A DNA stretch of 32,938 nucleotides from the IMG/VR virus record IMGVR_UViG_3300009093_000094, positions 1-32,938 of that record. One strand, written 5' to 3'. This document shows positions 1 to 32,938 of the stretch, one piece after another. This DNA comes from a virus. The position numbers and the translations under genes are program-made. The notes under the pieces were generated by a model that was not told the DNA's origin, did not search any database, and worked only from the letters and a program-made list of their open reading frames with translations. Positions within the stretch are counted from its first letter, which is position 1; every line of letters starts with the position of its first letter.

Positions 1-176
1 GCCATCTGCTTTTGCATGATTTCAGAGAGTTCCTGATCGAAGCGGCTAAAGAGGCGCTTGCGATAATCATCGGTCAGGCGCGAAACGATCTGGCGCCGAA
101 CACTCTCCTGGAGGCTTTCCTCAGGGTTTCCGTCCTCGTCGCGGAAGACGTCATCAAGATCGATTTCAATTTTCAT
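1..176 (-). CDS. Hypothetical phage protein, 3' end cut by window edge
   Basis: The reading frame starts at ATG 176-174 and runs off the left edge after 58 codons. The N-terminus is MKIEIDLDDVF, followed by a strongly charged segment containing EESLQESVRRQIV and LTDDYRKRLFSRFDQELSEIM, predicted to be mostly helical. The start overlaps the stop of the upstream gene in an ATGA, as elsewhere in this operon, so translation is probably coupled. I recognise no enzymatic motif. It resembles acidic-start, helical hypothetical proteins of phage early operons; a role is not assignable. The product is incomplete here. Confidence 0.7.
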   Translation of the reverse strand, partial: MKIEIDLDDVFRDEDGNPEESLQESVRRQIVSRLTDDYRKRLFSRFDQELSEIMQKQM

Positions 177-340
177 TTCCCATTCCCCCGTTCAGCACTG
201 GCCTCGACAGCGCTGGAATGGGTGGGGCGCGCTTCCGAAGGGGACGAGGCGGCGCGGCGAACGAAGGCAGGCAGGTCCATGTAGCCGCGATGGCCGCGCA
301 TCGGACGAGCCGCGTAGGTCATGGGGAGGCGGTCAAGCAT
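173..340 (-). CDS. Small hypothetical protein (55 aa)
   Basis: Starts at ATG 340-338, which overlaps the end of the upstream gene by 8 bases (stop at 335-333), and ends in an ATGA overlap with the next gene. An in-frame upstream start exists at 367, but the downstream start fits the coupled pattern better. The protein begins MLDRLPMTYAARPM, is rich in Arg, Ala and Ser, and has no membrane segment or recognised motif. Its reality rests on its place in an unbroken chain of coupled genes. Confidence 0.5.
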   Translation of the reverse strand: MLDRLPMTYAARPMRGHRGYMDLPAFVRRAASSPSEARPTHSSAVEASAERGNGK

Positions 341-503
341 GGCCGATCTCCAGCCCCAGGCCTGCAATAATGATGAAAACCAAGGCGATCAGCAGACCGC
401 CGCCGATCCAGCCCGCCACGACCTTTGCCGGGTGATGCGGGCCATAGAGTTCCGCATGATTGGCAAGGCCGGTGCGGAAGGCGTGGGTGAGGAAGGGGAT
501 CAT
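333..503 (-). CDS. Small membrane protein (56 aa)
   Basis: Starts at ATG 503-501 in an ATGA overlap with the upstream gene; a longer frame up to 587 would lie inside that gene. The N-terminal half is soluble (MIPFLTHAFRTGL). The C-terminal half holds one clear transmembrane segment, about residues 31-52 (VVAGWIGGGLLIALVFIIIA), and the protein ends GLEIGHA. It is probably a single-pass inner-membrane protein of the early leftward operon. Small membrane proteins here can act in exclusion or host-envelope modulation, but nothing in the sequence settles that. Confidence 0.6.
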   Translation of the reverse strand: MIPFLTHAFRTGLANHAELYGPHHPAKVVAGWIGGGLLIALVFIIIAGLGLEIGHA

Positions 504-808
504 TTCACCCACCGCAGGCACCGCTGGATTTTGCTCCAGAGGCTCCAGTCCACCTTGTATTCGACACGCAAACCCACGGCGTACCATCCGGGGTTGGGTA
601 CAGGCTCCGCAGATGCTGGCAGTTCAGTCCAGAAGCTCGGACCTTTCAGGAACTCGGCCGCGATCCACTCCTTGCTGTCGCCAGCCTCGTCAGAAAACAC
701 GAGTGTCTCCCAGTGCTCGGCTACTGGGTTGAAGCGAACAACGGCTCCAACGCAGAACGCGGTTCCATCACGGGGCGCCGTCGCCCAATCGTGCCAATCG
801 GCCATCAT
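500..808 (-). CDS. Hypothetical protein, DUF551-like style (102 aa)
   Basis: Starts at ATG 808-806 (a second ATG follows at once) in an ATGA overlap with the stop of the upstream gene, with AAGGGG five bases before it. The N-terminus WHDWATAPRDGTAF matches the W..(I/A)ATAP(K/R)DGT signature common to small phage proteins of the DUF551 type. Many aromatic residues follow, and the C-terminus is basic (KIQRCLRWVK). Function is unknown; such genes are accessory cargo of phage early operons. The family resemblance is from memory of the motif only. Confidence 0.65.
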   Translation of the reverse strand: MMADWHDWATAPRDGTAFCVGAVVRFNPVAEHWETLVFSDEAGDSKEWIAAEFLKGPSFWTELPASAEPVPNPGWYAVGLRVEYKVDWSLWSKIQRCLRWVK

Positions 809-975
809 TCCCACCCCTTGCTAAGCTCAGCCCACCGCGCTTCGCCCATCTCCAGACGGGCGACCTGCGCATGGCGAGCGAGGCGGTTGGTTGTGTCCAT
901 GTCCACCGGCTTGACGCGCGGCAGATCGGCCATGGCGGACTTGAGAACCGCCAGTTCGGTTCGGGTGCCAGCCAC
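805..975 (-). CDS. Small hypothetical protein (56 aa, GTG start)
   Basis: The frame starts at GTG 975-973, immediately after the TAA stop of the upstream gene (978-976), and ends in an ATGA overlap with the next gene. The product begins MAGTRTELAVLKSAMADL and ends EARWAELSKGWE. It is a short, charged and probably helical protein. No motif is recognised. The gapless join to both neighbours is the main evidence that it is translated. Confidence 0.55.
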   Translation of the reverse strand: MAGTRTELAVLKSAMADLPRVKPVDMDTTNRLARHAQVARLEMGEARWAELSKGWE

Positions 976-1317
976 TTAAGCAGCCCTCCCATGCCGAGCG
1001 GCAATGTCCTTGGCGCGCTGCCAAGCGGATTCCCGGCGCATCTCGGCGCGGTACTCGGCGGCCTCGGCGTGATACTCGGCAAGGTCTTCCTCGACCCGGC
1101 CAGCGATCTCGTCCTCGAACCCGGCGTAGTCGTCCTCGGTCAGTTCAACCGCGCACTTGGCGGAGATGATCTCGAACTCGGCAGGCTCGGCGGGATGGGG
1201 GTAGTCGCCATAGAGGCGGGCCGGGCGACCGGGGGTGACAGAATACGTCACCTCAACGGGATATTCCCGCTCGGTCGGACCGCGGTAGATCCATGTTTCA
1301 AAGGTGAAGGTCTGCAT
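976..1317 (-). CDS. Hypothetical acidic protein (113 aa)
   Basis: Starts at ATG 1317-1315, three bases after the upstream stop, with a good AGGAGG about eight bases before it. The N-terminal third reads as a beta-rich region (MQTFTFETWIYRGPTEREYPVEV). From about residue 60 it becomes acidic and helical (ELTEDDYAGFEDEIAGRVEEDLAEY) and it ends in a basic helix (RRESAWQRAKDIAARHG). I do not recognise the family. It is the second gene of the leftward early operon. Confidence 0.7.
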   Translation of the reverse strand: MQTFTFETWIYRGPTEREYPVEVTYSVTPGRPARLYGDYPHPAEPAEFEIISAKCAVELTEDDYAGFEDEIAGRVEEDLAEYHAEAAEYRAEMRRESAWQRAKDIAARHGRAA

Positions 1318-1320
1318 GGC

Positions 1321-1575
1321 TCAGGCCTCCTCTCCGTCGGTGAGGAACGAGCGCGACGTGAGCGCCATGGTGACGACAGTCGCAGCAGCCTCTTCGGCGC
1401 TGGCAAAGTCGTTCGTCCAAGCGAAGCCCATGGCTTCCACGACCGCGTCGAACAGGCGGTTGCTGGTGCGGACGTAGCTGCGCGGATCGGCGCAGGTCTC
1501 GAACGGACCCATGCGCAGGAGCGAGGACAGAAGTCCGTCGATCTGTTCGAACTGGTAAAGGGTGATGGTGGCCAT
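1321..1575 (-). CDS. First gene of leftward early operon, hypothetical (84 aa)
   Basis: The ATG at 1575-1573 is chosen over an in-frame ATG at 1587 because GGAGGA lies five to six bases before it. It is the promoter-proximal gene of the leftward operon, about 30 bases downstream of the predicted transcription start. The protein begins MATITLYQFEQIDGLLSSLL, is mildly acidic and mostly helical, with a segment (FASAEEAAATVVTMAL) suggestive of a small globular fold. No family recognised. As the first gene after an operator-controlled promoter it should be tightly repressed in a lysogen. Confidence 0.7.
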   Translation of the reverse strand: MATITLYQFEQIDGLLSSLLRMGPFETCADPRSYVRTSNRLFDAVVEAMGFAWTNDFASAEEAAATVVTMALTSRSFLTDGEEA

Positions 1576-1611
1576 CGTTTCCTCCATTCGCTCCGGGGAG
1601 CTTGTGAAGGG

Positions 1612-1640
1612 ATATTGGCGCGTAGTTTTCTACACGTCAA
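1612..1640 (-). promoter_or_regulatory. Leftward early promoter (PL-like)
   Basis: On the minus strand a TTGACG -35 box (1640-1635) is followed by a 17-base spacer and CAATAT (1617-1612). This matches a sigma70-type promoter well at -35 and acceptably at -10. The predicted start is near 1605, giving a leader of about 30 bases before the ATG at 1575. A palindromic operator-like site occupies the spacer, exactly as in the rightward promoter upstream of the Cro-like gene. Prediction from sequence only. Confidence 0.65.
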
Positions 1641-1661
1641 GCACTAAATGTATTTTTCTAC
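1622..1661. promoter_or_regulatory. Left operator sites (two copies of GTAG-N4-CTAC type)
   Basis: Site 1 (1622-1633, GTAGTTTTCTAC) is a perfect palindrome around TTTT and lies between the -35 and -10 boxes of the leftward promoter. Site 2 (1650-1661, GTATTTTTCTAC) differs by one base in one half and lies just upstream of the -35. Both are followed by ACGT. The same sequence occurs in the rightward control region (3793-3804), so a single regulator, inferred to be the XRE repressor, probably binds all of them. A weak GTAG half-site follows at 1671. Confidence 0.65.
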
Positions 1662-1730
1662 ACGTCCCGCGTAGCCTTGGCGCGAATCAACCCGCCACCC
1701 TGACAGCTCCCTCGCGTGTAGGAAACGCGC

Positions 1731-1761
1731 AAACAAAAACCGCCCCGGTTTCCCGAGGCGG
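1731..1761 (-). terminator. Rho-independent terminator facing left
   Basis: On the minus strand a 9-bp stem (CCGCCTCGG / CCGGGGCGG, one G-T pair) closes on a GAAA tetraloop and is followed by TTTTTGTTT. It faces the leftward operon from upstream of its promoter. It therefore either insulates PL from leftward transcription coming from the repressor side or ends a short antisense RNA over the leader of the P63C gene. Confidence 0.75.
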
Positions 1762-1800
1762 CTGGGCGGTGGGATTGCCAAACGTGCTAAGCAAGCATAT

Positions 1801-1843
1801 TGCTCCATAGAACACGAGCAAGCAGGTGATTCCTTATGGAGCA
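1801..1843 (+). promoter_or_regulatory. Inverted repeat enclosing RBS and start codon of the P63C gene
   Basis: TGCTCCATA (1801-1809) is perfectly complementary to TATGGAGCA (1835-1843). The second arm contains the ATG start codon (1836-1838), and the 25-base loop contains the Shine-Dalgarno-like AGGTGA. In the mRNA the start codon would be base-paired. This fits translational control, although a DNA-level operator cannot be excluded. Confidence 0.5.
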
Positions 1844-2837
1844 TACGACCAAGGGTGGGATCGAGCGCGCGAAGAGCCTCAGCCCCGAAGAGCGCAAACT
1901 TATTGCAAGGGAAGCCGCGTCCGCGCGCTGGGCGAAGGCAAAGGCAGCGGCGGAAACAGACCTCCCCAAGGCGACGCACCAAGGCAAGATGCTGATCGGC
2001 GATGTCGATTTGGATTGCTACGTCCTCGCCGATGGCCGGCGCGTCATTCACAAGCGCGGGATGGCGAAGGCCCTCAACCTTAAGTCAGCTGGCGGGAACG
2101 CATTTTTGCGGTCAATGACCCGCAAGGGCATAGGATCCGAACTTGACCAAAAACTGGTCGAAATCATAGAAAATCCGTTGATTTTCAAGCCACTAACGCA
2201 GGATTCGGCCCATGGCTACGATGCCGAGGTCCTCGTAGAGGTCTGCAAGGCCATCATCCGGGCGCAGGATAGCCAGAAACTCACCAAATCGCAGGCCTTC
2301 CTCGCGGAGCAAGCGAAGATCCTGCTTGTGGCGTTCGCCAAGGTCGGTGTCACCGCGCTTATCGACGAGGCCACCGGGTTTCAGGATGTCCGCAGCCCCG
2401 ATGCGCTTAGACTCCTCGTGCAGCAGTATATCGCTGCCGAGATGCGCGAGTGGGACAAGCAGTTCCCGAACGAGTATTACGACCGCCTCAACGAAATGTA
2501 CGGGAGCAAGAAAACGACCCGCACAGCGGCCGGGGCCATCATCCAGAACCGGCCACAACACTTTGCGAACTTCACCCGCACCTACGTCTACTATCCCCTC
2601 GAAAATGGGGCGGTTCTCGACGAACTCGACCGGCTCAACCCCAAGATTGACAAGAAGGGAACACGGGCGAGGAGGCTGCATCAGCATCTTTCGCAAGGCT
2701 ACGGCATCGAGAAACTGAAACGTCAGATCCAGGAGGTGATGACGCTTACCGCAGTTTCCGACGGGGTTACCCAGTTCAAGAAGCTGTTCAAGAAGCGGTT
2801 CCCTCAGGTTGGCGACCAACTAGACTTAGAGGTCTGA
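1836..2837 (+). CDS. P63C-domain phage protein, possible antirepressor-type regulator (333 aa)
   Basis: The C-terminal half (about residues 185-300) has the look of the P63C domain: LVQQYIAAEMREWDKQFP, then EYYDRLNEMYG, then RPQHFANFTRTYVYYPL and a conserved KGTRARRLHQHLSQ block. The N-terminus carries the SPEER..IAREAA.ARWAK segment common in such proteins, and residues 60-130 hold the DGRRVIHKRGMAKALN and GYDAEVLVEVCKAI stretches that usually precede the domain. P63C proteins are phage and mobile-element proteins of unknown biochemical role whose relatives share architecture with KilA/Bro regulators. It lies on the plus strand between the left and right control regions and is opposed to the leftward operons. 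The ATG at 1836 lies inside a predicted hairpin. A weak TTGCCA (1775) / CATATT (1796) pair might be its promoter. Confidence 0.8.
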   Translation: MEHTTKGGIERAKSLSPEERKLIAREAASARWAKAKAAAETDLPKATHQGKMLIGDVDLDCYVLADGRRVIHKRGMAKALNLKSAGGNAFLRSMTRKGIGSELDQKLVEIIENPLIFKPLTQDSAHGYDAEVLVEVCKAIIRAQDSQKLTKSQAFLAEQAKILLVAFAKVGVTALIDEATGFQDVRSPDALRLLVQQYIAAEMREWDKQFPNEYYDRLNEMYGSKKTTRTAAGAIIQNRPQHFANFTRTYVYYPLENGAVLDELDRLNPKIDKKGTRARRLHQHLSQGYGIEKLKRQIQEVMTLTAVSDGVTQFKKLFKKRFPQVGDQLDLEV

Positions 2838-2872
2838 CCCCCTCACAACCGCCTCCCGATCCGGGTCAGGCG

Positions 2873-3394
2873 TTAAAGGGCGTAGTTGTCGCTTGCTGGC
2901 TGCTTGGCTTCCGGCGAGCCGCCCTGTGCATACTGCTGGGCACGAGCGGCGGCGCGCGCTGCGCCCGTCAATGAGAATCGAGCGACCTTGAACTCGCCAG
3001 AAGCCATCGGGAACGCGAATCCTATCACGCCGCCCACGGACATGGCGTCGGCTACGGCCCCCTCAATGGGCAGCGAGTAAATGAGCAAATCTCCCACTTT
3101 CTCGCATTCCAGCACAACTGCAAATGCCGATGCGGGTGCGTTCACCAATGCAGGATATTTTGATCCAACGTCGCATTTGATGCTCGGATTGAAGAACCCT
3201 GAGCAACCGTCCTTGTAGCATATGGAGCCGAACGTCGCGCCAGCACTATTTGACACAGCGGCGATCGCAAAGCCCTGAGACGGGAATGTAATCCGCCAGT
3301 CTCCTAGATGCTCCTCCGGCGGAGGGGTAACTGGCACAACGTCGATAACGGGCGGTTTAGGAGCCGCCGCCATCAAAAGAATCGCAGCAATCAC
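2873..3394 (-). CDS. Predicted exported protein downstream of repressor (173 aa)
   Basis: Begins at GTG 3394-3392 with AGGGGG six bases before it, 21 bases after the repressor stop, so both genes are probably one transcript. A short hydrophobic N-terminus (AAILLMAAA) followed by a proline-rich linker looks like a signal peptide. Four cysteines (in ICYKDGC, IKC and VLEC) could form two disulfides in the periplasm. The order of GDWRITF near the start, the cysteines, a LPIEGAV segment and a final FKVARFSLTG faintly recalls the invasion-associated IalB fold, but that is a guess. Transcribed with the repressor, it would be made in the lysogen, which points to lysogenic conversion or superinfection exclusion. 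Confidence 0.65.
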   Translation of the reverse strand: MIAAILLMAAAPKPPVIDVVPVTPPPEEHLGDWRITFPSQGFAIAAVSNSAGATFGSICYKDGCSGFFNPSIKCDVGSKYPALVNAPASAFAVVLECEKVGDLLIYSLPIEGAVADAMSVGGVIGFAFPMASGEFKVARFSLTGAARAAARAQQYAQGGSPEAKQPASDNYAL

Positions 3395-3415
3395 ACAAGC
3401 CCCCTGTTTGGTAGT

Positions 3416-3730
3416 TCAGCCGTTAGTGCCGTCGCCCTCGTTGGTGAACGTCTCCAAAACCTGAAGCGCCTGCTTGCGGCGGCGCTCGGGTATGTGGTCC
3501 CACACGAAGGAAACCTTATCGTCGTCCGGATCGCCAAACATGAGGTGGCGCAGCGAAACGCCCAAGGCGCGGGCGATAGCCTCCAGGTTCTCGACCGTGA
3601 TGCTCTTGGTCTGGCGGGTCATGAACTTGTGCAGCATCGAGTCCGATAGCCCGGCTGCAAGTGACACGCTCCGGTAGGTAGCGCCCTCCTTCGCGTCGAT
3701 AACCCGTTGAATTCTGGCCCGCAAATCCAT
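3416..3730 (-). CDS. XRE-family phage repressor, short form (104 aa)
   Basis: A helix-turn-helix occupies about residues 19-42 (YRSVSLAAGLSDSMLHKFMT), followed by VENLEAIARALGVSLRHLM, the typical XRE/Cro-CI arrangement. The protein stops at 104 aa and lacks an S24 self-cleavage domain, so RecA-triggered autocleavage is not expected and induction must occur otherwise. The start at ATG 3730 is chosen because the longer frame (to 3817) would run through the operators. There is no Shine-Dalgarno, and a CACAAT -10-like hexamer ends six bases before the ATG, suggesting a leaderless message. Divergent from the Cro-like gene, it is the CI-equivalent by position. Confidence 0.8.
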   Translation of the reverse strand: MDLRARIQRVIDAKEGATYRSVSLAAGLSDSMLHKFMTRQTKSITVENLEAIARALGVSLRHLMFGDPDDDKVSFVWDHIPERRRKQALQVLETFTNEGDGTNG

Positions 3731-3736
3731 TGCAGG

Positions 3737-3742
3737 ATTGTG
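3737..3742 (-). promoter_or_regulatory. Repressor promoter (PRM-like) -10 element
   Basis: CACAAT on the minus strand sits six bases before the repressor ATG, placing the start site at or next to the ATG. The expected -35 region (CGCCGC-like) is poor, as in activator-dependent PRM promoters. The operator site 3746-3757 lies in its spacer. Confidence 0.35.
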
Positions 3743-3745
3743 CCA

Positions 3746-3804
3746 GTAGAACCCTACGTGCGGCGAGTGTAGAATACTCCTTGACGCCGTACGTAGTTTT
3801 CTAC
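3746..3804. promoter_or_regulatory. Right operator region with three operator-like sites
   Basis: Three sites share the GTAG-N4-CTAC plan: 3746-3757 (GTAGAACCCTAC, perfect arms), 3769-3780 (GTAGAATACTCC, imperfect) and 3793-3804 (GTAGTTTTCTAC, perfect arms). Centre-to-centre spacing is 23 and 24 bases, close to the lambda OR3-OR2-OR1 spacing. The outer sites lie inside the spacers of the two divergent promoters. The regulator is inferred to be the adjacent XRE repressor and the Cro-like protein. Confidence 0.7.
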
Positions 3805-3809
3805 ACAGT
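3781..3809 (+). promoter_or_regulatory. Rightward early promoter (PR-like)
   Basis: TTGACG (3781-3786), a 17-base spacer and CACAGT (3804-3809). The -35 equals that of the leftward promoter; the -10 is weak. The predicted start falls at about 3816, which is the first base of the Cro-like gene, so the transcript appears leaderless. An operator fills the spacer. Confidence 0.55.
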
Positions 3810-3815
3810 GGGCGC

Positions 3816-4025
3816 ATGACGGAAACTCAGCAGCTCATCGCGCGCATCAAGGCGCTGGCGGAAAAGCAGGGTCTCGCGCCTTCAACGGTCGGGGCCAAGG
3901 TTCTCGGCGGTGGCGCAGTTCTGGCGGCTCTGGAAAGCGGAAAGACCATCACACTCGCAAAGTATGAGCGGGCAAAGGCGGCGCTGGCCGAGATGGAGCG
4001 CGCCGAACCCACCAAGGCCGCCTGA
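3816..4025 (+). CDS. Cro-like small regulator (69 aa)
   Basis: First gene of the rightward early operon, divergent from the repressor. The product is a short basic-acidic helical protein: MTETQQLIARIKALAEKQGL, then a helix-turn-helix-like APSTVGAKVLGGGAVLAALE, then a GKTITLAKYERAKAAL segment recalling small phage DNA-binding proteins. No Shine-Dalgarno precedes the ATG; the promoter geometry suggests a leaderless mRNA. By position and size it is the Cro equivalent. The helix-turn-helix assignment is by eye and moderate. Confidence 0.7.
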   Translation: MTETQQLIARIKALAEKQGLAPSTVGAKVLGGGAVLAALESGKTITLAKYERAKAALAEMERAEPTKAA

Positions 4026-4066
4026 CTAATGGCGGGGGGACTCACCACACCTGAAAGGAGCGCACC

Positions 4067-4261
4067 ATGCGCAATGATCCCGAACGCGAACTCGCGCTCG
4101 AATGCCTTCGGCTGGCCGTTGGCCACGTCGCACCTTTCAGCGGCGATGCCATACCGGTCGCTGCTGAGTATTTCGCTTTCGTCACCGGGACCGACACGGA
4201 CGACGCCAAAGCCAAGCTTGAGGCCGTCCGTAAGGCGGTCAGTTCGGCGCCAGGGTCTTGA
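4067..4261 (+). CDS. Small hypothetical protein (64 aa)
   Basis: Preceded by a strong AAAGGAG about eight bases before ATG 4067. The protein starts MRNDPERELALECLRLAVGH and contains an AEYFAFVTGTDTDDAKAKLEAVRKAV helix-rich C-terminal half. No motif recognised. It follows the Cro-like gene in the rightward early operon, and its 3' end overlaps the end of an opposing small gene by 23 bases. Confidence 0.65.
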   Translation: MRNDPERELALECLRLAVGHVAPFSGDAIPVAAEYFAFVTGTDTDDAKAKLEAVRKAVSSAPGS

Positions 4262-4409
4262 ACTCCCCCGTTCCGTAAACGGCGCGACGGCACTTGGTGA
4301 AGAACCGCAACTGGTCATCAACGCTATCGGTGACCTTGCGCATATCAAGCCACAACTTGAATGCGACCTCTTCGGGGATCGTGGCGCCAGTTTTGTACGT
4401 GTCGGCCAT
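4239..4409 (-). CDS. Opposing small hypothetical protein in early operon (56 aa)
   Basis: On the minus strand ATG 4409-4407 has GCAGGAGAA a few bases before it, a strong ribosome-binding site. The frame encodes MADTYKTGATIPEEVAFKLW, then LDMRKVTDSVDDQLRFFTK, ending EFKTLAPN: well-mixed, globular-looking composition unlike a shadow frame. A TTGACT lies upstream at 4467-4462 as a possible -35, with only a poor -10. It is the single leftward gene inside the rightward early operon, converging on the preceding gene. Function unknown. Confidence 0.6.
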   Translation of the reverse strand: MADTYKTGATIPEEVAFKLWLDMRKVTDSVDDQLRFFTKCRRAVYGTGEFKTLAPN

Positions 4410-4511
4410 TCAATTTCTCCTGCTGGATTCGACAACCGCAGGATGACCGCCGGGGCGGTGGAGTCAATCCGCCGCCCCCAAGGCACCACACTACACTGAC
4501 AGGGGGCCGAC

Positions 4512-4658
4512 TTGGACGGGGGCACGTACGACATCGTTGACGACCCGCACGACGGGATCGGGCTGCTTCGCTTCATCGGCTGGACGGTGCTGATCGCAGC
4601 TTTCGAGGCGTGGCGCGACCTGTTCTGGAAGCTCTCGCGCGGAGGGATGGGGAAGTGA
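4512..4658 (+). CDS. Small membrane-associated hypothetical protein (48 aa, TTG start)
   Basis: TTG 4512 is five bases after AGGGGG. The peptide begins MDGGTYDIVDDPHDGIGLLR and has a hydrophobic segment of about 12 residues (FIGWTVLIAAFE), too short for a confident membrane span but able to form an amphipathic anchor. It ends in a basic tail (LSRGGMGK). Its stop overlaps a GTG start of the next frame. No ATG start is available, which lowers confidence. Confidence 0.5.
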   Translation: MDGGTYDIVDDPHDGIGLLRFIGWTVLIAAFEAWRDLFWKLSRGGMGK

Positions 4659-4819
4659 ACCCGATCCTGCGCACGGCCTTCCGCGCCCACCTTCGCCACG
4701 ACTTCACCGGCAGGGCGTTTCGCACCCCCGCCAACGACTACCCCGCAACGGGCAAGGGGCCGGATCGGCTTGCCTCCGCCGCGTCCGGCCCCGCTGTTTC
4801 TCGCTCCTTTCACGGATAA
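4655..4819 (+). CDS. Small hypothetical protein (54 aa, GTG start)
   Basis: The frame opens at GTG 4655 in a GTGA overlap with the preceding stop, with a G-rich GATGGGGA just before it. The product starts MNPILRTAFRAHLRHDF and continues with basic and proline/glycine-rich sequence, ending SRSFHG. No motif is visible. Coupling supports it; low-complexity composition argues for caution. Confidence 0.45.
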   Translation: MNPILRTAFRAHLRHDFTGRAFRTPANDYPATGKGPDRLASAASGPAVSRSFHG

Positions 4820-4823
4820 GACA

Positions 4824-5165
4824 ATGCACGGTAACGCGCCGAATGTATTCGCCTTTTTGGCTGCCCCGAGCCGGGATGCATCCCTTTTCGCGGTGGCGAA
4901 GGTGGTTCTCGCTGTCCGGGGGCTTGGGCTGACCTACAAGGAAATTGCCAAGGCAATCGACGTGTCGCCCGACACCATCGAAGGCGCGGCGGCTGAAAAG
5001 AGCCTGCTGTCTTTCGATGCCGTGGCCCGGCTTTGCTACCTGTTCCCCGGTGAGGCGGCTCCGCTGTTCGACCTGATGCGGCCGACGCGCGAACAGCCCA
5101 CCACGGCAGAGCGCATCGAGCGGATCGAGCGCGAACTTTCAGCAATCCGAAAGGAAGCGGAATGA
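4824..5165 (+). CDS. Helix-turn-helix early protein (113 aa)
   Basis: Residues about 29-50 form a convincing helix-turn-helix (LGLTYKEIAKAIDVSPDTIE), followed by LSFDAVARLCYLFPG, a stretch common in phage and prophage regulators. The C-terminus is a charged helix (TAERIERIERELSAIRKEAE) that could mediate oligomerisation. ATG 4824 is preferred to an in-frame upstream start at 4770 that would overlap the previous gene. The place between Cro-like and replication genes is where lambda carries cII, so a role in the lysogeny decision is possible but not shown. Confidence 0.7.
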   Translation: MHGNAPNVFAFLAAPSRDASLFAVAKVVLAVRGLGLTYKEIAKAIDVSPDTIEGAAAEKSLLSFDAVARLCYLFPGEAAPLFDLMRPTREQPTTAERIERIERELSAIRKEAE

Positions 5166-5314
5166 GCGCGCTTTCCAAGATCGCCGCCGATCTTCGCCGC
5201 CTCGCTGAGGACGCGAAAGACCCGAACAACCGGATCGATCCCTTCGACCTGTCCACCCTTGCCCGGCAGGTCGAGGCCCAGGAGGAAATGCACGAGAGGG
5301 GGATCGCGGAATGA
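5162..5314 (+). CDS. Small hypothetical protein (50 aa)
   Basis: Starts in an ATGA overlap with the helix-turn-helix gene. The product MSALSKIAADLRRLAEDAKD...IAE is acidic and almost wholly helical with heptad-like leucines. No motif recognised. Another ATGA-type overlap joins it to the next gene. Confidence 0.6.
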   Translation: MSALSKIAADLRRLAEDAKDPNNRIDPFDLSTLARQVEAQEEMHERGIAE

Positions 5315-5457
5315 TGCCCCGGTTCCTCTCCCGCTGGCTGGATTGCCGCCGCATCAGCCGCGAGATCGACGCAGGGATAGCCTACCAGCGCCGCAAGCGC
5401 ATGGAGCGTTCCGCCGCCGCCCTGAAAGGCTGGCAATCGCGGAGGGCGCGGGCATGA
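5311..5457 (+). CDS. Small basic hypothetical protein (48 aa)
   Basis: ATGATG at 5311 overlaps the previous stop, so initiation at 5311 or 5314 is possible. The peptide MMPRFLSRWLDCRRISREI...RRARA is strongly Arg-rich with two tryptophans and could bind nucleic acid. It ends in an ATGA overlap with the next gene. No family recognised. Confidence 0.5.
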   Translation: MMPRFLSRWLDCRRISREIDAGIAYQRRKRMERSAAALKGWQSRRARA

Positions 5458-5654
5458 AGCACGACCGGATCGTGAGCGATCACTCCAAATACTCCCGTCG
5501 CAACCTCATCCACGCGGTCTACGGCGAGGAATACGAGCTGCGCCACGAGCATCTTGAGGCAGGCAGCAAGGCCCTGCTCAAGGCCCTGTGGAAGCAGCAT
5601 CCCGGCGCGTTGGCCTTTGCCATGCTCAATGGCCGGGAGGTGGTGCGGCCATGA
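5454..5654 (+). CDS. Small hypothetical protein (66 aa)
   Basis: Begins at ATG 5454 inside the preceding stop (ATGA) and ends in an ATGA with the resolvase gene. Sequence MKHDRIVSDHSKYSRRNLIHAVYGEEYELRHEHLEAGSK is histidine- and charge-rich with a hydrophobic C-terminal helix (HPGALAFAMLNG). No recognised domain. It sits directly before the RusA-like gene in the same transcript. Confidence 0.6.
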   Translation: MKHDRIVSDHSKYSRRNLIHAVYGEEYELRHEHLEAGSKALLKALWKQHPGALAFAMLNGREVVRP

Positions 5655-5983
5655 TCGAACTACCCTTCCCCCCGTCAAGCCTCTCAGGGCACAACAATGG
5701 CGCATGGTACGGCAAGAGCCGGATCGTCGCTACGCATCGCTCCTGGGCCTTTCATGCGACCCGCGCGGCCAAGGTAAAGGTCGAGCCGGAAGGCGACATT
5801 CGCATTCACTTCCGCTTTGTCCCGCCTGATCGGCGCGGAGACCGGACCAACTACGCCAATCGGCTCAAACCCTACATCGACGGCATTGCCGAGGCCATGG
5901 GGATCAACGACCGCCGGTTCCTGCCTTCATATGAATTTGCCGAGCCGGAGAAGCCGGGGCGGGTGGAGGTGACCTTTGGGTGA
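5651..5983 (+). CDS. RusA-like Holliday junction resolvase (110 aa)
   Basis: The length and the arrangement ELPFPPSSLSGHNNG at the N-terminus, then a central FVPPDRRGDRTNYANRLKPYIDGIAEAMGINDRRF block, match the RusA family. There, acidic residues around the (D/R)DxDN...K...D...DD pattern bind the metal and cut four-way junctions. Visible candidates are the Asp in GDRTN, the Lys in RLKPY and the Asp residues in YIDG and INDR. Phage RusA proteins process recombination or replication junctions before packaging. It is followed closely by genes leading to the helicase. Confidence 0.75.
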   Translation: MIELPFPPSSLSGHNNGAWYGKSRIVATHRSWAFHATRAAKVKVEPEGDIRIHFRFVPPDRRGDRTNYANRLKPYIDGIAEAMGINDRRFLPSYEFAEPEKPGRVEVTFG

Positions 5984-6033
5984 CTATCCACAGGGCGCGT
6001 CCCCGCAATCCACATCCCCCACCCCTACCAACA

Positions 6034-6241
6034 ATGCAGTTCTGCCTGTAAAAGAGGCGGGCCGGGACAGTGCTACCAACACAAGTTCCCAGCCCTCACC
6101 GTCAACGCTTTCACGGAGCGCCTTGGCTATGACCCCGAATACCCGCCGCAGTCGCGGTGCGCAATCCGATTCCGCCGCCGCTTTCAACGCCTATTCCCGG
6201 GTTGTGCAGGAACACCAGCAAGTCCCCGCCCTGTGGGATGA
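6034..6241 (+). pseudogene. Possible frameshifted small gene
   Basis: ATG 6034 opens MQFCL and meets TAA at 6049. One frame over, the sequence stays open from 5984 to the TGA at 6239 and reads GPGQCYQHKFPALTVNAFTE followed by RLGYDPEYPPQSRCAIRF, with third positions strongly GC, as in real genes here. That frame has no ATG, GTG or TTG start of its own. A one-base shift near 6046-6052 would join MQFCL to it. This may be a decayed or sequencing-damaged gene; its 3' part overlaps the next gene. Confidence 0.3.
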
Positions 6242-6311
6242 ACCGGAGCGCGCCCAAGCCCGCACCGATGCCTACATGCGGTTCCTCGAACTGTTCGAGG
6301 CCGGGCAATGA
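6129..6311 (+). CDS. Hypothetical protein before helicase (60 aa)
   Basis: The C-terminal sequence AFNAYSRVVQEHQQVPALWD...RFLELFEAGQ is clearly protein-like and ends in an ATGA overlap with the helicase gene. ATG 6129 is used here. A longer version starts at TTG 5976, six bases after a strong GGAGG, but its first 51 codons have poor third-position GC and read like a shadow. No domain recognised; the position just before dnaB suggests a replication accessory role. Confidence 0.5.
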   Translation: MTPNTRRSRGAQSDSAAAFNAYSRVVQEHQQVPALWDEPERAQARTDAYMRFLELFEAGQ

Positions 6312-7654
6312 GCGATCCCCTCATCAACTATGAGGCCGAGGCCGAGCTGCTTGGCTCCATGATGCTGGCCAACGCGGCGATCGATCGCGTGGCAGACCTC
6401 ATCACGGAAGCGGACTTTGCCGAGCCGGTGCATGGCCGGATCTACTCCGCCCTGCTGCGTGAGGCGATGGGCGGAAAGACCGCCAACGCCATGACCATCC
6501 GGGGCTATTTCGAGGGCGACGAAAGCCTGAACCCGCTTGGAGGGGTGGTCTACCTCGCCCGCCTCCAGGGATCGGCCACGGGGCTGGCCCCCTACGAGGT
6601 GGCCGGACAGGTTGCAGACCTCGCCAAGCGCCGCCGGATGCGCGCCGGCCTTTCGGTTGCCGCCCAAGCCTGCGCCGATCTGGAAAGCACTCTGTCCGAG
6701 ATCGTCACACACGCTGATGCGGCCATGAACGTGACCGGAGGCAATGGCATATCGGTCCTGACCGCAGGCGAATGTATCGACGCCCTGCTCCGCAGCTTCG
6801 ACGCTGGCGAGAAGGGTGTGCAGTGCCAGGTGATAGAGCCTCTAGACAGCCTTCTAGGCCCGATGAAGCCCAAGCAGCTTATCATCGGCGCGGGCCGACC
6901 CGGCATGGGCAAGACCGCAGTGGCGTTGTCCTACGCGCTCGGAGCAGCCGAGGCGGGGCATGGGGTGCTGTTCGTCAGCTTGGAAATGTCCGGCCCTGAA
7001 TTGGGCGCGCGGATGCTGTCAGACCTATGCTTCGGCAACAACGAGCCGGTGCCCTACAACTTCATCCGCGACGGGGATTTGTATGGCAGGCAGGCCGATG
7101 CGGTAATTCGCGCAAAGGCCAAGGCCCACCATTTGCCCCTTCAGATTGTGGACACCGGAAGCCTGACGATGGGCCGCCTATCCATGCTGGTCCGCCAGTA
7201 TCAGCGCCGGTTTGCTGCCGATGGGTTTTCGCTCGATCTGGTGGTGGTCGATTACCTCCAGTTGCTCCACCCTGACAGCAAAAGCCGCTCAGCCTATGAG
7301 GCCGTGTCGGAAGTGTCGCGGGGCCTCAAGGCGCTTGCGAAGGACAACAGCGTTGCTGTGTTCGCGCTGGCGCAGTTGTCGCGCTCGGTCGAGAGCCGTG
7401 ACGACAAGTCGCCGCAGCTTTCCGACCTCAGGGACAGCGGGCAAATCGAGCAGGATGCCGACGCCGTGTTGTTCTTCCTCCGCCAGGAATACTACCTGAG
7501 CAAGGAAGCCGACGAAAACCGCGATGCCGACTGGCAGGCGCTGATGGAGGATGAGCAGGGCAAGATCGACTTCATCCTTGCCAAGCGCCGCAACGGAGTG
7601 ACCGGGCGCGCCAAGGGCCAATTCCTCGGCCAGTATCAGGCGGTGCGGGGATGA
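6308..7654 (+). CDS. Replicative DNA helicase, DnaB family (448 aa)
   Basis: An N-terminal DnaB domain (about residues 5-110, with NYEAEAELLGSMML and VHGRIYSALL) is followed by the RecA-like ATPase. Walker A is GRPGMGKT (196-203), the GHGVLFVSLEMS block is at about 217-229, Walker B ends in VVVDYLQLL (312-320), and the downstream sensor/arginine region is LSDLRDSGQIEQDADAVLFF. Length is normal for phage DnaB proteins. It would unwind the phage replication fork as a hexamer. It overlaps both neighbours by ATGA, and the next gene is probably its loader or initiator partner. Confidence 0.95.
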   Translation: MSDPLINYEAEAELLGSMMLANAAIDRVADLITEADFAEPVHGRIYSALLREAMGGKTANAMTIRGYFEGDESLNPLGGVVYLARLQGSATGLAPYEVAGQVADLAKRRRMRAGLSVAAQACADLESTLSEIVTHADAAMNVTGGNGISVLTAGECIDALLRSFDAGEKGVQCQVIEPLDSLLGPMKPKQLIIGAGRPGMGKTAVALSYALGAAEAGHGVLFVSLEMSGPELGARMLSDLCFGNNEPVPYNFIRDGDLYGRQADAVIRAKAKAHHLPLQIVDTGSLTMGRLSMLVRQYQRRFAADGFSLDLVVVDYLQLLHPDSKSRSAYEAVSEVSRGLKALAKDNSVAVFALAQLSRSVESRDDKSPQLSDLRDSGQIEQDADAVLFFLRQEYYLSKEADENRDADWQALMEDEQGKIDFILAKRRNGVTGRAKGQFLGQYQAVRG

Positions 7655-8217
7655 AGGGCCTTTCTGTCGAACAGATGGCCATGCTGGTTGCCAAAGGCTT
7701 CACGGCCGAGGAAATGCTCGCATTTGCGCAGATGAGCGGCGGCCGATCCAAGGGGGCCGAACGCACCGCCCGTTGGCGCGCCCGCAAGAATGGGAACGTC
7801 ACAGAAAGCGTCACGCGTGACGTCACTGGTGACGCGTCACCGCCCCCCAATGATATATATTCTAACCCCCCTGTCTCATCTAACGATGAGACTATACCGC
7901 CTGCGCGGCGCGCAAAGTCCGTCGGCCCTGCCAAGCCTGATGGGGTGAAGGACCAGACCTGGGCTGATTTCGTCGCCCTGCGGAAGCGGAAGCGCGCCGA
8001 TCTGACCGAAACCGCGCTGGGGGCAATCAGCCGGGAAGCCGAGCGCGCCGGTTGGTCGCTGGAGGCGGCGCTTGCCGAATGCGTGGCCCGTGGCTGGCAG
8101 GCGTTCAAGGCCGATTGGGTCAGGGATGCGCCGAAGCCGACCGCGAACGGCAGCGGCCCGAAAAGCCCGATGGTTGCGGCGATGATGGCTCGCAAAGTCC
8201 GTGAGGCAAGCGGTTGA
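7651..8217 (+). CDS. Replication initiator/loader-like protein (188 aa)
   Basis: Starts in an ATGA overlap with dnaB. The N-terminus (MKGLSVEQMAMLVAKGFTAEEM) and a basic patch (ERTARWRARKNG) lead into a low-complexity linker (about residues 50-90). The C-terminal domain reads TWADFVALRKRKRADLTETA, then EAERAGWSLEAALAECVARGWQAFKADW, the motif shared by many phage O/DnaT-like replication proteins. It probably recognises the origin or loads DnaB. The linker is encoded by a palindrome-rich DNA segment followed by an AT-rich stretch, which may be the origin itself, as in lambda O. Confidence 0.75.
   Translation: MKGLSVEQMAMLVAKGFTAEEMLAFAQMSGGRSKGAERTARWRARKNGNVTESVTRDVTGDASPPPNDIYSNPPVSSNDETIPPARRAKSVGPAKPDGVKDQTWADFVALRKRKRADLTETALGAISREAERAGWSLEAALAECVARGWQAFKADWVRDAPKPTANGSGPKSPMVAAMMARKVREASG
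7798..7892. other. Candidate phage replication origin inside the replication gene
   Basis: Six CGTCAC hexamers lie in 43 bases: direct at 7798, 7809, 7821 and 7835, inverted at 7817 and 7829. They build nested perfect palindromes such as GTCACGCGTGAC and GTGACGCGTCAC. An AT-rich run (AATGATATATATT, 7849-7861) follows, then an 8-bp inverted repeat GTCTCATC/GATGAGAC (7873-7892, loop TAAC). Iterons next to an AT-rich unwinding element within the initiator gene match the plan of lambda-type origins. Confidence 0.5.
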
Positions 8218-8411
8218 GCCTCCCCACCCAGCCCATCCCCGCGCCGGGTTTCCAGACGATCTCCGGCAAGCGCAATCCACCAGACGACGGAACAAAATAC
8301 CATGTCCAGTACCGTAACGGCTACGTCTGCAAGTGGACCTACGGGGCCAGCCAACTGCGCTGGAAGCATGACGGCAGCGATTGGGACGTGGTGGCCATCA
8401 AGCGCGACTAG
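8214..8411 (+). CDS. Small hypothetical protein (65 aa, TTG start)
   Basis: TTG 8214 overlaps the TGA of the previous gene (TTGA), so translation is likely coupled. The product begins MSLPTQPIPAPGFQTISGKR and has an aromatic, beta-type C-terminal part (YHVQYRNGYVCKWTYGASQLRWKHDGSDW). It looks like a small beta-sheet protein. No family recognised. Confidence 0.6.
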   Translation: MSLPTQPIPAPGFQTISGKRNPPDDGTKYHVQYRNGYVCKWTYGASQLRWKHDGSDWDVVAIKRD

Positions 8412-8467
8412 AGGCCTCTGGAAGGGCGCGGGCCAGTGGATCGAATTTCTCAGGATCGGGGGATAGC

Positions 8468-9031
8468 ATGGGACGGAAGGGACGACCGCAAAAACCGGGC
8501 AAGCGCAAAAGTGGGCGCCCCGTGCCAGACCGCAGCTTCGATCGCGGATCGGAATGGGTCCAGCGCCAGCGTGACCGCTACGGTGAACACTACGGTTCTG
8601 CCATCGGTCGCGCCTTTGCCGCCGGCCTGCTTGGGGAAGGATCACAGGCCAAGGATCGCTTCGATGCCGCCAAGCGGTTCTCCCGCGCCTACATGCGGAT
8701 CATCTCGCAGGATCGCTACCGCTGCGCACTGGACCGCACACCCAGGGGCAACCTTGCAGTAGACCTATCGCCCGAGGCCAACGCATTCGAGCTTGAGGAG
8801 CAGGCATGGCTGTTCGAGGCGATGAACACGCTAGACCAGACCGGAACGCGGCCATTCTTCGACCAGCTCATTTCCTCGCTGCACGCGGACAAAGGCCCAT
8901 ACTGGCTGGACGCGCTGCTAGGGGGTGGCAAGCATCCCGCCGACCGCATGGTGATGGAAGCGGCCTTGAAGGCTATCGATGCGATCACGCCTAGGCGGGC
9001 GGTTGGCGTGATCCGGGTGGTGCGGACTTGA
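8468..9031 (+). CDS. Hypothetical protein in the Q (late regulator) position (187 aa)
   Basis: ATG 8468 is five bases after GGGGGA; a longer in-frame start at 8381 would run through the previous gene. The N-terminal 50 residues are very basic (GRKGRPQKPGKRKSGRP), compatible with nucleic-acid contact. The rest is helical (YGSAIGRAFAAGLLGEG, AKRFSRAYMRIISQDRYRC, LEEQAWLFEAMNTLDQ). It is the last gene before the terminator at 9080-9109 and the terminase genes, where lambdoid phages carry antiterminator Q. I see no sequence motif of known Q families, so that function is inference from position only. Confidence 0.65.
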   Translation: MGRKGRPQKPGKRKSGRPVPDRSFDRGSEWVQRQRDRYGEHYGSAIGRAFAAGLLGEGSQAKDRFDAAKRFSRAYMRIISQDRYRCALDRTPRGNLAVDLSPEANAFELEEQAWLFEAMNTLDQTGTRPFFDQLISSLHADKGPYWLDALLGGGKHPADRMVMEAALKAIDAITPRRAVGVIRVVRT

Positions 9032-9079
9032 CGAATCCGCCGGTTTGTGCTTTATGTCGAAAATGATAGTTCGAATTGC

Positions 9080-9109
9080 GCCCGGAGCTTAACCGCTGCC
9101 GGGCTTTTT
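9080..9109 (+). terminator. Rho-independent terminator between early and late genes
   Basis: GCCCGG (9080-9085) pairs with CCGGGC (9099-9104) across a 13-base loop and is followed directly by TTTTT. It sits between the Q-position gene and small terminase, the place of the lambda tR' terminator. It would stop early rightward transcription unless antitermination occurs. Confidence 0.7.
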
Positions 9110-9235
9110 CGTTCCAGACAGGCCGGACCCTCTCCCCGGCCTAGCCCGCCCCACCACTGACAACAGCAGACGCGCAGACCTATGGGCGCGGCACAGTGCG
9201 ATGCGCGGCGGGCGAAAATCCATGGAGCCGATGCG

Positions 9236-9679
9236 ATGACAATTTCCGCAGAGGAACTCCATGCCATCTGTGATGAACTGGCAGAGGGCAAAAGCCTGCG
9301 CCGCATCTGCCGTGAACGTGAGTTGTCGGAAAGCAGCGTAAGGCGCTGGTTGCTTCAGAATGAAGAGGCTCTGGCGCATTCCGCGCACGCGCGCGAACTC
9401 GGCTGCGATGCCCTTGCTGACGAGTGCCTGGACATAGCGGACGGCGCCGAGCCGTCGGACGTGAAGCGCATTCGGATAGACACCCGCATTCGCCTGATCG
9501 GCAAGTGGTCGCAGCGGTATTCCGACAAGCTGACGGTGAAGAGCGAAAAGACGGTGACCCATCGTTATGATCTCGACAGCCTCCCCACCGACCAGCTTGA
9601 ACAGCTTGAAGGCATCCTTGCCGCAGCTAGAGGAAGTGAAGGCAGCGCTGGCGAGACGGAGTCTGCTTCGCTTCACTGA
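9236..9679 (+). CDS. Terminase small subunit, Sf6-like (147 aa)
   Basis: The N-terminal part reads as a helix-turn-helix: AICDELAEGKSLRRICRERE then LSESSVRRWLLQNEE. The segment ALADECLDIADG...VKRIRIDTRIRLIGKWSQRYSDK corresponds to the conserved core of Sf6/HK620-type small terminases. It recognises packaging-site DNA and stimulates the large subunit. ATG 9236 is preferred to the in-frame ATG 9182 because GGAG lies ten bases ahead and the family homology starts here. The 3' end overlaps the large subunit gene. Confidence 0.85.
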   Translation: MTISAEELHAICDELAEGKSLRRICRERELSESSVRRWLLQNEEALAHSAHARELGCDALADECLDIADGAEPSDVKRIRIDTRIRLIGKWSQRYSDKLTVKSEKTVTHRYDLDSLPTDQLEQLEGILAAARGSEGSAGETESASLH

Positions 9680-11027
9680 GTTTACCAACCCGGCTTACCA
9701 GCGCGCCCAGCACCACGAACAGATCGCAGCCAAGCTGGAAGCGGTAGAGCGGGGCGAGATCGACCGGCTGATGATCTTCATGCCGCCGCGCCACGGCAAG
9801 TCAGAGCTGGCGTCCAAGCGGTTCCCGGCGTGGTGCCTGGGGCGCGATCCGAAGCGGCAGATTATCGCCGCGAGCTACAACAGCGACCTTGCCAACGACT
9901 TCGGCAGGAACGTTCGCAACATCGTGGCTGAACCGGAGTTTGCGCAGGTGTTCCCCGGCGTCGGTCTGGCAACTGACAGTGCCGCTGCCAACCGGATGAA
10001 TACCAACCACGGCGGGGCCTATGTCGCTGCCGGTGTGGGAACGGCGGTCACTGGGCGCGGCGCGAACATTGCGTTGATAGACGACCCGTTCAAGGACCGC
10101 GAAGAGGCGGACAGCGAACGGCGCCGCGAACTGGTGTGGGACTGGTATCGCTCGACGCTCTACACGCGGCTTATGCCGGGCGGGGCCATCGTGCTGATCC
10201 AGACCCGCTGGCACGAAGACGACCTTGCGGGCCGCTTGCTGGAACAGGATGGCCGTATCGAGGACGGCGGCCAATGGGACGTTCTCGAACTTCCTGCGAT
10301 TGACGAGCAGGGCGCGGCTCTCTGGCCGGACTGGTATCCGGTTCCGACGCTCGAACGGATCAAGGCGACCATCGGCCCGCGTGAATGGTCCGCGCTCTAC
10401 CAGCAAAGGCCGCAACCAGACGAAGGCACGTTCTTCCGCAGGGAATGGTTTGACGAATGGAAGCAGCCACCTGCGCTGCGCTACTACGGGACCAGCGACT
10501 ACGCGGTGACCGATGGTGGCGGCGACTACACGGTGCACCGGGTATGGGGGATTGACGCGAAGGGCGATGTTTACCGCGTTGACGGCTACCGGGCGCAGGA
10601 AACGTCCGACAAGTGGATCGAGGCCAAGCTCGACCTGATCGCCAAGTGGAAGCCACTGGCATGGTTCGGGGAAGGCGGCGTGATCCAGAAGGCAATCGAG
10701 CCGATGCTCAAGCGCCGGATGCGGGAGCGCAACGTGCATTGCCGGTTGGAATGGCTGCCGAGCGTGGCCGACAAACCGACGCGGGCGCGATCCTTTCAGG
10801 CCATGGCGGCAACGGGCCGGGTGCATTTCGAGCCGGGTGCGGATCTCAGTGAGTTTCTCGTGTTCCCCGCTGGCAAGCATGACGATGACGTGGACACGGC
10901 CAGCCTGATCGGGCGGGCGATAGATCAAGCGCATCCGGCGATTGTCCGGGGGCAGACGGCACCCAAGCCCCGCGATGGCTGGGATGTTTTCGACAAGGCG
11001 GAAGGCGGCTCATGGAAGACGGCGTGA
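9618..11027 (+). CDS. Terminase large subunit (about 469 aa)
   Basis: An ATPase domain with Walker A-like FMPPRHGKS (about residues 54-62) and Walker B IALIDDP (about 151-157) is followed by a coupling region TRWHEDDLAGRLLEQ. The C-terminal RNase H-like nuclease has SDYAVTDGGGDYT (about 293-305) and the late acidic motif HDDDVDTASLIGRAID. This motor translocates DNA into the prohead and cuts it. Start choice: TTG 9618 lies five bases after GAAGG and its N-terminus (MPQLEEVKAALARRSLLRF) is family-like. ATG 9567 (486 aa) and GTG 9636 are alternatives; the extra residues of the ATG form look like a shadow of small terminase. Confidence 0.93.
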   Translation: MPQLEEVKAALARRSLLRFTEFTNPAYQRAQHHEQIAAKLEAVERGEIDRLMIFMPPRHGKSELASKRFPAWCLGRDPKRQIIAASYNSDLANDFGRNVRNIVAEPEFAQVFPGVGLATDSAAANRMNTNHGGAYVAAGVGTAVTGRGANIALIDDPFKDREEADSERRRELVWDWYRSTLYTRLMPGGAIVLIQTRWHEDDLAGRLLEQDGRIEDGGQWDVLELPAIDEQGAALWPDWYPVPTLERIKATIGPREWSALYQQRPQPDEGTFFRREWFDEWKQPPALRYYGTSDYAVTDGGGDYTVHRVWGIDAKGDVYRVDGYRAQETSDKWIEAKLDLIAKWKPLAWFGEGGVIQKAIEPMLKRRMRERNVHCRLEWLPSVADKPTRARSFQAMAATGRVHFEPGADLSEFLVFPAGKHDDDVDTASLIGRAIDQAHPAIVRGQTAPKPRDGWDVFDKAEGGSWKTA

Positions 11028-12964
11028 AGGGAACTGACAGCCGCGACGTTTCCGCGCTGGTCCGGCTGTTCGAGGAGGCGGAAAACGCCACTGCCGACGC
11101 CCGCCGCAAGGCGGAACGTGACCGCGATTATTACGACGGCAAGCAGTGGACCGATGACGAGGTGGCTGCGCTCGACAAGCGCAAGCAGCCGGTTGTCACC
11201 TACAACCGAATCCAGCGCAAGGTGGACTTCCTCTCCGGGCTTGAGCGCCAGCAACGCAAAGACCCGAAGGCCTTCCCGCGCACCCCGAAGGACCAGGACG
11301 CGGCTAACGCGGCCACCGACGCCATCCGTTATGTCTGCGACGCCGAAGAATGGGACGAGGTGCGGTCGGCGGCATGGGATAACATGCTGATCGAAGGCAC
11401 GGGGGCAATTCTGGTTGGGGTCAAGCAGGGCAAGCAGGGTTATGACCCAAGCCTGACGCATATTCCGTGGGATCGCTTCTTTGCCGATCCTGCCAGTGTT
11501 CGCCCGGATTGGTCCGACGCCCGGTATATGGGCGTGGTGACATGGTACGACGCCGACGTGGCCGAGGAAAAGGGTTGGCCGACCGATGTAGTCGAGGCAA
11601 CCATTTCGCGTGATGGCTCGGAAGACACCTATGGCGACAAGCCGCGCGATAATTGGGCTGATTACACCCGCCGCCGGTTCCGGGCGATCGAGATTTATCA
11701 CCGCAAGCGCGGCAAGTGGATGCGCTGCGTATTCACCCGCGGCGGCTATCTGGAACCCGAAGCCCCGTCGCCCTATCTGGACGAGGACGGCGCGCCGGAG
11801 AACCCTATCAAGGCGGCAAGCCTCTACATCGACCGGGTGAACGACCGCGCCGGGCTGGTGCGGGTGATGATCTCGCCGCAGGACATGGTGAACAAGGCGC
11901 ATTCGAAGGCAATGCACCTCACCAACATGCGGCAGGTGCGGGTTTCGCCGGTAGCCTCGCAGGAGCCTGACAAGATCAGGCGCGAACTGGCCAAGCCGGA
12001 TGGCGTGGTGGTGGGAGAGAAGGACGACTTCGAAATCCTTCACACCAACGACATGGCGGCTGCACAATTCAATCTGTTGCAATTGTCCATGAACGAGATC
12101 GACCTGCTCGGGGCCAATGCCGCCCTGCAGGGCAAGAACGAGAACGACATGAGTGGCCGCGCGATCATGGCCCAGCAGAACGGCGGCATGGTCGAGGTGG
12201 CCCGTGCGTTCGACCGGCTGCGCTCGATGTCGATCGAGGTCTATCGGGCTATCTGGAACCGCGTCCGGCAGGTGTGGTCGGATGAGCGGTGGATCAGGGT
12301 AACCGACAGTCCGCGTGATTTGCGGTTTGTCGGGCTTAACGAGCGGGTGACGGTGCGGCAGATCGCCGAGGAGGTGGCGCAAGGCGACCCGCAGGGTATC
12401 CAGAGTGCAACCAAGCTCGTTGGCCCACAACTGATGCAAGCCTACATGGCAGGCGACCAGCAGGCGCAGGTGGTCCTTGGCCAGTTCGTCCAGCAATACG
12501 GCGACCAGGTGGCCGAGACTCGCAACGCGGTTAATGAGCTGGATGTGGATATCGTCCTCGATGAGGGCATGGATACCCCCACGGTTCAGGCTGAGCAATT
12601 CGATACGCTTGCCAAGATGCTGCCGAGCCTGTTCCCCCAAGGCGCCCCCCCAGCGGCGATCAAGATGCTGATTGAAGCCTCGGCGCTGCGCGACAAGGAC
12701 CAGTTGGCCAAGATCATGGACGAGGCCAACGCGCCGAACCCGATGGCCGAACAGCAGCAGCAATTGCAGATGGCCGCGGCCGAGGCTGAGGTCGAGAAGA
12801 CCAAGAGTGAGACGGCCAAGAATATCGCGCAGGCGCAGAACGCAGGTGGGCAACCAACCGACCCTGCCGAGCATATGCTGCGCGCCGCCGAGATCGAGAC
12901 GGACCAGTTCAACGCGGTGACAGACCGCATGCAGGCGATGCAGCCGGAGCGCGCATCCACCTGA
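11012..12964 (+). CDS. Portal protein, P22 type (650 aa)
   Basis: Size and order of features match P22-like portal proteins. The N-terminal helical start (ARRKAERDRDYYDGKQWTDDE, VVTYNRIQRKVDFLSGL) is the typical entry to the family, followed by IPWDRFFADPASV, then MHLTNMRQVRV and FDRLRSMSIEVYRAIWNRVRQVW. The C-terminal 100 residues are Gln/Glu-rich and helical (MAEQQQQLQMAAAEAEVEK), the barrel or coiled extension region. It forms the dodecameric DNA-entry vertex. It overlaps large terminase by 16 bases; GGAAGG lies six bases before the ATG. Confidence 0.9.
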   Translation: MEDGVKGTDSRDVSALVRLFEEAENATADARRKAERDRDYYDGKQWTDDEVAALDKRKQPVVTYNRIQRKVDFLSGLERQQRKDPKAFPRTPKDQDAANAATDAIRYVCDAEEWDEVRSAAWDNMLIEGTGAILVGVKQGKQGYDPSLTHIPWDRFFADPASVRPDWSDARYMGVVTWYDADVAEEKGWPTDVVEATISRDGSEDTYGDKPRDNWADYTRRRFRAIEIYHRKRGKWMRCVFTRGGYLEPEAPSPYLDEDGAPENPIKAASLYIDRVNDRAGLVRVMISPQDMVNKAHSKAMHLTNMRQVRVSPVASQEPDKIRRELAKPDGVVVGEKDDFEILHTNDMAAAQFNLLQLSMNEIDLLGANAALQGKNENDMSGRAIMAQQNGGMVEVARAFDRLRSMSIEVYRAIWNRVRQVWSDERWIRVTDSPRDLRFVGLNERVTVRQIAEEVAQGDPQGIQSATKLVGPQLMQAYMAGDQQAQVVLGQFVQQYGDQVAETRNAVNELDVDIVLDEGMDTPTVQAEQFDTLAKMLPSLFPQGAPPAAIKMLIEASALRDKDQLAKIMDEANAPNPMAEQQQQLQMAAAEAEVEKTKSETAKNIAQAQNAGGQPTDPAEHMLRAAEIETDQFNAVTDRMQAMQPERAST

Positions 12965-13055
12965 TCCTTTCAACGGCGCGATGCCGTGGAAAACCGCCGC
13001 CGGGTCATCGGGCGAATAAGGGCCGCCGCCTTTGACGGGCGATTGCGAGGACAAC

Positions 13056-13796
13056 ATGGACGACGAAGAGGACATTCTGCCGATGGATAGCGGGCCTGTG
13101 CGGCCCGAACTGGTTTCCGAACCGACTATCGTGGACGAACCCGAGGAGCGAGAGGCCCAGCCCCGCGCGCCGGACGGCAAGTTCGCATCGAAGGAACAGG
13201 GCGAAAAACCGGCCGACGAAGCCGCCAGCGCGCCGCCTGCGCCGGAACCCGAAGCCGTCCCGGTCAAAGCCTTGCAGGATGAACGGCGCAAACGCCAGGA
13301 ACTGGAAGCCCAGCTTGCTGCACTCCAGCAGCAGGCCGCCCAGCAGCCCCCGCCCTCCATATGGGAGGACGATCAGGGCGCACTGGCCCATGTGCAGGAG
13401 CAGGCCGTCAGTCAGGCGGTCCAGCAGGCTACATTCAACGCCCGTCTGGATATGTCGGAAATGATGGTTCGGCAGGCGAACCCGGACTTCGATGAGATGA
13501 AGTCGCGGTTCCTCGCCATGGCCGAGGAAAACCCTGCACTGCGGCAGATGGCTCTGAAGGACCCTCACCCGTGGAACAAAGCCTACACCCTCGCCAAGAA
13601 CGCGGCGAAGATGGAGGCGCTCGGCACTACGGACGTGGGCGAACTGGAGGCCCGGCTTCGCGCCAAGTGGGAAGCGGAACTTGCGGCCAAGATGCCGCGC
13701 CCGTCCTTTCCAACGTCAACCGCTAACGACGGTAGTGTTTCGAACCGGGGGGCTGTGTTCCAGCCGTCTGATTTCAAACTGCCGATGGATAGCTAA
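13056..13796 (+). CDS. Scaffold / head assembly protein (246 aa)
   Basis: ATG 13056 has GAGGA six bases ahead; an in-frame TTG at 13032 is rejected. The protein is acidic at the N-terminus (MDDEEDILPMDSG), then Pro/Ala/Glu-rich with an APDGKF motif, a helical coiled-coil segment (LQDERRKRQELEAQLAALQQQ) and helical C-terminal parts. Such composition and its place between portal and capsid are typical of phage scaffolding proteins. Sequence alone does not prove this, because scaffolds diverge strongly. Confidence 0.75.
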   Translation: MDDEEDILPMDSGPVRPELVSEPTIVDEPEEREAQPRAPDGKFASKEQGEKPADEAASAPPAPEPEAVPVKALQDERRKRQELEAQLAALQQQAAQQPPPSIWEDDQGALAHVQEQAVSQAVQQATFNARLDMSEMMVRQANPDFDEMKSRFLAMAEENPALRQMALKDPHPWNKAYTLAKNAAKMEALGTTDVGELEARLRAKWEAELAAKMPRPSFPTSTANDGSVSNRGAVFQPSDFKLPMDS

Positions 13797-13853
13797 CAGT
13801 CAATCGAACCCACGCCGTGAAGGCGTCGGCGTCCCTTAGTTGGATTTTTCATC

Positions 13854-14990
13854 ATGAGCGATACATCGGTTCCGACCGCCCTTAAGGTCAAGCAGTGGGA
13901 AGCGGACTTCTACAAGTCCTACATCCAGATCCCTGATTTTGCCTCGGTCATGGGGCAGCAGGAAAACTCGGTCATCCAGGTCAAGACCCAGCTCGGCAAG
14001 GGCCAGGGTGACACGATCTACATCCAGCTTGTCAACCGGCTGACCAATGCCGCGACGACTGGCTCCAACGTCCTTGAAGGCAACGAAGAGGACATGGCGC
14101 AGCGGTCGCATTCGATCACGATCAACAAGCGCCGCAACGCGGTTCGCATTCCCGAGATGGAGGAAATCCGCTCGGCCATCGATCTGCGAGAAGCGGCCAA
14201 GTCGGTGCTGCTCGACTGGTCGAAGGAAGACACGCGTGACATGATCATCACCGCGCTCGGCTCGCTCAACGGGACCTCGTTCCTGTCGCGCACCGCTGCG
14301 ATTGGTGACGCATGGTTGGTGGACAATAAGGACCGGACTGTGTTCGGCGCCTACTCTGCCGGCGGCTCTGCCGGTGGTTCCGATCTGTCCGCCGACCTCG
14401 CCCAGCTCGACACTACGGCGGACCTGTTCACCGTGACCGCGCTGGATGCGATGATCCTTGCGGCCAAGACCTGCAATCCGAAGATCCGCCCGGTGCGCGA
14501 CCCCGGCAACGGCAAGCGCACCTACATCGCCTACGCCAACCCGTATGCGTTCAAGAACCTGCGCGACAGCATCGACACTGAAGTTCTGGCCTCCACGGTG
14601 GTCCAGGCCGAGGCGATGAAGCTGTTCGAAGGTGGCGACATTTTCTGGAACGGCTGCATCGTCAAGGAAGTGGACGATATGCCGATCTACGCCAACATTG
14701 GTTCGGGTGGCACGGCTGAAGTAACCCCGGTTTACCTGTGCGGCGCTCAGGCGCTGGGCATTGCCTGGGGCCGTCGCTGGGGCACCCGAACCAAGGAGTT
14801 CGACTATGGCGACAAGTATGGTGTCGCGGTCGATGGCATCTACAATGTCAACAAACTCCGCTTTGGCACCGGCACGACCGATACCGACAACACCAAGGAT
14901 CATGGTGTGGTCACGGGGTTCTTTGCGACCACGGGCGCGGCCAATGCCGCAGGCCTGAACGGGTCGGGCACCTCGGCTGAGATCGGCTAA
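13854..14990 (+). CDS. Major capsid protein, DUF4043/Phage_capsid_3 (N4 gp56-like) family (378 aa)
   Basis: The N-terminus (ALKVKQWEADFYKSYIQIPDF) and the NSVIQVKTQLGKGQGDTIYIQLVNRLTNA segment are hallmarks of the DUF4043 / N4 gp56-like capsid family. IPEMEEIRSAIDLREAAKSVL and VQAEAMKLFEGGDIFWNGCIVKEV follow. It would form the icosahedral shell with an HK97-type fold. The gene follows the scaffold and is immediately followed by a strong terminator, which fits its need for high but bounded transcription. Its upstream leader has a small ACGCC/GGCGT hairpin at 13812-13826. Confidence 0.88.
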   Translation: MSDTSVPTALKVKQWEADFYKSYIQIPDFASVMGQQENSVIQVKTQLGKGQGDTIYIQLVNRLTNAATTGSNVLEGNEEDMAQRSHSITINKRRNAVRIPEMEEIRSAIDLREAAKSVLLDWSKEDTRDMIITALGSLNGTSFLSRTAAIGDAWLVDNKDRTVFGAYSAGGSAGGSDLSADLAQLDTTADLFTVTALDAMILAAKTCNPKIRPVRDPGNGKRTYIAYANPYAFKNLRDSIDTEVLASTVVQAEAMKLFEGGDIFWNGCIVKEVDDMPIYANIGSGGTAEVTPVYLCGAQALGIAWGRRWGTRTKEFDYGDKYGVAVDGIYNVNKLRFGTGTTDTDNTKDHGVVTGFFATTGAANAAGLNGSGTSAEIG

Positions 14991-15004
14991 TCTCTCCCCT
15001 GACT

Positions 15005-15031
15005 GGCGCGGGCTTCGGCTCGCGCCTTTTT
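15005..15031 (+). terminator. Rho-independent terminator after capsid gene
   Basis: A 9-bp stem GGCGCGGGC / GCTCGCGCC (one G-T pair) closes on a TTCG tetraloop and is followed by TTTTT (15027-15031). It lies 14 bases after the capsid stop and 17 before the next start, so it probably limits readthrough within the late operon. Confidence 0.8.
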
Positions 15032-15047
15032 CCAAGGATCAAACATC

Positions 15048-15542
15048 ATGACGACCGTTTACACCGGCCCCCGCGCCGTTGCTTCGTTCCCGGTCCCGAG
15101 CCTGCCTGACACGCAGGGCGTTCTCGGGGTGGCCTGGGGTTACTTCAACATCACCACGGCTCTGACGGCGGGCGATACCGTTCGCCTGTGCAAACTGCCC
15201 GCTGGGGCGACCGTCATTGCCGGTTGGCTTCAGGCCGCCGACATCGACACCGGAACCGAAGCTCTGGACATCGATATTGGCTGGGAAGCCAATGGCGTTG
15301 ATCTGGCCGACACCGATGGTTTCGGCAATCTCGGCACCCTCGACGGTGACGCGGTGTCGATGTTCCGGCCGGTGGCGGGCATCTACTACCCGTTCACCAA
15401 CATCATCCAGGACAGCGGCTACAAGACCTTCGGCGCTGAAACCTACGTGACGGCGCTGTGCAACACCGCCGCGAACGCGGGTGGCACCGGCATGATCAAG
15501 GCGATCGTCCACTATGTAGGCGGTGGTGTCGGTACGGCCTAA
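15048..15542 (+). CDS. Head-associated structural protein, possible decoration protein (164 aa)
   Basis: The protein is beta-rich with many Gly and Thr: LGVAWGYFNITTALTAGDTV, LPAGATVIAGWLQAADIDTG and ALDIDIGWEANGVDLADTDG. It resembles small proteins found directly after DUF4043 capsid genes in tailed phages, thought to be minor or decoration proteins of the head. AAGGA lies about nine bases before the ATG. It is bracketed by two terminator hairpins. Role inferred from position and composition. Confidence 0.65.
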   Translation: MTTVYTGPRAVASFPVPSLPDTQGVLGVAWGYFNITTALTAGDTVRLCKLPAGATVIAGWLQAADIDTGTEALDIDIGWEANGVDLADTDGFGNLGTLDGDAVSMFRPVAGIYYPFTNIIQDSGYKTFGAETYVTALCNTAANAGGTGMIKAIVHYVGGGVGTA

Positions 15543-15550
15543 TCCTGATC

Positions 15551-15580
15551 GGGCCGGGGGTAACACCTCGGCCCTTTCTC
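15551..15580 (+). terminator. Terminator-like hairpin
   Basis: GGGCCG (15551-15556) pairs with CGGCCC (15569-15574), extended imperfectly by GGGGT/ACCT around AAC, followed by TTTCTC. It is weaker than the hairpin after the capsid gene because the T-run is interrupted. It sits between two head genes. Confidence 0.45.
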
Positions 15581-15596
15581 TATGAGAGGGGCGGCA

Positions 15597-15755
15597 ATGC
15601 CAGACCTGACCGGACAAGTGGGGGAACTGCGCTTCGTCATCGAGGTGACGCGCAAGGATACCGGCAAGGTCGAGACTTACGACATGATCGGCAGGATCAT
15701 GGGCGAAGAAGACGACGGCACGCCGGTTGAACCGAAGAAGGAAATCGACAGATGA
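15597..15755 (+). CDS. Small acidic hypothetical protein (52 aa)
   Basis: ATG 15597 follows a G-rich AGAGGGGC; an in-frame ATG at 15582 gives five more residues. The product MPDLTGQVGELRFVIEVTRK...EIDR is acidic with a beta-strand-like first half and a charged C-terminus. It ends in an ATGA overlap with the next gene. No family recognised; the setting is the head/virion gene cluster. Confidence 0.6.
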   Translation: MPDLTGQVGELRFVIEVTRKDTGKVETYDMIGRIMGEEDDGTPVEPKKEIDR

Positions 15756-16141
15756 GCGTTACCCATTCGACCGCCGCGCGCAATGCGGCGACCGATGCCG
15801 TTACGGCGCTGATCGGCGCATCGGGCAAGCTCAAGTTCCGGCTGACCGGCACTGTCGGCTCGCCGGGCACGGCTGTTGCCACGCTGAACCTGTCGGCTAC
15901 CGCGTTCGGGGCTTCGTCCTCGGGCACGGCGACGGCCAACAGCATCACCTCGGACACCAACGCGACGGGCAACGCCTCGGCAGTTGCGACGGCCACGCTG
16001 GAGACCTCCGGCGGCACTGTGGTCATTCACTGCGCGGTCGGTTCGTCCGGTTCCGACATCAACATGAGCAACGGCCTGACCGTAGCGGCGGGCGATACCG
16101 TGTCCTGTTCCTCGCTGACCTATACCGCGCTTTCCGCCTGA
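15752..16141 (+). CDS. Small beta-rich structural protein (129 aa)
   Basis: Begins in an ATGA overlap with the preceding gene. The first 30 residues are helical (TAARNAATDAVTALIGA); the remainder is Thr/Ser/Ala/Gly-rich beta sequence (LKFRLTGTVGSPGTAVATLN). Its style matches small virion or accessory proteins that precede large fibre or wall proteins in late operons. No enzymatic motif. Confidence 0.6.
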   Translation: MSVTHSTAARNAATDAVTALIGASGKLKFRLTGTVGSPGTAVATLNLSATAFGASSSGTATANSITSDTNATGNASAVATATLETSGGTVVIHCAVGSSGSDINMSNGLTVAAGDTVSCSSLTYTALSA

Positions 16142-16162
16142 TGACCTGACGGAGGGCGCCCG

Positions 16163-18550
16163 ATGGCCTTTTCCCATATCGGCGCATCGGGCACCGGGGC
16201 CAGCAGTACAGCCGGGTCCAGCTTCACGCTGGCGACCGCGACGAACAGCTTTTCCGCTGGCGATGTCGGCATCCTGCGAGTTTCGACCGACAATATCAGC
16301 ACGACCGACGGCAACACCAACGACCACACCAGCGTCACGGGCTGGACCGGCACAGTCACCAAGCTGGGGGAGCGGACCAATACCGTAGGCGGGGCGGGAG
16401 GCGACGGGGCCTGTGTCTCGCTGTGGCTGCTGGAAGCCTCAGGCACGATCAACACCGGCACCACGCTGACGATCAACCTGTCGGGCAATGCGACCGACAA
16501 GGCGGCGGCGCTCAACAAGTTCACCAAGGCCGCATCGACCACGGCGGGGGTGCTTGGGCCCGTCACGGCGGGTGGCGCCGATGCGTCCACCAATCCTGGC
16601 TCTCAGGCGATTGCTGGCCTGACCAGCGCCTCGCGGCTTTATGCCCGAAGCATCGCGGTTGAGGGCAACTCGACCACGAATCTGACGAACAGCACCAACT
16701 TCACTACCCTTGCCACGGTCCGTTCGCGCAACAATGCGAGTGCGATCTACACGGCGGGCGAGTTCCGGATCAATACGTCTGCCGGGGAAACCTCGACCCC
16801 TGGACTGCCCACAATCAGTGACAGCGCCAGCGTGTTCGCGGCGGTGCAGGAATATGCCGACGTAACCTTTCCGCTGAGCTTCAACGGCTCACTACCGTCC
16901 AACGTCTATCTCGCCCGTAATGGGGCTGCCAACTACGTCAATTCGTCGGGCACACTCGTATCCGCATCTGCGGGCACGGCCCGGTTCGATTACCTCGTCA
17001 ACGGTGTCTACACGGCGGGCACCCCGGCCCTGCTGGTCGAACCGGCGGCGACGAACATCATTTCGGCCGGCGAAGATCTCAGCACCTGGTCGATTGCCCG
17101 CGCCTCGATCACCGCGAATGCAGCAGCTGGTCCGGACGGCAACACCACCGCCGACAAGATCATTCCCGACACCAGCGCCAGCAACCACCCGGTCAGCAAG
17201 TCCACGGTGGGCGCATCGCTGACAAACAGCCAACCTGGCGTGGTGTCGGAGTTCTTCAAGGCTGCGGGCTACAATTACGGCGTCCTGCGGCTGTCTGACA
17301 ATGCCGGTGTGTCCTACACGGTGGTGGCCGATCTCACCAACGGCACCATAACCTCGACCAATTCCAGCGGATCGCCCTCCGGCACGTTCTCCGGGGTGCA
17401 TGACTACGGCGGCGGCTGGTATCGGGTCTACTGCGGCTTCACCATCACGGACGGTTCGACCTGCACGGTCGGCGTGTCGGCCAGCAACACCGGGACGCCG
17501 GGCAGCTATCTCAACGGCTTCCCGATCATCACCTGCAACGGCACCGATGGCGTCTATGCGGTCGGTGCGCAGCTCGAACCCGGTTCGCTGCCTACGTCCT
17601 ATATCGCGAGTCCGTCCGGTGCGACCTCGCGAGTGGCGGACACCGTCTCGTTTGCGATCCCGTCCGGCACCACGTCGCTACTCTACACCTTCGACGATTC
17701 CTCGACGCAGACCGTCTCCGTTTCGGCAGGGGTCTACACGATCCCCACCACGCTCAACCGGGCGCGGATCCGGACGATTTCGGCGGTTGCCACGCATTCC
17801 ACGACCGGCGCGCTCACCGGGCAGATCGGTTCGATAGCGGGCACGGCGGCGCATATTGCGATCCACGGCACGTCCGGGGCGCTGACGGGCCAACTGGGTT
17901 CGGTTTCCGGCACGGCGCAGCACAATGTCCCGCACCCAACCAGCGGGGCGCTTGCCGGGCAGATAGGATCGGTCGCCGGGGTCGCGGCCCATATCGCGGT
18001 TCATGCGGCCTCAGGGAGCCTCACAGGGCAAGGAACGACCCTTGCGGGCAGCGCAGCCCGGTTCAGGGCGTTTGCCGCCTCAGGGGCGCTTACAGGGCAA
18101 GGTTCGACGGTTGCCGGGTCTGCCGCCTGGTTCCGGGCCATGGCGACCTCTGGCGCACTGGTCGGGCAGGGTTCGGTTGTTGCCGGGAGTGCGGTTCACG
18201 GCGTCCCGCATGATGCAACGGGAGCGTTGACGGGGCCGGGAGCGGCCCTTGCCGGGGTCAGTGCGCGGTTCAGGGCTTTCGCTGCCTCTGGCGACCTGAC
18301 CGGGGCCGGATCGGCGCTTGAAGGGACTGCGGCCCGGACGACCCCCGCGGTTGTCCACGAGACCAGCGGGAGCCTGTCCGGCTCCGGCGCGATGATTGCG
18401 GCCCTTGCCGAATGGATTGCCGTCGTCCGGACCTTCCGGGCGGTGCGCGGGACGGTTTCGACCACTCTGAAGCGGGACGCGGAAACAACGCCCTCCCGGC
18501 GCTCGACCACCAGCCCACGCGGCGGGCGGTCAACCAGATCACGGAGATAA
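16163..18550 (+). CDS. Large virion structural protein with carbohydrate-binding-like region and C-terminal repeats (795 aa)
   Basis: Residues 1-240 are Thr/Ser/Gly-rich beta sequence. Residues about 280-490 match the phage pattern of a short FDYLVNGVYT...ALLVEPAATNII linker followed by a jelly-roll domain (DLSTWSIARASITANAAAGPDG and later YRVYCGFTI, YAVGAQLEPG), usually carbohydrate-binding. From residue 545 to about 755 come nine degenerate repeats of about 23 residues built on (H/A)xTSGALTGQ(I/G)xxxAGxAA. The tail (DAETTPSRRSTTSPRGG) is basic. Its place between head genes and tail accessory genes suggests a virion-surface or fibre protein. Confidence 0.7.
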   Translation: MAFSHIGASGTGASSTAGSSFTLATATNSFSAGDVGILRVSTDNISTTDGNTNDHTSVTGWTGTVTKLGERTNTVGGAGGDGACVSLWLLEASGTINTGTTLTINLSGNATDKAAALNKFTKAASTTAGVLGPVTAGGADASTNPGSQAIAGLTSASRLYARSIAVEGNSTTNLTNSTNFTTLATVRSRNNASAIYTAGEFRINTSAGETSTPGLPTISDSASVFAAVQEYADVTFPLSFNGSLPSNVYLARNGAANYVNSSGTLVSASAGTARFDYLVNGVYTAGTPALLVEPAATNIISAGEDLSTWSIARASITANAAAGPDGNTTADKIIPDTSASNHPVSKSTVGASLTNSQPGVVSEFFKAAGYNYGVLRLSDNAGVSYTVVADLTNGTITSTNSSGSPSGTFSGVHDYGGGWYRVYCGFTITDGSTCTVGVSASNTGTPGSYLNGFPIITCNGTDGVYAVGAQLEPGSLPTSYIASPSGATSRVADTVSFAIPSGTTSLLYTFDDSSTQTVSVSAGVYTIPTTLNRARIRTISAVATHSTTGALTGQIGSIAGTAAHIAIHGTSGALTGQLGSVSGTAQHNVPHPTSGALAGQIGSVAGVAAHIAVHAASGSLTGQGTTLAGSAARFRAFAASGALTGQGSTVAGSAAWFRAMATSGALVGQGSVVAGSAVHGVPHDATGALTGPGAALAGVSARFRAFAASGDLTGAGSALEGTAARTTPAVVHETSGSLSGSGAMIAALAEWIAVVRTFRAVRGTVSTTLKRDAETTPSRRSTTSPRGGRSTRSRR
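17795..18426 (+). repeat. Tandem coding repeats, nine units of about 69-72 bases
   Basis: Units begin at the His or Ala codon preceding (T/A)SG and carry a conserved GALTGQ core. The first unit starts at 17795 and the ninth at 18356, eight periods apart, averaging about 70 bases. Middle units (18027-18350) share an RFRAF(A)ASG variation, pointing to duplication of unit pairs. Likely a beta-repeat stalk. Confidence 0.75.
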
Positions 18551-18554
18551 CCCC

Positions 18555-19178
18555 ATGGCCCTGAACTGGACTGCCAAGGCCCCGGACGATGTGTATCGCT
18601 ACACATGGACCCCGGCGCTGGCCGAGGGTGATAGCGTTTCCAGCTATTCGGTCGATGTTGACGGGGCGACCATCGTCGCTGACAGCCTGGAAGATAACGC
18701 GGTTGTCCTGTTCGTCTCGGGCGGCACGGCAGGTTCGACTGCCACGTTCACGCTTGAGGCGGTTTCAGCCGACGGGGAAACCCTCACCGAAACGATCTAC
18801 CTGCCGATTGTCGCCTCCGTTGCGACCGGGCCGACCGCGCGCGACGTGTGCAACTTCGCCCTGCGCAAGGTTGTCGGGCTGGGTGAGGAACCCGACGCCG
18901 ATCAGGAAGATGACGCGCTTGAGCGCCTGAACGACATGCTGCGCGCATGGAATGCGACGGGGGCTGATACGGGGGCGACCTTCCCGCTTGAGGCCGGCAC
19001 GGTTCTTGCCGTGCGCGACGAGTTCCTGAGCGCGATCAAGCACAACATGGTGCTGCAAGTGGCCGACATCTACGGCGCGGAGGTTTCCCCTCTGACGGTC
19101 GAGGCGGCCCGGCGCGGCCTGCAACTGGTCAAGGTGGCGAACCTGCCTGAAGACCGCGCCGGGGCCGAGTATTACTGA
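18555..19178 (+). CDS. Tail accessory protein: Ig-like domain fused to P22 gp4-like domain (207 aa)
   Basis: Residues 1-88 form a beta-sandwich-like domain (WTAKAPDDVYRYTWTPALAE, DSVSSYSVDVDG, TATFTLEAVSADG) as found in bacterial Ig-like or phage fibre modules. Residues about 92-207 match P22 gp4 head-completion proteins: TARDVCNFALRKVVGLGEEP, then DDALERLNDMLRAWNATGAD. Gp4 binds below the portal and extends the DNA channel. The N-terminal module is extra compared with P22. It starts four bases after the upstream gene and ends in a TGATG overlap with the gp10-like gene. Confidence 0.78.
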   Translation: MALNWTAKAPDDVYRYTWTPALAEGDSVSSYSVDVDGATIVADSLEDNAVVLFVSGGTAGSTATFTLEAVSADGETLTETIYLPIVASVATGPTARDVCNFALRKVVGLGEEPDADQEDDALERLNDMLRAWNATGADTGATFPLEAGTVLAVRDEFLSAIKHNMVLQVADIYGAEVSPLTVEAARRGLQLVKVANLPEDRAGAEYY

Positions 19179-20515
19179 TGCGGCTGCAATTCGGCCTTAC
19201 TGCGTTCGAGCGGGCGCGGGGCAACCTGCCGTCCCTGCCCGTCGTCAACATGTTTGCCGAGGAAGCGCCGACCGAACAGGCGGGCGTCGTCCTGCAATCG
19301 CGCCCCGGCCTTGCCGACCGCTCCGCCAACATGGGTTCAGGCCCGGTGCAGGCGCTGTTCAAGGGCGACGGCGTGCTGGACAGCGCGCTCTACGGGGTTT
19401 CCGGCACGCACCTGTACGCTGGGACGACCGATAAGGGCGCGGTGAACGGTTCCGGGCCGTTTTCCATGGCTGGATATGAGGATAAGCTGTTCGTCGCCGG
19501 GGGAGGCTCCCTGTGGGGCTATGACGGGGCCTCCCTTGCGGCGGTGACGTTCCCTGACAGCGCCAATGTCATCAAGTGTCTGGTCGGTGCATCGCGGGTT
19601 ATCGCAATCCGCTCGGATACCGAAAAGGTCTACTGGTCGGACGTGCTGTCCTCCACGATTGACGGACTGTCGTTCGCAACGGCGGAGAGCCAGCCCGACC
19701 GCCTGAGGGATGCACTGTTCATTGACGACGTGCTGATCCTGTTTGGCGCGGAGACGGTGGAGTTCTGGCCGAATACGGGCGATCCCGACCTGCCGTTTCA
19801 GCCGCTTGAGGGCCGTGTATTCGAGCGCGGGGTTCGGGCGACGGGCTGCGCCACCAAGTTCGGCTCGACCTTCGCATGGGTGACGAACGCCAACCAGATT
19901 TGCATCTCCGACCCGGAAAACATCGTGTCCAAGGCCGGGCTAGAGGCGCTGATCGAAGCTTCCTCAAGCGTCCGCCTGCAAACCTTCATGCTGGAAGGGA
20001 CCGAGTTCCTCTGGCTCAAGCTGGACGATGCCGACTGGGTGTTCTCGGCCCGCGCGAAAACGTGGTCGCAGTTTTCCTCATACGGTGCGGACGGATGGGC
20101 GCCGACCTGCTTTGCCGGGGGCGTATTCGGGGCAGCGGACGGCCACACGCTGGCATGGGGCACCGATCACGTTGACCTTGGCGACGTGCTGGAACGCCGC
20201 TTCCGGGCCGGAACGCAGATCAATTCGTCCGGGGTGACGGTGGACAATCTCTCGCTGCGGACCAATCCCGGCCAGACCCCTTACCTGAGCGGCGATTACA
20301 CAGATCCTGTGGTTGAAGCGCGGTTGTCGAAGGACGCCGGGCAGACGTGGGGCAACTGGAAAGCCAAGTCGCTCGGCGCGCAGGGGCAATATCGTCAACT
20401 GGTCCGCTGGGCCGCGCTCGGACAGGCCCGTCAACCGGGCTTGCTGGTGGAGTTCCGCGTGACCGACCCGGTGCCGTTCCGGATCTCCGACGTGCTGGTG
20501 AATGAGCCATGGTAA
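19178..20515 (+). CDS. Packaged DNA stabilisation protein, P22 gp10-like (445 aa)
   Basis: Size, position after the gp4-like gene, and sequence features fit the Phage_stabilise family: NLPSLPVVNMFAEEAPTEQA at the start, repeated beta-propeller-like blades (ALYGVSGTHLYAG, EDKLFVAGGGSLWGYDG, DALFIDDVLILFGAETVEFW) and a conserved LSKDAGQTWGNWK near the C-terminus. In P22, gp10 forms the hexameric tail hub that seals DNA in the head. It starts at a TGATG overlap and overlaps the next gene by seven bases. Confidence 0.85.
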   Translation: MRLQFGLTAFERARGNLPSLPVVNMFAEEAPTEQAGVVLQSRPGLADRSANMGSGPVQALFKGDGVLDSALYGVSGTHLYAGTTDKGAVNGSGPFSMAGYEDKLFVAGGGSLWGYDGASLAAVTFPDSANVIKCLVGASRVIAIRSDTEKVYWSDVLSSTIDGLSFATAESQPDRLRDALFIDDVLILFGAETVEFWPNTGDPDLPFQPLEGRVFERGVRATGCATKFGSTFAWVTNANQICISDPENIVSKAGLEALIEASSSVRLQTFMLEGTEFLWLKLDDADWVFSARAKTWSQFSSYGADGWAPTCFAGGVFGAADGHTLAWGTDHVDLGDVLERRFRAGTQINSSGVTVDNLSLRTNPGQTPYLSGDYTDPVVEARLSKDAGQTWGNWKAKSLGAQGQYRQLVRWAALGQARQPGLLVEFRVTDPVPFRISDVLVNEPW

Positions 20516-21135
20516 GCCTGCCCAAGCTCCAGCGCACGGTTCCGATTACCGGCGCGGACGGCAAGCCGACTGTCCCGTTCCATATCTGGTTCAACAAGGC
20601 AATCGACAGCATCGAAGCTGCCCTGACGCAGCTCACCGATCAGGTGGCAGCGATTCAGGCAGCGCAGGACGCGGCGGACGCGGCGAATACCGCTGCTGCG
20701 GCGGCCGATGCGGCTGCGACAACCGCGACAACGGCGGCGGCGGCGGCGCAGACCACGGCGGATACCATCGTCAACGACCAGGCGCTGATCCTGTCGTGGG
20801 TCAGCGGCATGATTATGACCGGGCACGACGCCGGAGCCGACGCCTCGATCTCGATCAGCGCCCACACCCGGTATTACGGGGACGGGACCAGCGCATCGGT
20901 CAATTCCGGCAGCTTCACCGGCAAGGCATATTCGACCACGTACTACATCTATTACGACGATTCCGGGCGGACCGGCGGCGCGGTTACCTACCAGATCAGC
21001 ACCAACTCGAACGATGCCGTTCAGGGCGGGATCAGGCATTTCGTGGGGGTTGTAACGACCCCTGCGGCAGCGGCAGCGGATACCTCCGGGGTAGGCCCCT
21101 ACCCTCCGGGCATCGGTGACGTGGTGTATTTCTGA
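20509..21135 (+). CDS. Tail protein with alanine-rich coiled coil (208 aa)
   Basis: A short N-terminal domain (MVSLPKLQRTVPITGADGKP, VPFHIWFNKAIDSIEAA) is followed by an Ala/Thr-rich helical stretch (about residues 45-90, AAIQAAQDAADAANTAAAA) typical of trimeric phage fibre stalks. The C-terminal half is a beta domain (SAHTRYYGDGTSASVNSG, YYIYYDDSGRTGG). Probably a tail needle or fibre component. It overlaps the gp10-like gene and ends in a TGATG with the next gene. Confidence 0.65.
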   Translation: MVSLPKLQRTVPITGADGKPTVPFHIWFNKAIDSIEAALTQLTDQVAAIQAAQDAADAANTAAAAADAAATTATTAAAAAQTTADTIVNDQALILSWVSGMIMTGHDAGADASISISAHTRYYGDGTSASVNSGSFTGKAYSTTYYIYYDDSGRTGGAVTYQISTNSNDAVQGGIRHFVGVVTTPAAAAADTSGVGPYPPGIGDVVYF

Positions 21136-22187
21136 TGCGGTTCATCGTTCTGGGCCTGCCCCGCTCCCGCACGGCATGGCTGGCCCGGTTTCTGACCTAC
21201 GGCCACCATATCTGCGGCCACGAGGAACTGCGCCACATGCGCAGTCTGGACGACGTGAAAGCGTGGATCTCACAGCCCATGACCGGATCGGCGGAAACGG
21301 CTGCGGCCCCGTGGTGGCGGACGTTGCTCCGGTTGGCCCCTGAGGTGCGGGTGGTCGTGGTGCGGCGGCCGGTTGACGAGGTGGTGGAAAGCCTCGCGGC
21401 CTTTGGATTCGACCGCCCGGTTATCCGACCGGCGATGGAGCGGCTTGACGCGAAGTTGGATCAGATCGCCAAGCGCGTGCCCTGCCTAGAAGTGGCCTTT
21501 GACGACCTGAACGAGGAAGCCACCTGCAAGGCGGTGTTCGAGCATTGCCTGCCCTACCCGTTCGACAAGGCCCACTGGCAACGCCTCGCGGGTGAGAACG
21601 TGCAATGCGATATGGTGGCGCTGGTCCGTTATGCCACGGCGTTCCGCCCGGCGATGGAGAAACTGGCAGCGCAAGCCCGCCACGCCGAACTGCGCGAGCT
21701 GATGGCCAAAAAGCCGGTCGAGCCGGATGGAATTACCTTTCAGGTAGAAGATTGCGCGACGTGGAAGCGCGACGGACGTAGGCTGTTCGAGGAACATTGC
21801 TTCACGGTGGGCGAAGATCCCCGCGAATGGGAGCGCAAGAACTGGCCGCTGTTCGAGGTGATTGAAAGCGTGGGCATGATGCAGATCACCACCGCCCGTA
21901 GCAACGGCCGGATGTTCGGCTACCTGATGACGCTGGTTTCACCCTCGCTGGTGAGCGAGGGGCGGACAGTCGCCGCGCACTCAACGTTTTACGCTGACCC
22001 GACCTTCCCCGGCCTTGGAATGAAACTGCAACGCGAAGCGCTCGCCCGGCTGAAAGAGCAGGGTGTGGACGAAGTGGTGTGGGAAGCCGGGAAGCGGGGC
22101 GACGGGCCACGCCTCGGCACGATGTATCGCCGCCTTGGCGCACAGGAACACGGGCAGACGTATCGCCTTGAACTGACGGAGCATTAG
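21135..22187 (+). CDS. Sulfotransferase-like plus GNAT acetyltransferase fusion (350 aa)
   Basis: The N-terminal half opens MRFIVLGLPRSRTAWLARFL, a 5'-PSB loop of PAPS-dependent sulfotransferases (GLPRSRTAW, residues 7-15), and carries a 3'-phosphate-type motif RRPVDEVVESL (77-87). The C-terminal half (about 195-350) reads as a GNAT fold, with SEGRTVAAHSTFYADPTFPG, then GLGMKLQREALARLKEQG (294-310), a motif-A-like acetyl-CoA site, and MYRRLGAQ (330-337). It sits between tail and ejection protein genes with a TGATG overlap, so it is expressed with virion genes. Possible roles are modification of virion proteins or host surface glycans. Domain calls come from motifs. Confidence 0.75.
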   Translation: MRFIVLGLPRSRTAWLARFLTYGHHICGHEELRHMRSLDDVKAWISQPMTGSAETAAAPWWRTLLRLAPEVRVVVVRRPVDEVVESLAAFGFDRPVIRPAMERLDAKLDQIAKRVPCLEVAFDDLNEEATCKAVFEHCLPYPFDKAHWQRLAGENVQCDMVALVRYATAFRPAMEKLAAQARHAELRELMAKKPVEPDGITFQVEDCATWKRDGRRLFEEHCFTVGEDPREWERKNWPLFEVIESVGMMQITTARSNGRMFGYLMTLVSPSLVSEGRTVAAHSTFYADPTFPGLGMKLQREALARLKEQGVDEVVWEAGKRGDGPRLGTMYRRLGAQEHGQTYRLELTEH

Positions 22188-22189
22188 AG

Positions 22190-23062
22190 ATGGGTCTAGC
22201 AGCAGCAGCAGTAGGCGCAGTCGGCGCGGTCGCTGGCGGATTGATTTCTGCCGGAGGCGCCAAGAGCGCGGCCAATGCCTCGGCGGCGGCCTCTGATCGT
22301 TCGTCTGCCGTTCAGCAGCAGATCTACGGGGAGAACAAGCAGACGCTTGCTCCCTATGTCCAGACCGGACTTCCGGCCACGCAGCAGATCAACGCCCTGC
22401 TCGGCCTTGCGCCCACCACGTCAACGACAGACTGGTCCGCCTACGCCAACGCGAACCCGGAGCTGATGGCGGCATTCAACGCGCAGCAGCAGAACCCCTA
22501 TTATGGTTATGGGGACGTTCTCAGCGGCATCTACGGCAAGTTCAACCTCCCGGGCAGCACGACGGGCGCGCAAGACCTCTCGACCTTCGCCCAGCAGTGG
22601 CACCAACAGCACGGCGGCGACCTCGGGGCCTATACGACCACGACCAATCCGCAGACCGCTGCCAATGCGGCGTTCGACATGTTCCGCAATTCGAGCGGCT
22701 ACGACTGGCGCTTGAAGCAGGGGATGAACGCGCTGAACTCCGGTTATGCCGGGGCGGGCACGATCAAGTCCGGCGCGGCGATGAAGGCGGCGGTTGACTA
22801 CGGACAGGGGCAGGCCAGCCAAGAGTTCGGCAACTACCTCAACTCGCTCGGCAACCAGCAAGGCGTCGGTTTGCAGGCGGCGGGAGCGCAGGCGAATGTC
22901 GGGGTTCAGGCAGCGAACAGCCTGGGCAATATTTACATGACGAACGGGGCCAATCAGGCGCAGGCGGCCATAGCGGGGGCTAATGCACTGGGCGGAGGGT
23001 TGGCAGGCGCAGCCAATGCGCTTGGCGGCATCCTGGCACCTAAATACAAGCTGGGGGTATGA
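22190..23062 (+). CDS. DNA ejection protein, P22 gp7-like (290 aa)
   Basis: The N-terminus is a Gly/Ala-rich amphipathic or membrane-inserting segment (MGLAAAAVGAVGAVAGGLIS), followed by the QTLAPYVQTGLPATQQINALLGL stretch common in phage ejection or DNA-transfer proteins. The C-terminal region repeats Gln/Ala/Gly helices (QASQEFGNYLNSLGNQQGVG, ANQAQAAIAGANALGG). Such proteins are packed in the virion and form a channel across the envelope during infection. It is the first of three ejection-type genes. Confidence 0.75.
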   Translation: MGLAAAAVGAVGAVAGGLISAGGAKSAANASAAASDRSSAVQQQIYGENKQTLAPYVQTGLPATQQINALLGLAPTTSTTDWSAYANANPELMAAFNAQQQNPYYGYGDVLSGIYGKFNLPGSTTGAQDLSTFAQQWHQQHGGDLGAYTTTTNPQTAANAAFDMFRNSSGYDWRLKQGMNALNSGYAGAGTIKSGAAMKAAVDYGQGQASQEFGNYLNSLGNQQGVGLQAAGAQANVGVQAANSLGNIYMTNGANQAQAAIAGANALGGGLAGAANALGGILAPKYKLGV

Positions 23063-23065
23063 TCC

Positions 23066-23833
23066 ATGGTTGGTGAAGTCGATTTCAGCCAGCTCCGCGT
23101 TCCCGACATCGGCGCGGCCTTCCAGCAGGGCTACCAGCAGAAGCGGAAGCAGAACGCCCTTGCTGCCTATGCGCAGAACCCGGACAACCCGCAGGCGCTC
23201 AATGCGCTGGCCGAGTTCAATCCGGAGTTCGTGGTACAGGCGAAGAAGCTGCAACTGCAAGAACAGCAGGCCAAGGCCAAGCAGGCGCAGGAAGCCAGCA
23301 TTGCCCATATCCAGCAGCTTGGGCGGCTGCTCAACCACGCCCGCGACGAGACGTCCTATCAGCAGGCCCGCGCCGCCGCCGCACAACTACCCGGCATGGA
23401 TATGTCGCAGATCCCCGCCAACTATGATCCTAACTGGGTAAACCAGCAGAAGCTGGTCCTTTCGGCCATCGAGAAGGACGGCGGGCAGGCCCTTTCGAAT
23501 TACGGCAAGATTGCCATGGATCGGGGTTTGCAGCCGGGCACGCCAGAGTTCGCGCAATTCGTGACGCAGGCGTGGGAGGCCGATCAGGTCAAGACCATCC
23601 CCTATACGCAGGGCGGCGGCGTGGCGGGCTACAACACCGCCACGGGCGCGGTGAATACCATCATTCAACCCAACCCCGGCGGCTATCAGACGGGTGCACC
23701 CGTTGGTGGCGGCTTCAAGGAAGGCCAGACCGCGACCAATCCGCAGACTGGCGAAAAGGTCCAGTTCCGGGGCGGCCAGTGGGTTCCGATGGGAGGCGGT
23801 AGCGGCAACGCTACCGGCGGCTTTCAACCATAA
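23066..23833 (+). CDS. Second ejection-type virion protein (255 aa)
   Basis: Residues 1-110 are helical with many Gln and Ala (GAAFQQGYQQKRKQNALAAY, EQQAKAKQAQEASIAHIQQL), as in P22 gp20-like proteins. The C-terminal third is Gly/Pro-rich (VNTIIQPNPGGYQTGAPVGG) with an FKEGQTATNPQTGEKVQFRG segment, a flexible linker that ends NATGGFQP at TAA 23831-23833. In the +1 frame an M15 peptidase domain continues at once. A UUU-C at 23822-23825 would allow a +1 shift joining them, so this protein may exist also as an extended form. Confidence 0.7.
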   Translation: MVGEVDFSQLRVPDIGAAFQQGYQQKRKQNALAAYAQNPDNPQALNALAEFNPEFVVQAKKLQLQEQQAKAKQAQEASIAHIQQLGRLLNHARDETSYQQARAAAAQLPGMDMSQIPANYDPNWVNQQKLVLSAIEKDGGQALSNYGKIAMDRGLQPGTPEFAQFVTQAWEADQVKTIPYTQGGGVAGYNTATGAVNTIIQPNPGGYQTGAPVGGGFKEGQTATNPQTGEKVQFRGGQWVPMGGGSGNATGGFQP

Positions 23834-23852
23834 CCTCGTCAACTTTCAGGGC

Positions 23853-24089
23853 ATGGGTGGGGAGCGGATCACCTCGACCTTCCGCACACCGTCCCACAAC
23901 GCAGCGGTTGGCGGTGTGTCCAACAGCTACCACACGCGGCGTGATGCAGCAGGCAACCCCATGGCGCGGGACAGCGTGCCGCCTCCGGGGATGAGCATGG
24001 GCGAATACGCCCGCAGGCTTCAGGCGCTCAATCCGCATCTGCAAGTGATTAACGAGGGCGATCACGTCCACATGGAACCGAAGGGCTAA
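23853..24089 (+). CDS. M15-like peptidase domain, virion-associated (78 aa; start uncertain)
   Basis: The sequence ITSTFRTPSHNAAVGGVSNSYH with downstream ARDSVPPPGMSMGEY and GDHVHMEP matches M15_3-type D-Ala-D-Ala/Glu-endopeptidases. Candidate zinc ligands are H27, an Asp at 31 or 40, and H73. ATG 23853 lacks a usable Shine-Dalgarno. The frame is open upstream through AFNHNLVNFQGMGG, directly beneath the end of the previous gene. It may thus be a separate protein, the product of +1 frameshifting, or the result of an indel that split one gene. Its likely role is local peptidoglycan cutting during DNA entry. Confidence 0.6.
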   Translation: MGGERITSTFRTPSHNAAVGGVSNSYHTRRDAAGNPMARDSVPPPGMSMGEYARRLQALNPHLQVINEGDHVHMEPKG

Positions 24090-24092
24090 CGA

Positions 24093-26729
24093 ATGTCGCA
24101 ACTCCCCCCCGGCTTTGTGCTTGATGGTCCCGCCCCGGCGTCTCCGAGCGGCCCGGTCTATGGCGCACCGCCCAAGCCCGACAAGCCCGATCAGCCCAAA
24201 ACCACCTATCGGACCATGACGCCTGACGAGGTGAAGGCCGCTGGCCTCAACCCGACCCATGGCTATCAGGTCAGCAGCGAAGGCAAGGTGGACGACCTCG
24301 GGGAAACCGTAGACACCAAAGCCGCGAAGGCTGAAGACAGCAAGGCGACCACAATTGGCGAATTCAAGCGCACGCTCGACGCCATCGACCAGGCTGCACT
24401 GTTGACCGCAGCGGACAATGGCTGGTGGGAAACCGGGAAGTCCGGCGCGTTCATCCGTTCCATGCCCAACGTGGTGCAGGCCGGGACCGACAGCAAGACG
24501 CTTGAGGGCTACCTCAACACGATCAACGCCAACACCGCGTTCAAGAAATTGCAGGAAATGCGGCAGAACAGCCCGACCGGCGGCGCGGTGGGCAACGTGT
24601 CGGACAGCGACATGAAGCTGTTGCAGTCCACGATCAGCAGCATCAACCCCGATCAGGACCAGGCGGCTTTCTTCCAGAACCTCGCCACGCAGAAGAAAGC
24701 CTATCTGGATACGCTGGCCAAGCTCGATCCCGCAGCGGCGCAGGAATACGCCAACAAGAAGGGCATCCGCTTCGGCGCGGACGGTATGCCGACGCTGGTT
24801 TCGGTCGATGGGCCGGACGACCGCAAGCCGCAAGACCCGTTCGGCGTCCTTGGTGGGCAGACGCCTCCCGATGGCGGCAATGGGGGTGGTCCTGGGGGCG
24901 GCGGCCTATCCCTTGGTCAGGTATGGGAGGGCATCAAGCAGGGCGCCGGAAGCATGGCGGCCGGTATTGGCGACATTGCCGGGATTGTCGGCAATCCGCT
25001 GAACGCCACGATCAATGCGGCAACCGGGAGCAACCTCTCTACCGACCTTGGCGGCTCCTTGCGGGATATGCTTGGCCTGCCGCAGAACACGACCGGAACC
25101 GACACGATAATCCGCACTGGCACTGGCGCGGCTGCGGGCAGTCTGGGAGCAAGGGCTGCTGCTACCGTTGCCAATCCGGGCGCGGTGCAGAACGCGCTCA
25201 CCATGTTTGGCCGCGCTCCTGTAGCCGACACCGTGGCTGGTGCAGGGTCTGGTGCCGGTGCCGATATTGCCCGGCGCAACGATCTCGGCCCGGTCGGCCA
25301 GGTGGGCGGCGCTGTTCTCGGCGGCATGGCCGGTTATGGGGCAGTCAATGCGCTCGCCCGGAACCCAGCAGGCGGGGCCAATGCACTTGCGGCAGCGGCA
25401 GACCGGCAGGGCGTAAACATGCTCCCTGCCGATGCTGGCGGCCCCGCTACGCGCATTGTTACCTCTGCCACCAAGGCATCCCCGATCTCCGCAGGGCCAG
25501 TGGTTAAATCCGCGCAGGCGGCAACGGGCGATCTGGCCAACGCGGCGGCCCGCACTGCCAAGGCGCAAGGCGGGCTGGTTGATTCGGAAGTCGCCGGAAC
25601 GAATATTCGCAACGCTGCGGAACGCTTCACCAAGCAGACCGCAGAGCGCGCCAACCGGATGTATGATCGCGCCTATCAAATGGCGGGAGACGCCCGGATA
25701 GTCCCCGCGCAGACCCTCGCGGCGATTGACGAACAACTTGTGCGCCTTTCGCAGAACCCTGCGGCCGATAACGGCACGGTCAAGCAGCTCATGGCGCTGC
25801 GGGAAAGCATCGCGAACGGGGTGTCCGTGCAGGGCCTGCGCGATGCCCGTTCAGCACTCTCGCAGGGTATCTACGACGGGAAGCTGCGCGGCGGCCAGGA
25901 ACAGGCCATGTTCAAGCAGATCCTCGGTAATGTCGCTGCGGACATTGAACAGGGCCTGCGGCAGTCCGGTAAAGCGGACGCTGCCAACGCCTTTGCGACG
26001 GCGGACAAGTTCTGGTCGGCGCGGGTAGAGCATATCGACAAGGTGCTTCAACCCATCCTCGGAAACGGCAAGAGCGGGGAAGAGGTGCTGCAGGCCGTGG
26101 AGAGCATGGCGCGAGGCAAAAGCGGGGGGAATGCCCGGCTGTCCCGCCTCCTGTCCAACATGACGCCGGAAGAAGCGGGAAACGTGCGTGCCGCGATCAT
26201 TGATCGGATCGGCAAGGCTGCGCCCGGTCAGCAATCGGCAGAAGGCAACGCCTTCTCCGCATCGACCTTCCTGACCAACTGGAACAAGATGACCCCGCAG
26301 GCCAAGGGATCGCTGTTCGGGGATCAAGCCACGCGCCGTAATCTGGACGACATTGCGCTGCTTTCTGAGCGCATGAAAGCAACGCAGGCGATGGCCAACC
26401 ACTCCAATACCGGGGCCGCTATGGCGGGCAACGTTGGCGCACAAGGCGCTTTGCTGGTGGCTCATCCGGTCGCAGCCATCCTCGGCGCCGGGGCGCAGTA
26501 TATTACTGGACGGCTGATGGCCTCGCCGGGATTTGCGCGCATCCTGCTTCGCACCTCCAAGATGCCGGATGCCCCTGCGGTGCGTTCACTCAAGGATCAG
26601 TTGACAGTTCTCGGCACTCGCGAGCCGCTGGTTCGTGCCGATGCGCAGGCGCTTCAGCAGTATCTCGCCACGGCGTTCGGCAAGTCACCAGTCGCCGCTG
26701 CCGCTAATGAGAAAACCGACCGTCGGTAA
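24093..26729 (+). CDS. Large ejection / internal virion protein (878 aa)
   Basis: Three base pairs after the peptidase stop. The N-terminus is Pro-rich (MSQLPPGFVLDGPAPASPSG). A helical region follows, then a Gly-rich linker (about residues 250-270) and a long Ala/Gly segment with potential membrane-inserting helices (GAAAGSLGARAAATV, GGAVLGGMAGYGAVNALA). The last 400 residues are helical (TNIRNAAERFTKQTAERANR, FATADKFWSARVEHIDKVLQ). Size and position match the biggest ejection protein of P22-like phages (gp16). It would be delivered into the cell with DNA. Confidence 0.75.
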   Translation: MSQLPPGFVLDGPAPASPSGPVYGAPPKPDKPDQPKTTYRTMTPDEVKAAGLNPTHGYQVSSEGKVDDLGETVDTKAAKAEDSKATTIGEFKRTLDAIDQAALLTAADNGWWETGKSGAFIRSMPNVVQAGTDSKTLEGYLNTINANTAFKKLQEMRQNSPTGGAVGNVSDSDMKLLQSTISSINPDQDQAAFFQNLATQKKAYLDTLAKLDPAAAQEYANKKGIRFGADGMPTLVSVDGPDDRKPQDPFGVLGGQTPPDGGNGGGPGGGGLSLGQVWEGIKQGAGSMAAGIGDIAGIVGNPLNATINAATGSNLSTDLGGSLRDMLGLPQNTTGTDTIIRTGTGAAAGSLGARAAATVANPGAVQNALTMFGRAPVADTVAGAGSGAGADIARRNDLGPVGQVGGAVLGGMAGYGAVNALARNPAGGANALAAAADRQGVNMLPADAGGPATRIVTSATKASPISAGPVVKSAQAATGDLANAAARTAKAQGGLVDSEVAGTNIRNAAERFTKQTAERANRMYDRAYQMAGDARIVPAQTLAAIDEQLVRLSQNPAADNGTVKQLMALRESIANGVSVQGLRDARSALSQGIYDGKLRGGQEQAMFKQILGNVAADIEQGLRQSGKADAANAFATADKFWSARVEHIDKVLQPILGNGKSGEEVLQAVESMARGKSGGNARLSRLLSNMTPEEAGNVRAAIIDRIGKAAPGQQSAEGNAFSASTFLTNWNKMTPQAKGSLFGDQATRRNLDDIALLSERMKATQAMANHSNTGAAMAGNVGAQGALLVAHPVAAILGAGAQYITGRLMASPGFARILLRTSKMPDAPAVRSLKDQLTVLGTREPLVRADAQALQQYLATAFGKSPVAAAANEKTDRR

Positions 26730-26807
26730 GTACCACCACAGCAATAAGGCCCACAGCCAGAACCGGGGCCGCAAGAACGTTCGCATCCCCCGTCCTACCA
26801 CACCGCG

Positions 26808-26832
26808 CCCGCCCCACAAAGGCGGGTTTTTT
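26808..26832 (+). terminator. Rho-independent terminator before the tailspike gene
   Basis: CCCGCC (26808-26813) and GGCGGG (26821-26826) form a 6-bp stem with a 7-base loop, followed by TTTTTT. It separates the ejection genes from the tailspike and lysis genes. The 126 bases from 26730 to 26855 contain no gene. Confidence 0.75.
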
Positions 26833-26855
26833 CATGTTGAATGTTGGGAAACGCC

Positions 26856-28679
26856 ATGGCCGCCGAAACCTTCCTGCTCCCTTTCCGCCCCGCGCTCGAC
26901 GCCAACGGCATCGTTGTTGCCGGGGCGAAGCTCTATTTCTACGCCACGGGCACCACGACGCCTCAGGCGGTCTATTCCGATAGCGGACTGACAACCCCGC
27001 TCACCAACCCTGTGGAAGCAAATGCAGCCGGGGTGTGGCCGACGATCTACCTGAACGACGCCCTGACCTATCGCGTTGTCCTCAAGACTAGCGGCGGTTC
27101 CACGCTGGACGATGTTGACCCCTATATTCCTGGGATGCCGGACGCGCTGCCGTCTATCCTGCAAGGTTCGGTGGACGATGCCGAGGCCGCCGCAACCGCG
27201 TCCGCCACCAGCGCAACTGCGGCGGATACCAGCGCGGATGCCGCCGCCGCGTCAGCCACGCTTGCCGGCCACTATGCCAATGACGACACGAACGTTGACG
27301 TTCCGGGCGGCTCTGCCGGGGAACGGGGGGCGAAATATTGGGCGGACGAAGCGGCGGCTGCGGCGGGCACGTTCGGCACGCTGACCGAGGCAAGCACCGA
27401 GCGCCTGCCGATCTTCAAGAATACCTCCGCCGACAAGTTCCCCATGTGGTCCGACAATGGGCTGCTGAGCGGTGCGGGCCTGTCCTATTACCTGCGGACC
27501 AAGCTGGCCGCGCAGATGGTTTCGGACGGGACCATTGTTCCCAAACTGGCCGCGCCTTCCCGTGGCAGCAAGGCCATTTCGACCGATGGGCGCACGCTAT
27601 CGGCATGGCGCAGGAAGCGCGCGAAGATCCAGGCAGGGCTTTCCTCTATCCTGCGCATTGGCTTTGCCGGGCACTCGTGGGCCGCATTCGGCGCGGGTGC
27701 GGCAGCAGTGCGCGACCGCATCCTGTCCGATCTTGGCTTGTCGACCCCCAGTGCGGGCGCTGGTTGGGTGCCCGTTCTTCAGCAAACCAACTGCAACGCG
27801 CTGGGCCAGACCATTACCTATGGCGGGAGCGGATTTACCCAGCTCGGCAACCCGTCCGGCGTTATCAACCCTGCTGCCGTGACGCGCGGCTGCGGCCCCG
27901 ATGGCATGGCGGTCTATGCAACCGGAACCTCGGCAACTCTGTCGTGGAATGGCCTGCTCGGGCGCAAGATCACCCTGTATTACTGGGATGGCGACGGGAC
28001 GTTCCGCTATCGCGTGGACAGCGGTTCATGGACGACCGTTACCTGCGGCAGCACCTCGGCCCATGCCAAACTGTCGATCAGCGGCCTCGCCAATACGACG
28101 CACCTGCTCGAAATCGACCTCACCGGCAACGCGGGAACGGTGGAGTTCCACGGGCTGCTGACTGAGGATACTTCGATCACCAGCGGCGTGCTGTTCCTCA
28201 AGTTCGGCACGTCCGGCATGAAGGGCCGCGAGGCCAGCACCATCCCGTCCGCCTCGAAAACGTGGTGGAACACCGAACTTGCCACAGACCTGCATATCGT
28301 CACGTTCGGGCTGAACGACTTCAACCAGCAGCAGGACGTGGTGTTCTATCAGCAGGGGCTGATCGACCTTTTCGCGATGGCCGCCAATGGCAAGGTTCTG
28401 ATCCTTGAGCCGCAGTGCGGAGCCTCGCCTTCCATCGTTCAGGGGCCGGCGGTCATCCCCCAATCGTCCTACCGGGACGGCGGGCTGGCAACCGCTCTGG
28501 CGCAGGGATGGGAATGGCTCAACCTCTATGACGACTGGGACACCTACTCGGCTGAGAACACCGGGGGGGCGTGGAGCGACACGCTGCACCCATGGCCGCA
28601 GAGTTCGGCCACGACTGACAGCACCGGCTCGGCCCGGCGCTTCGCCAACGCCCTGTGCAACAACCTGCTGTTCAAGTGA
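26856..28679 (+). CDS. Tailspike/tail fibre with SGNH hydrolase domain (607 aa)
   Basis: ATG 26856 is preferred over ATG 26841 because GGGAA lies five bases ahead. The N-terminal 100 residues resemble virion-binding domains of tailspikes (FLLPFRPALDANGIVVAGAK, GVWPTIYLNDALTYRVVL). A helical Ala-rich stretch follows (about 105-140). The C-terminal half has SGNH-hydrolase blocks: GHSW with the candidate nucleophile Ser274, a GSGF segment, GLND (485-488) and the terminal DTLHPW with Asp575 and His578. A beta insertion (about 355-435) may bind carbohydrate. It probably deacetylates or de-esterifies host surface polysaccharide on adsorption. Confidence 0.8.
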   Translation: MAAETFLLPFRPALDANGIVVAGAKLYFYATGTTTPQAVYSDSGLTTPLTNPVEANAAGVWPTIYLNDALTYRVVLKTSGGSTLDDVDPYIPGMPDALPSILQGSVDDAEAAATASATSATAADTSADAAAASATLAGHYANDDTNVDVPGGSAGERGAKYWADEAAAAAGTFGTLTEASTERLPIFKNTSADKFPMWSDNGLLSGAGLSYYLRTKLAAQMVSDGTIVPKLAAPSRGSKAISTDGRTLSAWRRKRAKIQAGLSSILRIGFAGHSWAAFGAGAAAVRDRILSDLGLSTPSAGAGWVPVLQQTNCNALGQTITYGGSGFTQLGNPSGVINPAAVTRGCGPDGMAVYATGTSATLSWNGLLGRKITLYYWDGDGTFRYRVDSGSWTTVTCGSTSAHAKLSISGLANTTHLLEIDLTGNAGTVEFHGLLTEDTSITSGVLFLKFGTSGMKGREASTIPSASKTWWNTELATDLHIVTFGLNDFNQQQDVVFYQQGLIDLFAMAANGKVLILEPQCGASPSIVQGPAVIPQSSYRDGGLATALAQGWEWLNLYDDWDTYSAENTGGAWSDTLHPWPQSSATTDSTGSARRFANALCNNLLFK

Positions 28680-28687
28680 GGTAGACG

Positions 28688-29488
28688 ATGACGACCCCTG
28701 CAATCCTCCAAGGCTACGCGCCGCCTTCCTCGCTCAAGCTGCCCAAGGCGTTCAACTTCCTCAATCCGATTGGCCAGCTTGCCGACACCACCAACCTTGC
28801 CGGGCTGTATATGTTCGGCGGCGATGACGAGGCTTGCCTGTTCAACTTCGCCAATCCCGACCTCCCCCTGACCAAGATCGGGTCGCCTACGGTAACTGCG
28901 GCGGGCGGCGTCTCTGGCGACTGGCAGAACGGTTACGAGACCGGCATTCACGAAACCGCCGCAATGACCGTGCTTGCAGTCATCAAGCCCTATACGGCCA
29001 CCAACGGCTCGTCTCTCCTGAACAACGGCGCATTCGATCACAATGGGGTCGGCCCTGTCTCGCCGGTTGGGGTGACGATGAAGCTCGGCCCCACCGCGCT
29101 CAACTTGCAGCCTCAGTCTGGCGTATCGGTCGATCTCATCCCGGCCCTTGGCGGCGGATCCATGAGCACGTCGGATTACGGGATCGCCGTTTTCAGGCTG
29201 GATGCGACCAACGCGGATATTTCCTGGACCCGCAACGGAACGAGGACTGACAGCAGCACTGGCGCGACGGGTTCGCGCCCGACGCAGGACTACCGGACGC
29301 TGCGGATCATGGCCAACTTCGGCGTCGGCAGCGGTGTGAATGGCGGGTACGACACGATCCCCAATCTGCTGATGCTGGCGATATGGGCCGGGACCAAGTT
29401 GTCCGATGGCAACCGCAACACCACGATCACGAACCTGCGTTCGTGGTTCAACGCGGGAGGCTCGGGCCTCGGGATCACGACGCTGTGA
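28688..29488 (+). CDS. Lectin-like virion protein, possible second receptor-binding protein (266 aa)
   Basis: Eight bases after the tailspike stop. The N-terminus (MTTPAILQGYAPPSSLKLPK) is followed by a beta-rich domain with alternating hydrophobics (MTVLAVIKPYTATNGSSLLN, YGIAVFRLDATNADISWTRN, LLMLAIWAGTKLSDG), a layout seen in concanavalin/LamG-like modules where a bound ligand mimics probe-and-display sandwich proteins. No catalytic motif is visible. Probably a fibre or accessory spike protein; the lectin assignment is tentative. Confidence 0.6.
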   Translation: MTTPAILQGYAPPSSLKLPKAFNFLNPIGQLADTTNLAGLYMFGGDDEACLFNFANPDLPLTKIGSPTVTAAGGVSGDWQNGYETGIHETAAMTVLAVIKPYTATNGSSLLNNGAFDHNGVGPVSPVGVTMKLGPTALNLQPQSGVSVDLIPALGGGSMSTSDYGIAVFRLDATNADISWTRNGTRTDSSTGATGSRPTQDYRTLRIMANFGVGSGVNGGYDTIPNLLMLAIWAGTKLSDGNRNTTITNLRSWFNAGGSGLGITTL

Positions 29489-29964
29489 TCTTCCCCGCCT
29501 TCGCAGCCTTCCTGCTGCTCGCCCCAATCGCGCACCTCTGGCCTGTCGTCCGGCAGAACAGGGAGCGCGGCGCCCAGAACAACCCGCTGTTGATCTCGAT
29601 CTACCCCAACGACGGCTCGCTGCAATGGCGGGCTGTCATGGCGGGGGAGCGGGTTCAGTTCTACACGCGCTGGCTGGTGGCGCTGGTCCCTGCTGCCGTC
29701 GGTTGGTCGCTTGGCCTCCCGGACCTCGGCGCGGTGTTACTCGCCTTCGTCTGCTGCCTGTGGACGGTGCCGTTCTACCGGCTGAACGAATACCCCGGCA
29801 AGGTTGCCTACTCGCTCACCATGGGCCTGCCGGTGGACAGCGAGGCGGGGTTCCTCGCCGCGCATAACCCGGAAAGCAAAGGCATCCCTGTGGAGGTGCT
29901 GGCGCGCAATCTTCGCAGGGCTACCCCCATCGCGCGGGTGCTGGTCAAGGTTCTGCGGCTGTGA
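29485..29964 (+). CDS. Membrane protein at the start of the lysis region (159 aa, GTG start)
   Basis: GTG 29485 overlaps the previous stop (GTGA). An N-terminal hydrophobic segment (IFPAFAAFLLLAPIAHL, about residues 2-19) and one or two further spans (WLVALVPAAVGWSLGL and LGAVLLAFVCCLWTVPF, about 62-98) indicate an integral membrane protein. The C-terminal part is soluble and ends in a basic helix (LARNLRRATPIARVLVKVLRL). Function unknown; placed next to holin-like genes, it could be part of the lysis system. Confidence 0.65.
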   Translation: MIFPAFAAFLLLAPIAHLWPVVRQNRERGAQNNPLLISIYPNDGSLQWRAVMAGERVQFYTRWLVALVPAAVGWSLGLPDLGAVLLAFVCCLWTVPFYRLNEYPGKVAYSLTMGLPVDSEAGFLAAHNPESKGIPVEVLARNLRRATPIARVLVKVLRL

Positions 29965-30089
29965 CGGGCGCGCTGATCTTCTTCGGCAGCATCGCCGCTA
30001 CCGTCGTTGTGGCCATCCTCGCTGACACGCTGGTGGCCTACGTCATCCGCAAATGGCGAGAGCGCGTGCTGCGGAGGATGGGCCGATGA
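29961..30089 (+). CDS. Very small membrane protein (42 aa, GTG start)
   Basis: GTG 29961 overlaps the previous stop (GTGA) and the gene ends in an ATGA overlap. One transmembrane helix (ALIFFGSIAATVVVAILADT, about residues 4-23) is followed by a basic tail (VIRKWRERVLRRMGR), giving an N-out, C-in topology. Such peptides occur as holin accessory or antiholin proteins; this is inference from topology and position. Confidence 0.55.
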   Translation: MTGALIFFGSIAATVVVAILADTLVAYVIRKWRERVLRRMGR

Positions 30090-30358
30090 GCGAGCGCGTC
30101 TCTCACGAAGCGATCATCGAAGAACTCAGGCGGGGGGCTGCAAGGTTCGTGCAAATCGAGGAACAGCTCGCCAAAATTGCCGAGGCCGTGAAGCCGATCC
30201 CGCAAATGCAGGCCGACATAGCCGAGACGCGGGAACTGGTGGAGGCATGGGGCGCGGTGAAGCTGGCGGGCAGGTTCGTGAAGTGGGCCAGCGGGCTTGC
30301 GGGCGGCCTTGCAGTGATATGGGCGGCAATCAAGGTCGGATTGGGGGTATGGCGATGA
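30086..30358 (+). CDS. Holin-like protein with coiled coil and C-terminal membrane helix (90 aa)
   Basis: ATG 30086 lies in an ATGA overlap. The first 55 residues are charged and helical (HEAIIEELRRGAARFVQIEE, QMQADIAETRELVEAWG). One hydrophobic helix follows near the end (ASGLAGGLAVIWAAIKVGLG, about 68-87). This soluble-coil plus C-terminal anchor layout resembles XhlA-type hemolysin/holin accessory proteins. It immediately precedes and overlaps the endolysin gene, supporting a lysis role. Confidence 0.65.
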   Translation: MSERVSHEAIIEELRRGAARFVQIEEQLAKIAEAVKPIPQMQADIAETRELVEAWGAVKLAGRFVKWASGLAGGLAVIWAAIKVGLGVWR

Positions 30359-30753
30359 CTATCACGTTGAGCGAAAAAAGCCGGGCCAAGCTGTCCGGCG
30401 CGCATCCGGACCTGCGCAAGGTCATCGAGAGGGCGGCGGCCTTGTCTCCCATCGACTTCACCGTGCTTGAAGTGGTGCGGACATTGGCCCGGCAGAAAGA
30501 CCTGGTTGCCAAGGGCGCGTCGAAGACGATGAACTCGCGCCATCTTCCCGGTCCCGACGGGTTCAGCCGCGCGGTGGATATTGCCCCGCTCGATGGCGGG
30601 CAGGTGTCGTGGGCATGGCCGCTTTATCACAGGCTCGCGCCGATCATCAAACAGGCCGCGAAGGACATGGGCGTTCCGGTCGAATGGGGCGGCGATTGGC
30701 GCACGTTCAAGGATGGGCCGCATTGGCAGCTACCAGCGGGGGTGTATCCATGA
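30355..30753 (+). CDS. Endolysin, M15 L-Ala-D-Glu peptidase type (132 aa)
   Basis: ATG 30355 (ATGA overlap, GGGGG seven bases ahead) is preferred to ATG 30349. Motifs match M15 endolysins such as those of T5 and A500 types: SRHLPGPDGFSRAVDIAP provides His63 and Asp75, EWGGDW (110-115) provides the catalytic Glu110 and GPHWQL provides His123. The N-terminal motif LSGAHPDLRKVIERA is typical of the family. It cleaves the peptide stem of peptidoglycan. There is no signal peptide or membrane segment, so release needs a holin. Length is complete for a single-domain lysin. Confidence 0.9.
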   Translation: MTITLSEKSRAKLSGAHPDLRKVIERAAALSPIDFTVLEVVRTLARQKDLVAKGASKTMNSRHLPGPDGFSRAVDIAPLDGGQVSWAWPLYHRLAPIIKQAAKDMGVPVEWGGDWRTFKDGPHWQLPAGVYP

Positions 30754-30917
30754 ACATCATCCGATACATAAAAGCCCGCCTTGGCGAGAAGTCCACATGG
30801 GCGGCAATCAGCATCGGCATCACCGGAGCGGCGGCGCTTGGCCTGCCGTGGTCCGTGGCGTTCGTGGCGGTGGCCGTGATCGGCGCGCTGGTGCCCAGTC
30901 CGGGGGGCAGTGCGTAA
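30750..30917 (+). CDS. Small two-span membrane protein, candidate holin (55 aa)
   Basis: Starts in an ATGA overlap with the endolysin gene. After a basic start (MNIIRYIKARLGEKSTW) there are two short hydrophobic segments (AAISIGITGAAALGL and WSVAFVAVAVIGALVP) and a polar end (SPGGSA). Size and topology fit a class II-like holin (two transmembrane domains). It ends in a TAATG overlap with the next gene. Confidence 0.65.
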   Translation: MNIIRYIKARLGEKSTWAAISIGITGAAALGLPWSVAFVAVAVIGALVPSPGGSA

Positions 30918-31111
30918 TGGCCCGCTACTTCACCAAGGCCACCGCGCCGAAAGCCAACTGGATCGCGGATGAGACATGGGTCGATGCGCAATCGCACGTT
31001 CCGACCGTGCCAGACCATGAACCGACCTTCACCGGCCTGCTCGATGCGAACGGCGATGAGATATGGCGCGCGCCCCGGCCTATCGGCTTCGGGAGGGATG
31101 AGGAATGGTGA
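30917..31111 (+). CDS. Small hypothetical protein in the lysis cassette (64 aa)
   Basis: Begins in a TAATG overlap and ends overlapping the spanin gene by seven bases. The product MARYFTKATAPKANWIADE...RDEEW is soluble, with several Trp and Asp and a central TGLLDANGDEIWRAPRPIGF. It has no membrane segment. I do not recognise it. Because it is coupled on both sides it is probably translated. Confidence 0.6.
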   Translation: MARYFTKATAPKANWIADETWVDAQSHVPTVPDHEPTFTGLLDANGDEIWRAPRPIGFGRDEEW

Positions 31112-31590
31112 TCCCCCTATGGGCCTACGGAGCCGCATCGAAGGTGTGGGGCTTCCTCAAGAGCAACCCGCTGCTTGCCCTGTGCGCCATTCTCGCCTGC
31201 TGGGGCCTCGCTGAGCGCCATTCCGCGCACAAGTGGCAGGACAGGGCGGAACAGTGCCAGCAAGCCTCTGTGGCCGCCAGAAAGGCGCAGGAGGCATTGC
31301 GGGCCAAAGAGCGCAAGGACTATCAGGAGAAGGCCGATGAAGCGGATACCGAATACCGCGCCGCTCTGGCTGGCGCTCGTTCTGACACTGCCCGGTATAT
31401 TGCTGCTCACCGGGTGCAGCCATCCCATATCGGCGCCGCCCAGCCCGTCGGTGAAGCCGATCCTGCCAAGCAGCCTGCGGACGTGTCCGGAGCCGTTGTC
31501 ATGGTTGCAGAGCCTGACGTGCAAAGGTGCGCCGACTGGCAGGCCTACGGGGTAGCAATCCACGACTGGGCGCTGAGCGTCAGTCAGTAG
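31105..31590 (+). CDS. i-spanin, Rz-like (161 aa)
   Basis: GGGAGG lies about eight bases before ATG 31105. A single N-terminal transmembrane helix (NPLLALCAILACWGLAE, about residues 21-37) is followed by a periplasmic coiled coil (QDRAEQCQQASVAARKAQEA, RKDYQEKADEADTEYRAALA). The C-terminus is less ordered, with a CADWQAYG segment. This is the Rz layout. The partner o-spanin is encoded within it in another frame. It joins the inner and outer membranes in the final step of lysis of Gram-negative hosts. Confidence 0.82.
   Translation: MVIPLWAYGAASKVWGFLKSNPLLALCAILACWGLAERHSAHKWQDRAEQCQQASVAARKAQEALRAKERKDYQEKADEADTEYRAALAGARSDTARYIAAHRVQPSHIGAAQPVGEADPAKQPADVSGAVVMVAEPDVQRCADWQAYGVAIHDWALSVSQ
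31337..31555 (+). CDS. o-spanin, Rz1-like lipoprotein nested in the i-spanin gene (72 aa)
   Basis: ATG 31337 lies in the +1 frame relative to the i-spanin frame and is preceded by GGAGAAGG. The product has a basic start (MKRIPNTAP), a hydrophobic signal (LWLALVLTLPGILLL) and a lipobox LLTGC with Cys27. A short proline-rich mature part follows (SAPPSPSVKPILPSSL). That is the classic embedded Rz1 arrangement, with overlap complete within the Rz gene. It would be lipidated and anchored in the outer membrane. Confidence 0.82.
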   Translation: MKRIPNTAPLWLALVLTLPGILLLTGCSHPISAPPSPSVKPILPSSLRTCPEPLSWLQSLTCKGAPTGRPTG

Positions 31591-31616
31591 CCATCTGGCG
31601 ACGGTAAGGGCTTGGC

Positions 31617-31708
31617 CGGGGTAGCTGAAGGCGGGTGGGATTTGAACCCACGGCGGCCCGAAGGCCACTCCCGTGCACAGGTGCCTTAAACCGCTCAGCC
31701 ACCGCACT
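31617..31708 (-). tRNA. Degenerate class II tRNA-like element
   Basis: On the minus strand the T-arm (GTGGG TTCAAAT CCCAC, about 31652-31636) and the D-arm (GCTGAGCGGTTTAAGGC) are tRNA-like. The long variable arm is GGCC TTCG GGCC. Around them AGTGCGG and CCGCCTT can form six of seven acceptor pairs. A tRNA-Ser/Leu style body is clear, but the anticodon arm (ACCTGTGCACGGGAG region) does not form a normal 5-bp stem or give a Ser or Leu anticodon, and no CCA is encoded. It is either a pseudo-tRNA, a heavily diverged phage tRNA or an att-derived remnant. The ends given are approximate. Confidence 0.5.
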
Positions 31709-31711
31709 CCA

Positions 31712-31739
31712 GCCCCCGCAGAATCGCACCTCAGGGGGC
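31712..31739. repeat. Inverted repeat upstream of the tRNA-like element
   Basis: GCCCCC (31712-31717) and GGGGGC (31734-31739) are perfect complements across 16 bases. No T-run follows in either direction, so it is not a standard terminator. It sits between the tRNA-like sequence and the end of the next minus-strand gene. Confidence 0.4.
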
Positions 31740-31744
31740 GGGCG

Positions 31745-31990
31745 TCAAGGGTGGCGCGGCTTGCCTCCACGCACGCGTCTGCGTGCGATAACGATAGGTG
31801 GCTTGCCTCGCCGAAAGCTGGAAATTAGTTTCAAGGGGTAAACCAAAAACCCGGTCCATGCGAAGGACATCACCACGAAAAGCAGGGCATCGCTAAGCCA
31901 GACATCCTCAAAGGAAATGAGCCAAGCCTTGACCAGTAGCCACCAGCTCACCACGATACCGACAGCATAAATCACGAATAGCCAGTCCAT
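31745..31990 (-). CDS. Membrane protein (81 aa)
   Basis: ATG 31990-31988 is preceded by a very strong GGGGGAAGGG. Two hydrophobic segments, about residues 2-26 (MDWLFVIYAVGIVVSWWLLV) and 33-56 (SDALLFVVMSFAWTGFLVYP), indicate a two-pass membrane protein. The C-terminal tail is basic and cytosolic (SSFRRGKPPIVIARRRVRGG). It is the last gene of a leftward set running from the right edge. Function unknown; small membrane proteins of this type can serve in exclusion. Confidence 0.7.
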   Translation of the reverse strand: MDWLFVIYAVGIVVSWWLLVKAWLISFEDVWLSDALLFVVMSFAWTGFLVYPLKLISSFRRGKPPIVIARRRVRGGKPRHP

Positions 31991-31999
31991 CCCTTCCCC

Positions 32000-32263
32000 C
32001 TATCCCTTCAGATGATCGCCGCGAGCAACGGCGTCGGCAATGCCGGGCAGAACCGCGCCGATATGGCTTGTCCGCAGCCACTCCACCACCCTTGCCTCTG
32101 CCGCTTCCCGATGGGCGGCGAAGGCTTTGACGTAAACATACCGATCACGCTTTCCTTCGCGCACCTTCCTCGGAAAGTCCGTGTCGTCTACCCCTACGCG
32201 ATGATGTCCCATCACTTCGCAGAAGTTAGCCGCCGCCTCCCGATCTTCCTGCGTTACCTTCAT
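32000..32263 (-). CDS. Hypothetical phage protein (87 aa)
   Basis: ATG 32263-32261 overlaps the stop of the upstream gene (ATGA); a longer frame upward is rejected because it would lie within that gene. The sequence MKVTQEDREAAANFCEVMG...FAAHREAAEARVVEWLR belongs to a style of short phage early proteins with a D(R/K)EAA start and the AxHR..AEA helix. No biochemical role is known to me. It is coupled to its upstream neighbour. Confidence 0.7.
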   Translation of the reverse strand: MKVTQEDREAAANFCEVMGHHRVGVDDTDFPRKVREGKRDRYVYVKAFAAHREAAEARVVEWLRTSHIGAVLPGIADAVARGDHLKG

Positions 32264-32541
32264 TGCCCGATCCCCTTGACGATCTCGGCGGGGTCGAGAT
32301 GGATCAGCATCACCGCGACTTCCATCGTCGGGTACAGTTCGTTGGCTTTGTTGATCGCCGCTTCCTGCATCGCCCTGGCTCCTTCCTCGCGGAGGATCGG
32401 GGCAAGGACTGCGTAGGCGGCTTCCAGGTCCGGAGTATACCACGACCACGTCTTGTTGCCGAACACGTCCACGACCTCGTCAGGGTCGATATCATGCGCG
32501 ACAGCAATCGCCCTCGCAGCCGCTTCGATAGGGTCAACCAT
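32260..32541 (-). CDS. Hypothetical phage protein (93 aa)
   Basis: ATG 32541-32539 has GGAGAG four bases ahead; upstream in-frame starts to 32655 are rejected as their residues look like a shadow of the neighbouring gene. The protein reads MVDPIEAAARAIAVAHDIDP, then a WSWYTPDLEAAYAVLAPIL segment and EEGARAMQEAAINKANELY. Similar small proteins with an IEAAARAI start and a W......AA.A(A/V)L core are common in phage leftward operons. Function unknown. Confidence 0.7.
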   Translation of the reverse strand: MVDPIEAAARAIAVAHDIDPDEVVDVFGNKTWSWYTPDLEAAYAVLAPILREEGARAMQEAAINKANELYPTMEVAVMLIHLDPAEIVKGIGQ

Positions 32542-32575
32542 TACGCTCTCCGAGTTTGGCGAGGGTGGCGCGCAA

Positions 32576-32938
32576 CTACTCGCCATAGTGCTCCTCGGCG
32601 CGTTCAGCCCGGTTGCGCCAGTCGGCGGCGTTGGAGTGTTCGCCGCGTTCGACAAGGAGGCGGGCGACGGTTAGCGAAGCCGCGTTTCTCCGGAAATCTT
32701 CTGAGGTGTAAAAGTCGGGAGATGGCTTAGATGCCAACTCGCGTTCGGTCGCAGCCAATAAGTCTCTTGCGGCAATAAGAGCCGTTCCAGTTGGTTCGTC
32801 GGGCTTGGTGGGGGTGGGCTTGATCTGCTGGATGCCTCGCAAACCCTGCTCCCGTTCGGCGATCTGCCAGCCCTCGGCTTCGTCCTTGGCGAGCCAGACC
32901 TGTTCGGGTCGATGCCGGTTGGACACCTCAAACGAAGC
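32576..32938 (-). CDS. Hypothetical phage protein, probably cut by the right window edge
   Basis: The frame is open from the right edge to TAG at 32578-32576. GTG 32926-32924 is a possible start, but no Shine-Dalgarno is visible ahead of it and the frame stays open to the edge (reading ASFE then VSNRHRPEQVWLAKDE), so the true start may lie outside. The protein is charged and helical (AEGWQIAEREQGLRGIQQIK, LIAARDLLAATERELASK, LTVARLLVERGEHSNAADW). No domain recognised. Confidence 0.6.
   Translation of the reverse strand, partial: ASFEVSNRHRPEQVWLAKDEAEGWQIAEREQGLRGIQQIKPTPTKPDEPTGTALIAARDLLAATERELASKPSPDFYTSEDFRRNAASLTVARLLVERGEHSNAADWRNRAERAEEHYGE

Follow-up and report, generated by a model that had tools for sequence, protein, structure and literature searches.

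The window analyzed here, meaning the whole stretch of DNA under study, is a virus record 32,938 bases long that encodes TerL, a portal, a coat protein, a P22/GP4-type adaptor, an Hc3 stabilizer, an ejection protein, an endolysin, and a spanin. Because of this set of terminase, portal, adaptor, Hc3, ejection, and lysis genes, we assign it to a short-tailed phage. Among sequenced phages, two cyanophages, Pan3 and Pam1, have the structural genes closest to its own. The gene of interest (21135..22187, + strand) is an intact ORF of 350 aa with an ATG start, exactly as placed in a preliminary description of this DNA, and encodes a sulfotransferase-like/GNAT fusion. It is preceded by genes for a head closure/stabilization protein (19178..20515, +; Hc3, of the P22 gp10/Pam1 needle-head type; phrog_578, 1.5e-61) and a tail needle/fiber-like protein that is a homologue of Pam1_10 (20509..21135, +). 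It is followed by an ejection protein gene (22190..23062, +; phrog_598, 1.4e-27), the most constant neighbor of the fusion. The end of the needle/fiber-like gene overlaps the fusion start, the stop of the one and the start of the other sharing TGATG (21133-21137), and the ejection gene starts 2 nt past the fusion stop, which bears out the translational coupling to tail and ejection genes proposed earlier.

Several other features of the window were noted. The second ejection region (23066-24089) looks split into a 255-aa ORF (23066-23833), a 131-aa ORF (23694-24089) that has a GTG start, overlaps the 255-aa ORF, and contains a Peptidase_M15_3 stretch, and then an 878-aa ORF; in relatives, a protein of ~890 aa is linked to the first piece of this region. 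The endolysin (30007-30753) has an M15_4 peptidase domain, its longest ORF opening with TTG more than 110 residues ahead of the domain. A tRNA-Leu(aag) is predicted at 31627-31719 (-), on the strand opposite the late genes.

The N-terminal domain has a predicted sulfotransferase fold

AlphaFold2 (AF2), Foldseek, and PHROG 10855 all assign a sulfotransferase fold to the N-terminal part of the protein (residues ~1-192; 21135..21710, +). The AF2 model of the full-length fusion has a pLDDT of 87.6 and a pTM of 0.73, and because of this pTM the placement of the domains relative to each other is less sure than each domain; modeled alone, the N-domain reaches a pLDDT of 91.6 and a pTM of 0.87. In profile searches, the N-part matches PHROG 10855 at 1.9e-15, as do 72/72 family members. 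It also matches Pfam Sulfotransfer_3 at 1e-5, scoring 25.2 bits, or 26.4 when the N-part is searched by itself, where the gathering cut-off is 27, and 34/72 members match this Pfam at E<=0.01. A profile search of the PDB retrieved two solved sulfotransferases with marginal E-values of 0.007 and 0.015. When the model was compared with the PDB by Foldseek, the five best matches were tyrosylprotein sulfotransferases (8w5z, 4.7e-05; 3ap2/3ap1, ~1e-4), the best 25 were all sulfotransferases with a TM by query of ~0.45-0.61, and kinases ranked lower. For the modeled domain, such scores are at the level of a remote relative (TM ~0.6 by query length).

Motifs were assigned by position in an alignment of the 72 copies of the fusion (69 distinct) that align full-length over both domains. 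The putative 5'-phosphosulfate-binding loop GLPRSRTAW (residues 7-15; 21153..21179, +) follows the pattern PRSR[TS]xW, with P9, R10, R12, and W15 in 72/72 copies and S11 in 71/72, Arg12 invariably taking the place of the Gly in the usual PxSGTT/PRSGTT (72/72). Sulfotransferases bind the 3'-phosphate through an Arg and a Ser eight residues apart, and the putative 3'-phosphate-binding motif RRPVDEVVESL (residues 77-87; 21363..21395, +) has R78 in 72/72 and S86 in 71/72, with a spacing of 8. Between the two lies CGHEEL (21213..21230, +), a candidate catalytic base region that reads CGH[ED]E across the alignment and corresponds to CGEETR of human TPST2, the sequence of which was confirmed in the PDB entry. 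In TPST2, the second Glu of CGEETR is the base. Here, H29 is present in 72/72 and residue 30 is Glu/Asp in 72/72, which makes H29 or Glu/Asp30, by position after the 5' loop, the candidate catalytic base.

The closest folds are therefore those of TPST1/TPST2, with which the N-domain shares a CG[HE]E[ET] base region placed alike after the 5' loop and an Arg/Ser 3' site with the usual spacing. In contrast to these proteins, with which it has ~15-18% identity, the N-domain has PRSR rather than PRSG, is shorter (194 vs ~280-300 aa), and is fused to a GNAT. A protein acceptor is plausible given the TPST-like fold, which does not prove tyrosine; as the modeled resemblance is one of fold only, we do not class the N-domain as a TPST with a tyrosine peptide acceptor. 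Its relatives in sequence are phage sulfotransferase-like proteins of PHROG 38824/10855, such as Xanthomonas phage FoX4 gp51c. The PR[ST]R[ST]xW loop recurs in the FoX4 protein, which differs in that it is standalone and is encoded outside the virion module of a phage with tape-measure-type (long) tail genes.

Two other readings of the N-domain were considered. A kinase/NTPase is not favored, since shikimate and gluconate kinases appeared only below the sulfotransferases and there is no Walker GK[ST]. Matches to Pfam 'DnaG_DnaB_bind' and to a designed helix bundle in the PDB were short and of low information and were discarded.

The C-terminal domain is a predicted acetyltransferase

The C-terminal part (residues ~199-350; 21729..22184, +) is assigned to the GNAT fold by Foldseek and PHROG 1249. 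It matches PHROG 1249 'acetyltransferase' at 2e-5 in profile searches, as do 54/72 members. Foldseek returned 548 PDB chains at E<=0.001, and the best 50 of the 548 are acetyltransferase structures; superposition on the GNAT structure 2r7h gives a TM of 0.71 by target length. The putative acetyl-CoA loop FPGLGMKLQR (22005..22034, +), placed by position in the 72-sequence alignment, has G293 in 70/72 and G295 in 71/72 but no Q/R at the head of the canonical pattern Q/RxxGxG/A; Y331, the Tyr of helix 4, is conserved in 65/72. The C-domain is directly homologous to the GNAT of Vibrio phage 1.015.O (30% identity), and the Pam1 GNAT is a weak profile match, both it and the C-domain matching PHROG 1249.

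Profile searches, AF2, and Foldseek thus agree on a sulfotransferase and a GNAT in one frame, as first proposed. Both folds are confident predictions, and comparison of the active sites found the catalytic positions kept across homologues. Since these positions are near-invariant, catalysis is likely for both predicted halves. Donor binding could differ from that of typical enzymes because Arg replaces Gly in the 5' loop and the GNAT loop has no leading Q/R.

The fusion occupies a known GNAT slot

A gene of the phrog_598 ejection family begins <=60 nt downstream of the fusion in 51/68 loci, and in the P22-type majority, which includes redundant loci, a head-closure protein lies upstream. In T7-type prophages of Azospirillum, the gene upstream of the fusion encodes tubular protein B and the one downstream encodes a gp14-like protein, which puts the fusion in the T7 gene 13 slot; the slot in the window is analogous to it. 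A standalone GNAT fills the slot in Pam1, Pan3, and a Vibrio zobellvirus. These GNATs of PHROG 1249 (Pam1_11, Pan3_09, and that of Vibrio phage 1.015.O) are encoded in the same place, near or directly before ejection genes, and differ from the fusion in being standalone, without a sulfotransferase domain. Two more are grouped with them by report only: a cobavirus GNAT in the matching place, which was equated with T7 gp13 and morphogenesis (PMC6775973), and ORF12 of ZP6, a GNAT gene that adjoins tubular protein B (PMC8515928). Since standalone GNATs sit there elsewhere, a GNAT in this slot is already known, and the novelty lies in the added sulfotransferase domain. The view that assembly does not account for an enzyme in this position consequently fails for the GNAT, which is normal in podoviruses, and stands for the sulfotransferase, which is not.

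The slot may also hold no enzyme. A protein of the PHROG 12032 'short tail fiber/adhesin' group is found there in Rhodoferax P26218, Vibrio 1.211, and ctkAd229; at L006:9455-9913, L007:8972-9532, and L009:8699-9574, the protein that precedes the ejection gene in place of a GNAT belongs to PHROG 12032/24280. With such proteins replacing the GNAT in other podoviruses, the slot looks like an exchange site. When neighbors were compared across loci, no partner gene specific to the fusion was found; as the ejection family also lies beside standalone GNATs and beside non-enzyme genes, none is specific to the sulfotransferase half. In one locus (L088:5986-7056), the fusion is instead flanked by the gene for the large terminase subunit and one for a portal-like head-tail adaptor, and the coat protein belongs to PHROG 212.

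The shared slot raises the question of whether the fusion acts like T7 gp13, i.e., as a morphogenesis factor that scaffolds or chaperones the internal proteins of the virion with no need for catalysis. Besides the slot itself, Pfam's name for gp13, 'probable scaffold protein', and the equation of the cobavirus GNAT with it argue for such a role. However, such a role would not require the PAPS-site and candidate catalytic residues, which are nearly invariant across the 72 copies, and no sequence relation to T7 gp13 (PF11090) was detected: gp13 belongs to another Pfam and PHROG, profile searches of the window protein and family members gave no match to PF11090/PHROG 308, and homology of the C-domain with gp13 was discarded at an hhalign probability of 0.1%. 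We consider this explanation improbable.

The two domains are fused throughout the family

Scans of IMG/VR, whose metagenomic contigs are often partial, yielded 145 relatives confirmed by full-length alignment and 212 by the C-domain, from each of which 80 loci were kept; PHROG and Pfam names in these loci are annotations. Three further copies were found in GTDB genomes, those of a Nevskia MAG, Azospirillum rugosum, and a Beijerinckiaceae MAG. The fusion was not found in INPHARED (50,697 phage records), where the sole match to the C-domain was a Vibrio GNAT, or in 72,556 plasmids. All ORFs sufficiently complete to be classified are fusions (148 ORF records, some of them redundant between the scans). 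No split copy that is complete was found among family ORFs: the N-only and C-only records are either fragments at contig ends or one of two standalone proteins, that of FoX4 and the Vibrio GNAT. Identities of the N- and C-domains are correlated (r of 0.87 for all pairs and 0.66 for distant pairs), a covariation that fits one fusion event. For close pairs, pooled dN/dS is 0.16 (N) and 0.10 (C), values that indicate purifying selection on each domain. The bifunctional group-transfer enzyme predicted at the outset thus has four lines of support: the folds, the conservation of the motifs, the obligate fusion, and this selection.

In the tree of the fusion, all five T7-type copies group in a single clade with good support, and P22-type copies lie elsewhere. 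These T7-type copies are in prophages L064, L065, L066, L071, and L099, the last in Azospirillum rugosum. Between phages, the fusion is 53-68% identical, in contrast to mostly 23-32% for Hc3, and Pan3, whose Hc3 is 44% identical, is yet without the fusion. Both the T7-type clade within the tree and this mismatch of identities are signs that phages have exchanged the gene.

From phage to phage, the fusion diverges much less than the neighboring structural genes do, as would also be expected of an enzyme whose target is not phage specific. The target might then lie in the host, for takeover or counter-defense, the protein being made late or carried in. A precedent is Rac, a phiKMV-type GNAT that inactivates host RNA polymerase, and Rac-type functions have been assigned to phage GNATs, one of them in this part of a podovirus genome (PMC8515928; PMC10269572). 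However, the fusion is tightly coupled to late virion genes rather than early genes, its downstream neighbor is constant across phages of differing structure, and no defense-linked neighbor was seen. A host target seems to us rather unlikely, if a serious contender.

Possible role in virion protein modification

Our preferred reading, held tentatively and at a little less than an even chance, is that the fusion is a late bifunctional modifying enzyme of the virion/ejection module that targets virion proteins made alongside it. We favor virion-protein modification because of the position of the gene and its coupling to the ejection protein, and, judged by gene neighborhood, modification of tail or ejection proteins is the best of the options in the preliminary description. 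Against this model, at least one copy, that of L088, lies away from ejection genes.

Sugars and small molecules are substrates of sulfotransferases and GNATs alike, which fits another of the options first proposed, in which surface glycans or small molecules are sulfated and/or acetylated, for example to change a receptor and block superinfection. Yet no glycan-synthesis gene was recognized beside the fusion, the gene belongs to the virion module, and the closest folds are protein sulfotransferases, though other sulfotransferases score close behind. We find this reading quite improbable, and the analysis lent no support to superinfection exclusion or Nod-factor-like substrates.

Under virion-protein modification, we infer that PAPS made by the host would be the sulfate donor of the N-domain and acetyl-CoA the acetyl donor of the GNAT domain. 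The latter domain occupies the slot that standalone GNAT genes fill elsewhere among podoviruses; the sulfotransferase domain was probably gained in a single fusion, after which the fused gene would have spread between phage types. The first target would be the adjacent ejection protein, followed by the tail needle/fiber, and modification would take place in the producing cell before or during virion assembly.

Sulfation of virion proteins, if true, would be a new kind of virion modification, and we know of no earlier case of sulfated virion proteins. The wider claim, that phages post-translationally sulfate (and acetylate) tail or injected proteins of their own, so that the making of an infectious podovirus virion includes protein sulfation, has in our judgment a small though appreciable chance of being correct. 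The role of phage sulfotransferases has been called unclear (PMC10580990), and a literature search for phage sulfotransferase phrases returned no match. One conserved gene, found in a preferred place in many uncultured podoviruses, joins this question to that of the GNAT in the gp13 slot, and the copy in a prophage of a named Azospirillum strain makes both testable together.

As to the sulfate donor, no phage-encoded APS kinase was found in the six viral contigs tested, and an APS kinase is present in both bacterial genomes tested that hold a copy of the fusion, a distribution consistent with the use of host PAPS.

What the first reader, a model, noticed from the sequence alone, without database searches (positions are those of the whole stretch)
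23694..24089. Possible +1 frameshift joining an ejection protein to an M15 peptidase
The ejection protein ends at TAA 23833 in a Gly-rich linker, and an intact M15 zinc-peptidase domain continues in the +1 frame with no RBS for its only nearby ATG. The last sense codons read GGC UUU CAA; a shift of tRNA-Phe from UUU to UUC at 23822-23825 would give an uninterrupted fusion with a virion-borne cell wall hydrolase. It could be programmed recoding, a split gene or an indel.
Basis: partly seen in the sequence, partly recalled or inferred. Interest (0 to 1): 0.6.

Follow-up and report, generated by a model that had tools for sequence, protein, structure and literature searches.

The report
Phage frameshift adds wall-cutting domain
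A conserved RNA signal in these short-tailed phages appears to make some ribosomes skip one base near the end of a DNA-ejection gene, so part of the protein is made with a cell-wall-cutting enzyme attached; the signal recurs in about fifty phages with at least three unrelated enzymes and looks like a new design of programmed +1 frameshift.

Summary
The 255-aa ejection protein (23066-23833) ends three codons after GGC_UUU_C. A cell-wall-peptidase domain (Pfam Peptidase_M15_3) continues in the +1 frame without a usable start codon. It is not an indel: a near-identical contig has the same frames, and 20 other diverged loci keep the +1 arrangement with an invariant in-frame TTT followed by C.

The signal is larger than the slip codon: GGAGG, a 6-8 bp hairpin, 4-6 nt, UUU_C. 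All 24 relatives in the unbiased set that carry it show compensatory changes in the stem. Scans of IMG/VR for the RNA element alone returned 46 contigs: in 41 the +1 frame stays open and encodes an M15 peptidase, SLT transglycosylase or a third endolysin-like domain; in 5 the logic is reversed (0 frame = fusion, +1 = stop). Cultured phage Pam1 has the element too. Three relatives use a -1 heptamer instead; a few, including cultured phage VSN-002, are in-frame fusions.

Best explanation: programmed +1 ribosomal frameshifting driven by an upstream Shine-Dalgarno-plus-hairpin stimulator, making a fraction of ejection protein tipped with a wall hydrolase. No expression data exist.

The parts
23066..23833 (+). 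Ejection (P22-injectosome-like) protein, 255 aa; 0-frame product, stop TAA 23831-23833
   Evidence: ORF; lies just downstream of a PHROG 'DNA ejection' protein in a head-closure/adaptor module; homologues annotated as ejection protein / translocase of injectosome in Pan3 and Pam1
23792..23796 (+). Internal Shine-Dalgarno-like GGAGG
   Evidence: Invariant in all 24 unbiased loci; in the 23 loci with GGA GGN codons GGA is used although it is only ~10% of Gly codons; in L019 GGAGG is kept in another codon phase
23797..23816 (+). Hairpin CGGTAGCG-GCAA-CGCTACCG (8 bp, GNRA loop), directly after GGAGG
   Evidence: -15.3 kcal/mol for the GGAGG-to-TTT segment, 0/500 synonymous variants as stable; covariation 0.854 against 0.393 shuffled, 0/500
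23817..23821 (+). 5-nt spacer between hairpin base and slip codon (4-6 nt in all relatives)
23822..23825 (+). Slip site UUU_C (0-frame UUU, +1 UUC); next 0-frame codon CAA
   Evidence: 0-frame TTT then C in all 21 distinct +1 loci found by the M15 domain
23823..24089 (+). +1 frame extension: linker end plus M15-like peptidase domain, stop TAA 24087-24089; predicted fusion 340 aa (253 + 87)
   Evidence: Pfam PF08291 above gathering cut-off; invariant His/Asp/Glu-Asp-His-x-His residues; purifying selection in this frame; AF2 model pLDDT 91.5
22190..23062 (+). Upstream neighbour, P22 gp7-like DNA ejection protein
   Evidence: phrog_598 'DNA ejection', 1.4e-27
24093..26729 (+). Downstream neighbour, 878-aa protein in the place of the third ejection protein
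   Evidence: Position, and order as in Pan3; only an uncharacterised PHROG match

Best explanation
Programmed +1 ribosomal frameshifting. As the ribosome leaves the linker of the ejection gene, a GGAGG and an adjoining stable hairpin re-form at the mRNA exit, 4-6 nt upstream of UUU in the P site. The hairpin (mRNA pulling, or a clash with the E site) and GGAGG pairing with the 16S anti-SD, with the hairpin holding it at SD-like distance, bias peptidyl-tRNA-Phe to slip from UUU to UUC. Ribosomes that do not slip stop 2-17 codons later (mostly 2-4) and make plain ejection protein. Those that slip append a peptidoglycan hydrolase (M15 peptidase in the window). The virion would then carry a mixture of ejection proteins, a fraction tipped with a wall-cutting enzyme for crossing the periplasm. 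Shown by comparative sequence: the out-of-frame arrangement, the slip motif, the RNA element and its covariation, selection on the +1 domain, and swapping of domain families. Inferred: that slippage happens, its efficiency, the physical action of hairpin and SD, and packaging of the fusion.
For: 21 distinct loci found by the M15 domain alone have it +1 to the ejection ORF with 0-frame TTT_C. The 0-frame ejection proteins are only 16-60% identical to the window's, yet the only two invariant residues in that alignment are a linker Gly and the slip-site Phe. All 24 unbiased loci with the element have GGAGG, stem, 4-6 nt and slip: 22 of 23 distinct spacers give 7/7 pairs against 0.9% of background 25-mers; pair types vary among G-C, C-G, A-U, U-A and G-U with pairing kept. 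All 24 fold more stably than the mean of synonymous recodings, many far beyond it. Blind DNA scans for the element returned 46 contigs, 41 of +1 type and 5 reversed, with M15, SLT or NNPGN-type domains. Cultured phage Pam1 has it. There is no downstream structure at +1 loci (mean z 0.05). Experimental precedents: an upstream hairpin stimulates +1 frameshifting on 70S ribosomes (PMC6321510) and naturally in yeast ABP140, 6 nt upstream of the shift site (PMC12661321).
Against: No protein, reporter or ribosome-profiling data. L007, L015, L017, L018 and L040 are not individually extreme against synonymous recoding (30-64 of 500 as stable). In Huang et al. the upstream hairpin stimulated +1 only when RF2 was absent, that is at a stalled A site, whereas here the A-site codon is an ordinary sense codon. 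In prfB the SD is 3 nt from the slip site, not 22-28 nt, so the SD contribution depends on the looped-out model.
Confidence: 0.92

Rival explanations
1. Separate gene: GGAGG plus hairpin is a 'split' ribosome-binding site, as in T4 genes 38 and 25, starting an independent hydrolase at or near UUU/UUC, or the hydrolase is made by termination-reinitiation.
For: The anatomy matches T4 gene 38, where a hairpin cuts the SD-AUG distance from 22 to 5 nt (PMC3014915).
Against: The codon at that distance is invariantly TTT/TTC, never ATG/GTG/TTG; no start codon is conserved, and L010 and L049 have none within -60..+45 nt. The 0-frame TTT phase is kept in every +1 locus. VSN-002, L013 and the reversed loci make a covalent fusion.
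Confidence: 0.04
2. Recent indel or sequencing error splitting an in-frame fusion gene.
For: In-frame fusions exist in relatives: L006, L011, L013, L014, VSN-002.
Against: The same +1 arrangement with the same TTT_C is in 21 distinct loci from many metagenomes, and a like one in cultured Pam1; the +1 domain is under selection; the near-identical contig agrees.
Confidence: 0.01
3. Transcriptional slippage helped by a nascent RNA hairpin, as in a Roseiflexus IS element.
For: A hairpin just upstream of the slip point is also seen there (PMC5009743).
Against: The run is only three Ts (TTTC), far shorter than the U5C4 site described there. The three -1 relatives carry a canonical ribosomal heptamer C CCU UUC.
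Confidence: 0.02
4. Frameshifting is real, but only the hairpin and UUU_C matter; GGAGG serves another role or is incidental.
For: An upstream hairpin alone gives about 60% of SD-driven +1 activity in a 70S extract (PMC6321510), and ABP140 uses a hairpin alone.
Against: GGAGG is invariant in all 24 unbiased loci, with a rare Gly codon and once in another codon phase.
Confidence: 0.2

Closest known systems
Yeast ABP140 +1 frameshift with upstream stem-loop (PMC12661321)
   Same: Natural conserved hairpin ~6 nt upstream of a +1 shift site where P-site tRNA can re-pair; stimulation explained by mRNA pulling
   Different: Eukaryotic 80S ribosome, CUU_AGG_C site; no SD; one gene family rather than a cassette shared by many phages
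Bacterial prfB (RF2) +1 frameshift
   Same: +1 slip of a P-site tRNA with an internal SD; a Phe slip codon (TTTTTGA) occurs in some species (PMC12421855)
   Different: SD 3 nt from slip, CUU_UGA with a stop in the A site, no hairpin, autoregulatory
T4 gene 38/25 split Shine-Dalgarno (PMC3014915)
   Same: SD and codon separated by 22-27 nt, brought together by an intervening hairpin
   Different: Initiation at AUG, not elongation frameshifting
Influenza A PA-X +1 frameshift, UCC_UUU_CGU (PMC3498833)
   Same: UUU_C slip into +1; many loci here also read UUU_CGx
   Different: Eukaryotic; no upstream SD-hairpin of this kind
Phage structural-gene frameshifts (Listeria PSA cps/tsh, +1; T7 gene 10; lambda G/GT)
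   Same: C-terminal extension of a virion or assembly protein by recoding; direction can differ between relatives (PMC5009743)
   Different: Capsid, tail or chaperone genes, CCC-type +1 sites (one with a downstream pseudoknot, one before a stop codon) or -1 sites; no wall hydrolase cassette
Hydrolase domains of T7 gp16 / K1E gp15-type ejection proteins (PMC8954989)
   Same: Peptidoglycan hydrolase carried on an ejection protein; domain swaps among phages
   Different: In-frame domain; the review does not mention frameshifting

Membership tests
Programmed +1 ribosomal frameshifting | Conserved overlapping out-of-frame coding region under purifying selection in the new frame | tested here: met
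   21 distinct loci; dN far below dS in the +1 frame
Programmed +1 ribosomal frameshifting | Conserved shift site allowing P-site tRNA re-pairing | tested here: met
   0-frame TTT then C in all 21 +1 loci of the M15 set, TTT then T in Pam1
Programmed +1 ribosomal frameshifting | Conserved stimulatory signal | tested here: met
   GGAGG-hairpin in all unbiased loci with covariation; stimulation itself not tested
Programmed +1 ribosomal frameshifting | Trans-frame protein detected | not testable with these tools
   Needs mass spectrometry or a reporter
prfB-type +1 frameshift | CUUU slip with a stop codon in the A site and SD 3 nt upstream | tested here: not met
   UUU_C followed by sense codons; GGAGG 22-28 nt upstream (PMC12421855)
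Upstream-hairpin-stimulated +1 frameshift (ABP140 type) | Stable conserved stem-loop with base about 6 nt upstream of the shift codon | tested here: met
   Base 4-6 nt upstream in all 24
Upstream-hairpin-stimulated +1 frameshift (ABP140 type) | Stem required for frameshifting | not testable with these tools
   Needs disrupt/restore reporters
T4-type split SD initiation | SD-hairpin-AUG with initiation | tested here: not met
   No start codon at the site in any locus examined
Canonical -1 heptamer frameshift | X_XXY_YYZ plus 3' structure | tested here: not met
   Not in window or +1 loci (downstream mean z 0.05); C_CCU_UUC is present in three -1 relatives, with strong 3' stem-loops in L020 and L022 and a weaker fold in L025
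Peptidase M15 (PF08291) | Pfam score above gathering threshold | tested here: met
   26.3 against 23.2; relatives up to 36.9
Peptidase M15 (PF08291) | Zinc ligands and catalytic residues H...D...E-x-D-H-x-H | tested here: met
   Invariant in 21 sequences; assignment of individual ligands is from family knowledge
Peptidase M15 (PF08291) | M15 fold in a structural comparison | tested here: inconclusive
   AF2 pLDDT 91.5, but no Foldseek match at E <= 0.001 and no PDB profile match
P22-type ejection (gp20-like) protein | Position in P22-like order adaptor / head closure / needle / ejection genes / spike | tested here: met
   phrog_637, phrog_578, phrog_598 upstream; order as in Pan3
P22-type ejection (gp20-like) protein | Sequence family match | tested here: inconclusive
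   No Pfam or PHROG hit for the window protein; remote match to annotated ejection proteins of Pan3 (window) and Pam1 (relative L081)

The most novel reading that the evidence does not exclude
A previously undescribed portable recoding cassette in podophages: a split Shine-Dalgarno/hairpin acting behind the ribosome drives +1 slippage at UUU_C with no stop codon in the A site, and phages use it to graft interchangeable peptidoglycan hydrolases onto a fraction of their ejection proteins. Selection keeps two products even when the default frame is reversed or the signal is replaced by a -1 heptamer.
Probability: 0.75. Interest if true: 0.88.

Novelty: new variant of a known kind. Interest (0 to 1): 0.82.

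Why it matters
Upstream (5') RNA structures as natural +1 stimulators were reported for yeast ABP140 only in late 2025, and in bacterial extracts were shown with designed hairpins. Here is what looks like a natural bacterial-virus version in about fifty phages, with a built-in mutational series (stem, loop, spacing, slip base, direction) that makes the mRNA-pulling and SD models directly testable. It also explains where many podophages hide a virion wall hydrolase: gene callers miss or truncate it, as in Pam1. And it suggests that having both plain and hydrolase-tipped ejection proteins is under selection.

Tried and rejected
Indel or assembly error: rejected by independent loci. Separate gene with its own start: no conserved start codon. 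Downstream stimulator for the +1 loci: none. Known RNA family: no Rfam match at the element. blastn of the 36-nt element against cultured phages gave only chance-level hits; two of the annotated regions (Burkholderia JC1, Caulobacter S2B) were opened and their annotation showed nothing of this kind; Pam1 was found only through its ejection protein. tblastn of the window M15 domain against cultured phages found nothing. Foldseek and PDB profile searches of the M15 domain gave no convincing match. The genome search cannot draw relatives for a virus record or take a locus as centre, so hosts were not determined. Model R1, built from tetraloop members only, finds that group at 44-60 bits but scores most pentaloop members poorly. 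Literature searches found no earlier report of frameshifting in ejection genes; most subscription journals are not held, so this is not proof of absence.

Full report
Observation. The ejection ORF 23066-23833 ends GGC TTT CAA CCA TAA. In the +1 frame the sequence continues without interruption from TTC (23823-23825) to TAA 24087-24089. The extension matches Peptidase_M15_3 above Pfam's cut-off. A shift of tRNA-Phe from UUU to UUC would give a 340-aa fusion (253 + 87). The GTG-23694 start is mechanical. The sole nearby start, ATG 23853, has no correctly spaced SD and is not conserved.

Not an error. The window is an IMG/VR record. A second contig, IMGVR_UViG_3300005563_000143, differs at 1 of 4,323 bases and has the same frames.

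Relatives found by the M15 domain alone. Two scans of IMG/VR gave 28 distinct loci. In 21, window included, the domain is +1 to the ejection ORF, each with an in-phase TTT followed by C; 0-frame stops mostly follow within 2-4 codons. In three (L020, L022, L025) it is -1 to the ejection ORF, at C CCT TTC. In four (L006, L011, L013, L014) it is in frame. The 0-frame proteins are 16-60% identical to the window's, and the only two invariant residues of the alignment are a Gly of the linker and the Phe of the slip site. The +1 domain is under purifying selection: third-position differences are double those at positions 1 and 2, and pairwise dN is 0.04-0.26 against dS 0.5-3.0.

The RNA element. Every +1 locus, and in-frame L006, L011 and L014, carries GGAGG, then within 0-2 nt a 6-8 bp stem (8 bp with one bulge in L016), often with a GNRA or UNCG-type loop, then 4-6 nt, then TTT. 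In the window: GGAGG 23792-23796, arms 23797-23804 and 23809-23816, loop GCAA, spacer 23817-23821, UUU 23822-23824. Among 23 distinct spacers 22 give 7/7 pairs, against 0.9% of background 25-mers; shuffles reach 110 pairs at most against 159 observed. Pair types change between G-C, C-G, A-U, U-A and G-U while pairing is kept (covariation 0.854 against 0.393, 0/500 shuffles). The pair table was read from each sequence's own fold, so pairing is by construction there; one search is on a fixed alignment. All 24 fold more stably than the mean of synonymous recodings of the same linker (z -1.2 to -4.1); five are not extreme alone. GGA makes up about 10% of Gly codons in these genes but is used in all 23 loci with GGA GGN codons; L019 keeps GGAGG in a different codon phase, AAG GAG GTC. 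No Rfam family matches. At the +1 loci there is no downstream structure (mean z 0.05).

Blind test. DNA patterns that describe only GGAGG, a stem and TTT[CT] were scanned over 2.9 million viral contigs. They returned 46 contigs (13 already known from the M15 scans; a few others are near-duplicates), all inside an upstream open 0 frame. In 41 the 0-frame tail is 2-17 codons and the +1 frame is open beyond the slip (some are cut by the end of the stored DNA). In 5 the arrangement is reversed: the 0 frame is the fusion and the +1 frame stops after 1-4 codons, for example TTT CTA G read as TTC TAG. The +1 domains fall into unrelated families: M15-like peptidases, SLT transglycosylases (up to 72 bits), and an NNPGN-type domain that matches phage endolysin / tail-injection-transglycosylase PHROGs. 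The cassette therefore carries interchangeable wall hydrolases. These scans demand the element, so only the M15-found loci are an unbiased sample of it.

Cultured phages. Pseudanabaena phage Pam1 (ON014753.1) has GGAGGT CAGGCGG CTCCC CCGCCTG CTGGC TTT TCG at 11173-11206 of its injectosome translocase gene, and the +1 frame reads an M15-like domain; the GenBank feature Pam1_15 is an internal fragment of it. Sphingopyxis phage VSN-002 has a plain in-frame fusion with a relic of the linker hairpin but no GGAGG and no TTT. Pan3 shows no M15 domain or element at this place.

Mechanism. The GGAGG-hairpin-codon geometry equals the split SD of T4 genes 38 and 25 (PMC3014915), but the codon here is UUU in an elongating frame. 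A hairpin re-forming behind the ribosome stimulates +1 slippage on 70S ribosomes in vitro (PMC6321510) and naturally in yeast ABP140, where the stem base is 6 nt upstream and one added codon abolishes the effect (PMC12661321). The UUU_C slip is that of influenza PA-X (PMC3498833). I infer that the hairpin, with SD pairing across it, biases tRNA-Phe forward. The three -1 relatives swapped to a heptamer; two of them have strong 3' stem-loops. This suggests that what is selected is making two products, not the direction of the shift. The early +1 stops in the reversed loci point the same way, but some of these loci are sisters, so this is suggestive only.

Limits. No expression data; efficiency, fusion packaging and the SD contribution are untested. 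M15 assignment rests on Pfam and motif, not on a fold match. Hosts are unknown except for cultured relatives. The paper library lacks most subscription journals, so an earlier description cannot be excluded.

Noticed in passing
L020:3986, L022:3986, L025:3986: Three relatives put the M15 domain in the -1 frame at a canonical heptamer C CCU UUC; L020 and L022 have strong downstream stem-loops: the same fusion made by an opposite frameshift.
   Followed up: partly
L011:3974, L014:3971, L061 (- strand), L064:4096, L080:534: Reversed logic: default decoding gives the fusion, while the +1 frame after TTTC hits a stop within 1-4 codons, with the GGAGG-hairpin kept.
   Followed up: partly
L013:3134-4945: Single ORF fusing ejection protein, M15 domain and what looks like the next ejection protein; the frameshift element is gone.
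   Followed up: no
L100:3791-3940 (ON014753.1 11366-11515): GenBank CDS Pam1_15 is an internal piece of the +1 M15 domain, so the cultured phage's hydrolase is misannotated.
   Followed up: yes
window 31627-31719 (-): tRNA-Leu(AAG)-like gene (ARAGORN; weak Rfam tRNA match) near the end of the window.
   Followed up: no
window 21135-22184: Protein with hydrolase-like N-terminal and acetyltransferase-like C-terminal PHROG matches sitting inside the needle/ejection gene block; Pam1 also has an acetyltransferase there.
   Followed up: no
L070 and L106 (IMGVR_UViG_2596583600_000002, IMGVR_UViG_2931122664_000001): The element also occurs in contigs whose IMG numbering suggests isolate genomes; identifying those hosts would give experimental systems.
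   Followed up: no
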